Shown in pieces: positions 1-52,477 of a DNA stretch of 52,477 nt. The stretch covers positions 1-52,477 of the forward strand of contig CANBVR010000004.1 of the NCBI GenBank assembly GCA_947372965.1. Direction: 5' to 3'. A program made the position numbers and the translations under genes. The number at the start of each line of letters is the position of its first letter. Positions within the stretch are counted from its first letter, which is position 1. Under the pieces are notes generated by a model. That model did no database searches, was not told where the DNA came from, and saw only the letters and a program-made list of their open reading frames with translations. The stretch comes from Actinomycetota bacterium. GTDB lineage: Bacteria > Actinomycetota > Actinomycetes > Nanopelagicales > Nanopelagicaceae.

Positions 1-680
1 CCTTGCAAAACTCCCCAAAGAGCCTGATAGGGCTTACCAACTCTTTCCCTAGTCAATCGCCCATGTTCTTTTAAACATCGCTTGGCCCAAAGCCTGGTTC
101 GTTCCAAAGATTTCTCTTGGTATTTGCGGGTGTTATGCAAAGTCGTGCACTCATCGAAGGCAAAGATAATATCTGCGCCAATTTGGTGCTGAACTTGCAT
201 TGAAACTTCTGGGGTAAATCGATGCATTGATCCATCGAGATGAGATTTAAATGTCACACCATCGTCATCTACATGAGCTAATCGCTCCTTTTGATCTGCA
301 ATTACCTCATCAGATCTAAATGTCTCTTCATCCATTGCAATTACTTTTTTAAAGCCAACGCCCAACGAGAGCACTTGAAAACCACCGCTATCGGTGTAAG
401 TAGGGCCAGACCAATTCATAAACTTTCCAAGGCCGCCAGCTTCATCAATTAGATCTGGACCAGGTTGGAGGTAGAGGTGGTAGGCATTTGAAAGAATTGC
501 TTGCGCTTGCAAATCCTTCATAGATTCTGGCAATACTGACTTAACTGTTGCTTTAGTTCCTACTGGAATAAAGGCGGGAGTTTGGATTTCACCGTGTGGT
601 GTTGAGATAGTTCCCGCACGGCCTTGAAGATCACCTGAGCTGGATAATTCTTTTTCAATCTTGAATCCAAACTCGCTCAT
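1..680 (-). CDS. tgt: Queuine tRNA-ribosyltransferase (tRNA-guanine transglycosylase), 5' part only
   Basis: Exchanges guanine at tRNA position 34 for a queuine or preQ1 base. The first 226 residues are visible and the C-terminal part, including the nucleophilic Asp and the zinc site, lies outside the window. Seen: PAFIPVGT near residue 36, the substrate-binding TDSGGFQ motif near residue 96 with Asp97, SHLDGS, and AFDECT where the family usually has FDECP. Start chosen at the ATG at 680; on the minus strand a GATAAT hexamer ends 6 nt before it, so the mRNA may be leaderless. The divergent permease gene starts only 18 bp away. Family assignment is firm; completeness cannot be judged. Confidence 0.95.
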   Translation of the reverse strand, partial: MSEFGFKIEKELSSSGDLQGRAGTISTPHGEIQTPAFIPVGTKATVKSVLPESMKDLQAQAILSNAYHLYLQPGPDLIDEAGGLGKFMNWSGPTYTDSGGFQVLSLGVGFKKVIAMDEETFRSDEVIADQKERLAHVDDDGVTFKSHLDGSMHRFTPEVSMQVQHQIGADIIFAFDECTTLHNTRKYQEKSLERTRLWAKRCLKEHGRLTRERVGKPYQALWGVLQ

Positions 681-685
681 GTGGC

Positions 686-692
686 TATTATC
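686..692. promoter_or_regulatory. Shared bidirectional -10 region between tgt and the ABC permease
   Basis: On the plus strand TATTAT (686-691) ends 7 nt before the permease ATG at 699. On the minus strand GATAAT (687-692) ends 6 nt before the tgt ATG at 680. The two -10-like hexamers overlap on opposite strands, so only one polymerase could melt the site at a time. A minus-strand TTGTTG lies 16 bp upstream as a possible -35; the plus-strand -35 is weak. Promoter activity is inferred from position and consensus only. Confidence 0.6.
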
Positions 693-698
693 TACCCC

Positions 699-1682
699 AT
701 GAGCGCTACAACAAACCTAAGCAGCCTTAGCAGCCAAGGTAACGGTGCCACTGTGGAATTGGCTCAGCGAAGCCCGCGTCAGATCGCTTGGATTCGATTA
801 AAGCGAAATAAAGTTGCAATGGTTTCTGCAGGTGTGGCCCTGTTCTTTGTTGCAATTGCATTCTTAGCGCCGGTAATTACCGGACTTTTCCACGTCGATA
901 ACACCACCCTTTACTTAGATCGCTTAAAGGACGGCCAACCTATAGGGGTCGCCGGTGGCATCAGCTGGGCGCATCCATTTGGTATTGAGCCTGGTGCTGG
1001 ACGAGATTTAATGGCGCTCCTGCTTTATGGATCTCGGATCTCATTTTCGATTGCGATTATTACTGCAATTACTTATGTTGGAATTGGTCTTGTGCTTGGA
1101 ATTTCAGCCGCATATATTGGCGGCGCACTGGATTCAGTTATCGGTCGAATTGCCGATTTCCTACTTTCTTTCCCGACAACATTTATGTTTGTTGCCCTTA
1201 GCGTTCCGCTAACCATGCGCGTGGAGGCGCTAGGAATTGCGAAAGATAACGGCGCACGAATTGTTGTTATGGTTTTAATTCTCACGGTATTTAGCTGGCC
1301 TGGTTTCTTCCGAGTCGTGCGTTCCCAAGTTCTAAGTTTGCGCGAACGTGAATTTGTCTTAGCAGCTAGCGCTCTTGGTGCATCTAGATCTCGAATTATC
1401 TTTAAAGAGTTACTTCCAAATCTTTGGCCGCTTGCAATTATTTATCTCTCGATTTCTCTGCCTGGGTATCTTGCCGCCGAAGCAGTCTTCTCATTCCTCG
1501 GGGTGGGTGTTCAAGCTCCTAGTTCAACTTGGGGTCTGGTATTAAATGATGCCTCTTCATTTTGGCAACGCGACCCGGCTTATCTTGCTATCCCGGCCGG
1601 AATGGTGATCGTCGTAGTTCTCTCCTTAAACCTGCTTGGTGATGGCCTACGTGACGCACTTGATCCAAAATCTGACCGATAA
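699..1682 (+). CDS. Dipeptide/oligopeptide ABC transporter permease (DppC/OppC type)
   Basis: Inner-membrane permease of a peptide importer, 327 aa. Seen: a short polar N-terminus, a first membrane helix around residues 38-60, an extracytoplasmic loop, then the BPD_transp_1 region with several helices. The EAA loop (LAASALGASRSRIIFKELLP) lies near residues 220-240 and docks onto the ATPases. An in-frame GTG at 681 exists, but ATG 699 is preferred because TATTAT ends 7 nt before it, which suits a leaderless start. It precedes the binding-protein gene by 88 bp, and that gene has its own promoter. The split order C-A-B-D-F, rather than A-B-C-D-F, is a small oddity. The substrate cannot be read from sequence. 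Confidence 0.92.
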   Translation: MSATTNLSSLSSQGNGATVELAQRSPRQIAWIRLKRNKVAMVSAGVALFFVAIAFLAPVITGLFHVDNTTLYLDRLKDGQPIGVAGGISWAHPFGIEPGAGRDLMALLLYGSRISFSIAIITAITYVGIGLVLGISAAYIGGALDSVIGRIADFLLSFPTTFMFVALSVPLTMRVEALGIAKDNGARIVVMVLILTVFSWPGFFRVVRSQVLSLREREFVLAASALGASRSRIIFKELLPNLWPLAIIYLSISLPGYLAAEAVFSFLGVGVQAPSSTWGLVLNDASSFWQRDPAYLAIPAGMVIVVVLSLNLLGDGLRDALDPKSDR

Positions 1683-1689
1683 ATAACCC

Positions 1690-1718
1690 TTATTTTTTCC
1701 TAAGTTACCTACTATTAT
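1690..1718 (+). promoter_or_regulatory. Candidate promoter of the binding-protein gene
   Basis: TTATTT (1690-1695), a 17 bp spacer and TATTAT (1713-1718) predict a start near 1725. That gives a leader of about 46 nt holding a palindrome and a GAGG ribosome-binding site. Separate promotion of the binding protein is typical for ABC importers. Consensus match only. Confidence 0.5.
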
Positions 1719-1731
1719 CACTCACAATCAG

Positions 1732-1747
1732 GCAGCCAGCTGGCTGC
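1732..1747. repeat. Perfect 16-bp palindrome in the 5' leader of the binding-protein gene
   Basis: GCAGCCAGCTGGCTGC reads identically on both strands. It sits just downstream of the predicted start near 1725 and 23 bp before the ATG at 1771. It could be a repressor operator or fold into a short RNA stem. No T-run follows, so it is not a standard terminator. Confidence 0.6.
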
Positions 1748-1770
1748 TCCTTCGATAGATGAGGATATAA

Positions 1771-3519
1771 ATGGCTGAAATCAAAGCTGGGGGTTCTCGC
1801 AATAAGGTAATCGCAATTGTTGCTGCGATTGTCGTAATTGCTGCGGGCGCTTTCGTTGTATCTAGTAAATCCGGGAACAAGTCCGGAACCATTTACTACA
1901 TAACCAACGCCCAACAACTAAACCACCTTGACCCACAACGTGTTTACACCGGTCAAGACATTGCATTCCTAAATACCTACCTATACCGCACACTGGTTAG
2001 CTACAACCCAGTTGCTGGCAAGGACTCTTCAAAGCTAGTTCCCGATCTAGCAACTGACATTGGTACCGCTACTGATGGTGGCAAGACTTGGTCTTGGACC
2101 CTGAAGAGTGGAATTAAGTGGTCTGATGGAACTGATCTAACTTGCGAAGATGTTAAATACGGAATTTCTCGTATTTTTGCAACCGATGTAATTCTCGACG
2201 GTCCTACTTATGCACTTCAACTTCTTGACATCCCAGCTGATGCCAAGGGAGTTTCTGCTTACGCAGGTCCATACAAGAAGACCGGCCAAGATCTATACGA
2301 CAAGGCCGTTACCTGTTCTGGTAACACCATCACCATGCACCTAAAGAAGGCTGTCGGTGACTTCAACTACTTCGGTTCATACCCAGCAGTTGCACCTGTA
2401 AAGGCTTCAGCCGATAACGGAGATAAGTACGACCTAAAGCCAATGGGCACCGGTCCTTACATGATCTCTTACTTCAAGGCTGGCGATAAGTTAGATCTAG
2501 TTCGCAACAAGTACTGGGATAAGAAGACGGATGCAATCCGTCCGGCCTATCCAAACGAAGTAATCCTTCGTTTCGGAATCTCAGAAGATGTTCGCGACCA
2601 GATGTTCTTGAAGGATTCACAGCCAAACGCTGTTAACTACGATCAAGGGCTACAAGCTCCAAATAACAACAACAAGGTCTTCCACACCGATGCTAAGTAC
2701 AAGGGTCGCGGAATTAACGTCCTTGGACCATTCGTTCGTTATTGGACTGCAAATGTTTCCAAGGGCCACCTAGATTGCCTAGATGTTCGTAAGGCTGTCT
2801 TCTTTGCAATCAACCTACAATCAATCATCGATCTAAATGGTGGATCTGATTTGTATGGCGCTCCTGCTGATAGCCCAATCTCTCCATCAATTGCTACTGA
2901 CTATGCGCCAACTACCGGCAATATTCACGATGCAAACTGGAAGATCACTGGAAATCCTGACTACGCAAAGACACTTCTTGCTAAGGCAAAGAGTTCATGT
3001 CCTGCGGCTTATGCCAAGGCGACACAATCAGGTATCTACTTTGATATGGCTAAGACAGCAACCAACGAAAAGGCCGCTGCTCTAATTAAGTCAGCAATGG
3101 AAGCTGCTGGAATGGTTGCCAAGTTCAATCTAATTGAGCCAGGCGTTTACTATCCAACAGTTATGAACCCAGCAAAGCAGGGTGACATCACTCGTGCTGG
3201 TTGGGCTGCTGACTGGGCAAATGCCTCAACAGTTATTCCACCACTATTTATCAAAGATGGTGGCTTTAACCTAAACCAGAACTGGGATGATCCTGTTTAC
3301 AAGGACTTCGCAGCGAAGGTATCTGCCGCACAAGGTGAAACCGATCGCGCTAAGCAAGCTTCTGAATGGAAGGCACTTGCTCAAACCGTTATGGATCAGT
3401 ACTGGACCATAATGCCGATCTTCACCAAGCAGCAGTTCGAGTGGGGTTCAAAGATCGCTGGTACAGATTTCTGGATGCCTAACGGCGCCCTGCTGTACCC
3501 ATCAATGCACCTTAAGTAA
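1771..3519 (+). CDS. Peptide ABC transporter substrate-binding protein (SBP family 5)
   Basis: Extracytoplasmic solute receptor, 582 aa. It has the family 5 pattern: NHLDPQRVYTG near the N-terminus, PDLATDIG, WTLKSGIKWSDGTDLTCEDV, GTGPYMI, and a C-terminal LAQTVMDQYWTIMPIF. Residues 13-31 form one hydrophobic segment. No lipobox cysteine follows it, so the protein may be held by an uncleaved N-terminal anchor rather than a lipid, which is unusual for a Gram-positive receptor. Start ATG 1771 has GAGG about 8 nt upstream. A strong hairpin follows the stop, fitting higher expression than the downstream permease and ATPase genes. Fold and role are firm; the ligand (dipeptide, oligopeptide or other) is unknown. 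Confidence 0.92.
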   Translation: MAEIKAGGSRNKVIAIVAAIVVIAAGAFVVSSKSGNKSGTIYYITNAQQLNHLDPQRVYTGQDIAFLNTYLYRTLVSYNPVAGKDSSKLVPDLATDIGTATDGGKTWSWTLKSGIKWSDGTDLTCEDVKYGISRIFATDVILDGPTYALQLLDIPADAKGVSAYAGPYKKTGQDLYDKAVTCSGNTITMHLKKAVGDFNYFGSYPAVAPVKASADNGDKYDLKPMGTGPYMISYFKAGDKLDLVRNKYWDKKTDAIRPAYPNEVILRFGISEDVRDQMFLKDSQPNAVNYDQGLQAPNNNNKVFHTDAKYKGRGINVLGPFVRYWTANVSKGHLDCLDVRKAVFFAINLQSIIDLNGGSDLYGAPADSPISPSIATDYAPTTGNIHDANWKITGNPDYAKTLLAKAKSSCPAAYAKATQSGIYFDMAKTATNEKAAALIKSAMEAAGMVAKFNLIEPGVYYPTVMNPAKQGDITRAGWAADWANASTVIPPLFIKDGGFNLNQNWDDPVYKDFAAKVSAAQGETDRAKQASEWKALAQTVMDQYWTIMPIFTKQQFEWGSKIAGTDFWMPNGALLYPSMHLK

Positions 3520-3535
3520 GAGAAAGAAGTAAAAG

Positions 3536-3563
3536 GGGAGAGCGCTCGTGTGAGCGCTCTCCC
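3536..3563 (+). terminator. Intercistronic hairpin after the binding-protein gene
   Basis: A 12-bp perfect stem (GGGAGAGCGCTC / GAGCGCTCTCCC) closes a GTGT tetraloop, 16 nt after the stop codon. The tract after it is TCTTCTAATTA rather than a clean U-run. It could be a leaky terminator or an mRNA-stabilising stem; either would raise receptor levels relative to the downstream permease. Confidence 0.7.
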
Positions 3564-3597
3564 TCTTCTAATTACGATATTTATTTAGAAAGATCGG

Positions 3598-3609
3598 TAT
3601 CTTTACAAC
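3598..3609 (+). promoter_or_regulatory. Candidate -10 for a leaderless permease-B transcript
   Basis: TATCTT (3598-3603) is followed by 6 nt and then ATG 3610. No Shine-Dalgarno sequence is seen in front of the ATG. No good -35 is visible. It may supply extra transcription after the hairpin at 3536-3563. Confidence 0.4.
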
Positions 3610-4608
3610 ATGTTGAAGTACATATCCAAACGCGTTTTCTACGCCTTTGTGATGCTCTTTGTTCTCAGCATGGTTGTTTATTTAATTTTCGGCCTTGTGC
3701 CAATTGATCCGGCGAAACTTTCTTGTGGCACTCACTGCAACCCCGTTGTAGTTGAGGCAAATCGACATCGCCTTGGTCTAGATATTCCACTTTGGCATCA
3801 ATGGTGGAATTTCATCATGGGCCTCTTCCAAGGTCGCACTTACGGTGAAGGCGCAGCAATGATCCATTGCCCAGCTCCGGCATTTGGCTATTCATTTCCA
3901 AACAATGCCTGCGTTACAGAAGTAATGGCTGGCGCATTTCCATTTACGTTCACCCTCGCAGTTGGCGCTTTTATTCTCTGGATGACGATCGGAATCTCAT
4001 TCGGAATCCTGGCGGCCCGCAAAAAGGGAACCTATATCGACCGCCTTAGTACGGCCTTCGTCCTGATCGGATCATCACTTCCAATCTTTATTCTCGGACT
4101 CCTTATCTACATCACCGCATTTTTGCTCCACCTAATTGATCCAATTACACAGGGAACTTGGGTCTCGCCACTTTCCGACCCAATTGGGTTTTTTAGAAAC
4201 TTTATCTTTGCCTGGATTACCTTGGCGCTGGCATACGCCGCGATATATACCCGACTTACCCGAAGCAATGTCATTGAAACTTCTACAGAGGATTACATCC
4301 GCACTGCACGGGCAAAGGGAGTGGCAGAGCGCGATGTTTTATATCGGCACAATTTGCGCACTGCACTTGCGCCACTTATTACAAACGCTGGTTTGGATTT
4401 CGGCGGGCTTCTCGGAGGTGCAATCATTACCGAGCGCGTCTTCCAGTTGCCGGGCCTTGGTTACATGTCGATCAAAGCTGTTTTGCGAGATTATGACCTG
4501 CCACTAATTATGGGAACCACGCTCTTGGCCGCAGCATTTTTCATCTTCTTTAATTTGATTGTAGATATTGCATATGCCTACCTAGATCCTAGGGTGCGGC
4601 TAAATTGA
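3610..4608 (+). CDS. Dipeptide/oligopeptide ABC transporter permease (DppB/OppB type)
   Basis: Second membrane subunit of the peptide importer, 332 aa. It opens with the classic MLKYISKRVFYAF... helix (residues 7-29), followed by a long extracytoplasmic loop with several cysteines (SCGTHC near residue 38, then a second Cys pair), and the BPD_transp_1 domain from about residue 105. The EAA loop RTARAKGVAERDVLYRHNLR lies near residues 235-255, and the C-terminal YAYLDPRVR is typical. The next gene's TTG start overlaps this stop codon (TTGA), indicating translational coupling. No clear Shine-Dalgarno sequence precedes the ATG. Confidence 0.93.
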   Translation: MLKYISKRVFYAFVMLFVLSMVVYLIFGLVPIDPAKLSCGTHCNPVVVEANRHRLGLDIPLWHQWWNFIMGLFQGRTYGEGAAMIHCPAPAFGYSFPNNACVTEVMAGAFPFTFTLAVGAFILWMTIGISFGILAARKKGTYIDRLSTAFVLIGSSLPIFILGLLIYITAFLLHLIDPITQGTWVSPLSDPIGFFRNFIFAWITLALAYAAIYTRLTRSNVIETSTEDYIRTARAKGVAERDVLYRHNLRTALAPLITNAGLDFGGLLGGAIITERVFQLPGLGYMSIKAVLRDYDLPLIMGTTLLAAAFFIFFNLIVDIAYAYLDPRVRLN

Positions 4609-5615
4609 GCCACTTACTTGAAGTCAAGAATTTATCTGTTGCATTCCCAACTGAAGATGGTTTGGTTCAGGCAACTGATGATCTCTCCTTCCATGTTGAC
4701 TTAGGTGAAACTTTGGCCATTGTTGGTGAATCTGGCTCTGGAAAGTCAGTTTCTAGCATGGCGATTATGGGACTTCACAATCCAAAGAGCACCCAGATTT
4801 CTGGCCAAGTTTTAATTTCATCACTCGGGCATTCAACAGATGTTGTAACCGCCTCGTCCGAGGAAGTGCGTCGCCTTCGAGGTGGAACGGTATCCATGAT
4901 CTTTCAAGATCCGATGTCAGCACTTCATCCATATTTCACAATCGGAAATCAAATCTCTGAAGCATGGCTTTTGCATAATGATGGAACCAAGGCCGATGCC
5001 CGCAAGAAGGCAATTGAGATGTTAGATCTAGTTGGGATTTCAGATGCCAGTAACCGCGTCGATGCCTACCCACACCAATTTTCTGGTGGAATGCGCCAAC
5101 GCGTAATGATCGCTATGGCGTTGGTAAATCACCCAAAGATTTTGATTGCTGATGAGCCAACCACAGCCCTTGATGTAACAGTCCAAGCCCAGATCTTAAA
5201 ATTGCTTAAGGATATGCAGCACGAATTTAATATGGCAGTTATTTTAATTACCCACGATCTTGGGGTAGTTGCTGAAGTGGCCGATCGCGTAAACGTTATG
5301 TATGCCGGGCGATTAGTTGAAGAAGGATCAGTTAATGAGATTTACAAGAACCCGGTCCATCCGTACACAATTGGTTTGCTCGCATCAGTGCCTCGTGTTG
5401 ATCAAGCTCATGGAACCAGACTTAAGACAATTCCGGGCCAGCCACCATCGCTAATTTCACTACCTGGTGGATGTGCATTCGAGCCTCGCTGTGAATTTGC
5501 CAAGTTTGTCCCAGGAAATCTTTGTAAAACTACCCGCCCACAAGTTGAAGAAAAACATACTGGCCATTTGGCCCGGTGCCACTTAAGCGCCGCAGAGATT
5601 AAGGCTCACCAATGA
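4605..5615 (+). CDS. Peptide ABC transporter ATP-binding protein (DppD/OppD type)
   Basis: Cytoplasmic ATPase subunit, 336 aa. Walker A GESGSGKS near residues 41-48, signature SGGMRQR near 160, Walker B ILIADEPT near 180, switch His in LITHDLGVVAEVADR. The C-terminal extension carries HPYT and a cysteine cluster (GCAFEPRC...LC...C) typical of oligopeptide-type ATPases. TTG is the most likely start, as it overlaps the preceding stop by the TTGA quartet. The downstream ATPase overlaps by 4 bp (ATGA). Subtype is clear; substrate is not. Confidence 0.93.
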   Translation: MSHLLEVKNLSVAFPTEDGLVQATDDLSFHVDLGETLAIVGESGSGKSVSSMAIMGLHNPKSTQISGQVLISSLGHSTDVVTASSEEVRRLRGGTVSMIFQDPMSALHPYFTIGNQISEAWLLHNDGTKADARKKAIEMLDLVGISDASNRVDAYPHQFSGGMRQRVMIAMALVNHPKILIADEPTTALDVTVQAQILKLLKDMQHEFNMAVILITHDLGVVAEVADRVNVMYAGRLVEEGSVNEIYKNPVHPYTIGLLASVPRVDQAHGTRLKTIPGQPPSLISLPGGCAFEPRCEFAKFVPGNLCKTTRPQVEEKHTGHLARCHLSAAEIKAHQ

Positions 5616-6583
5616 GTGAAAACATTTTAGAAGTCTCAAATCTAAGAAAATATTTTGATATTAGCGGCGGCATTATTGGTAGAAAGCGTCACACCGTAAA
5701 AGCAGTAGATGGCGTTGATTTGACCGTTGCCAAAGGTGAAACCGTGGGCCTTGTAGGTGAGTCTGGTTGTGGAAAGACCACTGTCGGGCGCACAATTTTA
5801 AAGCTCTACGAACCAACTGCCGGGTCCATAATTTTTGAAGGCGAAGATATAACTAAATACTCGCAACGAAAGATGAAGCCGCTTCGCGCACAGATGCAGA
5901 TGATCTTTCAAGATCCATATTCCTCGCTAAATCCAAGACATACCGTTGGCGACATTGTTGCGGCATCTTTTGCCATCCACAAAGTAACGCCCGAAGGTGG
6001 CGTTAAGAAAACTGTCCAAGGGTTGCTAGAAAGAGTCGGACTAAATCCAGAACACATTAATCGATTCCCACATGAATTCTCCGGTGGCCAGCGCCAGCGA
6101 ATTGGCATTGCACGCGCGATTGCACTTCGCCCAAAGTTGATCATTGCTGATGAGCCGGTCTCGGCTCTGGATGTTTCAATTCAGGCCCAGGTTGTAAATT
6201 TGCTAGATGATCTTCAAAGTGAATTTGGTCTTTCTTATTTGATCGTCGCCCATGACCTTTCAGTAGTACAACACATCTCTGACCGCGTCGTCGTCATGTA
6301 CCTTGGCAAAGTTATGGAGGTGGCAAGGACGGAAGATCTATTTAAGAGTCCGCACCACCCATACACAAAGGCGCTACTTTCAGCGGTGCCGATCCCAGAT
6401 CCGACTATCGAACGAAGTCGCGAACGAATTACTTTGGTCGGCGATCTACCAAGTCCAGCTAATCCTCCAACGGGTTGCGTATTCAATACCCGTTGTTGGA
6501 AAGCACAAGATATTTGCCGAAATTCGGTTCCTGCGCAACGAACTGTTGGAACTTCTACAGTTGCATGTCATTTCCCCGAATAG
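5612..6583 (+). CDS. Peptide ABC transporter ATP-binding protein (DppF/OppF type)
   Basis: Second ATPase of the importer, 323 aa. Walker A GESGCGKT near residues 49-56, Q-loop [14 protein letters not shown], signature SGGQRQR, Walker [13 protein letters not shown], switch HDLSVV. The C-terminal Cys cluster (GCVFNTRC...C...C) is present. It is longer at the N-terminus, with a RKYFDISGG stretch typical of OppF. It is the last gene of the operon and converges on the metallopeptidase gene with 53 bp between stops. That gap holds GCCTTTAAAGGC but no clear terminator. Confidence 0.93.
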
Positions 6584-6636
6584 GGCTAAAAACTGCCTTT
6601 AAAGGCGAATAATCGCTATTTCTGAGGGCAAAATCT

Positions 6637-8616
6637 CTACCAGATGCGAATTCGTTCACTTTCCGGCAGATAAAGCGCATCACTTTGCTTAACCGAGAAC
6701 GCTTCATAAAACTCATTTAGGTTTCGCACAACCTGGTTACAGCGAAATTCGTCAGGGGAGTGCGGATCGGTCGCGACCCGACGACGTACCTCTTCCGGAC
6801 GCATCTTCTGCCGCCAACATTGGGCCCAACCCATAAAGAGTCTTTGTGCGCCAGTCAAGCCATCAATCACCGGTGCGGCCTTGCCACCCAAAGAAAGCTC
6901 GTAGGCCTTGATGGCAATTGTGAGACCACCAAGGTCGCCAATATTTTCACCGATCGTCAGTGCACCATTGACGTGCACATCAGGTGCCTCCGATGGATGG
7001 AGCTCTTCGTACTGTGCGATCAAAGCGTTGGCGCGCTTTTCAAATTCGATGCGATCGTTATCGGTCCACCAGTTATTTAAATTTCCATCGCCATCATATT
7101 TTGATCCCTGGTCATCAAAGCCATGGCCAATTTCGTGGCCGATTACCGCACCGATCCCACCATAGTTCGCGGCATCATCGGCAGCGAGGTCGAAGAAAGG
7201 TGGTTGAAGAATTGCAGCCGGGAAAACTATCTCATTCATGCCTGGCATGTAATAGGCGTTGACAGTTTGTGGCGTCATCAACCATTCAGCCCGATCGACC
7301 GGAGCGCCGATTTTTGCATATTCAAAATCTTGATTGAATTTTGCAACGCGGGCTAGATTGCCCAAGAGATCATCGCGCGTAATTTCTAATTTCGAATAAT
7401 CGCGCCATTTGTCAGGGTAGCCAATTTTCGGGGTGAATTTATCGAGCTTTTCAAAGGCCCTTGCCTTGGTTTCTGGACTCATCCAATTTAGGGCTGCGAT
7501 ATCAACTCGGTAGGCCTCGATTAAATTTGCAACCAAAGTAACCATGCGCGTTTTTGCGGCAGGTGGGAAATGTCGTTCTACATAAATCTGGCCAACGGCC
7601 TCACCAAGGGATCCTTCAACTAGGGAAACACCACGCTTCCATCTCGCCTTTAACTCTGGCGTGCCCGAGAGAATTGTTCCGTAAAAGGCGAAGTTTTCAT
7701 TTACAAACTCACTGCTCAAAGCCGAGGCAGCGCTAGAGAGTAAATGCCAAGTCAGCCACGAACTCCAAGCTGATAGATCAAAATCGGAAAGTAATTTTCC
7801 AAGGCCAGTGAAAAACGAGGGTTGTCGGACAATTACTTTTTCCATCACGTTGCGCGGGGTCTGACTTGAAGCTAGCCAGAGTTCCCAATCAAATCCATTT
7901 GATGATGCCGCAAGTTCGGCAAAGCTCATCTTGTTGTAGGTCAAAGTGGCATCACGATCTTGAACTTGGTCCCAGTGGCTGGCAGCAATTTTGGTTTCTA
8001 GATCCAATATCTGCTTTGCACGATCAGATGGATTTGAAACCTTAGCCAAGGTAAACATTTTTTCCATGTGAGCCAAGAAGGCGGCGCGAATTTCGGCAAA
8101 CTCCTCTTCGCGGTAGTAGGCCTCATCTGGCAGAGAGAGTCCAGACTGACCGATGTAAACGATATTGGTATCGGAAGCCATATTGTCGGTTGTGATGTAC
8201 TGATAGAAGAGTCCACCAAGGCCACGAGATTCAAAGTCGCCTAGAGTCTGGTGAAAATCTTTTACATCCCTAATCGAAAGCGCTCGATCTAGATCAACTT
8301 GGATCGGGGAGAGGCCCAACTTTTCAATCTCTGATTCGGCCATAAATGAGCCATATAGATCGCCAACCTTGGCCGCCACACTTCCCGGTGCGCTATTGCT
8401 TGCGGCCAGGTCTTCAATAATTTCACGAACGTGCGCTTCGGCTTGTTGATAGAGCGCGTAGAAAGCGCCATCGGAGGAACGGTCAGATGGAATAACTGCG
8501 TTATCTATCCAAGTGCCATTTACGTGGCGATAGAGATCATCCTGCGGGCGGACAGAGGATTTAATGTGGGCTAAATCGATGCCGCTCTTAGCACTTTGGT
8601 TTTGCGCGTTACTCAT
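6637..8616 (-). CDS. pepO: M13 family zinc metallopeptidase (neprilysin/PepO type)
   Basis: Endopeptidase that cuts oligopeptides, 659 aa, the usual length of bacterial PepO. Zinc motif HEIGH near residues 493-497 in IGHEIGHGFDDQGSKYD, the third ligand motif GENIGDLGGL near residue 550, the substrate-binding NAYYMPGMNEIVFPAAILQ upstream, and a C-terminal CRQKMRPEEVR region. No signal peptide or membrane helix is seen, so it is probably cytoplasmic and could digest peptides brought in by the neighbouring ABC importer (inference). TAGGCT ends 7 nt before ATG 8616, which fits a leaderless start. It is divergent from the marR gene. Confidence 0.95.
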   Translation of the reverse strand: MSNAQNQSAKSGIDLAHIKSSVRPQDDLYRHVNGTWIDNAVIPSDRSSDGAFYALYQQAEAHVREIIEDLAASNSAPGSVAAKVGDLYGSFMAESEIEKLGLSPIQVDLDRALSIRDVKDFHQTLGDFESRGLGGLFYQYITTDNMASDTNIVYIGQSGLSLPDEAYYREEEFAEIRAAFLAHMEKMFTLAKVSNPSDRAKQILDLETKIAASHWDQVQDRDATLTYNKMSFAELAASSNGFDWELWLASSQTPRNVMEKVIVRQPSFFTGLGKLLSDFDLSAWSSWLTWHLLSSAASALSSEFVNENFAFYGTILSGTPELKARWKRGVSLVEGSLGEAVGQIYVERHFPPAAKTRMVTLVANLIEAYRVDIAALNWMSPETKARAFEKLDKFTPKIGYPDKWRDYSKLEITRDDLLGNLARVAKFNQDFEYAKIGAPVDRAEWLMTPQTVNAYYMPGMNEIVFPAAILQPPFFDLAADDAANYGGIGAVIGHEIGHGFDDQGSKYDGDGNLNNWWTDNDRIEFEKRANALIAQYEELHPSEAPDVHVNGALTIGENIGDLGGLTIAIKAYELSLGGKAAPVIDGLTGAQRLFMGWAQCWRQKMRPEEVRRRVATDPHSPDEFRCNQVVRNLNEFYEAFSVKQSDALYLPESERIRIW

Positions 8617-8635
8617 GCGTCAGAGCCTATAACAA

Positions 8636-8664
8636 TTGGAAGTAATTCAACTTTCAACTAAACT
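8636..8664 (+). promoter_or_regulatory. Promoter of the marR-type gene
   Basis: TTGGAA (8636-8641), an exact 17 bp spacer and TAAACT (8659-8664), then 7 nt to ATG 8672. This is one of the cleanest promoters in the window and predicts a leaderless mRNA. It also argues that the longer reading from the TTG at 8636 is not the true start. Being divergent from pepO, the region is a natural place for autoregulation, though I see no strong palindrome. Confidence 0.65.
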
Positions 8665-8671
8665 TCGGCAC

Positions 8672-9157
8672 ATGGCAACAAGATCAAACAAGTCCCCCAA
8701 GTGGCTAAACCCGCGGGAGATGAAGGCTTGGCGCTCATACATAATCGCGTCACGTCGATTACTAGATGCCCTTGACGCCGACCTTACCGATCACGATCTT
8801 TCAATGGCCGACTATGAAGTCTTGGCCCAACTCAGTGATGCTCCAGATCGTCGAATGCGGATGAGCGAACTTGCCGAAATCGCAATGCTCTCAAAGTCGC
8901 GTCTTTCACACCGAATGAAGGTCATGGAGAAAGCTGGCTGGGTCAGACGCGAAGAGTGCGAATCGGACAAGCGCGGATATTTTGCAGTGATGACCGAGAA
9001 GGGTTGGAAGGCAATTGTTAAAGCCGCCCCAGATCACGTAAATAGCGTTCGCGATCGATTCGTCGATCATTTAACGGTTAAGGATCAAGAAGATCTTGCA
9101 AAGATCTTTGACCGAATTCAAAATAAGTTGCGAGATCAATATTTAGAGGAAAGTTAA
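8672..9157 (+). CDS. MarR family winged-helix transcriptional regulator
   Basis: DNA-binding regulator, 161 aa. Seen: an N-terminal dimerisation helix (AWRSYIIASRRLLDALDADL), a winged-helix core with the recognition helix in MSELAEIAMLSKSRLSHRMKVMEKAGW, and the wing RREECESDKRGYFAVMTEKG. The Asp/Arg wing pattern is typical of the MarR family. It is divergent from pepO across 55 bp, so pepO is a plausible target, but this is positional inference. A strong terminator follows. Confidence 0.9.
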   Translation: MATRSNKSPKWLNPREMKAWRSYIIASRRLLDALDADLTDHDLSMADYEVLAQLSDAPDRRMRMSELAEIAMLSKSRLSHRMKVMEKAGWVRREECESDKRGYFAVMTEKGWKAIVKAAPDHVNSVRDRFVDHLTVKDQEDLAKIFDRIQNKLRDQYLEES

Positions 9158-9173
9158 TAAAACTTTTAAATTA

Positions 9174-9207
9174 AAAAAGCCCCGCTACTTTCGTAGCGGG
9201 GCTTTTT
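9174..9207. terminator. Bidirectional intrinsic terminator between marR and the H1-like gene
   Basis: A 15-bp perfect stem AAAAAGCCCCGCTAC / GTAGCGGGGCTTTTT closes a TTTC loop. It carries a T-run on either strand and so can end transcripts from both convergent genes. It lies 16 nt after the marR stop and 15 nt from the H1-like stop. This is the best terminator in the window. Confidence 0.93.
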
Positions 9208-9222
9208 GTTAAACGTCTGAAA

Positions 9223-9534
9223 CTACTTTGCAGCAGCCTTCTTGCGACGACGCTTCTTTGGAGCAGCCTTTGGAGCTGCTGACTTTGAAGCTGCCTTCTT
9301 ACGACGCTTTGGAGCAGCCTTCTTAGCTGCTGCCTTCTTACGACGCTTTGGAGCAGCCTTCTTAGCTGCTGCCTTCTTGCGACGCTTTGGAGCAGCCTTC
9401 TTAGCAGCTGCCTTCTTGCGGCGCTTCTTTGGTGCTGCTGTCTTTACAGCGGCCTTCTTACGACGCTTTGCTGGAGCTGCCTTAGCAGCTGCCTTCTTGC
9501 GACGCTTTGGAGCAGATTTCTTAGCTGCAGCCAT
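9223..9534 (-). CDS. Histone H1-like Lys/Arg/Ala-rich nucleoid protein
   Basis: Small, very basic low-complexity protein, 103 aa, made almost only of Ala, Lys, Arg and Pro. The core is a 13-residue repeat, KKAAPKRRKKAAA, copied about three and a half times. It resembles the C-terminal tails of actinobacterial HupB and bacterial H1-like proteins, but no HU domain is present. It probably binds and compacts DNA electrostatically. Start ATG 9534 has GGAG about 8 nt upstream, so this gene has a leader. The opposite-strand reading frame is a shadow of the repeat. Confidence 0.75.
   Translation of the reverse strand: MAAAKKSAPKRRKKAAAKAAPAKRRKKAAVKTAAPKKRRKKAAAKKAAPKRRKKAAAKKAAPKRRKKAAAKKAAPKRRKKAASKSAAPKAAPKKRRRKKAAAK
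9290..9406. repeat. 39-bp tandem repeat inside the H1-like gene
   Basis: Three nearly identical 39-bp units begin at 9290, 9329 and 9368, with a partial fourth from 9407. They differ mainly at third codon positions. The unit encodes the 13-residue basic repeat, so copy number could change by slippage without shifting the frame. Confidence 0.85.
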
Positions 9535-9750
9535 TTACATCTCCTAATCAGAATAGTTCGATCCGTCACCGAACCTGTTCATGGAATATCGTGTCACGCA
9601 TTGCAAAAACTTTCCACTATTTTTGGTGAAAAATCTCTAGCGTGTCGCAACTTTATTTTTTAATTTATTTGTGTCATTTGGCGAAATTTTCCGCAAATAT
9701 CTCGCGCATTTTCGCGAAAATGGAAAAAAATTTATGAAAATATCGGAAAA
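9535..9750. other. AT-rich 216-bp intergenic region with a perfect palindrome
   Basis: Very AT-rich spacer between the H1-like gene (start 9534) and the MFS gene (stop 9751), both on the minus strand. It must hold the H1-like promoter; TATTCT is visible on the minus strand about 20 nt upstream of the start. It also holds CATTTTCGCGAAAATG (9707-9722, perfect 16-bp palindrome) and several variants of a GCGAAAATTTTCGC-like motif between 9678 and 9785. No gene is seen in it. Confidence 0.6.
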
Positions 9751-11046
9751 TTATTGATCAGATTGCGAATTTTCGGGCGAATTTGCATCACTTTCCCGAA
9801 TTTTTCGCTGTTCGACGGCAAATTTATTGGTTCGGCCGTCATATTTACGAAAATCGGGAAGTAACGACCCGGCAAGGGATACAAATCCGATGCAAAGTAA
9901 TCCGCCACTAATTACTGAAGTTCGCAGATTTGTCCACGCCGCCATTCCACCGGCGCGCATTTGGCCACCAAGTGGTCCCACTGAATAGGAAAGCAATTCA
10001 ATTCCGGCCAGCCGGCCTCGCAATTCATCTGGGATAGATTGGTTCCAAATTACTCCGCGAAAGAGTGCGCTAATCATGTCGGAGGCGCCGGCGGCGGCCA
10101 GGAAAAAGATTACAAAGAAGATCGACTTAGAAATTCCGGCGAGAGTTATCGCAGCGCCCCAGCCAATTGCGGCGACCATCACCGCCCGACCATGATGGGG
10201 ATAATTTTTAACCCAACCACTTGTCAACGTAACTAATACAGAGCCAATTGTGCCGGCGGCATAGAAGAGCCCCAAAGCCCAGCGGGCATGCATTTGATCT
10301 GCCCAAAATGGGAAGAGGGCATTAGGCATTGCAAAGAACATCGCACAGAGATCAACTATGTAGGTTCCCATTAAATCTTTTCGCGAGCCCGCATATTTAA
10401 TGCCCTCAAATAAACTTGTCAGGGTTGGGGCTTCATTTGTCTTAGCAGGTTTTACTGATCTGACCCGGGCGAGAAAAATTAGGGAAAGTACGAAACTCAA
10501 AATATCCACCAGATAGGCCGAGCCGACGCCCGTTGTTGCAAGAAGAATTCCGGCAATTGATGGACCGATGATTACGCCCATCTGCCACCGAAGGGACATC
10601 AACGCGCTAGCAGCAGGAAGGTCTTGATGGCCAACAAGTCTTGGCAAGATCGCATCGGCGCTTGGTCGTTGGAGACCATCGAGGGCTGCAAATGATCCGG
10701 CAACGATGTAGATCCAAATTAGATGTGGCTTTTCAAGTTGGGAGTTTAGAAACAAGGTACCGACCATCAGCATGCACGAGAACTCGGTGATGATGATCAT
10801 CTTCTTGCGATCAACGCGGTCAGCTAGTACCCCGCCATAGAGGCCAAAAATAATTAGTGGGATCAGTTCTACTGCGCCAATTGCCCCAACTGCTATATAT
10901 GAATTGGTTAGAAGTTTTATCTGAAATGGCAGCGCCACATATGTGACCATCGAACCGAGATAGCTAATGAGGCCAGAGCTCCAAAGGAGGCGAAAATCTG
11001 GGTACTTGCGCAGCGGAGTTATATCTACTGCCAGGCGTTTTAGCAC
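9751..11046 (-). CDS. Major facilitator superfamily transporter (MFS_3/enterobactin-exporter-like)
   Basis: Integral membrane protein, 431 aa, with about 12 predicted helices. The opening YPDFRLLWSSGLISYLGSMVTYVALPFQI and the loop GGVLADRVDRKKMI are the MFS motif A type seen in EntS/macrolide-efflux-like exporters. The C-terminal 40 residues are polar and probably cytoplasmic. GTG 11046 is chosen as start: TAGATT ends 6 nt before it. It lies 31 bp downstream of panB on the same strand, in a gap with a direct repeat. Substrate unknown. Confidence 0.88.
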   Translation of the reverse strand: MLKRLAVDITPLRKYPDFRLLWSSGLISYLGSMVTYVALPFQIKLLTNSYIAVGAIGAVELIPLIIFGLYGGVLADRVDRKKMIIITEFSCMLMVGTLFLNSQLEKPHLIWIYIVAGSFAALDGLQRPSADAILPRLVGHQDLPAASALMSLRWQMGVIIGPSIAGILLATTGVGSAYLVDILSFVLSLIFLARVRSVKPAKTNEAPTLTSLFEGIKYAGSRKDLMGTYIVDLCAMFFAMPNALFPFWADQMHARWALGLFYAAGTIGSVLVTLTSGWVKNYPHHGRAVMVAAIGWGAAITLAGISKSIFFVIFFLAAAGASDMISALFRGVIWNQSIPDELRGRLAGIELLSYSVGPLGGQMRAGGMAAWTNLRTSVISGGLLCIGFVSLAGSLLPDFRKYDGRTNKFAVEQRKIRESDANSPENSQSDQ

Positions 11047-11055
11047 GGGGTTAAT

Positions 11056-11079
11056 CTATAACTTGTTAAAGCTATAACT
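11056..11079. repeat. Direct repeat CTATAACT with 16-bp period
   Basis: CTATAACT occurs at 11056-11063 and 11072-11079 (AGTTATAG read on the minus strand), the second overlapping the panB stop codon. The 16-bp period places the copies about one and a half helical turns apart. They could be two -10-like elements or a tandem operator for the MFS gene. Weak evidence of function. Confidence 0.35.
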
Positions 11080-11881
11080 AGTGAAAGCTCTGTTCTGGCC
11101 CTGGGAATTGACCCGTTGCAACATCGTTGGCCCATTCCTTTGCAGCCGCACTCATTTCGGCTCGAAGATTTCGGTATGCCTTTGCCAACTTCGGTGCGTT
11201 AGGAGTCAATCCCATTAGGTCAGTCCAAACCAAGACCTGACCATCGCATCCCTTGCCGGCCCCGATTCCAATAATTGGTATCGACAACTCCTGGCTAATC
11301 TCGGCAGCAAGTTCTTCTGGCACAAGTTCTAACACGATGGCAAAGACACCTGCAGCTTCAAGCGCCCGGGCATCTTCCTTGATTCGATTGGCATCATCTC
11401 CACGGCCTTGAACTTTAAATCCGCCAAGGGCGTGAACTGATTGTGGCGTAAGACCAAGGTGGCCCATCACTGGAATACCCGCTTCAATCAATCTCTTAAT
11501 CTGGGGAACAATTCTCTTGCCGCCTTCGAGTTTTACTGCATGCGCCTTTGATTCCTTGAAGAATCTAATACCTGTATCAAGGGCTTGGTCTGGACCGGCT
11601 TCATATGAACCAAATGGGAAGTCAGCTACGACCATGGCCCGGGAGGTCGATTTAACAACGGCTCGTGCCAATGGAATTAATTCATCAACTGTTACGGGAA
11701 TGGTGTTCTCTTCACCAAAGAAATTATTGCCAGCGCTATCACCGACAAGGAGGACTGGGATTCCCGCCTCATCAAAAATTCCGGCGCTCATCTGCTCGTA
11801 ACTAGTAAGCATGGCAAATTTTTCGCCGCGCTTTTTGAAGGCAGAGAGGTCTGATATCGAGATGCGATTGGCGGTGCTCAT
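11078..11881 (-). CDS. panB: 3-methyl-2-oxobutanoate hydroxymethyltransferase
   Basis: First committed step of pantothenate synthesis: transfers the one-carbon unit of methylene-THF to ketoisovalerate, giving ketopantoate. 267 aa, normal length. Seen: MLTSYEQMSAGIFDEAGI, metal-binding LLVGDSAGNN (usually VGDSLG), DFPFGSY, VKLEGG, GHLGLTPQS, and catalytic-site LELVPEELA plus IGIGAGKGCDGQVLVWTD. Start ATG 11881 has GGAG 8 nt upstream. No panC, panD or panE is in the window. Confidence 0.95.
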   Translation of the reverse strand: MSTANRISISDLSAFKKRGEKFAMLTSYEQMSAGIFDEAGIPVLLVGDSAGNNFFGEENTIPVTVDELIPLARAVVKSTSRAMVVADFPFGSYEAGPDQALDTGIRFFKESKAHAVKLEGGKRIVPQIKRLIEAGIPVMGHLGLTPQSVHALGGFKVQGRGDDANRIKEDARALEAAGVFAIVLELVPEELAAEISQELSIPIIGIGAGKGCDGQVLVWTDLMGLTPNAPKLAKAYRNLRAEMSAAAKEWANDVATGQFPGPEQSFH

Positions 11882-11959
11882 GAAGATTGCTCCTAGGCTG
11901 GATCTGACTCAAGGCCGTTGCCGGTCCCTGGCTGAGTTAAATTGTATTACCCTCGACTT

Positions 11960-13684
11960 GTGAGCAGCAATATGCAAAACAACTCCAGCGCTGGCTTGGG
12001 TCAGTTGCGAGTCGCGCTTGCTCAGATAAACCCAACAGTTGGCGATTTAGCTGGAAACAGCAACCTAATTTGTGAATATGCTGGAAAAGCAGCAACCTCC
12101 GGGGCCCACATACTCCTCTTGCCGGAAATGGCTATTACAGGTTATCCAGTTGAGGATCTTGCCCTTCGCCAAACTTTTAGAGATGCAAGCCGTCAGGCGG
12201 TATCCGATTTAGCCACAAGACTTTCAAATGAAGGACACAGTCAGATGCTTTGCCTAGTTGGATATCTAGATCAGAGCGAAGATAACAAGCCGCAAAATGC
12301 GCTTGCTCTAATTCATGATGGAAAGATCGTTGCTAAATATATAAAGCATCACCTACCAAATTATGGCGTCTTTGATGAGTACCGAAATTTTGTACCCGGC
12401 ACCCAATCGCTAGTCGTTCGCTTTCGCGGCGTAGATATTGGCGTGGCAATCTGTGAAGATATCTGGATTGACCACGGCCCTGTCTCTGAACTAACAAAGC
12501 GCACACCCGGGTTGGTCCTTGTTCCAAATGGAAGCCCCTTTGAGCGAAGCAAAGATGATGTTCGCTTGGAACTGGTAAAGAATCGAGCGAAATTAATAGG
12601 TGCCCCTTTGGCATATGTAAATATGACTGGCGCTCAAGATGATTTGGTATTTGATGGCGACAGTATTGTGGCTAGCGCCAGTGGTGAGGTTTTAGTTCGC
12701 GCCCCTCAATTTTTTGATGGATTAGTTGTCGCTGATTTAGATTTGCGTCTTAGAAGCAGCCAGCCAGATCTTGTAATTAGCGAAGATCGGGTTAACCCAT
12801 ATGAAAAATTGACCCATGGTAAAGCCCTTCGCCTTTCAGATCCGGCACAGATTTGGCAGGCCCTGGTAGTAGGTCTTCGCGACTACGTTGAAAAAAATAA
12901 ATTTCCATCCGTCCTACTTGGACTGTCCGGCGGAATCGATTCGGCAGTTGTCGCGGCAATTGCAGCAGATGCCATAGGAGCCAAGCGAGTCTTTGGTGTT
13001 GGGCTGCCAAGTAGATATTCATCAGACCATTCACTTTCTGATGCTGCCGAATTGGCGAAGAACATTGGGCTCAATTATCGAGTCATTGAAATCGAACCAA
13101 TGGTTGCTAGTTACCTTTCAAATCTTGGATTAACTGGCGTCGCCGAAGAAAACCTCCAGGCTAGAGTTCGTGGCACGACGTTGATGGGACTTTCAAATCA
13201 AGAAGGACATCTAGTGCTAGCCACAGGCAATAAGTCCGAATTGGCCGTTGGGTACTCAACGCTTTATGGCGATGCTGTAGGAGGATATGCGCCGATTAAA
13301 GATTTATTTAAGATGGATGTTTGGGCGATTGCAAAATGGCGTAATGCTTATGCGCAAAAGCGTGGGGAAGTAGCGCCGATTCCAGAGAGTTCAATTTCCA
13401 AAGAACCAAGCGCTGAGCTGCGCCCTGGGCAGAAGGACACAGACTCGCTACCGGATTACGCGGTCCTTGATCAGATTCTAAATATTTACATTGATGAAGA
13501 CCGAGGACTTGAGGGCGTACTTGCCGCGGGATTTGACGAGGCGTTAGCAATCAAGACGATCCGAATGGTTGATTTTGCTGAATACAAGCGGCGCCAATAC
13601 CCACCAGGCACCAAGATTTCCAAGCGAGCCTTTGGAAAAGATCGCCGACTGCCCATAACCTCGGCATGGCGCGAGCGTAAGTAA
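11960..13684 (+). CDS. nadE: Glutamine-dependent NAD+ synthetase
   Basis: Final step of NAD+ synthesis, amidating nicotinic acid adenine dinucleotide. About 574 aa with two domains. Residues about 15-260 are a nitrilase-type glutaminase (LPEMAITGYPVEDL, KHHLPNYGVFDEYR, catalytic Cys in GVAICEDIW). Residues about 285-574 are the ATP-pyrophosphatase synthetase (P-loop LGLSGGIDSAVV, TGNKSELAVGYSTLYGD). GTG 11960 is chosen because TACCCT ends 6 nt before it; ATG 11972 is a good alternative (570 aa). It is divergent from panB, with 78 bp between the two start codons. Confidence 0.95.
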   Translation: MSSNMQNNSSAGLGQLRVALAQINPTVGDLAGNSNLICEYAGKAATSGAHILLLPEMAITGYPVEDLALRQTFRDASRQAVSDLATRLSNEGHSQMLCLVGYLDQSEDNKPQNALALIHDGKIVAKYIKHHLPNYGVFDEYRNFVPGTQSLVVRFRGVDIGVAICEDIWIDHGPVSELTKRTPGLVLVPNGSPFERSKDDVRLELVKNRAKLIGAPLAYVNMTGAQDDLVFDGDSIVASASGEVLVRAPQFFDGLVVADLDLRLRSSQPDLVISEDRVNPYEKLTHGKALRLSDPAQIWQALVVGLRDYVEKNKFPSVLLGLSGGIDSAVVAAIAADAIGAKRVFGVGLPSRYSSDHSLSDAAELAKNIGLNYRVIEIEPMVASYLSNLGLTGVAEENLQARVRGTTLMGLSNQEGHLVLATGNKSELAVGYSTLYGDAVGGYAPIKDLFKMDVWAIAKWRNAYAQKRGEVAPIPESSISKEPSAELRPGQKDTDSLPDYAVLDQILNIYIDEDRGLEGVLAAGFDEALAIKTIRMVDFAEYKRRQYPPGTKISKRAFGKDRRLPITSAWRERK

Positions 13685-13708
13685 TTTCTCCTGCGAGCAG
13701 TTGGCAAT

Positions 13709-13737
13709 TAGACAAGTAAAACTTTCTTTTCTAAAGT
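13709..13737 (+). promoter_or_regulatory. Promoter of the SAM-IV riboswitch-metYX unit
   Basis: TAGACA (13709-13714), a 17 bp spacer and TAAAGT (13732-13737) predict a start near 13744, immediately at the 5' edge of the riboswitch. The match of promoter and aptamer position supports both calls. Confidence 0.65.
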
Positions 13738-13740
13738 ACT

Positions 13741-13860
13741 CCTAGGTCACGAGTTCCAAGTACTAGCCCCGGCTTATTGGACGGCAACCCTCCACCACGG
13801 TGGGGTGCTCCGGGTGAAGACCAGGTCGATTGCAAAGTGCAATCGTCAAGCGTGGGTAAC
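13741..13860 (+). ncRNA. SAM-IV riboswitch
   Basis: The stretch matches the actinobacterial SAM-IV consensus: GGTCACGAG, then AGCCCCGGCTTATTGG, CGGCAACCCTCC, GGTGGGGTGCTCCGGGTGA and the closing GACC that pairs with the 5' GGTC. A further hairpin (CGATTGC / GCAATCG) and the conserved CAAGCGTGGGTA element follow, as in this class. It sits before metY-metX, a known SAM-IV target. The aptamer binds S-adenosylmethionine and should lower expression when methionine supply is ample. Confidence 0.92.
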
Positions 13861-13875
13861 TCGAGAAATCTAATT

Positions 13876-13897
13876 ACCCCCTTATTTTCTGGGAGGT
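13876..13897 (+). promoter_or_regulatory. Candidate Shine-Dalgarno-sequestering hairpin of metY
   Basis: ACCCCC (13876-13881) can pair with the ribosome-binding site GGGAGGT (13891-13897) across a 9-nt loop, with one C-A mismatch. No terminator-like stem with T-run follows the aptamer, so translational control is more likely than transcription termination. Inference from pairing only. Confidence 0.4.
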
Positions 13898-13902
13898 TTG
13901 TC

Positions 13903-15222
13903 ATGTCATTTGAAATCAAGAACGCAGCATTTGAAACTCTGCAAGTGCACGCTGGTCAAGTACCAGATCCAACAACAGGCGCTCGCGCACTTCCGTTGTA
14001 TCAAACTACCGCATATCAATTCCGCGATTCCAAGCATGCCGCCGATCTATTTGGACTAGCTGAACTTGGAAATATCTACACCCGCATCATGAACCCGACG
14101 CAGGATGCTGTTGAACAACGTATTGCCGCCCTTGAAGGCGGAGTTGCCTCGCTTCTTGTTGCATCAGGCTCTGCTGCAACAACCTACGCAATTCTTAACG
14201 TTGCCGAAAATGGTGACCATATTGTTTCTTCACCAAGTCTTTACGGCGGAACCTATAACTTGTTCCATTACACCTTGAAGAAGTTCGGTATCGAAGTAAC
14301 TTTCGTTGAGGACCCATCCGATCCTGCATCATGGCAGGCCGCTGTCCGTCCAAACACCAAAGCCTTCTTCGGGGAGACGATTGCTAATCCAAAGAATGAA
14401 ATTTTGGATATTAAGACCATTGCAGATTTGGCACATAAGAACAACGTCCCGCTAATCGTTGATAACACAGTTGCGACACCGTTCTTAATTCGCCCAATTG
14501 AATATGGCGCAGATGTAGTAATCCACTCTGCGACAAAGTTCCTTTCAGGTCATGGAAACTCCGTAGTTGGAGCCATCGTTGATGCTGGAACTTTTGATTA
14601 CGCCAAGCACCCAGATCGCTTCCCGGGCTTCAATCAACCTGATGAGAGTTATCACGGTTTGGTTTATGCCCAAGCACTAGGAGTTGGTTCGGCATTCGGT
14701 GCAAACCTTTCCTACATCTTCCGCATTCGCCTGACTTTGCTTCGCGATACTGGTGCCGCAGTCAGCCCATTTAACGCCTGGCTTTTGGCGCAAGGCCTTG
14801 AGACTCTTTCACTTCGCATTGAACGCCATGTTCAAAATGCAAAGGAGCTAGCAACCTGGCTTGAAGCCCAACCGCTAGTTGAAAGCGTTAACTATGCAAC
14901 TTTGAAGTCAAACAAGTACAACGCGTTGGCAACAAAGTACGCGCCAAAGGGCAGCGGCTCTGTCCTCTCATTTGAGATTAAGGGTGGAATTGAAGCTGGC
15001 AAGAAATTTGTCGAAGCGCTCAAGTTGCACTCTCACGTTGCAAATATTGGAGATGTTCGTTCCCTAGTAATTCATCCAGCCTCAACAACTCACTCGCAGT
15101 TGAGTCCTGCCGAGCAAGCATCTGCAGGAGTAACTCCAGGGCTAATTCGCCTATCGGTCGGTATTGAAAATATCGAAGATATTAAGGCTGATATAGCAAT
15201 TGGTTTTGCAGCGGCAAAGTAG
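13903..15222 (+). CDS. metY: O-acetylhomoserine sulfhydrylase (Cys/Met metabolism PLP enzyme)
   Basis: Makes homocysteine from O-acetylhomoserine and sulfide. 439 aa. Seen: the opening ETLQVHAGQVPDPTTGARA, PLYQTTAYQF, YTRIMNPTQDAVEQRIAALEGG, and the PLP-lysine motif HSATKFLSGHGN. The long GYRIHPASTTHSQL-like tail (VIHPASTTHSQL) and ISVGIE-like end are typical of MetY. Start ATG 13903 has GGGAGG 6 nt upstream; a longer reading would begin inside the riboswitch. It forms a two-gene unit with metX, 18 bp downstream. Confidence 0.96.
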   Translation: MSFEIKNAAFETLQVHAGQVPDPTTGARALPLYQTTAYQFRDSKHAADLFGLAELGNIYTRIMNPTQDAVEQRIAALEGGVASLLVASGSAATTYAILNVAENGDHIVSSPSLYGGTYNLFHYTLKKFGIEVTFVEDPSDPASWQAAVRPNTKAFFGETIANPKNEILDIKTIADLAHKNNVPLIVDNTVATPFLIRPIEYGADVVIHSATKFLSGHGNSVVGAIVDAGTFDYAKHPDRFPGFNQPDESYHGLVYAQALGVGSAFGANLSYIFRIRLTLLRDTGAAVSPFNAWLLAQGLETLSLRIERHVQNAKELATWLEAQPLVESVNYATLKSNKYNALATKYAPKGSGSVLSFEIKGGIEAGKKFVEALKLHSHVANIGDVRSLVIHPASTTHSQLSPAEQASAGVTPGLIRLSVGIENIEDIKADIAIGFAAAK

Positions 15223-15240
15223 TCGAAGTAAAAACTGAAA

Positions 15241-16341
15241 ATGACTGCCGATTGTAATTGTCACGTAACCGGGGCTTGGCTAGAGAGCCATGACCCCGGC
15301 GATCGGCAATTTATAAAGATCGGTGATCTTGAACTTGAGTCCGGCGAGAAACTTCTAGATACAACAATTGCATATCAAACTTGGGGTGAATTAAACCCTG
15401 CTGGAGATAATGCAATTCTTGTAAACCACGCACTTACTGGTTGGTCAGATGTACCAGCTTGGTGGCCTTCGATCGTTGGGCCAGGCTTGCCTCTTGATAC
15501 GAATAAATATTTTGTAATTTGTCCGAATGTAATTGGTGGCTGTCAGGGAAGTACTGGCCCCTCTTCAATTGCACCGGATGGAAAACGTTGGGGATCACGC
15601 TTTCCAAGTGTGACGATTCGCGACATGGTTGCCGCTGAATTGGCTTTAACCAATGCCCTTGGAATTTCGCATTACATTCTGGCCGTTGGCCCCTCTCTTG
15701 GCGGAATGCGCTCTTTGGAATGGGCAATTGCGCATCCGACGCGAGTAAATGCAATCTGTACCATCGGTTCCTCAGCTGTGGCAACGGGCGATCAAATTGG
15801 TGCTGCCTCAATTCAAATTCGTGCAATTAAATCCGATCCGCATTACAACAACGGTGATTACTACGAGCAAAAAGTTGGGCCAACCGAAGGTATGGGAATC
15901 GCTCGTCGAATCGCTCATCTGACCTACCGAACCGAATCGGAGATGGATGTTCGCTTTGGCCGAGAACTTCAAGGTGATGAAACAGGCCGGTATGCCGTTG
16001 AGTCATACCTTGATCATCAAGCCCAAAAACTCGCAAAGCGTTTTGATGCAAATACTTATATCGCACTGACGGAGGCCATGAATTCGCACGATGTGGGTCG
16101 TGACCGCGGTGGGGTAGCAGAGGCACTTTCCGCCATAACAATTCCAGTTGTGGTTGTTTCCATTGATTCCGATCGACTCTTTCCACCTCGCCTCCAGGAA
16201 GAAATTGTCGAGTTGACCCCAACTAGCCAACCTCTGGTGACGATTTCATCGCCCTTTGGCCATGATGGATTCCTGATTGATGTTGAGGCGGTCGGCACCG
16301 TGCTTCAAAGCGCCTTAAAGTTGGGCGAAAGCAGAAAATAG
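15241..16341 (+). CDS. metX: Homoserine O-acetyltransferase
   Basis: Supplies the MetY substrate by acetylating homoserine with acetyl-CoA. 366 aa, alpha/beta-hydrolase fold. Nucleophile Ser lies in VGPSLGGMRSLEWA, the acid Asp in VVVSIDSDRLFPP, and the His in SSPFGHDGFLID. Also typical are NHALTGWSD and CPNVIGGCQGSTGPSS. Start ATG 15241 follows metY closely and has only a weak Shine-Dalgarno sequence, so coupled translation and shared SAM-IV control are likely. A succinyl-donor role cannot be wholly excluded by eye. Confidence 0.95.
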   Translation: MTADCNCHVTGAWLESHDPGDRQFIKIGDLELESGEKLLDTTIAYQTWGELNPAGDNAILVNHALTGWSDVPAWWPSIVGPGLPLDTNKYFVICPNVIGGCQGSTGPSSIAPDGKRWGSRFPSVTIRDMVAAELALTNALGISHYILAVGPSLGGMRSLEWAIAHPTRVNAICTIGSSAVATGDQIGAASIQIRAIKSDPHYNNGDYYEQKVGPTEGMGIARRIAHLTYRTESEMDVRFGRELQGDETGRYAVESYLDHQAQKLAKRFDANTYIALTEAMNSHDVGRDRGGVAEALSAITIPVVVVSIDSDRLFPPRLQEEIVELTPTSQPLVTISSPFGHDGFLIDVEAVGTVLQSALKLGESRK

Positions 16342-16398
16342 GACACTCTCGAGGCCCAATTTAGGCTTTTCGATGTGCATTAAGGCCTGTGGACAAAT

Positions 16399-16404
16399 TA
16401 TAAT
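16399..16404 (+). promoter_or_regulatory. Candidate -10 of sigA
   Basis: A perfect TATAAT lies 86 nt upstream of the sigA GTG in the 149-bp gap after metX. No convincing -35 is seen at 16-18 bp. If real, sigA has a leader of about 80 nt. Confidence 0.4.
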
Positions 16405-16490
16405 ATCGTCAGGCACCTTCCAGAAATGAAAGGTACTAAAAATTTAAATTTGCTGGTCCGAAGAGAGATCAGAAAACCAAAGGATGATAC

Positions 16491-18122
16491 GTGGCTGTAA
16501 CTCGTGCGCTCAAAAACAGTAAGACAGCGAAGAAGGCTGTCGCTAAAAAACCTGTTGCAAAGAAAGCACCTGTTAAGAAAGCTGCCGTAAAAAAGATTTC
16601 TAAGCCGGCAAAGGTAGTTAAGAAAGCCGCGGTAAAGATTCCGCTAAAGACCGACCTCACAGCAAAAGATGTACAAATGATTGTTGATGCAAAGAATGCA
16701 TCAATGAGATTAAAGCAATTGCTCGCTGATGCAGAGTCTCGCGGGATCACCTCAATAAATAGAATTCCAAAAAAGGTTGATAAGGATCTAGTAGATGAGA
16801 TCCGAATTCTAAATGTTGATGTACCTAAGATGGGAGAGAAGCTTAAGAAACTTGGCCTCGGATCTCCGTACCGCATGCTCAAGAAGACTGAACTTGCTCT
16901 GATTGCACCACCTCCAGCAGCACCAGCAGCACCAGCAGCTACTTCCACAGCAACTTCAGCGGCAGCCAAGCCAGGAAAAGATGGAAAGACTGCTGTACTT
17001 AAAATTGATGGCGAAGAGGTAGAGCTAGAAGAAGTAGAGCTAGAAGATCTCGAATCTCTAGTTGAAGATGTAAAAGAAATTATTGAAGAAGAAAAGGAAA
17101 ATGAGATTCGCGTCGTAAATGTCGCTGAAGAATCTACAAATGAAGAAAATGCCTTCACAATCAAGGATTCTGAAGAAGATGATGCGCCAGTCCAAACAGT
17201 TCTAACAGCAGGCGCCACGGCTGACCCAGTAAAGGATTACCTAAAGCTAATCGGACGGGTACCTCTTCTAAATGCAGAGATGGAAGTAGATCTCTCCCTT
17301 CGCGTTGAAGCTGGCCTATTCGCCGATGAAATAATTACCCACGAAAAGAAAATTGACAAAAAATATAAGCGTGAACTTGAGCAGTTAGTTCTAGATGGTA
17401 AGCGCGCTAAAAATCACCTATTAGAAGCAAACCTTCGTCTCGTTGTTTCACTTGCAAAGCGCTATACCGGTCGCGGAATGTTGTTCTTGGATCTAATTCA
17501 AGAAGGTAACTTGGGTCTAATTCGCGCAGTTGAAAAGTTTGACTACACAAAGGGCTACAAGTTCTCAACCTATGCAACTTGGTGGATCCGTCAGGCGATT
17601 ACTCGCGCGATGGCCGACCAGGCTCGAACAATTCGTATTCCAGTTCACATGGTTGAAGTCATCAACAAGTTGGCACGTGTTCAACGACAGATGTTGCAAG
17701 ACCTTGGTCGCGAACCGACCCCAGAAGAGTTAGCAAAAGAACTTGATATGACACCAGAAAAGGTTGTTGAAGTTCAAAAATATGGTCGCGAACCGATTTC
17801 ACTTCATACACCTCTAGGCGAAGAGGGAGATTCAGAGTTTGGTGATTTAATCGAAGACTCAGAGGCAATTGTTCCTGCCGACGCGGTTTCATTTACCTTG
17901 CTTCAAGAACAACTTCACTCAGTCCTTGGGACACTTTCAGAGCGCGAAGCAGGCGTTGTAAAGATGCGCTTTGGCCTAACTGATGGTCAACCAAAGACAC
18001 TAGATGAAATCGGCAAGGTCTATAGCGTTACTCGCGAAAGAATCCGCCAGATTGAATCAAAGACGATGTCAAAGCTTCGCCACCCATCTCGATCGCAAGT
18101 CTTACGCGATTATCTAGATTAA
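16491..18122 (+). CDS. sigA: Principal RNA polymerase sigma factor (sigma70/SigA-HrdB)
   Basis: Primary sigma factor, 543 aa. The N-terminus is unusual but known in actinobacteria: residues 1-50 are Lys/Ala-rich ([17 protein letters not shown]), followed by a helical region, an Ala/Pro linker near 140-155, and an acidic tract near 165-205. Region 1.2 begins at [16 protein letters not shown] (about 244). Region 2 has [27 protein letters not shown] and the -10-reading [16 protein letters not shown]. Region 3 follows, and region 4 has [19 protein letters not shown] for -35 contact. GTG start has an AAAGGAT Shine-Dalgarno sequence about 6 nt upstream. Housekeeping role is firm. Confidence 0.97.
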
Positions 18123-18135
18123 GAACCAGTTCTTG

Positions 18136-18321
18136 ATGGCGGAAAATCCAAAGATATTCATCAATCCTAAGAGCGGTTCTATAAAGATTACTGGAACCGC
18201 AGATTTTGTAGATGCTGATGGCAATATCTTAGAAACCAAGACCGACTTTAAATTGTGTGGTTGCGGACGCTCAAAAGAGAAGCCATATTGCGATGGCTCT
18301 CATAAAGAACTACTTAATTAA
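18136..18321 (+). CDS. CDGSH-type iron-sulfur protein
   Basis: Small protein, 61 aa, with one CDGSH zinc-finger-like motif: CGCGRSKEKPYCDGSH near residues 41-56. It gives the three Cys and one His that hold a 2Fe-2S cluster. The upstream part resembles the short beta segment of bacterial mitoNEET-like proteins (KSGSIKITG). The start is ATG 18136, just after sigA, separated by AAGAACCAGTTCTT, a small inverted repeat. Function probably electron or cluster transfer; partner unknown. Confidence 0.9.
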   Translation: MAENPKIFINPKSGSIKITGTADFVDADGNILETKTDFKLCGCGRSKEKPYCDGSHKELLN

Positions 18322-18549
18322 TTATTCTGATTCGGTAACAGTTGAGACGGCGGTAAGTTTGCTGGTCTCATCTTGAATCGCTTTGACCACAGGCTTTAGC
18401 TTTTCAGCATATTCCTTTGCGTGGTGACCGCAGAAAAGAAGTTCTCCACCATTTAGCAAAGTTGCACGAACATAAGCTTGAGCTCCGCAACGATCGCAAC
18501 GATCGACAGCATTGAGCGGGGTTTGTTCGAGAATCAATTGCTCGGTCAT
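18322..18549 (-). CDS. DUF7455 zinc-ribbon-like actinobacterial protein
   Basis: Small protein, 75 aa. It has CDRCGAQAYVRA near residue 18 and FCGHHAKEY near residue 39, giving a C-x2-C ... C-x2-H metal-site pattern. The rest is helical and charged. Homologues lie beside the main sigma gene and parE in many actinobacteria, as here. Start ATG 18549 has AAGGAG about 5 nt upstream. No biochemical role is known to me. Its stop abuts the CDGSH gene end to end. Confidence 0.85.
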   Translation of the reverse strand: MTEQLILEQTPLNAVDRCDRCGAQAYVRATLLNGGELLFCGHHAKEYAEKLKPVVKAIQDETSKLTAVSTVTESE

Positions 18550-18759
18550 TTCGCTCCTTCTTATATCTGTAGGTCGGTCATCTAGGGGAACATCAAACCA
18601 TTAAACCTTTATTCCCCGCACGCCAAAATAGTTATTTTCACGCTCGGGCGTGTCATAAATCGCATGATATTTGCTCAAAATCACCTGATATTAATTATTT
18701 GCTTCAAAGTGATCGCAGATCCACGCATTCTCATCGTTCTGGAGATAACCTTCACCTCC
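18550..18759. other. Divergent intergenic region between DUF7455 and parE, with nested inverted repeat
   Basis: A 210-bp spacer that must hold both promoters. It contains CACGCC (18619-18624) and GGCGTG (18647-18652) enclosing AAAATA-GT-TATTTT (18625-18638), which could form a two-part hairpin or a binding site. Two related stretches, ATTTGCTCAAAATCAC and ATTTGCTTCAAAGTGATC, follow. A longer parE reading frame enters this region from ATG 18664 but has no family similarity. Otherwise nothing recognised. Confidence 0.45.
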
Positions 18760-20832
18760 GTGGCTACTGATGATCTAACTTCGACAACCGATAATGGCTA
18801 TAGCGCAAAAGATCTAGCCGTCCTTGAAGGTCTGGACGCAGTTCGCAAACGTCCAGGTATGTATATCGGTACCACCGATTCTCGTGGACTTATGCATTGC
18901 CTCTGGGAAATTATTGATAACTCAGTAGATGAAGCTCTTGCTGGGCATTGTCACAAAATTGAAATTAATCTTGAATCTGATGGATCAGTTGAGGTCCATG
19001 ATGATGGTCGTGGTATTCCGGTAGATAAAGAACCAAAGACTGGCCTAACTGGCGTTGAAGTTGTTATGACCAAACTCCATGCAGGTGGAAAATTTGGTGG
19101 AGGTTCCTATGCTGCATCTGGTGGCCTACATGGTGTTGGCGCCTCAGTTGTAAATGCATTGTCATCAAGACTTGATGTTGAAGTTGATCGTAATGGAAAA
19201 ATTTATTGGATGTCTTTCCAGCGCGGAAATGCTGGAATCTTTGATGGCGATGGCCCAAAGGCGCCATTTAAAGAAAGTTCTGGGCTTCGTGTAATTGGAA
19301 AGGTTTCGGCAAAAGTAACTGGTACCCGTATCAAGTACTGGGCTGATCGCCAGATATTTCTAAAGGAAGCCGAGCTGGCAATTGAAGATATTTATGCTCG
19401 TGCGCGTCAAACTTCTTTCTTAGTTCCAGGCCTAACGCTGATTGTTAATGACAATCGCACAAAGGCAAAGACCTCAGAGACCTTCTTCCACAAAGGTGGA
19501 ATTTCGGAGTTCTGCGCTTTCTTGCAGCCTGATCCAGCACTTGGTGAAGTAATTAGAATTTCCGGTAGCGGAGAATATACCGAGACAGTTCCAGTCCTTG
19601 ATGACAAGGGCCATATGATGCCAACCGAAGTTAATCGCGAAATGGGCGTTGACATTGCGATGCAATGGGGAACTGGTTACGACACCACGATCGCTTCATT
19701 TGTAAATATTATTTCTACCCCAAAGGGTGGAGCTCATATCCAAGGATTTGAACGCGCCATAACTAAAGCATTTAACGACGCACTTCGCGCAACAAAGACC
19801 TTGAAGAATAACGAAGCCGATGTAATCAAAGATGACGTCCTTGAAGGTTTAACTGCGGTTGTGACCGTGCGTATGTCCGAGCCACAATTTGAAGGTCAAA
19901 CTAAAGAAGTTTTAGGAACTGCCGCCGCAACAAAGATTGTTGCAACTGTAGTTGGCGAAGAGATGAAGAATTTCTTTGCAACAACAAAGCGCATAGATAA
20001 GGCGACGGGAAAAGCTGCTCTCGAAAAAGTAGCGCAGGCTTCCCGCACTCGCATCTCTGCCCGAGCCCACAAAGATCTGCAACGTCGCAAGAATGCACTG
20101 GAGAGCTCTTCACTTCCAACGAAACTTTCAGATTGTCGCTCGGATGATACCGATCGCACCGAGCTTTACATCGTAGAGGGCGACTCAGCTCTTGGTACCG
20201 CAAAGGCAGCCCGCAATTCTGAATTCCAAGCAATCCTCCCGATTAGAGGAAAGATTCTTAACGTTCAAAAAGCCTCACTCTCTCAGATGCTTGAAAACAA
20301 TGAGTGCGCTTCGATCATCCAGGTTATTGGAGCAGGCTCTGGCAAGACTTTTACACTTGAAGATGCTCGCTATGGCCGCATAATCCTCATGTCTGATGCC
20401 GACGTTGATGGTGCACACATCCGATGCTTACTTTTAACGCTTCTTTCTCGTTACATGCGGCCACTTATTGAAGATGGTCGAGTATTTGCAGCCATGCCAC
20501 CGCTTCACCGAGTTGAAGTAGTCGGTGGCAAGCGCGGGGAAGTCCATTACACATACTCTGATGAAGAGATGAAGAAGATGACCTCAGAATTAACCAAGGC
20601 TGGAAAGCGTTGGAAAGAACCTATTCAGCGTTACAAAGGCCTTGGTGAAATGGATGCAGACCAGCTTCGCGAGACCACTATGGATCCAGAGCACCGCACC
20701 TTACGTAGAATCACAATGAAGGATGCAACTGCTGCAGAAGCGATGTTCGAACTGCTTATGGGCAATGAAGTAGCACCTCGTAAAGAATTTATCTCAACAG
20801 CAGATATTGCTAGAGATCGTATCGACGCCTAA
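18760..20832 (+). CDS. parE: DNA topoisomerase IV subunit B
   Basis: ATPase subunit of topoisomerase IV, which separates linked daughter chromosomes. About 690 aa from GTG 18760. Seen: the GHKL ATPase domain (YSAKDLAVLEGLDAVRKR, IIDNSVDEALAG, HDDGRGIPV, GGLHGVGASVVNAL) and the TOPRIM domain with EGDSALGTAKAARNSEFQA and DADVDGAHI. The tail carries IQRYKGLGEMDADQL. EGDSALGTAK, rather than EGDSAGGSAK, marks actinobacterial ParE rather than GyrB. Residues upstream of GTG 18760 do not resemble the family. Its partner parC faces it from 10 bp away, tail to tail. Confidence 0.9.
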   Translation: MATDDLTSTTDNGYSAKDLAVLEGLDAVRKRPGMYIGTTDSRGLMHCLWEIIDNSVDEALAGHCHKIEINLESDGSVEVHDDGRGIPVDKEPKTGLTGVEVVMTKLHAGGKFGGGSYAASGGLHGVGASVVNALSSRLDVEVDRNGKIYWMSFQRGNAGIFDGDGPKAPFKESSGLRVIGKVSAKVTGTRIKYWADRQIFLKEAELAIEDIYARARQTSFLVPGLTLIVNDNRTKAKTSETFFHKGGISEFCAFLQPDPALGEVIRISGSGEYTETVPVLDDKGHMMPTEVNREMGVDIAMQWGTGYDTTIASFVNIISTPKGGAHIQGFERAITKAFNDALRATKTLKNNEADVIKDDVLEGLTAVVTVRMSEPQFEGQTKEVLGTAAATKIVATVVGEEMKNFFATTKRIDKATGKAALEKVAQASRTRISARAHKDLQRRKNALESSSLPTKLSDCRSDDTDRTELYIVEGDSALGTAKAARNSEFQAILPIRGKILNVQKASLSQMLENNECASIIQVIGAGSGKTFTLEDARYGRIILMSDADVDGAHIRCLLLTLLSRYMRPLIEDGRVFAAMPPLHRVEVVGGKRGEVHYTYSDEEMKKMTSELTKAGKRWKEPIQRYKGLGEMDADQLRETTMDPEHRTLRRITMKDATAAEAMFELLMGNEVAPRKEFISTADIARDRIDA

Positions 20833-20841
20833 TAAGACTTT

Positions 20842-22338
20842 TTAAGCAATACGGGTGCGACGAGGTGTTGCAAACTTCTTAGACGCCTCATCCAATTCAA
20901 GTGAAACTTGAGCTTTTATATTCTCTTGCGATGAGAGCAATGTCTTTAACTTGGTGACAATTGCCTTTAGCTCTTTGGATTCAGTCTCAAGTTCTAGCTT
21001 GCTCATCTTGGTGAGGCGACGAAGTGGCATATCTAGGATGTAGGTGGCTTGCTCATCGGTTAGTTTGAAAGACTTAATGAGCGCAGCCTTTGCTTCAGCA
21101 GCATCTTCTGAGCCACGAATAATCTTGATGACCTTATCGATATCAACAATTGCTTTTAAAAGACCATCGACTAGCTTTAGGCGATTTTCCGCCTTCTCTT
21201 TGCGATATTCCGAGCGGCGACGAATGACTTCGATCCGGTGATCGATAAATACTTGAAGGAGTTGCTTTAAACCAAGGGTTAGTGGCTTTCCGCCAACTAG
21301 GGCAACGGCGTTGATGGAGAATTGGTCCTCCATTGGAGTTAACTTGTAGAGCTTTTCTAGAACATCTTCTGGTTCGAAACCATTCTTAAGTTCGACGACA
21401 ACCTTGGTGCCTTGCTGGCCATCGGAGAGATCTACGATGTCGGAAATTCCTTGGATCTTCTTGGCCTTAACCAGATCGGCGATCTTCTCAACGATCTTTT
21501 CAGGTCCTATGTTGTAAGGCAGTTCGGTTATTACCAGCCCTTGCTTGCGGGCAGTAACCTTTTCAACAGCAACGGTAGCGCGGACTTTAAAAGCGCCACG
21601 GCCGGTTTCGTAAGCCTCGGTAATACCTTCTTTTGCAACAATCTCGCCACCGGTTGGAAAATCTGGGCCTGGAACGAACTTCATTAACGCCTTTAGCGTT
21701 GCCTTTGGATTATCAATTAAATGTTTGGTTGCGGCGATCACTTCACCCAAGTTGTGTGGCGCCATATTGGTTGCCATTCCTACGGCAATACCGGTAGCGC
21801 CATTAACTAAAAGATTTGGAAATGCTGCTGGAAGTACTTGTGGCTCTAAGAGTTGGCCATCGTAATTAGAACCAAAATCAACGGTATCTTCATCAGACTC
21901 ATCCACCATTGCCATTGCTGATGGGGCAAGACGAGATTCGGTGTAACGCATTGCTGCTGGGCCGGCATCTAGTGAGCCAAAGTTTCCGTGACCATCAATT
22001 AACGGCAAACGCATTGAGAAGCTTTGCGCCATGCGAACCATTGCGTCATAGATTGCACCATCACCGTGTGGGTGCAATTTACCCATTACCTCACCAACAG
22101 CGCGAGCGCACTTCACGTGGCCTTTATCTGGACGAAGGCCCATATCGTTCATCTGATGAAGGATTCGACGTTGTACTGGCTTTAAACCATCTCTTGCATC
22201 TGGAAGCGCGCGAGAGTAAATAACGGAATAAGCATATTCAAGGAATGAATCAGACATCTCTTGCGAAACGTCGATATCAATTATGCGACCTGGGTTCTCT
22301 CCTGCTTTAGGGAGAACGGCTTTGGGTGTGCGTGCCAT
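20842..22338 (-). CDS. parC: DNA topoisomerase IV subunit A lacking the C-terminal domain
   Basis: DNA-cleaving subunit, only 498 aa where ParC/GyrA is usually 750-900. The N-terminal breakage-reunion core is complete: [21 protein letters not shown], the quinolone region [17 protein letters not shown], the catalytic Tyr in [27 protein letters not shown], the tower, and the coiled-coil gate to about residue 485. It stops at ATPRRTRIA, where actinobacterial homologues have RRTRI and then the beta-pinwheel domain. Only 9 bp separate its stop from the parE stop, so no remnant domain exists. Gly replaces the Ser equivalent to E. coli GyrA Ser83. Start ATG 22338, with CAAGAT 7 nt upstream, suggests a leaderless mRNA. 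Confidence 0.9.
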
Positions 22339-22345
22339 GTGGCGT

Positions 22346-22351
22346 ATCTTG
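22346..22351 (-). promoter_or_regulatory. Candidate -10 of parC
   Basis: On the minus strand TGG-CAAGAT ends 7 nt before the parC ATG at 22338; the TGG is a possible extended -10. The same GGCAAGATA string occurs before the genes at 24229 and 28276. Confidence 0.4.
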
Positions 22352-22367
22352 CCAACATAACTGGGTT

Positions 22368-23252
22368 TTACTTGGTATCGACAAGCGGTCTGGCGCTAAT
22401 TAATGCAACACATTTGGCTGCGAGGGCGGCACCAGATTCAAGAGCGTCATATAAATCACCATTTGAAGCCCAAACTTGGATAAATCCAGCTGCAAAAGCA
22501 TCACCGGCTCCAGTTGTATTCACGACCGTAGTTGGATGAGCTGCGATTTGAATTAAGTCCCGATTGCGAGATTGACCAAGCGCGCCATTAGATCCACGTT
22601 TAATTACAACAGTAGATACCTGCTTTAGGAGATCGCCTGCCGCTTCAACGGGGTTTGCCTTTCCAGAAATAAATTGCGCCTCTTCTTCATTAAGGATTAG
22701 CGCGTCAACCATTGAAATCCATTCCGTAACTTTTGCGATTCCAACTTCCATTAGTACACCAACAGTTGCAGGATCAAAGATAATTGGAAGACCAGCGCTC
22801 TTGGCTGCAGTCATAATTTCCAAAACGCCAGAACGCGAGGCTTGATTGATCAAGCTATAACCAGAAATATATACAGCGCTAAATTTCTTAAGCTCCGGCA
22901 CATCAGCCAAACTCAGACCAGAATTTGCACCTGAGTCCGGAAACATTGTTCGTTCGCCATCTCGGCCAACAATCACAATAACTACGCCAGTGCTGGCACC
23001 TTTGATAACGCTTGTCGTGTGCTGAACGCCAAAGGAATCTAACTCAGCCAAAACGCTTCTTCCAGCAGCATCATCACCGACGCGAGCTACCAAAAAGGCT
23101 GGTGTTTGATGGGAAGCGAGCCAAGAAGCAACATTTGCCGCCGCGCCACCGCCTTGGGTTGAGATAGTTGCTCGAGTTTCTAGTCCTTCAGTTATTGGTC
23201 GCCCAATAACTGCGGTTACATCGAGCATGATATCGCCGATACAGAGAATCAC
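22368..23252 (-). CDS. psuK: PfkB-family sugar kinase, probable pseudouridine kinase
   Basis: Ribokinase-fold kinase, 294 aa. Seen: the N-terminal [28 protein letters not shown] near residue 35, and the C-terminal anion-hole motif [15 protein letters not shown] near residue 245 with the catalytic Asp. It follows psuG by 18 bp on the same strand, and the PsuG/PsuK pair is a known pathway: PsuK phosphorylates pseudouridine and PsuG splits it. The assignment as PsuK therefore rests on context; the sequence alone supports only a PfkB kinase. Confidence 0.75.
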
Positions 23253-23270
23253 TTCTAGATTACTTCTAAA

Positions 23271-24161
23271 TCACTTTAGGGCGCAGGCTATTTCGGCCGC
23301 TAATTTGGAATTTGATTTAATGATGTCGATATTTACTCGTAAAGATTCGCCACCACTAGAGGAATGGAAGTACTCAAGTAGAAAAGGAGTTACTGCCTTG
23401 CCAGTAATGTGATCCTTTTGCGCCGCTGCCAATCCTTCTTCAAGAATTTTATTGTGCAGCGCTAGATCCATCTGATTTTCAACCGGATTAGTCACAACAA
23501 TTGCGCAGTTGTCGGTTTTTAGATCATGACGGTTATTCCAGATTTCGGCTATTTGCGTTACTGAATCAACTCGATGTTCGAGTTCAAATCCAGAGTCAGT
23601 TAGATAGAAGCCAGGAAACTTCTTTGTCTTATATCCCAAGACTGGAACTGCGAAACTTTCCAGACGTTCTAAGGTTCCAGCAACATCCAAGATCGACTTA
23701 ACCCCAGCACAAACAATCACAATTTGCGTGTTTGCTAGAGCTAATAGGTCAGCTGATTCATCATAAGTATGTCCGCGGTGCACGCCACCTAGGCCCCCAG
23801 TTGCGAAAACGTGGATTCCTGCCAAATCTGCAATATGGGCAGTAGCGGCAACTGTCGTTGCTGCGCTCTGCTTTGTACTTTCGATAATTGCAAGGTCTCG
23901 TGTAGAGGCTTTAACTACTGAGTCATCATTAGCAATTCGAGTTAATTCTTCTAGTTCGAGTCCAACGTGAATAACCCCATCGATCAGGGCGATAGTTGCT
24001 GGCGTAGCGCCGGCGCTACGAACAATCGCTTCCACTTCTAGCGCTACTTCTAAATTTCTTGGACGTGGCAGACCGTGCGAAATAATGGTCGACTCGAGTG
24101 CGACGATTGGTTTATTTGCGGCCTTGGCCTGGCTGACTTCCTTCGAATACTTGATCACCAT
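23271..24161 (-). CDS. psuG: Pseudouridine-5'-phosphate glycosidase
   Basis: Splits pseudouridine 5'-phosphate to uracil and ribose 5-phosphate, or the reverse. About 296 aa. Seen: KPIVALESTIISHGLPRP near residue 20, ATPATIALIDGVIHVGL, FATGGLGGVHRG, VCAGVKSILDV, LGYKTKKFPGFYL, and NPVENQMD. The longer reading upstream of ATG 24161 lacks family similarity. TACTGT on the minus strand ends 6 nt before GTG 24158, so the true leaderless start may be that GTG, one codon inside. It leads the psuG-psuK operon. Confidence 0.93.
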   Translation of the reverse strand: MVIKYSKEVSQAKAANKPIVALESTIISHGLPRPRNLEVALEVEAIVRSAGATPATIALIDGVIHVGLELEELTRIANDDSVVKASTRDLAIIESTKQSAATTVAATAHIADLAGIHVFATGGLGGVHRGHTYDESADLLALANTQIVIVCAGVKSILDVAGTLERLESFAVPVLGYKTKKFPGFYLTDSGFELEHRVDSVTQIAEIWNNRHDLKTDNCAIVVTNPVENQMDLALHNKILEEGLAAAQKDHITGKAVTPFLLEYFHSSSGGESLRVNIDIIKSNSKLAAEIACALK

Positions 24162-24216
24162 CCCACAGTACCTCACCAGTTGCTTGGGAATTAAGCGCCC
24201 AGAAAAATAAGTAAGG

Positions 24217-24222
24217 CAAGAT
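24217..24222 (+). promoter_or_regulatory. Candidate -10 of the phosphodiesterase-like gene
   Basis: CAAGAT, within GGCAAGATA, ends 6 nt before GTG 24229 and suggests a leaderless mRNA. It is weak by consensus, but shared with the parC and rplS upstream regions. Confidence 0.35.
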
Positions 24223-24228
24223 AGCCCT

Positions 24229-25341
24229 GTGACTGAATTAAATTCGCGTACCTTAGCCGATCTCTCCAATTCGATATTTGCCGGCTTAGGAATTTCTGGT
24301 GCGCAAAATGTCTTGGCGCTGCCCGAGAATTCTCATCAGCGCGAATGCTTGCTTCTAATTGATGGCATGGGACTTTCGGCGCTAAAACAGTTCGGTGATC
24401 AATTCCCAATTTTTAAAGAAGTCGGCGAATTTCCTAATCTAAATTCGCATTTCCCATCTACAACAGCAACAAATCTCTCATCCCTTGGCACCGGAGTTCT
24501 TCCAGGTGTTCATGGAATGCTGGGATATTCCGTAAGAGTTCCACGAAGCGGGCAACCGGGTAGATTATTGAACTCGCTTAAATGGGATGATCGAGTTGAC
24601 CCTGTTATTTGGCAGAAAGTTCCTACCCTCTTTGAACGAGCTAAGGCAGAAGGAATTTCTGTCTCACACGTTGCTGCGAAACGATATGAGGGTTCTGGTT
24701 TCACCCAAGCCGCACTTCGCGGGGCGAATTACATTGGCGCAAATCAGATTGAAGATATTGTGAGTGCGGCGCAAGTGGCTATGAAAAATGAAGGATCGTT
24801 TGCATATTTGTACATCAACCATTTAGACCATGCCGGACACGAGGATGGCGTTGGTTCAGCAAATTGGCTCACGGCACTTGGGATCGTTGTGCAATTGATA
24901 ACTTCATTGCGTGATCGTTTACCGAGAGGAACCAGGCTCTGGGTCACCGCAGATCACGGAATGATCAATGTTGGTGAAAAGATTGTTCTCGGCCAAGAAA
25001 ACGATTTAATGAAGGGCGTCACTTTGGTTGGCGGGGAACCAAGGGCACGACATATTTATTTGGAGGATGGTTCTCATAATGATGTCGCTTCAACTTGGCG
25101 CGAGTTCCTCGGCAATCGAGCAAGAATTTATTTAAAAGCAGAAGCAATTGCCGCTGGACTTTTCGGCCCAGAAGTTTTGGTGGATAGTCAGGAGCGCCTG
25201 GGTGATTTGATTGCAATTGCAAATGGGGAAGCGATTTTGATCGACCCAACAAGAGTTAAAGAAGAGGGCAAAATGGTTGGGCATCACGGGGGCTTATTAG
25301 AGACTGAAACTCAAATCCCGCTTTTGGTTCAACAAATCTAA
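24229..25341 (+). CDS. Alkaline phosphatase family / type I phosphodiesterase-nucleotide pyrophosphatase
   Basis: Metal-dependent hydrolase, 370 aa. Seen: LLLIDGMGLSAL near residue 45 with the first metal Asp, the nucleophile Thr in HFPSTTATNLSSLGTG, HGMLGY, YINHLDHAGHEDG with metal ligands, TADHGMINV, and the final HHGG. No signal peptide or membrane helix is seen, so it is probably cytoplasmic. It converges on the acyltransferase-sepH pair with a 4-bp overlap. Homologues beside sepH are known in other actinobacteria. Natural substrate unknown. Confidence 0.87.
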   Translation: MTELNSRTLADLSNSIFAGLGISGAQNVLALPENSHQRECLLLIDGMGLSALKQFGDQFPIFKEVGEFPNLNSHFPSTTATNLSSLGTGVLPGVHGMLGYSVRVPRSGQPGRLLNSLKWDDRVDPVIWQKVPTLFERAKAEGISVSHVAAKRYEGSGFTQAALRGANYIGANQIEDIVSAAQVAMKNEGSFAYLYINHLDHAGHEDGVGSANWLTALGIVVQLITSLRDRLPRGTRLWVTADHGMINVGEKIVLGQENDLMKGVTLVGGEPRARHIYLEDGSHNDVASTWREFLGNRARIYLKAEAIAAGLFGPEVLVDSQERLGDLIAIANGEAILIDPTRVKEEGKMVGHHGGLLETETQIPLLVQQI

Positions 25342-26447
25342 TTCTTGCTTAACTTTCGCCCATATTCACGAAGCGGCTTTTCAATTAGGTAATAAGCCAA
25401 GATAACTGAAATTGCGTTGATGGTAATAATCATTGGAAAGGAATAGTTATTAAATAGTAAGTAAAGGCTCAATGGGGCATGAAGGGCATAAAGAGCGTAG
25501 CCGTAATTTTCTACCTTTGAAATCAATTTTGGAAGTTGTGGCGCTGCCTCAAGTAGGCGAATCAAAGTAGCAAACGCAAATGAAAGGAAAACTAGATTTA
25601 CTTCAACAACAAGAAATTTCTGGGTGCCATTTTGATTAAATGTGTGCCGTAAGAAAATCCACAATCCACCAATGGCAAGAGCTGGGAGAAATAAATAAAG
25701 GGTTTTTATTAAGGAGTGCTTGGAAAATTTTTGCACGACCAGAACGCCGAGCCACCACGGGAGAAGGTAGTTAAGTGGTGAGCCATGGATCCAGAAGGCG
25801 ACAAAATTTGGGTGCACTTGGCCAAGAGCTGCGGTGATTATTGTGAGTATCAACCAGAGGGTAATAATTGTTCCGTACATATAATGAAAAGATCTCTTCA
25901 TTAGCCAGATAAGTATTACTCCATAAATTGCATATAAGCCCATTTCTGCTGCTGCAGTTATGAGTGGTGAATTACCTTGCAGTGCGCAGTTTGGATATCC
26001 AAAAGGTGTAAGGGCGGAAAGTAAAGTTGCCTTGGCCATCACACAGCCAGCGTTCAGATGATTGGTACTTGAAAGCAAGACATTGAGTGGATTGGATTTA
26101 GATAAAGTCCAGAAAACCAAGCCAAATAGAACGCCCAGTAAGTAAATCGGGTAAATACGAAAGAAGCGTCGGATAGCCCAGGCCTTTATGGCTGAAATTG
26201 GAAGTTGTTTTTCCATTTTAAAACTACTTGAAATTACATATCCACTAAGGACTAGAAATCCAATTACGGCCGGGTGAAGTTCACCATTTGATTGCAACTT
26301 GCGAAGGATGGCCATGATCTTGCCAATAATCGGAAGTTTCTGGTGATGTACAACTGCATACCAAGGAACTGTATGAGCAAGAAAAACCCAAAGGGCTAGA
26401 AGGAATCTCAGTACACCGAGATTGCTGCGGTGCTTGGTGCTACTCAT
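25338..26447 (-). CDS. Acyltransferase family 3 membrane protein (OafA/YrhL type)
   Basis: Membrane O-acyltransferase, 369 aa, with about 10 helices. Seen: LGVLRFLLALWVFLAHTVPW near the N-terminus with the catalytic His, GFLVLSGYVISSSF, and RRFFRIYPIYLLGVLFG. These proteins acetylate or succinylate surface sugars. ATG 26447 is chosen because upstream codons lie in sepH and lack similarity. The gene overlaps the sepH end by 8 bp, and SepH sequence carries its GAGG-like ribosome site. Substrate unknown. Confidence 0.88.
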   Translation of the reverse strand: MSSTKHRSNLGVLRFLLALWVFLAHTVPWYAVVHHQKLPIIGKIMAILRKLQSNGELHPAVIGFLVLSGYVISSSFKMEKQLPISAIKAWAIRRFFRIYPIYLLGVLFGLVFWTLSKSNPLNVLLSSTNHLNAGCVMAKATLLSALTPFGYPNCALQGNSPLITAAAEMGLYAIYGVILIWLMKRSFHYMYGTIITLWLILTIITAALGQVHPNFVAFWIHGSPLNYLLPWWLGVLVVQKFSKHSLIKTLYLFLPALAIGGLWIFLRHTFNQNGTQKFLVVEVNLVFLSFAFATLIRLLEAAPQLPKLISKVENYGYALYALHAPLSLYLLFNNYSFPMIITINAISVILAYYLIEKPLREYGRKLSKN

Positions 26448-27294
26448 CCTCGCTCTTGTTGCTTCCGCCACCGAACATAATGTCATCCCATGAAGGAAGT
26501 TTTGGTCTCGTCACAATTCCATCATCCTTTGGATCGGATTCATCTGGAATCTCTAATTCAAGTTCTTCGACCTCTTTTATAAAGTGCTCTTCAACATCAT
26601 CATGCTTAATAGTTATTTCTTCTCGAACTGCCACGAGTCTTGGTGCCGGAGAAGTAGACGGATAAACCAAACCATGGGATGGAGTCTGAGTGCGCGCTGG
26701 CTTTGCTTCCCCTGCGATCCAACGAGCAGAATCATCTAAAGCTGTTAGCACACGATTTGCAGCGCTGAAATTCCAATTTGCGGTAGTTGCGCCCTCGTTA
26801 TTTGGGTAATGCAAAATCAGATTCCAACTTCCATCAATATTCCGATGGGTGTTCCATTCAATCTCATCTAGGTCAACGCCATGTGTCGAAAGTTGATGGG
26901 AAGTGGCCTCTTCTAGAGTAGTCGGTTCACCATTTCTTCGTAGGCCAGCTTTCAAGGCTAGTTCAATTATGTAAGCGCGCTCTTGGAGAATTGGACCAGC
27001 AAATTTTTCAATCTTTTCTTGTGACCAATCAGTGGTACGTGCAATTGCATCGATGGTTTCGCCGGCGCGAAGCCTGGCTTGAATATCTTTGACGGTGAAA
27101 GTTGGAGCTTCTTGCATATTAACAACGGCACTTAAATGAGATTTTGGGGGAGCGCTGATTGTTGCGCGCAGGGTGTCACTAATACGAACGGCATATTTGG
27201 CACCACTGTCATCAACTAGTTCTAAATCAGAACCGTCTTGCGAGCGGCCAACTAGCCGCAAATGCGTTGGGTGGTTTGAAATCTCGTCGCTCAC
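26440..27294 (-). CDS. sepH: Septation protein SepH (DUF3071)
   Basis: Actinobacterial cell-division protein that promotes FtsZ assembly. About 284 aa from GTG 27294. Seen: the N-terminal HLRLVGRSQDGSDLELVDDSGAKY, the helix-turn-helix-like FTVKDIQARLRAGETIDAIA near residue 75, and GPILQERAYI. A variable acidic linker follows, and the conserved tail PSWDDIMFGG lies near residue 272. Domain order matches SepH. It is shorter than the Streptomyces protein (about 340 aa). Start chosen because upstream residues are not conserved. It is divergent from the inositol monophosphatase gene. Confidence 0.92.
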   Translation of the reverse strand: MSDEISNHPTHLRLVGRSQDGSDLELVDDSGAKYAVRISDTLRATISAPPKSHLSAVVNMQEAPTFTVKDIQARLRAGETIDAIARTTDWSQEKIEKFAGPILQERAYIIELALKAGLRRNGEPTTLEEATSHQLSTHGVDLDEIEWNTHRNIDGSWNLILHYPNNEGATTANWNFSAANRVLTALDDSARWIAGEAKPARTQTPSHGLVYPSTSPAPRLVAVREEITIKHDDVEEHFIKEVEELELEIPDESDPKDDGIVTRPKLPSWDDIMFGGGSNKSEDE

Positions 27295-27355
27295 ATGGCC
27301 AAGAGTGCCACAGTGGCAGGGCAAATTCAGGTAGGCAAGGTGGTTAGATTCTCAT

Positions 27356-28129
27356 ATGGATCAAAAACTCAAGAGTGAACTCCTGGAATTGGCCGTTGCG
27401 ATTGCCAAGGAGGCGGGGGCGCTTCTCTCGCAGAGGCCAGAGGTTTTTGACCTGGAGACCAAGAGTTCTGCGATCGATTTTGCTACCCAGATGGACCTAG
27501 CAAGTGAAAAATTAATTGTTTCTAAATTACTTGCCAAGCGACCAGACGATGGAATTATCGCCGAAGAAGGTTCGGCAGTTATTTCCAAATCTGGTGTCAC
27601 GTGGGTTATTGACCCGCTCGATGGCACGGTTAATTATTTCTATGGAATTGCTGGATGGAATGTAAGTATTGCTGCAAAGGATTGCGATGGCGTTCAAGTC
27701 GGGGTGGTTTATGCACCTTCGATCAATGCACTTTGGACTGCCACGAAAGATAATGGCGCAACCTTGAACGGAATAAAAATAAGTTGTAACGACCCAGTAA
27801 CTTTGGATCGAGCGCTAATTGCAACTGGTTTTTCATACGACATGGCTGATCGCAAATCGCAGGCGGAGCTTGTTTCAAAATTAATTGAAAGTGTCCGCGA
27901 TATAAGGCGGTTGGGTGCTGGTGCGGCCGATCTCTGTTTAGTTGCAACCGGTCGCTTGGATGCTTTTTACGAACTTGGGTTAAAAGAGTGGGACATTGCA
28001 GCCGGTGGATTAATCGCAGAAGAAGCGGGCGCCTTAGTCACAGGTCGAAATGGTGGCCCGGCCGGCCTGGAAATGGTCATTGCCGCCGGACCAGCCCTCC
28101 ATGCCAAATTAGTGGCAATCATCGGGTAA
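27356..28129 (+). CDS. Inositol monophosphatase family protein
   Basis: Mg-dependent, Li-sensitive type phosphatase, 257 aa. Metal-binding motifs: IIAEEG near residue 63, WVIDPLDGTVNY near residue 83, and WDIAAGGLIAEEAG near residue 210. It could act on inositol phosphate, histidinol phosphate, fructose 1,6-bisphosphate or PAP; sequence alone does not decide. Start ATG 27356 follows TAGATT by 5 nt, close to leaderless. In actinobacteria a homologue beside sepH is common. Confidence 0.9.
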   Translation: MDQKLKSELLELAVAIAKEAGALLSQRPEVFDLETKSSAIDFATQMDLASEKLIVSKLLAKRPDDGIIAEEGSAVISKSGVTWVIDPLDGTVNYFYGIAGWNVSIAAKDCDGVQVGVVYAPSINALWTATKDNGATLNGIKISCNDPVTLDRALIATGFSYDMADRKSQAELVSKLIESVRDIRRLGAGAADLCLVATGRLDAFYELGLKEWDIAAGGLIAEEAGALVTGRNGGPAGLEMVIAAGPALHAKLVAIIG

Positions 28130-28159
28130 CTCTGCGCAAATAGGGGCCATTTAGGCTGA

Positions 28160-28190
28160 TTGGCTCAAAGGGCCACGCCTATGGCAAGAT
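28160..28190 (+). promoter_or_regulatory. Candidate rplS promoter
   Basis: TTGGCT (28160-28165) and TGG-CAAGAT (hexamer 28185-28190) with a 19-bp spacer predict a start near 28197. The spacer is long; the TGG before the hexamer may act as an extended -10. Confidence 0.4.
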
Positions 28191-28196
28191 ACGACA

Positions 28197-28275
28197 CCTG
28201 CCGAGATATTTCGGCCACCTTGCTCGAAATTGCTCGATACTTTTCAAGCAAGAAATTAGATGAATAGGAAACGCT
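28197..28275 (+). ncRNA. Candidate structured leader of rplS
   Basis: About 80 nt of predicted untranslated RNA. It contains a small stem GCCGA / TCGGC near 28199-28215 and a larger one, CTTGCTCGAA (28219-28228) with TTCAAGCAAG (28243-28252), 10 bp with one mismatch. The loop repeats TTGCTCGA from the 5' arm. It ends 24 nt before the ATG. Ribosomal-protein genes often carry autoregulatory leaders, and L19 leaders are known in other phyla, but I do not recognise this one. Confidence 0.4.
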
Positions 28276-28788
28276 ATGAACGTGTTAGACGCAGTTGATG
28301 CTGCATCACTTCGCTCGGATATCCCAACTTTTCGCTCTGGGGACGAGATCAAGATTCACGTTCGCGTTATCGAAGGTAACAAGAGTCGTATCCAGGTATT
28401 CCAAGGAATCATCATTCGCCGTCAAGGTTCTGGCGTTCGCGAGACCTTCACAATCCGCAAGCTTTCATACGGTGTCGGAGTAGAACGTACCTTCCCACTT
28501 CACACACCAGTTATCGAGAAGTACGAAATCGTACGTCGCGGCGATGTTCGTCGCGCAAAGCTTTATTACCTACGCGATCTTCGCGGTAAGGCTTCAAAGA
28601 TTAAAGAGCGTCGTGGCGCCAACAATGAATTCATTCAAGAAGAAGTTGTTGCAGCAAAGCCAGCAGCTGTAAAGGTTGAAGCACCGGTCGAAAGCGCACC
28701 CGTTGCGCAGGCAGTTGTAGAGACTCCAGTTGATGCGGCCGTCGAGACCGTAACTGTTGTCGAGCCTGAGACAACTCCAGAAGCTTAA
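28276..28788 (+). CDS. rplS: 50S ribosomal protein L19 with an extended acidic C-terminus
   Basis: Large-subunit protein at the 30S-50S interface. Residues 1-115 are standard L19 ([66 protein letters not shown]). Residues 116-170 form an Ala/Val/Pro/Glu-rich tail ([18 protein letters not shown]...) not found in typical L19 of about 115 aa. Start ATG has AGGAAA about 6 nt upstream. It heads a likely operon with lepB, 24 bp downstream. Confidence 0.97.
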
Positions 28789-28812
28789 ATAACTTCTCAA
28801 GAACCGAAGTCG

Positions 28813-29487
28813 ATGCCTAAAAAGGGTTCGCTTTTGCGCGAAGTCCCAATAATTATCGTTGCCGCCTTGGTGGTTTCGGTATTAGTAAAAACATTCTTAA
28901 TTCATTTCTTTTTCATTCCATCCGGTTCGATGGAAAATACTCTCCAAGTTGGCGACCGCATTGCAGTAAACAAGCTTGCAAGCTACTTCAGTGATATCAA
29001 GCGCGGGGAAGTTGTTGTATTTCGCGATCCTGATGGTTGGCTTGGCGCGGCCCCAACAAGTAATGGCCCAAAGGTAATTGAAAAAGTTAAAGGTGCACTT
29101 GTAAGTGTTGGAGTGTTGCCAGACCCAGCAAAGCAATATTTAATTAAACGTGTAGTCGGCGTTGGTGGCGATCACGTTGTTTGTTGCGATAAAAAAGGTT
29201 TTCTACAAGTAAATGGTGTTTCCGTCTCCGAACCTTATATTTACACCGGAAACAAACCAAGTGATTCCAATTTTGATGTCACAGTTCCAAAGGGCGATAT
29301 CTGGGTTATGGGAGATCACCGCGGCGCAAGTGCAGATTCAAGATTCCACACTTCTGATGCACACAAGGGAATGGTTCCGCTTTCAAATGTGGTTGGTCGA
29401 GCAACATTTGTTGTCTGGCCTTTTAACCACATCAAATTCCTAAGTGTTGGCCACGATTTATCAAAGGTTGCTTTCAACCTCAAGTAA
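28813..29487 (+). CDS. lepB: Signal peptidase I
   Basis: Removes signal peptides from exported proteins. 224 aa. One N-terminal membrane helix (residues 12-34) is followed by catalytic Ser39 in PSGSMENTL, the general-base Lys in LIKRVVGVGGD near residue 114, and box E GDHRGASADSR near residue 165. A short insertion with two adjacent Cys (VVCCDKKG) lies after the Lys box. The stop codon is immediately followed by the rnhB ATG, implying translational coupling. Confidence 0.96.
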   Translation: MPKKGSLLREVPIIIVAALVVSVLVKTFLIHFFFIPSGSMENTLQVGDRIAVNKLASYFSDIKRGEVVVFRDPDGWLGAAPTSNGPKVIEKVKGALVSVGVLPDPAKQYLIKRVVGVGGDHVVCCDKKGFLQVNGVSVSEPYIYTGNKPSDSNFDVTVPKGDIWVMGDHRGASADSRFHTSDAHKGMVPLSNVVGRATFVVWPFNHIKFLSVGHDLSKVAFNLK

Positions 29488-30093
29488 ATGGCAGTTATAG
29501 AAAAGACGCTACTTGAATCGGGCATAACAAAGATCGCAGGCGTTGATGAGGCCGGGCGTGGACCTTGTGCTGGACCACTGGTTGTCGCCGCAGTAATTCT
29601 CAAAGATCCATTTTCCTCAGAGTTAAGCAAAGTTCGCGACTCAAAGGAGTTGACGGAGAAAGTTCGGGAAGAGCTTTTCGAAGTCATCAAGGAACAATCT
29701 CTTTCCTATTCGATAATTGAAATCTGCGTTGAAGAGTTAGATCGCCTCGGGCTTCATAAATCGAATCTCGAAGGAATGCGGCGAGCAGTAGGTTCACTGA
29801 AAGAAGTTCCAGAATATGTGCTTACAGATGGCTATCCAATCCAAGGTTTAGAGATGCCAAATCTCGCAGTTTGGAAAGGTGATCAAGTCGCAATTTCAAT
29901 CAGTGCGGCCTCGATTTTGGCCAAGGTATATCGGGATCGTGAACTCGTTAAGTTAGACGCGTTGTACCCAGGTTATGGACTGGCCAAACACAAGGGCTAC
30001 ATCACCGCAGTACACACCAAAGCGCTAAAAGAGCTTGGCGTAACGAGCATTCATCGTAAATCTTTCGCAAATATCCAAGCGCTCTTAAAGTAA
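29488..30093 (+). CDS. rnhB: Ribonuclease HII
   Basis: Cuts RNA in RNA-DNA hybrids and at single ribonucleotides. 201 aa. Catalytic acids appear in GVDEAGRGPCAGP near residue 18 (Asp-Glu) and DSKELTEKVRE, then VLTDGYPI and the Asp in AKVYRDREL; the GYGLAKHKGY motif follows. Zero spacing from lepB. After it, an 81-bp gap leads to yraN; the DUF2469 gene usually lying between rnhB and yraN in other actinobacteria is missing. Confidence 0.96.
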   Translation: MAVIEKTLLESGITKIAGVDEAGRGPCAGPLVVAAVILKDPFSSELSKVRDSKELTEKVREELFEVIKEQSLSYSIIEICVEELDRLGLHKSNLEGMRRAVGSLKEVPEYVLTDGYPIQGLEMPNLAVWKGDQVAISISAASILAKVYRDRELVKLDALYPGYGLAKHKGYITAVHTKALKELGVTSIHRKSFANIQALLK

Positions 30094-30174
30094 ATATCAA
30101 CAGCTCTTTACTGTTAACAGAGGCTGGCTCACTTCTGATCTAAATAAGGCAAAAGCAATAAGTTCAGCCACCTT

Positions 30175-30534
30175 ATGGGAAGTAAACAAAAACTCGGTGC
30201 ACGTGGCGAGGAAGTTGTTGCGCGCTATTTAGTCGAAAGAAAATATGAAATTCTTGATAGAAATTGGCGGATAAAGGGCGGGGAATTAGATCTTGTTGCG
30301 ATCTCTGAATTTGGAGTGATTGCCTTTGCGGAAGTTAAAACTCGGAGCAGCCTTACATATGGTCATCCCCTAGAAGCAATTACGAGGGATAAGGCTTATC
30401 GACTTCAACGACTAGCCCTTGCCTGGCTAGCAGTCCATCATAAGTGGGGCTTTGAATATCGAATCGATTGCGCCGCGGTAATTGTTAAAGATGGAATCAA
30501 ATTTGAAATTGATTACAGGGCGGCGGTTCTCTAG
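30175..30534 (+). CDS. yraN: YraN/UPF0102 family endonuclease-like protein
   Basis: Small PD-(D/E)xK-fold protein, 119 aa. Seen: GARGEEVVARYLVERKYEILDRNWR, GGELDLVA, and FAEVKTRSS with the core Asp, Glu and Lys. These match the nuclease signature, but the cellular role is not established. It overlaps the next start by 1 bp. A palindromic CTGTTAACAG lies near 30112 in the upstream gap. Confidence 0.93.
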   Translation: MGSKQKLGARGEEVVARYLVERKYEILDRNWRIKGGELDLVAISEFGVIAFAEVKTRSSLTYGHPLEAITRDKAYRLQRLALAWLAVHHKWGFEYRIDCAAVIVKDGIKFEIDYRAAVL

Positions 30535-32060
30535 TGGCACTTGCAATAACAAATTGCGTTGCGCTAACGGGATTGGCTGGGAATTTAATTCAGGTCGAAG
30601 TCGACATCTCTGAAGGTTTGCCAGGATTTACGCTTCTAGGGTTGCCTGATGCTGCCCTTTCGGAATCTCGTGAGCGAGTTCGTGCTGCTGTAATAAATAG
30701 TGGTGAGATTTGGCCTAATCGAAAAATTACCGTTTCACTTTCACCGGCATGGCTGCCAAAAAGTGGTTCGGGTTTTGATCTACCTATTGCAATAGCCCTT
30801 TTAGGCGCGCAAGGTTTATTGCCCTCAGAGAGTTTGGAATCCTGGGCCTACCTTGGCGAACTTTCACTTGAAGGAAACGTTCGTGAGTTGCGAGGGGTCC
30901 TGCCAGCCGTACTCGCTGCCAAAAAATTTGGCGTAACTCGAATCCTTGTCCCAGCAAAGAATTACTTCGAGGCCAACTGTGTAACAGGGATTGAAGTGAT
31001 TGGAGTAAACGATTTAAGAGAAGTTATCAACTTACTTCGCCACGGAGTAGCACCACCCGAAATTTTAGCGCCGCATTCAAACTTCAATTCTGAGTCATCG
31101 TTAGATTTGCAAGATGTTGCAGGTCAACTTCTTCCACGTAGAGCCCTTGAAATTAGCGCTATTGGTGGTCACCACCTACTTTTTATCGGTCCGCCAGGTA
31201 CTGGAAAAACTATGCTGGCCGAGAGAATTCCATCAATACTTCCGCAACTTACGCCCGAATCTGCGCTGGAAGTAACTGCAATTCATTCCGTAGCTGGGAA
31301 CTTAAATAATCGATCACTTCTATCTAACCTGCCACCATTTGTTTCTCCTCACCACACAACAACATCAGCAGCGATGGTTGGTGGGGGATCGCACATCATT
31401 AAACCCGGAGCAACTTCGCTGGCGCACCATGGAATTCTCTTTATTGATGAGGCGCCAGAATGTGCACGAGGAGTACTTGACTCACTTCGTCAACCGCTTG
31501 AATCGGGATCAGTCACAATTTCAAGATCAATCGGGTCTATAACTTATCCTGCAAGATTTATGTTGGTACTTGCGGCAAACCCCTGTCCTTGTGGAAAGTA
31601 CAGTGGCAAATCTCGCGGTTGTAGCTGTTCACAACTTTCAATCAGAAGGTATTTACAAAAACTTTCAGGTCCACTTCTCGATCGAATAGATATTCGCGTA
31701 TATGTCGAACCACCTTCACGTGTCGAAATGGCAAGCGAAGAGTTAGGCGAGTCAAGTCAAGATGTGAGAAAACGAGTGGAAATTGCAAGATCAATTGCTT
31801 TGGAGAGGTTTGCAAAGTCGAGTTGGCAGTTAAATTCGCAAATCCCTCCCGAAGCGCTTCGCAAACAATTTCGAGCCGCCAAGGCTGGAATGAATCTTCT
31901 TAATATTGAACTGGAGAAGGAGCGGATTAGTGCTCGAGGTTTCCATAAAGTCTTGCGAGTCGCGTGGAGTATCGCTGATAGTGCTGGGCATGTAGTTCCA
32001 GATGAAAGTGATGTGGCCGAGGCATATGGATTGCGCGAGGGGTTGGAATTCTTAGGGTGA
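30534..32060 (+). CDS. YifB family Mg-chelatase-like AAA ATPase (ComM)
   Basis: Hexameric AAA+ protein, 508 aa, of the ComM/YifB family, which in other bacteria aids branch migration during natural transformation. Seen: the N-terminal Lon-protease-like fold (ALTGLAGNLIQVEVDISEGLP), DLPIAIALL, Walker A IGPPGTGKTMLAERIP near residue 218, Walker B ILFIDEAPE near residue 300, and a Cys cluster in NPCPCGKYSGKSRGCSC typical of the family. GTG start overlaps the yraN stop. It is coupled to dprA, another transformation gene. Confidence 0.95.
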   Translation: MALAITNCVALTGLAGNLIQVEVDISEGLPGFTLLGLPDAALSESRERVRAAVINSGEIWPNRKITVSLSPAWLPKSGSGFDLPIAIALLGAQGLLPSESLESWAYLGELSLEGNVRELRGVLPAVLAAKKFGVTRILVPAKNYFEANCVTGIEVIGVNDLREVINLLRHGVAPPEILAPHSNFNSESSLDLQDVAGQLLPRRALEISAIGGHHLLFIGPPGTGKTMLAERIPSILPQLTPESALEVTAIHSVAGNLNNRSLLSNLPPFVSPHHTTTSAAMVGGGSHIIKPGATSLAHHGILFIDEAPECARGVLDSLRQPLESGSVTISRSIGSITYPARFMLVLAANPCPCGKYSGKSRGCSCSQLSIRRYLQKLSGPLLDRIDIRVYVEPPSRVEMASEELGESSQDVRKRVEIARSIALERFAKSSWQLNSQIPPEALRKQFRAAKAGMNLLNIELEKERISARGFHKVLRVAWSIADSAGHVVPDESDVAEAYGLREGLEFLG

Positions 32061-32938
32061 GTAACGAATTAACTGCACGTGCGGAATTATTCGCCGCAAT
32101 AGAGGGCGGCTCCATATTCTGGGCTAACGAGATCGTCAAAAGGGGCGCCGCCGATGTAAAGGAGCGAATCCTTGAAAATGCTTATTCCGATACCAAAAAC
32201 TCTGGTGAAAAAATTCATTCTCGACTTAAGAGTATTTGTGGCGAGGAGGTATTAGAAGAGATTGCTAAGGCGCAAGGAAGTTTCATAACACCGAGCGATC
32301 ATGATTGGCCAAAACAGTTGATGGAATTAAGTTCACCACCAATTGGTTTGATAATTAAAGGAAACCGCGAAGCGATTGGCGAATTGGGAGAGTCAATTTC
32401 CATAGTTGGAACTCGCAATCCAACTTCATATGGAACGCGCATTGCTGGAGATTTTGCCGCTGGTTTAGCTGATAGGCAGTGGCTTGTAGTGAGCGGAGGG
32501 GCTTTTGGAATTGATGCAGCTGCTCACAAGGGATCTCTCGCGGCGGAGGGAACGACCATTGCAATTCTCGGCGCCGGGATCAGTAAAAGCTATCCAAGTA
32601 GCCACGAGAAACTCTTCAATGAAATTTGTGAAACCGGGCTTTTGATTTCAGAGGTGATGCCGCAAGTACCAGCACTACCTTTTAGATTTTTAACTAGAAA
32701 TAGATTGATAGCGGCGCTAAGTAAAGCCACCTTAGTTGTAGAAGCCGCCTATCGAAGCGGCTCGCTACGAACTGCGCGCGATGCCGCCGAGATATTCCGC
32801 CCTGTAATGGCGGTTCCGGGACCTATTAACGTGCCAACAAGTGAAGGGTGTCATCGATTGATCACAGAACGATGCGCTGAATTAGTTTCGAGTGTAAGCG
32901 ATATCTTGGAATTGGTAATGCCACTGGCAGTTGAGTGA
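32057..32938 (+). CDS. dprA: DNA-processing protein DprA
   Basis: Binds incoming single-stranded DNA and loads RecA. 293 aa. The Rossmann-like DprA core is complete (SIVGTRNPTSYGTRIAGDFAAGLA, VSGGAFGIDAAAHKGSL, ISEVMPQVPALPFRFLTRNRLIAAL, GSLRTARDAAEIFRPVMAVPG). It lacks the C-terminal winged helix found in many actinobacterial DprA of 370-400 aa. Its GTG overlaps the yifB stop by 4 bp. The yifB-dprA pair suggests DNA uptake ability, but no pilus or ComEC genes are in the window. Confidence 0.95.
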   Translation: MSNELTARAELFAAIEGGSIFWANEIVKRGAADVKERILENAYSDTKNSGEKIHSRLKSICGEEVLEEIAKAQGSFITPSDHDWPKQLMELSSPPIGLIIKGNREAIGELGESISIVGTRNPTSYGTRIAGDFAAGLADRQWLVVSGGAFGIDAAAHKGSLAAEGTTIAILGAGISKSYPSSHEKLFNEICETGLLISEVMPQVPALPFRFLTRNRLIAALSKATLVVEAAYRSGSLRTARDAAEIFRPVMAVPGPINVPTSEGCHRLITERCAELVSSVSDILELVMPLAVE

Positions 32939-32950
32939 GAGAATTAACCA

Positions 32951-33862
32951 ATGAGTGCAGAACATAAAGCCGGCTTTGTTGCCATTATTGGCCGCCCAAA
33001 TGTTGGTAAGTCCACTCTGGTGAATGCCTTGGTTGGGAAGAAGATTGTTATTACTTCACACCACCCAAACACAACTAGAAATCCAATACGCGGAATAATT
33101 TCGCGACCAGAATTTCAAATGATTGTTGTAGACACCCCAGGTGTTCACAAGCCAAAAACTCTACTTGGCTCAAGACTTAATGAGATGGTTACCGAAAACC
33201 TTGAATCGGTTGATGCAGTAGTTATTTGTATTCCTGCTGACGAGGAAATTGGCCATGGGGATGAATTTATCGCTCGAGCTGTTGCAAAACAACGAAATGT
33301 ATTTATTGCAGTCACAAAGGTAGACCGCGTTAAAAAGGAAGAATTGATGGTTCAACTCTCAGCCGTTAATGATTTTGCGGCGAAGGTTGGCTTGCAGATT
33401 GCCGAGATTGTCCCTATTTCAGCAAAGCTTGAAGAGCAGACCGAATTACTTCTTGATTTGCTATCAAGCAAATTACCAATTTCACCTTCCCTTTATCCAG
33501 AAGATATCTCAACCGATCAGGCTGTCGAGTTAACGATTACCGAATTGATTCGCGAGGCGGCAATAGAAGAACTTTACGAAGAGGTTCCGCACTCGGTTGT
33601 AATCACCGTTGATGAAATGTCCAAGCGTGAAGGAAAAGATTTCTATGACATTCACGTGACATTGCACGTAGAGCGGGATAGTCAGAAATCAATCATTATC
33701 GGACCACAAGGCTCACGCCTAAAGGCGATCGGAATGCGCGCACGTGGCTCGGTGGAAAACTTTCTAGGTGCTAAGTGTTATCTAGGAATACATGTAAAGG
33801 TAAGTAAAGAATGGCAACGAGATGCCAAAGCGCTCAAGAAACTTGGATTTACAGAGAAGTAG
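32951..33862 (+). CDS. era: GTPase Era
   Basis: Ribosome-assembly GTPase acting on the 30S subunit. 303 aa. G1 GRPNVGKS near residue 14, G2 TTRNPIRG, G3 DTPGVHKP, G4 TKVD, and the C-terminal KH domain with IIGPQGSRLKAIGMRARG. Start ATG 32951, 12 bp after dprA. Its 3' end overlaps the convergent DMT transporter gene by 14 bp. Confidence 0.96.
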   Translation: MSAEHKAGFVAIIGRPNVGKSTLVNALVGKKIVITSHHPNTTRNPIRGIISRPEFQMIVVDTPGVHKPKTLLGSRLNEMVTENLESVDAVVICIPADEEIGHGDEFIARAVAKQRNVFIAVTKVDRVKKEELMVQLSAVNDFAAKVGLQIAEIVPISAKLEEQTELLLDLLSSKLPISPSLYPEDISTDQAVELTITELIREAAIEELYEEVPHSVVITVDEMSKREGKDFYDIHVTLHVERDSQKSIIIGPQGSRLKAIGMRARGSVENFLGAKCYLGIHVKVSKEWQRDAKALKKLGFTEK

Positions 33863-34721
33863 ATTGAGGCTTGCGGCTTGCAAAATATGAGCCGATTAAA
33901 ACTAATGGCAATCCAATTGCAATACCAAGTGTTAATGGCTCACCAAGCAGTACCACGCCAAGGACTATGGCAAAAGCGGTATTCAAATAAGTTACGAGCG
34001 AGGCACGAGCCGCCCCAATTTCCTTTAGCAAAATGAAGAAGAGAATGAAGGCCAGCGCCGTTGGGAAAAGTCCTAAGCCAACAACTGAAGCTATGACTCT
34101 TGCGCTGGGGATATGCGCTGGGTGATTAAGAATGACAAATGGCAGATAAACAAGTGCAGTAATGAACATCGCAATGCCGTTGATGGCAATTCCATCTACA
34201 TGTGGAATTTGGCTTTGGATTCTGGCAACTGCCCAGGCGTAACTGGCTGATGCCAGCAAAATCATGGCGATGGCAACAAAACTATTTTTTCCCGAAAGAC
34301 TTTCAATGCCGACAACTAGAAAAATTCCAATAAACCCAACGAGCATTCCGATTAGGCGTTTGTGATGCCATACCGTTTTATCTCCATAGGCAGAGGCCAG
34401 AATCGTTGACCAAATTGGAACCGTCGCAACAAGAAGTCCGGCTAGACCGGAATTTATTTTTTGTTCTGCAGCCGTTATTAAAATCCAAGGAATAACCATC
34501 TCGGCAATCGCGTAAGGAAAGACATAACGCATATTCGTAAAAGCAGATTTGAAACTTCCGCGCCGCACGGAAATTGGAATAAGAATAAGCGAACCTATAA
34601 CGACTCTAGAGAGAACAATTGTCGGGGCTGATAGCTCCTCTACAGCAACCTTGATCAGCAAGTAGGGGATTCCCCAAAGTAATCCAACGGTGAAAAATAG
34701 GATCCAACCGCGGCGTGACAT
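33849..34721 (-). CDS. EamA/DMT family transporter
   Basis: Membrane protein, 290 aa, with about 10 helices in two EamA repeats (WGIPYLLIKVAVEELSAP in the first, ALAFILFFILLKEIGAA and LGEPLTLGIAIGLPLVLIG in the second). Such proteins export amino acids or other metabolites; the substrate is unknown. It is the last gene of a minus-strand unit with the esterase (9 bp upstream) and xylulokinase genes. Confidence 0.88.
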   Translation of the reverse strand: MSRRGWILFFTVGLLWGIPYLLIKVAVEELSAPTIVLSRVVIGSLILIPISVRRGSFKSAFTNMRYVFPYAIAEMVIPWILITAAEQKINSGLAGLLVATVPIWSTILASAYGDKTVWHHKRLIGMLVGFIGIFLVVGIESLSGKNSFVAIAMILLASASYAWAVARIQSQIPHVDGIAINGIAMFITALVYLPFVILNHPAHIPSARVIASVVGLGLFPTALAFILFFILLKEIGAARASLVTYLNTAFAIVLGVVLLGEPLTLGIAIGLPLVLIGSYFASRKPQSTSL

Positions 34722-34730
34722 GGGTTTAGG

Positions 34731-35663
34731 TTAGCGCATTAAAAGTGCATTAATTTCATCACACAAGTTTTGGTGCAATTCATTTGCCGCTTCGGTCACT
34801 CCAGCCATTGAGAAGAAACCATGAATTAACCCCTCGTACTCCCGATATATCACCTGTACGCCAGACTTTTTTAGGAGTTCTGAGTAGATATAGCCATCAT
34901 CAAGGAGTGGATCAAACTCAGCTGTTGTAATAATTGCTGGGGCGAGCCCAGTGAAATCTTTTGCTGCTACTGGAACTGCATAAGGATTTTTTGTATCTGA
35001 TTTCTTTGATAAGTATTGTTCCCAGAACCATTTCATTGCCTTTGTTGAAAGACCGTATCCGGATCCATTATTTTTCGCGGATTCATAATTCATTTCATCA
35101 TCGTTGCAAGGATAAACAAGTACTTGAAAGGCCAGCGGGAGATCTTTCGTATCACGGACTTTGATTGCAACAGCTGCAGCTAAATTTCCACCAGCGCTGT
35201 CACCGCCAACACCAATTTGATTTGGATCAATACCTAATTTCTCGGCGTTTTTCGCAACCCAAAGTAGCGTGGCATAGCAATCATCAAACGGAATTGGGAA
35301 TGGATGTTCTGGTGCCTTCTGGTAATTAACTGCAATCACGACAAATTGACCCTTGTTGGCCATTGATCGCAACGCCTGCTCGTAAATATCAAGCGAATTT
35401 AAAACCCAGCCGCCTCCGTGGAAGAAGACAAGTGCTGGAAGAGGGGAGTGCCAATGAGGTCGATAAATTCGAATCGGTAGATCACTTGTCGGCCCTGGAA
35501 TAAATCGGTGCTCGATCTCATAAATCTTCTCCGGTTCACCAGATTGTGCTGGCCTACCTTCTAAACCTTGACGCAAAACTTCAACTGGCACTTGCCAGAC
35601 TTCGGGCAGATTACTTGCACTGCGCATCTCTAAATATTGCACCATATCTTGACGGAGTGACAT
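34731..35663 (-). CDS. Alpha/beta hydrolase, HSL-family esterase
   Basis: Carboxylesterase, 310 aa. Oxyanion hole HGGGWV near residue 80, nucleophile Ser in GVGGDSAGGNLAAA near residue 152, Asp in AEFDPLLDDG and His in GLIHGFFSM close the triad. This is the hormone-sensitive lipase pattern. No signal peptide. It is 6 bp downstream of xylB and 9 bp upstream of the DMT gene, so co-transcribed; a link to pentose use is unproven. Confidence 0.9.
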   Translation of the reverse strand: MSLRQDMVQYLEMRSASNLPEVWQVPVEVLRQGLEGRPAQSGEPEKIYEIEHRFIPGPTSDLPIRIYRPHWHSPLPALVFFHGGGWVLNSLDIYEQALRSMANKGQFVVIAVNYQKAPEHPFPIPFDDCYATLLWVAKNAEKLGIDPNQIGVGGDSAGGNLAAAVAIKVRDTKDLPLAFQVLVYPCNDDEMNYESAKNNGSGYGLSTKAMKWFWEQYLSKKSDTKNPYAVPVAAKDFTGLAPAIITTAEFDPLLDDGYIYSELLKKSGVQVIYREYEGLIHGFFSMAGVTEAANELHQNLCDEINALLMR

Positions 35664-35669
35664 ATTTTT

Positions 35670-37082
35670 TTACCAACCTTCAGTTTGGTCGCGAAGTTTT
35701 CGATACTTGGTTAAAACATCCGGAGTCGGTGTTGCCGTAATACTTTCAACCTTACCTAAATTCCAATTTGGTGGGGTTGCACCTCCAAGAAGCGCCCAAG
35801 CAGCTTGTTTGGCGGCTCCATTTGCAACATATTCACCAGGTGGTGGAATTATTACTTCACGTCCAAATAGCGCGGAAGCGATTTCGCCAACTGCTGGATT
35901 TTTTGCAGCACCTCCAACTAATAAAACGCGTTTCACGGAAACACCTAATTTTTCAAGTGAATGAACCGCATCTGCCAGACCACAGAGCATTCCTTCGATC
36001 ATAGCTCGTGCATAATCTGCGCGATTAGTGTTGGCAAGATTTAATCCAGAGAGCACACCTGTTGCATTTGGTCTGTTTGGTGTTCGTTCTCCTTCAAAAT
36101 ATGGGAGCAAGGTAAGTCCATTTGCTCCTGGATTTGCAGAAAGGGCAAGTTTTCCAAGTTCTTCATGTGGTATGCCAAGGATCGTTGTTGCTGCATCCAA
36201 AATTCGTGCTGCATTTAACGTGCATACAAGTGGTAGATAGTGGCCAGTCGCGTCGGCAAAACCTGCAACCTCACCGCTCGAATCATGGGTTGGCGTCGTT
36301 GAAACTGCAAATGCGGTTCCACTTGTTCCAATAGAAACAACAACATCTCCAGGCGCAGCGCCAACGCCAAGTGCAGCGGCAGCATTGTCACCGGTGCCAG
36401 CAGCAATTGGAATTCCAGATTCTGTTTTTAAACCAAATTGATTGGGCTCAATAATTCTTGGAAAGGTAATTGGTTGTTCGCTTCGAAGGGCGGACGCAAA
36501 GAGATCCTTGCGATAGGCGCTTTTCGTTGCATCGAAATAACCAGTTCCGCTGGCATCTCCTCGGTCAGTTGCTAGGTCAGCAATATTTTTGCTTCCTGAT
36601 AACTTCCAAGATAACCAATCATGTGGCAAGGCCACGGCTGCCAATCGTTTTGCATTTTCCGGCTCGTTGTCAGCCAGCCAACGGACTTTAGTAGCTGTAA
36701 ATGAGGCAACAAGTACAGACCCAACAGCTTTCGCCATCTCTGAATTTCCACCAACTTGTGAATTCAAATCTTCCGCAGCTTTCGCCGAACGAGTGTCATT
36801 CCAAAGAAGTGCTGGACGTATTACTTCACCAGCAGAATCGAGCGCCACCATTCCATGTTGTTGTGCTCCTATTGAAATTGCAGAAACGTCGGAGAGCCCA
36901 CCCGCTTCTTTGATAGCCTCTTGCATCGCGCTCCACCAGTACTTTGGATCTACTTCACTTCCATCTGGGTGTGATGCGCGACCTTCTCGAATCAACTCAC
37001 CGGATTGCGCTTCTCGAATTACGACCTTTACGGACTGCGTTGAGGAATCAATTCCTGCAACCAGCGCCTGCTTCTCGGCCAT
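35670..37082 (-). CDS. xylB: Xylulokinase (FGGY family)
   Basis: Phosphorylates D-xylulose to xylulose 5-phosphate. 470 aa. Seen: AGIDSSTQSVKVVI near the N-terminus, the substrate motif GAQQHGMVALD near residue 73, LLWNDTRSA, LPHDWLSWKLSG, SIGTSGTAFAVS, and LLVGGAAKNPAVGEI. The QQHGM signature fits xylulokinase more than glycerol kinase. Start ATG 37082 has GGAGG about 5 nt upstream. No xylose isomerase is present, so the feeding pathway is unclear. Confidence 0.9.
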   Translation of the reverse strand: MAEKQALVAGIDSSTQSVKVVIREAQSGELIREGRASHPDGSEVDPKYWWSAMQEAIKEAGGLSDVSAISIGAQQHGMVALDSAGEVIRPALLWNDTRSAKAAEDLNSQVGGNSEMAKAVGSVLVASFTATKVRWLADNEPENAKRLAAVALPHDWLSWKLSGSKNIADLATDRGDASGTGYFDATKSAYRKDLFASALRSEQPITFPRIIEPNQFGLKTESGIPIAAGTGDNAAAALGVGAAPGDVVVSIGTSGTAFAVSTTPTHDSSGEVAGFADATGHYLPLVCTLNAARILDAATTILGIPHEELGKLALSANPGANGLTLLPYFEGERTPNRPNATGVLSGLNLANTNRADYARAMIEGMLCGLADAVHSLEKLGVSVKRVLLVGGAAKNPAVGEIASALFGREVIIPPPGEYVANGAAKQAAWALLGGATPPNWNLGKVESITATPTPDVLTKYRKLRDQTEGW

Positions 37083-37163
37083 TTCATCCTCCGCCTCGCT
37101 CAGTTAAACCCGTCGGTAGATCTGATCCACCACTGCCTTGAGGGTAGACTTCCCCTGTCATCG

Positions 37164-37191
37164 TTGACCATATTTCACGAGTAGTTCTCAT
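37164..37191 (+). promoter_or_regulatory. Candidate pfkA promoter
   Basis: TTGACC (37164-37169), a 16-bp spacer and TCTCAT (37186-37191) predict a start near 37198. The -35 is strong and the -10 weak. A CTGGAG ribosome site lies about 6 nt before ATG 37215. Confidence 0.4.
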
Positions 37192-37214
37192 CACGAAAAT
37201 AAACTGGAGTTCAG

Positions 37215-38240
37215 ATGCGTATTGGTGTTCTAACAGGCGGCGGGGATTGCCCAGGCCTAAATGCAGTAATCCGTGCGGTAGTTCGCAAGGGTGTTAAGGA
37301 ATATGGCTACGAATTTGTAGGGTTCCGAGATGGCTGGAAAGGTCCTCTAGAGGGATTAACCATGCCGCTCGGTATTGAAGAGACTCGTGGAATTTTGCCA
37401 CGCGGCGGAACCATTCTCGGTTCTTCACGTACAAACCCATTTAAAATTGAAAATGGCGTTGAGCGCATCAAAGAGAACTTAGAAAAAATGGGGATCGATG
37501 CACTAGTAGCAATCGGCGGCGAGGATACTCTTGGCGTAGCTACCAAACTAGATGCTCTTGGCGTAAAGGTAGTTGGCGTTCCAAAGACTATCGATAACGA
37601 TTTGAATAACACTGATTACACCTTTGGTTTTGATACCTCAGTAAATATTGCAGTAGAAGCGATTGATCGCTTGCACACAACTGCTGAATCACACCACCGC
37701 GCGCTGATCGTTGAAGTTATGGGTCGTCACGCCGGTTGGATTGCGCTTCATTCCGGAATTGCCGGCGGAGCTGCATGCATTTTGATTCCAGAAGTTAAAT
37801 TCTCTGTAGATAAGGTTTGCGAGTGGGTTAATTCCCGATTCAAATCTTCTTACGCCCCAATTATCGTTATTGCCGAAGGCGCTATTCCACAAGATGGTGA
37901 CATGATTGTTAAGGATCAAACCCTTGACTCATTCGGTCACGTAAAGCTCTCTGGAATTGGCGAATGGCTTGCTGGCCAGATCGAAGAGAAGACCGGTAAG
38001 GAAGCTCGTACTTCAGTGCTTGGGCATATTCAACGTGGTGGCTCGCCAACCGCATTTGACCGAGTTCTTGCAACTCGTTTTGGCTTACATGCGATCACAG
38101 CAATTCATGATGGGGATTACGGCAAGATGGTTGCGCTGCACGGCACCAATATCGAGCGTGTACCTCTAGCTTCAGCTACCACCCAACTTAAACTCGTAAA
38201 TCCCGAGCTATACGCAGAAGCACAAGTCTTCTTCGGATAA
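37215..38240 (+). CDS. pfkA: 6-phosphofructokinase, residues suggest pyrophosphate dependence
   Basis: Phosphorylates fructose 6-phosphate. 341 aa. Seen: GVLTGGGDCPGLNAVIR, GGEDTLG with Asp104, PKTIDNDL with Lys124, the catalytic Asp in TIDND, and MGRHAGWIA. In this family Gly at positions 104 and 124 goes with ATP use, and Asp104 with Lys124 with PPi use; both PPi-type residues are here, at exactly those numbers. PPi use would make the step reversible and save ATP. The assignment of phosphodonor is inference. Confidence 0.93.
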   Translation: MRIGVLTGGGDCPGLNAVIRAVVRKGVKEYGYEFVGFRDGWKGPLEGLTMPLGIEETRGILPRGGTILGSSRTNPFKIENGVERIKENLEKMGIDALVAIGGEDTLGVATKLDALGVKVVGVPKTIDNDLNNTDYTFGFDTSVNIAVEAIDRLHTTAESHHRALIVEVMGRHAGWIALHSGIAGGAACILIPEVKFSVDKVCEWVNSRFKSSYAPIIVIAEGAIPQDGDMIVKDQTLDSFGHVKLSGIGEWLAGQIEEKTGKEARTSVLGHIQRGGSPTAFDRVLATRFGLHAITAIHDGDYGKMVALHGTNIERVPLASATTQLKLVNPELYAEAQVFFG

Positions 38241-38292
38241 TTCCAGATTTATTCAAAACGCCAGCTTCCCCGACTGAATTAGGATTAAGGAT

Positions 38293-39636
38293 ATGAACTT
38301 GGATTCAATCTTCACGCCCGGCCTTGTCGCTGCGCAACAGCCTCAATGGCCTGGCGGTCCTGATGGCGAGCCTGTAAAAAAAGCGGTAGCAACGCTAAAA
38401 AGTTTGCCGCCACTTGTTTTCGCTGGCGAATGCGATCAATTAAAAGAGAGAATTGCACTTGCTCAAAGCGGCGGTGCCTTCTGGCTGCAGGGTGGCGATT
38501 GCGCTGAGACCTTTGTCGCTGCAACAGCAGATTCAATTCGAGATCGTATTAAAACCATTCTTCAAATGGCGGCCGTACTTCAATATTTCGCCTCTCTTCC
38601 GGTAATTAAAGTTGGACGAATGGCCGGGCAATTCGCAAAGCCTCGAAGCAAAGACGATGAAACTCGTGGCGATGTAACTCTTCCTGCTTATCGTGGCGAT
38701 GCGGTCAATGATCTTGAATTCACTCTCGAAGCACGCACGCCAAATCCAGATCGCTTGGTTCAGGTTTATCACACCTCTGCATCGACACTGAATTTAGTAC
38801 GCGCCTTTACTCAAGGTGGATTTGCTGATCTGCGACAAGTTCATGAATGGAATAAGGGTTTTGCTAAAGACCCAAGATTTGCCACACAGTACGAGCAAAT
38901 GGCAACAGAACTTGGGCGCGCGCTAGATTTCATGGCTTCAGCTGGCGTTGATCCTGAGGCATTTAAAACAGTGGATTTCTATTCATCACACGAAGCCTTG
39001 ATTCTTGAATATGAAAAGGCTCTAACTCGAATTGATTCTCGTACTGGGTTGCCTTACGACGTCTCTGGCCATTTTGTTTGGATCGGGGAGCGCACCCGCC
39101 AATTAGATGGCGCACATATGGACTTTGCCGCAAAGATCCAAAATCCAATTGGAATCAAACTTGGGCCCAAGACTTCTGTTGAAGATGCTCTTGCAATGAT
39201 CAAAAAGTTGAATCCAACCAATGAACCTGGCCGATTAACATTCATCACTCGTATGGGCGCCGGCTTGATTCGCGAGAAGTTGCCGCCACTTGTAAAAGCA
39301 ATTACAGAATCTGGAGCGAAAGTACTTTGGGTTTGCGATCCAATGCACGGTAATACTTACGAAGCACCTTCTGGATATAAGACTCGTAAGTTTGACGATG
39401 TATTGGATGAAGTTCGAGGCTTCTTTGAGGTGCACAAGGCACTTGGAACCCACCCAGGCGGAATTCATATTGAACTTACCGGCGATGATGTTACTGAGTG
39501 CGTTGGTGGCGGTGAACAGATCTCTGAAGATGATTTAGCCACTCGCTATGAGACTGCCTGTGATCCGCGCCTGAACCACACTCAGAGCTTAGAACTTGCT
39601 TTCTTAGTTGCGCAAATGTTGCGCGACCGTAAATAA
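38293..39636 (+). CDS. aroF: 3-deoxy-7-phosphoheptulonate synthase, class II
   Basis: First step of the shikimate pathway, joining PEP and erythrose 4-phosphate. 447 aa, plant/actinobacterial class II type. Seen: WPGGPDGEPV, PPLVFAGECDQL, AFWLQGGDCAETF with the metal Cys, YRGDAVND, SSHEALILEYE, GIKLGPKTS, WVCDPMHGNTYE, and GGIHIELTGDDVTEC. Start ATG 38293; TAGGAT ends 7 nt before it, while AAGGAT touches the ATG too closely to be a good ribosome site. Confidence 0.96.
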   Translation: MNLDSIFTPGLVAAQQPQWPGGPDGEPVKKAVATLKSLPPLVFAGECDQLKERIALAQSGGAFWLQGGDCAETFVAATADSIRDRIKTILQMAAVLQYFASLPVIKVGRMAGQFAKPRSKDDETRGDVTLPAYRGDAVNDLEFTLEARTPNPDRLVQVYHTSASTLNLVRAFTQGGFADLRQVHEWNKGFAKDPRFATQYEQMATELGRALDFMASAGVDPEAFKTVDFYSSHEALILEYEKALTRIDSRTGLPYDVSGHFVWIGERTRQLDGAHMDFAAKIQNPIGIKLGPKTSVEDALAMIKKLNPTNEPGRLTFITRMGAGLIREKLPPLVKAITESGAKVLWVCDPMHGNTYEAPSGYKTRKFDDVLDEVRGFFEVHKALGTHPGGIHIELTGDDVTECVGGGEQISEDDLATRYETACDPRLNHTQSLELAFLVAQMLRDRK

Positions 39637-39641
39637 AGCCC

Positions 39642-39670
39642 TTCCCAACCTAGAAATAAGAACATAGGGT
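39642..39670 (+). promoter_or_regulatory. Promoter of the ogt gene
   Basis: TTCCCA (39642-39647), 17-bp spacer, TAGGGT (39665-39670), then 6 nt to GTG 39677. Predicts leaderless transcription and selects the GTG over the TTG at 39671. Confidence 0.5.
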
Positions 39671-39676
39671 TTGCCT

Positions 39677-40168
39677 GTGCTTTTGCGAACATCCCACAAG
39701 ACGCCAATCGGCACCCTATTTCTTGTGAGCGATCAACACGTATTGCTGGGAGCAGGATTTCGCAGCTTTGAAGATTTATTTGAACGTATGGATTCAAGTG
39801 ATAGCAATCGTGGCTCTAAGAACGTAAAAGAAATTCCAATAATTAGTGATTTGGTTTCCGATTACTTTTCTGGTGACATTAGCGCTCTTGGTGGCATAAA
39901 AGTGCGTCAGCCTGGTGCTGAATTCTCGCAAGCTATTTGGAAGGTAATGAGGAAAATACCTGCCGGAAAAACTTGGTCATATGCAGAATTGGCAGAGCGT
40001 GCCGGATCACCAAGTGCAGTAAGAGCGGCGGGTACTGCGTGCGGCAGGAATTTAGTTGCGCCGATAGTGCCTTGCCATCGAGTGGTTAAGTCAGGTGGCG
40101 CCTTGGGAAACTATGGATATGGGCTAGAAACTAAAGAATGGTTACTTCGCCACGAGGGTGCGCTTTAG
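39677..40168 (+). CDS. ogt: Methylated-DNA--protein-cysteine methyltransferase
   Basis: Suicide repair enzyme for O6-alkylguanine. 163 aa from GTG 39677. Seen: the N-terminal TPIGTLFLVSD, the helix-turn-helix FSQAIWKVMRKIPAGKTWSYAELA with AVRAAGTACGRN, and the acceptor Cys in PIVPCHRVVKSGG near residue 132. Its 3' end overlaps the convergent threonine aldolase gene by 27 bp. Confidence 0.93.
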   Translation: MLLRTSHKTPIGTLFLVSDQHVLLGAGFRSFEDLFERMDSSDSNRGSKNVKEIPIISDLVSDYFSGDISALGGIKVRQPGAEFSQAIWKVMRKIPAGKTWSYAELAERAGSPSAVRAAGTACGRNLVAPIVPCHRVVKSGGALGNYGYGLETKEWLLRHEGAL

Positions 40169-41188
40169 AAGTTTTGGAAGTTCGAGTAAGACTTTATCTA
40201 AATCTTGATCGGTAAAATCCAAGTGAGTGACAAGCCGAAGGAACTTTGGACCTAAGGCACTTGCCAAAATTCCCAATTTATTTAGTTCGGCATTTATCTC
40301 TTGTGCTGTTACTGAAAAATGAGCAAGGTTTAGTGCAACTATATTTGTTTCAACGGTCTCTGGGTTAATGAGAGTTTGGGATACTTCGGCGCACGCAATT
40401 GCAATTTTCTTTGCTCGTGAATGATCCTCTGCCAGACGTGAAATATTATTATCCAAGGCATAATTTCCAGCTGCGGCAAGAATTCCGATTTGGCGCATGC
40501 CGGCGCCATAACGCTTGCGCCAGACGCGCGCGCCGCTAACACGTTCACTTGTTCCAAGCATTACTGATCCAACTGGTGCACCAAGGCCCTTTGAAAGACA
40601 GACGCTTATTGTCTCAAAATGCTTTCCATATTCTTCCAATGGGACTCCTGATGCCACGTGTGCATTCCAGATACGTGCGCCATCTAAGTGAAGAAAGATT
40701 CCGAGTTTTTTAGCCTCGGCACTCAATTTTGCGATTTCATCAATTGACTGAATTGTGCCCCCACCAAAGTTGTGGGTATTTTCTACGGCAATCGCAGTAG
40801 TTGAAACTAGGTAGGGCCCAGAGTTTGGCTTTGCTAATTCAAGGGCATCATCAGCTAACAATTTTCCAAGCGGCGCCTTCCAAGTTCGGGTGGTGATTCC
40901 GCTAAAGGCAGCGCCGGCACCAAGTTCGGCTCGGACAATATGTGAATCAGTCTCTGTAATTAATTCTTCACCCGGATTGACTAGCGTACGAATGGCAAGT
41001 TGGTTAGCTAATGAACCTGATGGTGTGAATAGACCAGCTTGCTTACCAAAGAGTTTGGCTACGCGCTGCTCTAATGCATTCACGGTTGGGTCATCGCCAT
41101 AAACATCATCACCAACATCGGCCACAGCCATGGCATGGCGCATTGCTTGTGACGGTTTTGTTACTGTATCCGAGCGTAGGTCAATCAT
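40142..41188 (-). CDS. Low-specificity L-threonine aldolase family PLP enzyme
   Basis: Cleaves threonine or allo-threonine to glycine and acetaldehyde. 348 aa. Seen: MIDLRSDTVTKPSQAMR at the start, GDDVYGDDPTVNALEQRVAKLFGKQAGLF, ENTHNFGGGTI, HLDGARIWNA, and the PLP Lys in CLSKGLGAPVGSVMLG. ATG 41188 is chosen since the family begins at MIDLRSDT; it overlaps the upstream DMT gene by 8 bp. No clear ribosome site, so coupling to the DMT gene is likely. Confidence 0.92.
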   Translation of the reverse strand: MIDLRSDTVTKPSQAMRHAMAVADVGDDVYGDDPTVNALEQRVAKLFGKQAGLFTPSGSLANQLAIRTLVNPGEELITETDSHIVRAELGAGAAFSGITTRTWKAPLGKLLADDALELAKPNSGPYLVSTTAIAVENTHNFGGGTIQSIDEIAKLSAEAKKLGIFLHLDGARIWNAHVASGVPLEEYGKHFETISVCLSKGLGAPVGSVMLGTSERVSGARVWRKRYGAGMRQIGILAAAGNYALDNNISRLAEDHSRAKKIAIACAEVSQTLINPETVETNIVALNLAHFSVTAQEINAELNKLGILASALGPKFLRLVTHLDFTDQDLDKVLLELPKLLKRTLVAK

Positions 41189-42059
41189 TTGTGGACACCA
41201 CATCTCTCTTCTTGTTATCTAGCAAAATTATCAGATACATTGCGAATAAGACCAGGAGTCCGCCGATAGCAATGCGAGTGGTTAGCGCTTCCTTCAAAAT
41301 CAAGATGCCAAAAACTGCAGCAAATGGAACTTCAAGTGTAAGAATTACAGCTACAGCATTTGGCCGCATAAAAGACTGTGCCCAAGTTTGGACAATAAAC
41401 GCTAGCGCCGTTGCAAATGCTGCCGTAAATAAGATCGCAGCCCAAACTCTAGAATCGGGTGGAGTATGAAAGCCACTCTTGAGGCTTGCAAGAAAGGTGA
41501 TAATCGCGCAGGTTCCAAGTTGAAGAACCGTAAGGGCATAAACATCAAGGCCGTTTGCCCATTCGCCAAGTGCAACAATATGAAAGGCAAATAAGAAAGC
41601 ACTTACGAGTACTAAGAATTCGCCAAGTCCGATTGAAATGCCATTAAACGAAAGTATCCCTAGGCCAATAGTCGCGATTGTTACAGCACCCCACTCGAAT
41701 TTATTGGTGTGCTTGTGAAGAACTACCGCTGCAACAATTGGAGTAATTACTACATATAGGCCTGTTATGAATCCAGTCTTACCGACTGTTGTCAAAGTGA
41801 GACCAAATGATTGAAAGATGTACCCAAGACCAAGGAAGGTGCCTATAAGCGCACCCTTCTTCAGAAAAGCTCTGTTAAAGGATTTCAAAACACGCGGACG
41901 AATCGCAATTAAAAGGGATGTTGCAATAATGAATCGCCAAGCCAAGAAGGAATTAACATCAAGTCGCACCAAGGTATCTTTCATTGCGACAAAGGCGCCA
42001 CCCCAAATAGCCGCAACGGAAGTTAAAATTATTGCCGGAAATAATTTATGGTCTTTCAC
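41181..42059 (-). CDS. EamA/DMT family transporter
   Basis: Membrane protein, 292 aa, about 10 helices in two repeats. Seen: AAIWGGAFVAMKDTLVRLDVNSFLAWRFIIA at the N-terminus and LTLEVPFAAVFGILILKEAL near the C-terminus, typical RhaT/EamA motifs. GTG start lies directly after the nfo stop, and it overlaps threonine aldolase, so nfo-DMT-aldolase read as one unit. Substrate unknown; amino-acid export would suit the context but is not shown. Confidence 0.88.
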   Translation of the reverse strand: MKDHKLFPAIILTSVAAIWGGAFVAMKDTLVRLDVNSFLAWRFIIATSLLIAIRPRVLKSFNRAFLKKGALIGTFLGLGYIFQSFGLTLTTVGKTGFITGLYVVITPIVAAVVLHKHTNKFEWGAVTIATIGLGILSFNGISIGLGEFLVLVSAFLFAFHIVALGEWANGLDVYALTVLQLGTCAIITFLASLKSGFHTPPDSRVWAAILFTAAFATALAFIVQTWAQSFMRPNAVAVILTLEVPFAAVFGILILKEALTTRIAIGGLLVLFAMYLIILLDNKKRDVVSTND

Positions 42060-42941
42060 TTACTTTCTTACCTTCTCGCGCATCTTGCGAAGCATGGCAA
42101 CTTCCCGGCCATGTTCAACTTCCATGCCTGGGGTTTCAAGTATTAATGGTGCGTTGTTTACCGCCGGATGGGCGAGAAGTTCTTCAAATGGCTTTAGACC
42201 AATTTCTCCTTCGCCAATATTTTGATGGCGATCTTTAAGCGCACCACAAACATCCATAGAATCGTTGGCATGTATCAATTGAATTCTTTCAATTCCCACA
42301 ATTTCTACTAACAAATCAAGGGTCTGCGTCATCCCACCTTTTTTCGCAATGTCATGTCCTGCAGCAAATACGTGACATGTATCTAGGCAGACACCAACTT
42401 TTGGGTGCCATTCAAGTGCATCAAAATATTTTGTTAAGTCATCGAGCTTTTTTACCAATGACTGACCTTGGCCAGCTGTCGGCTCCAAAAGCAGCCAAGG
42501 ATCCTCATCCTTCAACTTCTTTAAAACCGGCATCATTCCCTTATTAATTTGCTTCCAGGCATTTGCTATATGCCCTTCATCAACGGCTGAGCCGGTATGA
42601 ATTACTACGCCTTTTGATCCAATTTCGCGCCCGCGTTTAAGTGCATATGCGGTGGCTGCAACTGAGTTTTCATATGTTGATGGAGTTGGAGATCCGAGAT
42701 TTATTAAAAATGGTGCGTGAACATAAGTTTCAATATCAAGTTCGGATGCTTTGTCACTAAAGGCTTTATCAGCCTCTGGATTTGCCTCAGGCATCGCCCA
42801 ACCACGAGGGTTTGAGGCAAATACTTGAATTGCTTCGGCACCAATTTCTTGGGCATATGCAATTGAGCGTTTTGCCATGCCACCAGATGTTGGCGTATGA
42901 GCACCAAGGCGTGGAACTCCGATTTTATTTGCAGCAGCCAT
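42060..42941 (-). CDS. nfo: Deoxyribonuclease IV (endonuclease IV)
   Basis: Cuts DNA at abasic sites. 293 aa, TIM-barrel. Zinc-site motifs: GAHTPTSGG near residue 14, YVHAPFLINLGSP near residue 72, IHTGSAVDEG, LLLEPTAGQG with metal Glu, CLDTCHVFAAGHD, and IHANDSMDVCGALKDRHQNIGEG. Start ATG 42941 is 30 bp after the kinase stop. Confidence 0.94.
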   Translation of the reverse strand: MAAANKIGVPRLGAHTPTSGGMAKRSIAYAQEIGAEAIQVFASNPRGWAMPEANPEADKAFSDKASELDIETYVHAPFLINLGSPTPSTYENSVAATAYALKRGREIGSKGVVIHTGSAVDEGHIANAWKQINKGMMPVLKKLKDEDPWLLLEPTAGQGQSLVKKLDDLTKYFDALEWHPKVGVCLDTCHVFAAGHDIAKKGGMTQTLDLLVEIVGIERIQLIHANDSMDVCGALKDRHQNIGEGEIGLKPFEELLAHPAVNNAPLILETPGMEVEHGREVAMLRKMREKVRK

Positions 42942-42971
42942 CAGGCAACCTTATCGAAGTTCTTCCTAAAG

Positions 42972-44837
42972 TTAGCCAAGAGTGATCGTTACTAGCGAAC
43001 CTGGTTTTGCCTTTGTTCCGCTTGCTGGTGAAATATTTGTAACGGTCTTCACCTTTTTGCTGCCAATCTTCTTCACCTTTACCTGGAAACCAAGATTTTC
43101 CAAAATAGTTGCGGCTTTAATCTCGGTGAGTGAATAGACATTTGGAATGAAGATTGCGGCAGGTCCCTTTGAAATAGTAAGTGTTAACTTGCTGCCTCTA
43201 GCAAGCGGAGAACTTCCATCAGGGTTCTGCGAAATCACAGTTCCAAGTGGAACCGTATCGCTGTACTCATAGGTGGAATTAACAATTATTCCGGCGGAAG
43301 TAATCTCATTTAACGCCTGGTCACTTGTCTTACCAACATAAGAATTAACACTTACTTGCTCGATACCTTGGCTAATAACGAGATCAACTGTAGATCCCTT
43401 GCGAGCTTGAGATTTAGCAGATGGGCTACTTGAAACTATGAGGTCCATTTCACGAGTAGCGCTAAATCCTTTAGTGATCCGGCCAACTTTTAAACCAGCA
43501 GCCTCAAGAATGACTGTTGCCGAATCGATATTAAGTCCGGCAAGTGCTGGAACAACAATCCGATCAGGTCCCTTAGATATTTGTAAGTGGACTGTTCCGT
43601 TTATGGAAACTTTCCCTCCGCCCGCAGGCTTGGAAAGGATTACTTTATCTTTTGGAACATCTTCACTAAATACCACATCGGAAATATCTGCCTTGAGGCC
43701 AAGTCCACTCAAGACTTTAGTGGCTTCTCCCTGGGTCATTCCAGCCAAAGATGGGATAGAGATTTTATTTCCCCCGCCAACAAATTTATATCCCGTGAAG
43801 AGAAGTGCAAACAAAATTAAGAGCGCGACCGCTCTATTACGCTTTACACGATTAGAGGTCTTTCGCTTCCGGCGAATTTCAGCGGTAGTGGTATTTCCAG
43901 TTTTTTCTTTCACGGGCTCACGCCGTTTCTTCTCAGGTTTGGCTCTTTGAATTGGAATATCCAATTCAAGACTTAGTTGTCGACGCTTTGGGTCAAGTTT
44001 CTGCAAAATGGCTTGAAAATCTTCTTGCATCGCACCGGCACTTGCGTATCTCTTATCTGGATTATTGGCGGTTGCCTTAACCACCAAATTATCAAGTTCC
44101 GGTGGAATCTCAGAGCGAAGAGTAGAAGGCGCTGGAACATTTTCATTTACATGCATATAGGCGATTTGAATTGGGGATTCGCCATCGTATGGCTTCTTTC
44201 CCGTGAGCATTTCAAAAAGAACTATGCCGGCGGCATAAACATCGCTTCTGGCATCTGAAATTCCACGTTGTACTTGCTCGGGGGAGAGATAAGAAACGCT
44301 TCCCAAAATGACGCTAGATTCTGCGGTCATTGTGGCGCCCATATCCATTGCCCTGGCAAGTCCAAAATCTGCGATCTTCACTCGACCATCTTTTGAGATC
44401 AGAATATTTTCTGGCTTGATATCTCGGTGAAGGATTCCTTTTCGATGTGCAGCCGAAAGGGCGCTCAAGATTGGAGCAAAATATCGAAGTGCATCTTCAA
44501 TTTTCAACTGGCCTTGTTCGTGGATTAAATCTCGAAGCGTAAATCCATCTATTAATTCCATAACTATGAATACTGCTGGCGCTCCACCCTCATTCCATCC
44601 TTGATCTTGGATCGCAACAATATTTGGGTGGGAAAGTGCAGCAGCTGCCTTTGCTTCTCGAATGAAGCGGTTTACAAAATCTTCATCGTTTGCAAGATGC
44701 GAATGCATAATTTTTACGGCAACAGTTCGATCTAGTCGAAGGTCAAGAGCCGAGTAAATAGTTGCCATTCCGCCAGCAGCAATAATCCGCTGAAGCTGAT
44801 AGCGGTTATCGATTATTTCGCCGGTTAGGTCGGACAC
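42972..44837 (-). CDS. Ser/Thr protein kinase with PASTA repeats (PknB/PknL type)
   Basis: Membrane receptor kinase, 621 aa. Residues about 10-270 are the kinase: GGMATIYSALD, VAVKIM (Lys), HRDIKPENI (catalytic Asp), DFGLAR. A juxtamembrane basic stretch leads to one helix near residues 335-351 (AVALLILFALLFTGYKF), then four PASTA repeats that may bind peptidoglycan or muropeptides. No phosphatase, FHA or rodA/pbpA genes are beside it, unlike the pknB locus. Position near class II aroF and crtE-metF recalls M. tuberculosis pknL. GTG 44837 has TAAGAT ending 6 nt upstream. Confidence 0.94.
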   Translation of the reverse strand: MSDLTGEIIDNRYQLQRIIAAGGMATIYSALDLRLDRTVAVKIMHSHLANDEDFVNRFIREAKAAAALSHPNIVAIQDQGWNEGGAPAVFIVMELIDGFTLRDLIHEQGQLKIEDALRYFAPILSALSAAHRKGILHRDIKPENILISKDGRVKIADFGLARAMDMGATMTAESSVILGSVSYLSPEQVQRGISDARSDVYAAGIVLFEMLTGKKPYDGESPIQIAYMHVNENVPAPSTLRSEIPPELDNLVVKATANNPDKRYASAGAMQEDFQAILQKLDPKRRQLSLELDIPIQRAKPEKKRREPVKEKTGNTTTAEIRRKRKTSNRVKRNRAVALLILFALLFTGYKFVGGGNKISIPSLAGMTQGEATKVLSGLGLKADISDVVFSEDVPKDKVILSKPAGGGKVSINGTVHLQISKGPDRIVVPALAGLNIDSATVILEAAGLKVGRITKGFSATREMDLIVSSSPSAKSQARKGSTVDLVISQGIEQVSVNSYVGKTSDQALNEITSAGIIVNSTYEYSDTVPLGTVISQNPDGSSPLARGSKLTLTISKGPAAIFIPNVYSLTEIKAATILENLGFQVKVKKIGSKKVKTVTNISPASGTKAKPGSLVTITLG

Positions 44838-44843
44838 GCTTAA

Positions 44844-44849
44844 ATCTTA
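44844..44849 (-). promoter_or_regulatory. Candidate -10 of the PASTA kinase gene
   Basis: TAAGAT on the minus strand ends 6 nt before GTG 44837, at the very end of the upstream P-loop kinase gene. Suggests a separate, leaderless transcript. No clear -35. Confidence 0.4.
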
Positions 44850-45416
44850 GTTAATTGATAGCCCACTTAAGCGGTAATCCGCGCGCTTCTTAGTGCCTTC
44901 TTCCTCAAAATAGCGACTTTGAGTTCGGATGAATTCATCCATTTGTGGGGCGATCGCCACCCCGTCACGTTCTAGGACTCTTTCAAGTCCAATGTGAATC
45001 GGCACTTCGATCCAGATAGATGCTGCGATCTTTTCACTAATAGCTAATTGCCCAGATCCTACACCTTCTAAAATTAAGTATTTAGGGGCTGGAAAATTTA
45101 CTCGTGAATCTACCTTTCCAGAACCCCAATTGAAAGGTTCAAATTCAATTCGATCTTCAAATTCAACTAGACCTAGGATTTGCTTTAGAAGCTTTGACAA
45201 ATCATTGGTGAGAGTATTTTCCCAACCACGATACAAATCATCCATATGGATAGTGTTTACATCGGCAAATTGGTCGGCAAGTTGGTCGGTAATTTTTCGG
45301 GCAAGTGTTGTCTTGCCCGAGCCGGCTGGCCCATCAATTGCTAAAACGATCGTTTTTCCACACGACGGGCTTAGAACTTGGAGGTGGTTAATTACCTCTT
45401 GAGTTGTTTGACTCAT
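44847..45416 (-). CDS. Uridine-kinase-like P-loop kinase linked to a TPP riboswitch
   Basis: Small kinase, 189 aa from ATG 45416. P-loop IDGPAGSGKTTLARK near residues 27-41, an Asp-rich HMDDLYRGW near residue 58, ILEGVGSGQ near residue 115, and a LERVLERDG lid-like stretch near residue 145. It belongs to the uridine kinase/AAA-like family often annotated only as uridine kinase. It overlaps the PnuC-type gene by 29 bp, so shares its TPP control. A role in phosphorylating thiamine or a thiamine precursor is possible; it could also act on a nucleoside. A longer reading from 45455 has no family support. Confidence 0.75.
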   Translation of the reverse strand: MSQTTQEVINHLQVLSPSCGKTIVLAIDGPAGSGKTTLARKITDQLADQFADVNTIHMDDLYRGWENTLTNDLSKLLKQILGLVEFEDRIEFEPFNWGSGKVDSRVNFPAPKYLILEGVGSGQLAISEKIAASIWIEVPIHIGLERVLERDGVAIAPQMDEFIRTQSRYFEEEGTKKRADYRLSGLSIN

Positions 45417-45987
45417 TGAGCCACCGCTTCCAACCTGCGATTGCAATAAGGACAAAGATAAAATAGAGGATGGCAGTTAAATAAGAACCGCCACGCCAAA
45501 ATTGGTAGGTATAAACAGCATCTACTACAAACCAAATTGGCCAAGATTCATATTTCTCTACGACCATTAATACTTGAGCAATACAACTTCCAACAAATCC
45601 AAATGCATCAGTTAGTGATGCAGCAGCACCTATCTTCTTTAAAATAGGGTATAGAGAGAACCAACCAACTAAAAATGCCAGCGCCCAAAAAGCTTTATGG
45701 CGTCTTGATAATTTTTCCGGGGAGGCACCCTTTTTACCCCAGCCAAACCAACCCCAAAAACCTCCGGCGATAAAGATAAATTGAAGAAAGGCACTCGCGT
45801 AGTACTTCTGTTGAAAAAAAAGGCCAGCATAGAGAAGTGAACTTAAATTCCACCAAGACCAAGTTGCACGAGGTCCCCAAATCCCTAAACCAACCCCGAT
45901 CACCGAAGTTATAAATGCTAAGAGTTCTAGTAATGATAATTTGTAACCCCAAGCAGTAAATACTGTAACCATTAAATTAAAGTGCAT
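45388..45987 (-). CDS. pnuT: PnuC-family vitamin transporter, probable PnuT (thiamine)
   Basis: Membrane protein, 199 aa, about 7 helices. Seen: SLLELLAFITSVIGVGLGIWG, WSWWNLSSLLYAGLFF, QFIFIAGGFWGWFGWG, and the family motif YESWPIWFVVDAVY with WRGGSYLTAILY. PnuC proteins carry nicotinamide riboside, riboflavin (PnuX) or thiamine (PnuT) by facilitated diffusion and rely on a kinase for trapping. The TPP riboswitch in its leader argues for thiamine. ATG 45987 has AAAGGGG 5 nt upstream. Confidence 0.88.
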   Translation of the reverse strand: MHFNLMVTVFTAWGYKLSLLELLAFITSVIGVGLGIWGPRATWSWWNLSSLLYAGLFFQQKYYASAFLQFIFIAGGFWGWFGWGKKGASPEKLSRRHKAFWALAFLVGWFSLYPILKKIGAAASLTDAFGFVGSCIAQVLMVVEKYESWPIWFVVDAVYTYQFWRGGSYLTAILYFIFVLIAIAGWKRWLNESNNSRGN

Positions 45988-45992
45988 TAAGA

Positions 45993-46080
45993 CCCCTTTC
46001 CAATTCGCATTACCGAACTGGTTCTACGGTCGATCTGAATTTCAGATCCTCTCAGCCAACTAATCGGCTCCCGTTGAGAC
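45993..46080 (-). ncRNA. TPP riboswitch (THI element)
   Basis: Read on the minus strand it gives the TPP aptamer pattern: ACGGGAGCC, an 8-nt loop, GGCTGAGA (CTGAGA at 46050-46055), a variable stem GATCTGAAATTCAGATC, GACCGT closing P2, then AACCAGTTCGGTAATGCG and TTGGAA. The 3' arm runs into AAAGGGG (45993-45999), the ribosome site of pnuT, and TCTC (46076-46079) can pair with GGGG. This suggests that bound TPP hides the ribosome site. The class is clear; the switching mechanism is inferred. Confidence 0.92.
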
Positions 46081-46093
46081 CTACGTTAGCAAA

Positions 46094-46993
46094 CTATCTA
46101 GCGCGGCGCGCCCGCAAGTAAGCAGGAAGAGCAACTTTTATTCGGCGCCAAGTCGAAGTCTTCGCGCGGATTTTGAAGATTTCATAGTCAATCTTCTGTA
46201 CTTCATCGACGATGCCACAATAAAGTTCACTTGCAGCTTCGATGCAGGCGCGACTTTCAGGTGCCAAGTAGGCAATCCCGGGAGTTGCTTCACGTTGCAA
46301 TCTTCGAACCCGCTCAATCTGCTCCTTTAGCGCGCTTTTAATCTGTGGAGTCAAAACCTTAGCCTCCAACATCTCTGAGGTAACGCCATGATTTTGTAGC
46401 TCCTGAATTGGGAGATATACCCGACCTCGATCTAAATCTTCTCCGACATCACGAATGAAATTTGCTAGCTGAAAAGCAGTTCCAAGTTTTTCGGCACAAA
46501 CCTTTGCCGCCTCAATATCGCCCCCCAGAATTGGGACCATTTGCAGGCCAATTACTGAAGCTGAGCCATAGACATATTCCATTAAATCTTCGAATGTCTG
46601 ATACTGGGAAACAGTCAGATCCATTGTCATCGAGTGCAGGAATGCTTCGAAATATCCAATTGGAATTGCAAAGCGTTGGACTGTATCTACAAGGGCGCGT
46701 CCAATGTGGTCTTTGCTGGTACCAGTCTTAATGTCAGCAAGGACTCCCTTGCCCCATCTCTCTAGTTCTGCAGCCTTCTCTTCTTCTGACAACGTGGAAG
46801 ATAAGTCATCTACAATTTCATCCGCGTATCTCGCAAATCCATACAGGGCATGTACATGAGGTCGTTTAGCTGGCGGTAATAAAAGTGTTGCAAGATAGTA
46901 AGTCTTTCCATGCAGCGAATTTAGCCGCTCACATTCTTCATATGAGGCTCGAAGTTGCGGATCCAAAATCCCAGCAGCAGTTAATTCATCCAT
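46094..46993 (-). CDS. crtB: Phytoene synthase
   Basis: Joins two geranylgeranyl diphosphates to phytoene. 299 aa. Seen: YGFARYADEIVDD near residue 55 and NFIRDVGEDLDRGRVYLP near residue 180, the two Asp-rich motifs that bind diphosphate through Mg. LPPAKRPHVHALYGFAR is also typical. A hydroxysqualene-type HpnC/D reading is less likely because CrtI and CrtE are the partners. Last gene of crtE-crtI-crtB, 6 bp after crtI. Confidence 0.94.
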   Translation of the reverse strand: MDELTAAGILDPQLRASYEECERLNSLHGKTYYLATLLLPPAKRPHVHALYGFARYADEIVDDLSSTLSEEEKAAELERWGKGVLADIKTGTSKDHIGRALVDTVQRFAIPIGYFEAFLHSMTMDLTVSQYQTFEDLMEYVYGSASVIGLQMVPILGGDIEAAKVCAEKLGTAFQLANFIRDVGEDLDRGRVYLPIQELQNHGVTSEMLEAKVLTPQIKSALKEQIERVRRLQREATPGIAYLAPESRACIEAASELYCGIVDEVQKIDYEIFKIRAKTSTWRRIKVALPAYLRARRAR

Positions 46994-46999
46994 TTATAA

Positions 47000-48481
47000 C
47001 TACTTAACCGGTCCAACTATTCTCTCTGCCGCAAGTCGACCAGAAACCAAGACCATTGGAACTCCAACGCCAGGCTGAGTGCCAGAACCAGTGAAGACAA
47101 CATTTTCAAATCCTTTAGCCAAATTCTTAGGACGAAATGGGCCAGTTTGGAAGAAGGTGTGAGCACTAGCAAATGGTGCACCTTGTTCCATTCCCTTGGC
47201 TTGCCAATCAAGGGGAGTAGTCATGTGCTCTACTTCAATTGAATCGCCAAACCCGCCGTAGCCACGGGACTCCATAGTCTTAATCATTTGATCGCGGTAC
47301 AACGAGCCTTGCTTCTTCCAATCAATATCAGCACTTAGGTTTGGTGTTGGAAAGAGAATGTAATAAGAATTTTTACCTGCAGGAGCTAAGTCCTTATCAT
47401 CATGAGTTGGAACTGTGACGAGCAGGCTCGGATCAGACATAAGAGTTTTTTTGGTGATTAATTCATCAAAGACGCCATCCCATGACTCCCCAAAGTGAAT
47501 ATTGTGATGTGCCAGATGGTCATAATTCTTATTTGATCCAACCAAAAGTGTTACACACGATGGTGAATACGTAAGTCGCTTTACGCTTGGCGGGGTGCGG
47601 CCAAGTAATTCTCGCCAAGCAACGGGAAGATCTGGATTTAGAATCAAGGTGTCGCATTCGATTCTTTCGCCGTTTTCAATGATCACTGCAGTAGCGCGGC
47701 CGTTGGAATGCTCTACGGTTGTTACTTTGCTGTTGTATTTAAATTCCACACCATGCTTTGCAGCAGCGCCGGCAAGAGCGCGAGGTACTGCATGCATTCC
47801 ACCCTTAGGGAAGAACACTCCGTTAACTGAATCCATATATGCGATAACGGCATAGATCGCGAGTGCTTGTTGTGGGCTTACTCCCGCATACATGGCTTGG
47901 AAGGAGTAGACCTTTTGAGTGCGTGGATCTTTTAAGAAATTGCTCACCTTGGGAGCAAGGCGACGAAATCCACCGAGTGCAACTAGCTTTGCCAAGTTTG
48001 GCGTTAAAAGATTTAGAGGTGAATCAATATTTTTATCAATGAAGTCATTCATTTCATACTTATAAAGCTTTGTAACAAAATCAACATAACGTCCGTAGCC
48101 AGCGGCCTCATCCGGACCAATTACATTTCTAATCTCTTCCTGCATCCGTCCAGTTTCGGCATGAACATCCAAAGATGACCCGTCATGGTAAAAAGCGCGA
48201 TACAAAGGTTTGAGAGGGATTAGGTCTAACCAGTCCTTCAAATCCTCCCCAACACAAGAAAGGGCATCTTGAATTAGATCCGGCATTGTTAAAACCGTTG
48301 GGCCAGTATCAAATGAGTAACCATCTTTTTTAAGTAGGCCATTTCGACCACCAGGAACACTTTCACGTTCAACCACAGTAACTTTTCGACCTGCACCAGC
48401 AAGGCGAAGGGCGGCGCTTAGACCACCTAGCCCTGCACCAACAATTACAACATGATCGGTGGGGCCTTTTACCTTTTTCAC
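47000..48481 (-). CDS. crtI: Phytoene desaturase
   Basis: FAD enzyme that converts phytoene toward lycopene. 493 aa, usual length. Seen: the dinucleotide motif VIVGAGLGGLSAALRLAGAG near residue 12, VERESVPGGRNG, FDTGPTVLTMPDLI, FSFQAMYAGVSP-like SFQAMYAGVSPQQA, and the C-terminal GSGTQPGVGVPMVLVSG. GTG 48481 is 4 nt after the crtE stop, with AGGAAGAT as ribosome site. Operon order crtE-crtI-crtB. Confidence 0.94.
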   Translation of the reverse strand: MKKVKGPTDHVVIVGAGLGGLSAALRLAGAGRKVTVVERESVPGGRNGLLKKDGYSFDTGPTVLTMPDLIQDALSCVGEDLKDWLDLIPLKPLYRAFYHDGSSLDVHAETGRMQEEIRNVIGPDEAAGYGRYVDFVTKLYKYEMNDFIDKNIDSPLNLLTPNLAKLVALGGFRRLAPKVSNFLKDPRTQKVYSFQAMYAGVSPQQALAIYAVIAYMDSVNGVFFPKGGMHAVPRALAGAAAKHGVEFKYNSKVTTVEHSNGRATAVIIENGERIECDTLILNPDLPVAWRELLGRTPPSVKRLTYSPSCVTLLVGSNKNYDHLAHHNIHFGESWDGVFDELITKKTLMSDPSLLVTVPTHDDKDLAPAGKNSYYILFPTPNLSADIDWKKQGSLYRDQMIKTMESRGYGGFGDSIEVEHMTTPLDWQAKGMEQGAPFASAHTFFQTGPFRPKNLAKGFENVVFTGSGTQPGVGVPMVLVSGRLAAERIVGPVK

Positions 48482-48485
48482 TATT

Positions 48486-49562
48486 TTATATCTTCCTGTT
48501 AGTTACTACATTTGCCAACGTTTGCATCGGTTCTAATGCCGCTGGGTTCAAATCAATTGAGTTGAGCGCAGTTATAGCTTGATTAGTCAGAGCGGTGATG
48601 AGTTCTTCAAGTTGCTCTAAAGCGCCACAGTCAATAATAATCTTTCGAATTTCTTCAACTTTAGCGGGTGAAAGTTTTTGATCCCCAAGAGCGCTTTCAA
48701 TTACTTCTTTCTCATTTTTTGAAGCCAACTCCATAGTTTTAGCAAGAAGGACTGTTCTTTTACCTTCTCGCAAATCATCACCGGCAGGTTTTCCAGTCTC
48801 TGCTGGATCGCCAAAGATTCCAAGAACATCGTCGCGAAGTTGGAAGGCTTCGCCAAGGGGTAAACCGTAGTTCGAATAAATCTCATACAGGGCAGTGGGG
48901 TTGGCACTTCCAAGAGCAGCCCCAAAATGAAGCGGCCGTTCGATTGTGTATTTTCCAGATTTATATCGAGCAACTTTCAGTGATCTTTCGACCGATTGCG
49001 AACCAAGTGCCTGTTCGTATACATCTAAATATTGACCAGCCATTAGTTCCACGCGCATCTCGTCATACATTTCAAGGGCGCGGACTAAGACATCATTGCT
49101 AAGTCCTGCCTGATGAAGCATCTTGGCAGACCAAACAAGCGCTAAGTCTCCGAGAAGAATTGCTGCCGAAATTCCAAATTGCTCTGAAGAACCATGAAGT
49201 TTATTTTCAATATGCATCTGTTCAAAGGCGCGATGAATTGCGGGCGCACCTCTTCTGGTATCTGAACCATCCATTACATCGTCGTGCATAAGGGCGCAGA
49301 CATGAACAAGTTCTAGGCTGGCACAAGCTTTAATAATTTCTGGTGTCGGCTTAGATCCAGTTCCCAAAAATCCAACATAGGAAAAAATCGGACGTAGTCG
49401 TTTCCCACTGTCTAAGAGGAATCGCTCCATCGCATTGGCAACCGGTACTAACTCAGAACCAATTTCATTTAAGTATTTATTCTCTGTGCGTACAAATTCC
49501 AGTAGCGCCTCATTTATAGAGGTTCGCACCTCTGAAAGGAGCGTCATAGAAGCGGAATTCAC
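48486..49562 (-). CDS. crtE: Polyprenyl diphosphate synthase (geranylgeranyl diphosphate synthase)
   Basis: Extends isoprenoid diphosphates, supplying GGPP for CrtB. About 358 aa. First Asp-rich motif DDVMDGSDTRRG near residue 100, second DDVLGIFGDP near residue 245, plus GKRLRPIFSYVGF. GTG 49562 is chosen: TACCCT on the minus strand ends 6 nt before it. ATG 49547 is an alternative (353 aa). The protein is also orthologue-like to M. tuberculosis IdsA2, beside a metF homologue, as here. Confidence 0.92.
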   Translation of the reverse strand: MNSASMTLLSEVRTSINEALLEFVRTENKYLNEIGSELVPVANAMERFLLDSGKRLRPIFSYVGFLGTGSKPTPEIIKACASLELVHVCALMHDDVMDGSDTRRGAPAIHRAFEQMHIENKLHGSSEQFGISAAILLGDLALVWSAKMLHQAGLSNDVLVRALEMYDEMRVELMAGQYLDVYEQALGSQSVERSLKVARYKSGKYTIERPLHFGAALGSANPTALYEIYSNYGLPLGEAFQLRDDVLGIFGDPAETGKPAGDDLREGKRTVLLAKTMELASKNEKEVIESALGDQKLSPAKVEEIRKIIIDCGALEQLEELITALTNQAITALNSIDLNPAALEPMQTLANVVTNRKI

Positions 49563-49568
49563 TCGGTA

Positions 49569-49578
49569 AGGGTAACCT
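49569..49578. promoter_or_regulatory. Shared divergent -10 region between crtE and metF
   Basis: Minus-strand TACCCT (49569-49574) ends 6 nt before crtE GTG 49562. Plus-strand TAACCT (49573-49578) ends 8 nt before metF ATG 49587. The two hexamers overlap by 2 bp on opposite strands. A second case of the arrangement seen at 686-692. Confidence 0.5.
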
Positions 49579-49586
49579 GCCTGCCT

Positions 49587-50441
49587 ATGACAATCTCGGT
49601 TGAATTCTTCCCGCCTAAAGACCAGGCGGGCGAAGATCGTCTTTGGGATGCCATGGCAGCCCTTCATTCATTGGCGCCAGATTTCATTTCTGTGACCTAC
49701 GGCGCAGGTGGAAGTACACGTGATCGCACAATTCGCATTACTAAAGAAATCACCGATCGAACCGGAATCAGCACTGTGGCACATTTAACCTGCGTTGGTT
49801 CAACAGAGGAAGAACTCACCGCGATCCTTGGCCAGTATCGAGATGTTGGAATCAAAAGCATTCTTGCCCTCCGGGGAGATCCGGCAAATGGTCCAACGGC
49901 TCCATGGTTAACAACACCAGGAGGATTTGATCACGCCGACCAACTAGTTGAGTTGGCAAATACATTTGGTGGTTTTGAAATTGGTGTTGCCGCGTTCCCA
50001 GATGGCCATCCTGCAAGTGGAGGGAATTTAGAGAAAGATATTGACGTTCTAATTCGCAAGGAAGAACTAGGTGCAACTTTCGCAACCACACAATTCTTTC
50101 TCGAGAGTTCGAAATGGATTTCGCTGGTCGAAAAACTTGAAAAGCGTGGTTCAAAGTTGCCGATTATTGCTGGCATCCTGCCAATTACAAATGTAAAACA
50201 ATTAAATCGAATGGCAGAGTTGCAGGGCACACCAATTCCTAACCATGTAGAGCGCGAGTTTTCTAAGGTTGCTGATGATCCGGATGCAGTACGTAAGTTA
50301 GGCGTAGAACTTGCGACCAAGCTCTGTGAAGAACTTCTAGCGGCAAACGTCCCAGGATTGCATTTTTACACTATGAATTCGGCAACCGCGACTCTAGAAA
50401 TTGCAAATAATTTAGGGGTAAATAACCGTGGAGTTAGATAG
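49587..50441 (+). CDS. metF: 5,10-methylenetetrahydrofolate reductase
   Basis: Makes 5-methyl-THF, the methyl donor for methionine. 284 aa. Seen: SVEFFPPKDQAGEDRLW, SVTYGAGGSTRDRTI, HLTCVGSTEEEL, ILALRGDPANGP, IGVAAFPDGHP, ATTQFFLESSKW, and IAGILPITN with FYTMNSA at the end. No ribosome site is seen before the ATG. Overlaps the downstream gene by 14 bp. No methionine synthase (metE or metH) is in the window. Confidence 0.96.
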   Translation: MTISVEFFPPKDQAGEDRLWDAMAALHSLAPDFISVTYGAGGSTRDRTIRITKEITDRTGISTVAHLTCVGSTEEELTAILGQYRDVGIKSILALRGDPANGPTAPWLTTPGGFDHADQLVELANTFGGFEIGVAAFPDGHPASGGNLEKDIDVLIRKEELGATFATTQFFLESSKWISLVEKLEKRGSKLPIIAGILPITNVKQLNRMAELQGTPIPNHVEREFSKVADDPDAVRKLGVELATKLCEELLAANVPGLHFYTMNSATATLEIANNLGVNNRGVR

Positions 50442-51048
50442 TTTCTTAACAAATTGGTCAAATCTTCATGGTGGCGCTCAAATTAAAGGTTTTGTCCGTG
50501 GCTGGTTAAATATTTCTTTTGGGATTGTAAAACCCCTCGCAAAGTTAAGAGTTAACCCAAACTTTCTGACGTTCTTGGGGCTATTTTTTGCAATTCTGGT
50601 TTGGCGTTTTCCCACCAGTTGGGCTGCATTTGCTTTTCTCTTAATATCGCTAATCTTTGATGGAATTGATGGTTCGCTTGCAATTATTCGGGGAATAACA
50701 AGTAAAAAAGGTGCAGTGATCGATTCAGTAGTCGATCGACTTTCGGAAGTTTTCTGGGCGCTAGCTCTTTACGAACTTGGCGCAAATGGCTTGACAATTT
50801 TTATAACCTTATTGGCTGCCTATATTCAAGAGTACCTACGTGCTCGTGCCGCAGGCTTGGGCCATCAGACAATCGGAATTGTGACAATTGGTGAGAGGCC
50901 AGTTAGAGCAATTTTAATTTCCCTAGCACTTATCGGATGGCAGTTAAACTCGAATTGCGTTACGGTCATAACATGTATTTGGCTTCTAGTTCAGGTAATT
51001 GCACTCGGGCAAATCACGCGCGCATTTAGTAAGGATCTTGCTAGTTAG
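50428..51048 (+). CDS. CDP-alcohol phosphatidyltransferase family membrane protein
   Basis: Membrane enzyme, 206 aa, about 6 helices. The family motif D-G-x2-A-R-x8-G-x3-D-x3-D appears as DGIDGSLAIIRGITSKKGAVIDSVVD near residue 75: the three Asp in key places and the Gly are kept, but the Arg after Ala is Ile and an Arg lies two residues later. It may make a phosphatidyl headgroup lipid such as PGP or a phosphatidylinositol-type lipid; the alcohol is unknown. GTG start lies inside the metF end. Its 3' end overlaps the convergent desaturase gene by 8 bp. Confidence 0.82.
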   Translation: MELDSFLTNWSNLHGGAQIKGFVRGWLNISFGIVKPLAKLRVNPNFLTFLGLFFAILVWRFPTSWAAFAFLLISLIFDGIDGSLAIIRGITSKKGAVIDSVVDRLSEVFWALALYELGANGLTIFITLLAAYIQEYLRARAAGLGHQTIGIVTIGERPVRAILISLALIGWQLNSNCVTVITCIWLLVQVIALGQITRAFSKDLAS

Positions 51049-52477
51049 ATTTTCCGATTGCATCAGCAACTATTTCGGCACTTATTCCTACTAACGGCAG
51101 TCCGCCTCCCGGATGTGCTGAGCCGCCAACGCAATATAGATTCTTGAGTGGTGATCGATTTCGTGCTCGAAGAAAGGCGGAGCGAGAGCCATTGCTCGAA
51201 GTACCATAGATCGAGCCACCAGGTGCAGACACTTCATTTTGAAGATCAAAGGGAGTCCGGATTTCTAAGACATCTAGGCGTTCGCTAACTCTCAGACCTA
51301 AATTATCCAATTTTGTAATTATTTCTTGCGCGTAAGAAGCAGAATCCTTTCGCCAGTCCCATCCCTTTTCTGGATCATGAGTCGGGGCATTTACTAAAAC
51401 AAACCAAGCTTCTTTATTCTTGTTGTCGACCAGTTCTGAATCTTTTGGGGCGCAGATATAAATTGTTGGGTCAGAGACTGGTATTTTTTCAACAAATATT
51501 TGATCAAACTCTTTGAAGTAATTTTCTGGAAAATAAATTGAATGATGATTCATTTGTGGCACCGGACCAGAAATCTTGGAGTTATCTAGTCCAAGCAATA
51601 GCGAGAAGCCCGCTAGTGATTTTTGCGAACGCTTTAATTTCTTCCGTTCACTTTTGACCTTCCTAACCTTCGGGGAAATCAACTTGTTATAGATGACCTC
51701 GGAATCGGCATTTGCGATCACAATCTCACTTAAAATATCTTCCCCGCCTACATGAACCCCGGTGGCCTTTAGTCCATCATTCAAAATTTGTGTAACAGGG
51801 GAGTTGAAATGGAATTTGACACCAAGTTCCTCGCACCGAGATTGAAGCGCAGTTGAAAGTTTGCCTAGGCCGCCTTTAATATGCCATGCACCAAATGAAC
51901 TCTCGACAAATGCAATTGTGAGCAATACCCCGGGAACTTTTCGTGGATCTGAACCAGAGTATGTTGCGTACCGATCCACAATCTTTGCCAGATATGGATT
52001 ATTTGTGTATTTACGAGTCAATTTTTGTAGCGAAGTAAAGGGGGCAATCATTTTGAGATCTGAAAGGAGTCCTTTGCGGGTGATCAAACTCCAGATCGAC
52101 TTTAGTTCAGATTCAATAAATGGTCCCCTGGATACATCCCACATGTGTTCTGCCCGTTGCATGAGGTTATGCCATTCATCACCAGCGCGTTTGCCTAATT
52201 TGGTTTCAATTTCATCACAGGTTTTACTCAACGAAAGATTTGGAAATGTGATCCGAGTTCCATCGTGAAAGAAATAATCAAAGGCCGGATCCACCGGCTC
52301 AATATCTAAAATATGTTCAATGCGTTTTCCAGTCTTTAGGAATAAATCCCTATAGACAGCAGGCAAGGTGAGAAGTGATGGCCCAGTATCAAAACCATAG
52401 CCATCGATCCAGATTGTTCGGCATTTTCCACCGACGCGATCACTTGCCTCATAAATATCAATACTGTGTCCAGCCTT
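51041..52477 (-). CDS. CrtI/CrtD-like carotenoid desaturase, 5' end outside window
   Basis: Flavin oxidoreductase of the phytoene desaturase family, 478 residues visible and the first few dozen missing. Seen: EASDRVGGKCRTIWIDGYGFDTGPSLLTLPA near the cut end, and the C-terminal NLYCVGGSAHPGGGLPLVGISAEIV. The HPGGGLP form is nearer to CrtD/CrtO-like enzymes than to the CrtI at 47000-48481, with which it shares only the family pattern. Probably acts later in carotenoid tailoring, but exact reaction is unknown. Shorter readings from an inner TTG (52366) are not the real start, since the frame stays open to the window edge. Confidence 0.88.
   Translation of the reverse strand, partial: KAGHSIDIYEASDRVGGKCRTIWIDGYGFDTGPSLLTLPAVYRDLFLKTGKRIEHILDIEPVDPAFDYFFHDGTRITFPNLSLSKTCDEIETKLGKRAGDEWHNLMQRAEHMWDVSRGPFIESELKSIWSLITRKGLLSDLKMIAPFTSLQKLTRKYTNNPYLAKIVDRYATYSGSDPRKVPGVLLTIAFVESSFGAWHIKGGLGKLSTALQSRCEELGVKFHFNSPVTQILNDGLKATGVHVGGEDILSEIVIANADSEVIYNKLISPKVRKVKSERKKLKRSQKSLAGFSLLLGLDNSKISGPVPQMNHHSIYFPENYFKEFDQIFVEKIPVSDPTIYICAPKDSELVDNKNKEAWFVLVNAPTHDPEKGWDWRKDSASYAQEIITKLDNLGLRVSERLDVLEIRTPFDLQNEVSAPGGSIYGTSSNGSRSAFLRARNRSPLKNLYCVGGSAHPGGGLPLVGISAEIVADAIGKSN

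Follow-up and report, generated by a model that had tools for sequence, protein, structure and literature searches.

A 52,477-nucleotide stretch of a draft genome from the order Nanopelagicales (the window) carries on its minus strand a TPP riboswitch aptamer, a gene for a PnuC-family transporter and a gene for a P-loop kinase. ORF coordinates confirm this order, which the first-pass annotation had read from the letters, together with an overlap of 29 bp between the two genes when the kinase is counted from its ATG. Sequence comparison makes it likely that these parts form a vitamin B1 salvage unit of two genes, controlled by TPP feedback, in which a thiamine kinase of the uridine-kinase fold, unrelated to the known thiamine kinases, makes thiamine monophosphate (TMP) for ThiL. 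The source genome is a draft of 1.27 Mb (73 contigs, 92% complete), and its sampled order-mates span 1.0-2.2 Mb. The features of the unit and its flanks, all on the minus strand, are as follows.

46094-46993, minus strand: crtB, phytoene synthase (PF00494, 231.5 bits), flank outside the unit; the gene order is kept in many named loci
45981-46084, minus strand: TPP riboswitch aptamer (THI element), from RF00059 and covariation; overlaps the start codon of pnuT
46076-46081, minus strand: 5' strand of a possible outer stem (P1), GGUCUC; pairs with 45991-45996 when the helix is forced
45991-45998, minus strand: Shine-Dalgarno-like purine-rich AAGGGG, 5 nt ahead of the ATG, together with the 3' strand of the possible P1; by reading and fold
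45388-45987, minus strand: pnuT, PnuC-family candidate thiamine facilitator, 199 aa (PF04973, TIGR01528); putative substrate from the TPP aptamer
44847-45416 from the ATG, minus strand: P-loop kinase related to PRK06547, 189 aa, candidate thiamine kinase; by ORF, profile match and model
45309-45332, minus strand: Walker A motif GPAGSGKT, kinase residues 29-36; from an alignment of 66 kinases of the order
42972-44837, minus strand: pknB-like Ser/Thr protein kinase, the other flank, outside the unit; by ORF

The ORF list shows the kinase frame also open from an upstream TTG (44847-45455, minus strand). The gene at the place of the pknB-like flank in locus L180 matches NF033483 (PknB_PASTA_kin) at 603.1 bits. 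Elsewhere in the window, a SAM-IV riboswitch (13745-13858, plus strand, 103.3 bits) has behind it ORFs that by reading resemble O-acetylhomoserine sulfhydrylase and homoserine acetyltransferase (13777-16341).

At low TPP, the leader of the proposed unit would keep the ribosome site accessible, allowing translation of the two overlapping genes. PnuT would admit thiamine by facilitated diffusion, and the kinase would phosphorylate it to TMP, which would be unable to exit the cell and which ThiL, encoded elsewhere in most genomes of the order, would convert to TPP. At high TPP, the ligand would bind the aptamer, the outer stem could pair with the Shine-Dalgarno region and translation would drop.

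The TPP aptamer and the transporter

RF00059 matches the aptamer over 105 of 105 model positions at 41.6 bits (E 4.6e-7). This is below the Rfam gathering score of 54.3 bits, and the aptamer is therefore unlisted by the default window scan. The first-pass annotation had named failure in the TPP covariance model as an argument against its reading; the match misses the curated cut-off but is significant, and its pairs covary. The aptamer called there is thus real, although its end at 46080 misses four bases of the model match, which reaches 46084. It is the sole RF00059 match at E ≤ 0.001 in the draft genome.

All order-wide searches were run on the same 121 genomes. PnuT is found in 110 of them, and an Rfam TPP match lies directly upstream of 85 of these 110 genes. 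In 20 aptamer sequences from the order, compensatory changes occur at 9 of 21 consensus pairs; GCTGAGAGG and ACC are invariant, giving a CUGAGA/ACC core with covarying helices. A covariance model built from these 20 relatives was run on 14 of the 25 PnuT loci that have no Rfam match and found the aptamer at 13. At the fourteenth (L029), where it found none, the sequence stops 8 bases upstream of the gene. The upstream matches, the covariation and the matches of our own model argue that the window aptamer is not a chance hit. RF00059 exceeds its gathering score in nine of the 121 genomes, all nine without PnuT.

The outer stem is weak in the Rfam model alignment of the window aptamer and absent from the consensus structure of the 20-relative alignment. 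Positions 46076-46081 can form a six-pair P1 (G-U included) with 45991-45996 that takes in the GGGG ahead of the ATG, but only in a forced fold, at -35.4 kcal/mol against -39.9 kcal/mol for the different, unforced minimum-energy fold. Because P1 had to be forced and the unforced minimum is another fold, we infer rather than observe translational control, in which a ligand-stabilised P1 would mask the translation start.

The transporter matches PF04973 at 119.3 bits, over the cut-off, and TIGR01528 at 68.1 bits (cut-off 42.45). Its model (pLDDT 93.4) has seven long helices and matches PnuC 4qtn with a TM-score of 0.79 and 22% identity, a match that does not distinguish thiamine from nicotinamide riboside as substrate. 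The TPP aptamer points to thiamine.

The kinase and the missing thiamine enzymes

The best NCBIfam model for the kinase, ahead by 50 bits, is the unnamed PRK06547 (NF005115, hypothetical protein), at 86.6 bits against a cut-off of 173. On these profile scores the kinase is a relative of the PRK06547 family and no strict member. Both uridine kinase equivalogs, TIGR00235 and PRK05480, score far below their cut-offs (31.3 vs 220.3 and 36.2 vs 180 bits), and the reading as a uridine kinase was set aside. The sole Pfam cut-off passed is that of NPHP3_N (25.3 vs 24.8 bits), which we read as a general P-loop match; Pfam PRK, the uridine kinase family, stays below its own (16.5 vs 22). Neither the TPK domain PF04263 nor the APH domain PF01636 is among the 25 of 46 Pfam matches listed for the kinase.

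The kinase model (pLDDT 94.9, built from 66 sequences) lies nearest to uridine kinases. The closest solved folds are 1rz3, a possible uridine kinase (E 1.1e-10), and human UCK2 (E 4.5e-9), and nicotinamide riboside kinase 1 (2p0e) is among the PDB matches of the kinase profile (E 5.8e-6). The enzymes of these nearest folds transfer one phosphate. The window kinase shares fold and P-loop with the uridine kinase/PRK/nicotinamide riboside kinase superfamily, but identity is 15-22% among the 50 best fold matches listed, and it has signature residues of its own. Across the 66 kinases of the order, the Walker A residues G29, A31, G32, G34, K35 and T36 are invariant and the signature consists of H-x-D-x-x-Y-x-G-W, W97, EGVG and RxxxRD. 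Escherichia coli ThiK (YcfN) is alike in the proposed reaction, thiamine to TMP followed by ThiL; it has the APH fold, which the window kinase does not.

A normal TPK elsewhere in the genome would have spoken against the first-pass annotation, and by PF04263 none exists in the source genome or in any other of the 121, while 7 of 14 control genomes were positive. ThiC occurs in 2 of the 121. Some ThiE match was obtained in 17 and is convincing in five (G007, G044, G035, G059 and G110, E ≤ 1e-48), a count that leaves out G017, where a partial match summed with its neighbours passes the cut-off, and 11 short weak matches.

ThiL has been kept much more widely. Any match was found in 119 genomes, 108 of them over the cut-off; three lie just below it and two are fragments. 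Many of the weak matches are side matches in frames of 330-395 aa that by reading are PurM-like. Eight drafts, the source genome and seven others, show no ThiL match or weak ones only; the source draft has two weak matches, the better with E 2.6e-12, and we count ThiL as not found in it. All eight other genomes of the source genus have ThiL over the cut-off. The 17 single-contig genomes all contain PnuT, the kinase and ThiL (in G010 ThiL scores 181.3 bits against a cut-off of 184.15), and none has TPK, ThiC or a convincing ThiE, the short ThiE matches in G003 (E 3e-4) and G013 (E 6e-4) included. A cell in which ThiL occurs but neither ThiE nor TPK does must obtain TMP from somewhere. As far as profile searches can tell, most genomes of the order keep the step from TMP to TPP without a recognised route to TMP.

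Kinase loci in the order and across the phylum

The kinase is present in 118 of the 121 genomes and is the next gene downstream of PnuT, on the same strand, in 110 of 110, with a gap of -62 to 103 bases between the matched parts; in G074 a contig end falls inside the kinase and only a fragment adjoins PnuT. The adjacency is partly inherited synteny because the flanking crt-block genes keep their order too: metF-crtE-crtI-crtB-pknB-nfo is conserved around the unit in the named loci. For this reason we judge it weak evidence by itself. Among the named relatives that the kinase profile picked up are Candidatus Planktophila, Candidatus Nanopelagicaceae, an acI-labelled record and strain IMCC26103 (L212); we place the source in the acI lineage. 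Seven loci from metagenome-assembled genomes (L194, L198, L203, L205, L216, L219 and L222) combine a GC content of 0.41-0.49 with the acI arrangement of genes on either side of the kinase, and their Bifidobacterium breve or Streptomycetaceae titles look wrong.

A candidate thiamine importer was found in all 118 genomes with the kinase: 110 have PnuT, seven have SfuA/ThiB over the cut-off, and one (G044) has a TPP-led YkoE-type protein (PF09819). The seven SfuA/ThiB genes stand directly behind a TPP aptamer (G007, G058, G075, G080, G088, G108 and G113); no other of the 121 genomes exceeds the cut-off, and PnuT and an over-cut-off ThiB never occur in one genome. Weak SfuA matches in 36 further genomes fell below the cut-off and were taken as other binding proteins. 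In the eight PnuT-less genomes the kinase stays before the pknB-like gene and beside crt genes (crtE alone is near in L108 and L114), and a scan of these lone-kinase loci with our own model found an aptamer at none of the eight (L107-L114).

The three genomes without the kinase (G035, G059 and G110) belong to one genus, g8. Neither PnuT (E ≤ 1e-10) nor SfuA (E ≤ 0.001) is matched in them, and each has ThiE and two TPP aptamers. One aptamer leads thiO-thiS-thiG in all three, with ThiG assigned by Pfam throughout and ThiO and ThiS by model in G035; in the other two, similarity identifies ThiO, and ThiS is named from its size and position. In G035 and G110 the second aptamer stands before a CytX-like carrier (in G035, TIGR02358 at 205 bits, below its cut-off of 310). 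The crtB-pknB interval of this genus holds thiE, an Rv2175c-like gene and TPP-thiO-thiS-thiG (L180 7472-10755, L181 and L182). This gene content fits a cell that would make TMP from HMP and thiazole and import no thiamine. By this reading, the crtB-pknB locus holds either B1 synthesis genes or B1 salvage genes. As the genus is one clade, it counts as one event.

Among the best 80 of 415 named relatives, pnuT is beside the kinase in 68, judged by the marker genes searched. At three unrelated loci, named here crt, kgd and dinB-gerW, the kinase is immediately preceded by a TPP aptamer and a B1 importer. At the kgd locus, four units (L251, L253, L254 and L261) carry pnuT and the kinase between a tRNA (Rfam) and a gene that reads as SDR-like, followed by kgd, a TPP-dependent 2-oxoglutarate decarboxylase (NF008907, 1989.8 bits in L261); the pnuT-kinase unit thus stands near the gene of a TPP-dependent enzyme. 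The aptamer is upstream in all four (by our own model in 4, by Rfam at E ≤ 0.1 in 3). The fifth kgd locus (L236, 5983-6540) has a lone kinase without pnuT or aptamer. A ThiP-like match near it was rejected as a thiamine importer, being part of a spermidine/putrescine-type ABC system.

In genus g23, both genomes with the kinase (G388 and G345) have the order dinB-gerW-TPP-ykoE-ykoD-ykoC-kinase, with aptamers of 55.2 and 58.2 bits, over the gathering score. YkoEDC were assigned by Pfam families in L173 and by similarity in L263, and dinB and gerW by reading. A genome of the same family, G377, has dinB-gerW-kinase without an importer. Each of the three loci therefore has relatives that hold the kinase without an importer (L107-L114, L236 and L169), and at each the aptamer and importer separate the kinase from the gene it usually adjoins. 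In the tree, the YkoEDC-linked kinases are distant from the acI kinases, and PRK06547 is their best model (160.7 and 142.5 bits). Common to both are Y-x-G-W, EGxG and RxxxRD and the residues D28, G29, K35, D59, Y62, G64, W65, W97, E117, R146 and R150; positions 36, 57 and 119 differ. Eight f3 kinases, from large high-GC genomes that we read as Streptomyces, and three Nonomuraea kinases carry different residues at position 62.

Across the phylum, the kinase profile matches 26 of 276 genomes, the source genome included; this first look scored 11 candidates per genome, which makes absences soft. Outside the order, a scan of the best loci at the gathering score found a TPP aptamer near the kinase in 2 of 25 kinase genomes and none in the other 23. 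None was found either at eight named outside loci (L244, L247, L248, L252, L255, L256, L257 and L262). These negatives are soft as well, since most acI aptamers also fail the gathering score. A kinase family found mostly away from thiamine genes had been named as a point against the first-pass annotation; the outcome is mixed, for in the order 110 of 118 kinase genomes have the kinase directly behind PnuT, but outside it a TPP-controlled thiamine importer adjoins the kinase in 2 of 25 at the gathering score.

Four of these 25 genomes (G151, G231, G297 and G319) also have a full-length TPK match, and their kinases lack the Y62-G64 pair, and the ten outside kinase genomes that keep Y62 and G64 show no TPK match better than 1e-8. 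Among the TPK matches listed, the weak ones mostly span no more than approximately positions 8-45 in longer frames, which we take to be SteA-like. Phylum-wide co-occurrence of kinase and TPK (26 and 184 of 276 genomes) was too mixed for use as evidence and was set aside. Two large genomes contain a second, very divergent copy of the kinase (L264 2091-2525 in G281, and L265 6044-6652 in G302).

For the family as a whole, we lean slightly towards the view that PRK06547-like kinases are an actinobacterial thiamine kinase family, and the first such family to have the uridine-kinase fold. Their gene would be an old one that many actinomycetes carry unlinked. Thiamine importers under TPP control would have come to stand directly before it at unrelated loci, YkoEDC in one case and PnuT in two (or in one, with a later relocation), and in acI the kinase would have replaced a thiE-thiOSG locus upon loss of thiamine synthesis.

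Competing readings and significance

The foremost competing reading, which we regard as unlikely, holds that the kinase is unrelated to thiamine, that TPP-pnuT merely stands in front of it, and that the phosphorylation of thiamine falls to another enzyme, for instance a divergent APH-type protein. The block around the kinase is conserved in any case, lone kinases stand at the same locus without an aptamer (0 of 8, plus L236), and most contexts outside the order contain no thiamine gene. APH-type proteins, tallied over the Pfam cut-off, match in 119 of 121 genomes, which leaves room for a divergent ThiK; the closed genomes G001, G003 and G005 have one weak match each (E 3e-4 to 9e-4). Two genomes with PnuT and the kinase (G036 and G089), however, have no APH match at E ≤ 0.001. 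The reading also has to account for importers preceding the kinase at three unrelated loci, and for a kinase that is missing only where PnuT and ThiB are not found and ThiE is present.

We consider it quite improbable that the kinase is instead a thiamine pyrophosphokinase that makes TPP in one step, with ThiL as a leftover. A precedent can be found in Bacteroides, where, in the passages of PMC5613172 that treat the operon, a TPP riboswitch precedes pnuT and tnr3 and PnuT thus shares its operon with a TPK-type enzyme, called thiamine pyrophosphorylase. That system resembles ours in joining TPP aptamer, PnuT and a thiamine-converting enzyme; it differs in the enzyme, here a P-loop kinase of uridine-kinase fold in an order where we find no TPK. 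Although searches missed ThiL in the source genome and, in seven further drafts, either missed it or matched it weakly, it passes the cut-off in 108 of 121 and is present in 17 of 17 closed genomes. A useless ThiL is unlikely because the genomes are only 1.2-1.6 Mb. The one-phosphate transfer of the nearest folds likewise argues against a pyrophosphokinase.

Uptake of nicotinamide riboside by PnuC and its phosphorylation by an NR kinase, with a stray riboswitch in front, seems highly improbable to us. TIGR01528 does name the transporter PnuC, a nicotinamide riboside carrier, and NR kinase 1 is among the PDB matches of the kinase, but the aptamer is of TPP type and covaries, and genomes without PnuT put their TPP aptamers on ThiB-type or YkoE importers and keep the kinase. 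Barely credible, too, is a kinase acting on HMP or the thiazole alcohol to feed a ThiE salvage route: one thiamine operon of the order (L115) does include the kinases for these substrates, ThiD and ThiM, yet ThiE is unconvincing in 116 of 121 genomes, all 116 of which have the kinase, and the kinase is missing from the genus that has ThiE and a CytX-like carrier for HMP. The first-pass annotation had suggested that the kinase may phosphorylate thiamine or a precursor; the comparison supports the thiamine branch and leaves the precursor branch unsupported because ThiE would be needed to use HMP or thiazole.

The riboswitch-PnuT half of the proposed salvage unit was known before. In its account of four acI genomes, Kang et al. 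2017 (PMC5301498) describes all four strains as thiamine auxotrophs with a THI element upstream of pnuC, proposes PnuT, and states that nearly all salvage enzymes are missing. The lineage, the arrangement and the PnuT proposal are the same as here, and its strain IMCC26103 is our L212. The terms 'uridine kinase' and 'thiL' are absent from its main text. Relevant passages of Hamilton et al. 2017 (PMC5574706) give B1 as a seed compound, suggest nucleobase-type permeases for it, and report thiamine transporters as present in acI-A and acI-B and not expressed. A 2019 survey of vitamin pathways (PMC6593275) names ThiK, ThiM and ThiN, in the part on B1, as salvage enzymes, and auxotrophy or vitamins are treated in general terms in sections of PMC5976882, PMC7527133 and PMC12381374. 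Our search of the open-access literature found no report of a uridine-kinase-like thiamine kinase; a uridine-kinase-fold enzyme in this role was unfamiliar to the first-pass annotation, and the kinase half of the unit appears new, provisionally, as subscription papers were outside the scope of the search.

Judged from its genomic context, the kinase is probably an unrecognised enzyme that traps imported B1 in a freshwater bacterium unable to make the vitamin, and this would fill a gap in the vitamin acquisition of these bacteria. A new family of thiamine kinases, if true, would give a function to proteins now labelled hypothetical and would make dependence on B1 predictable in other actinomycetes without TPK.
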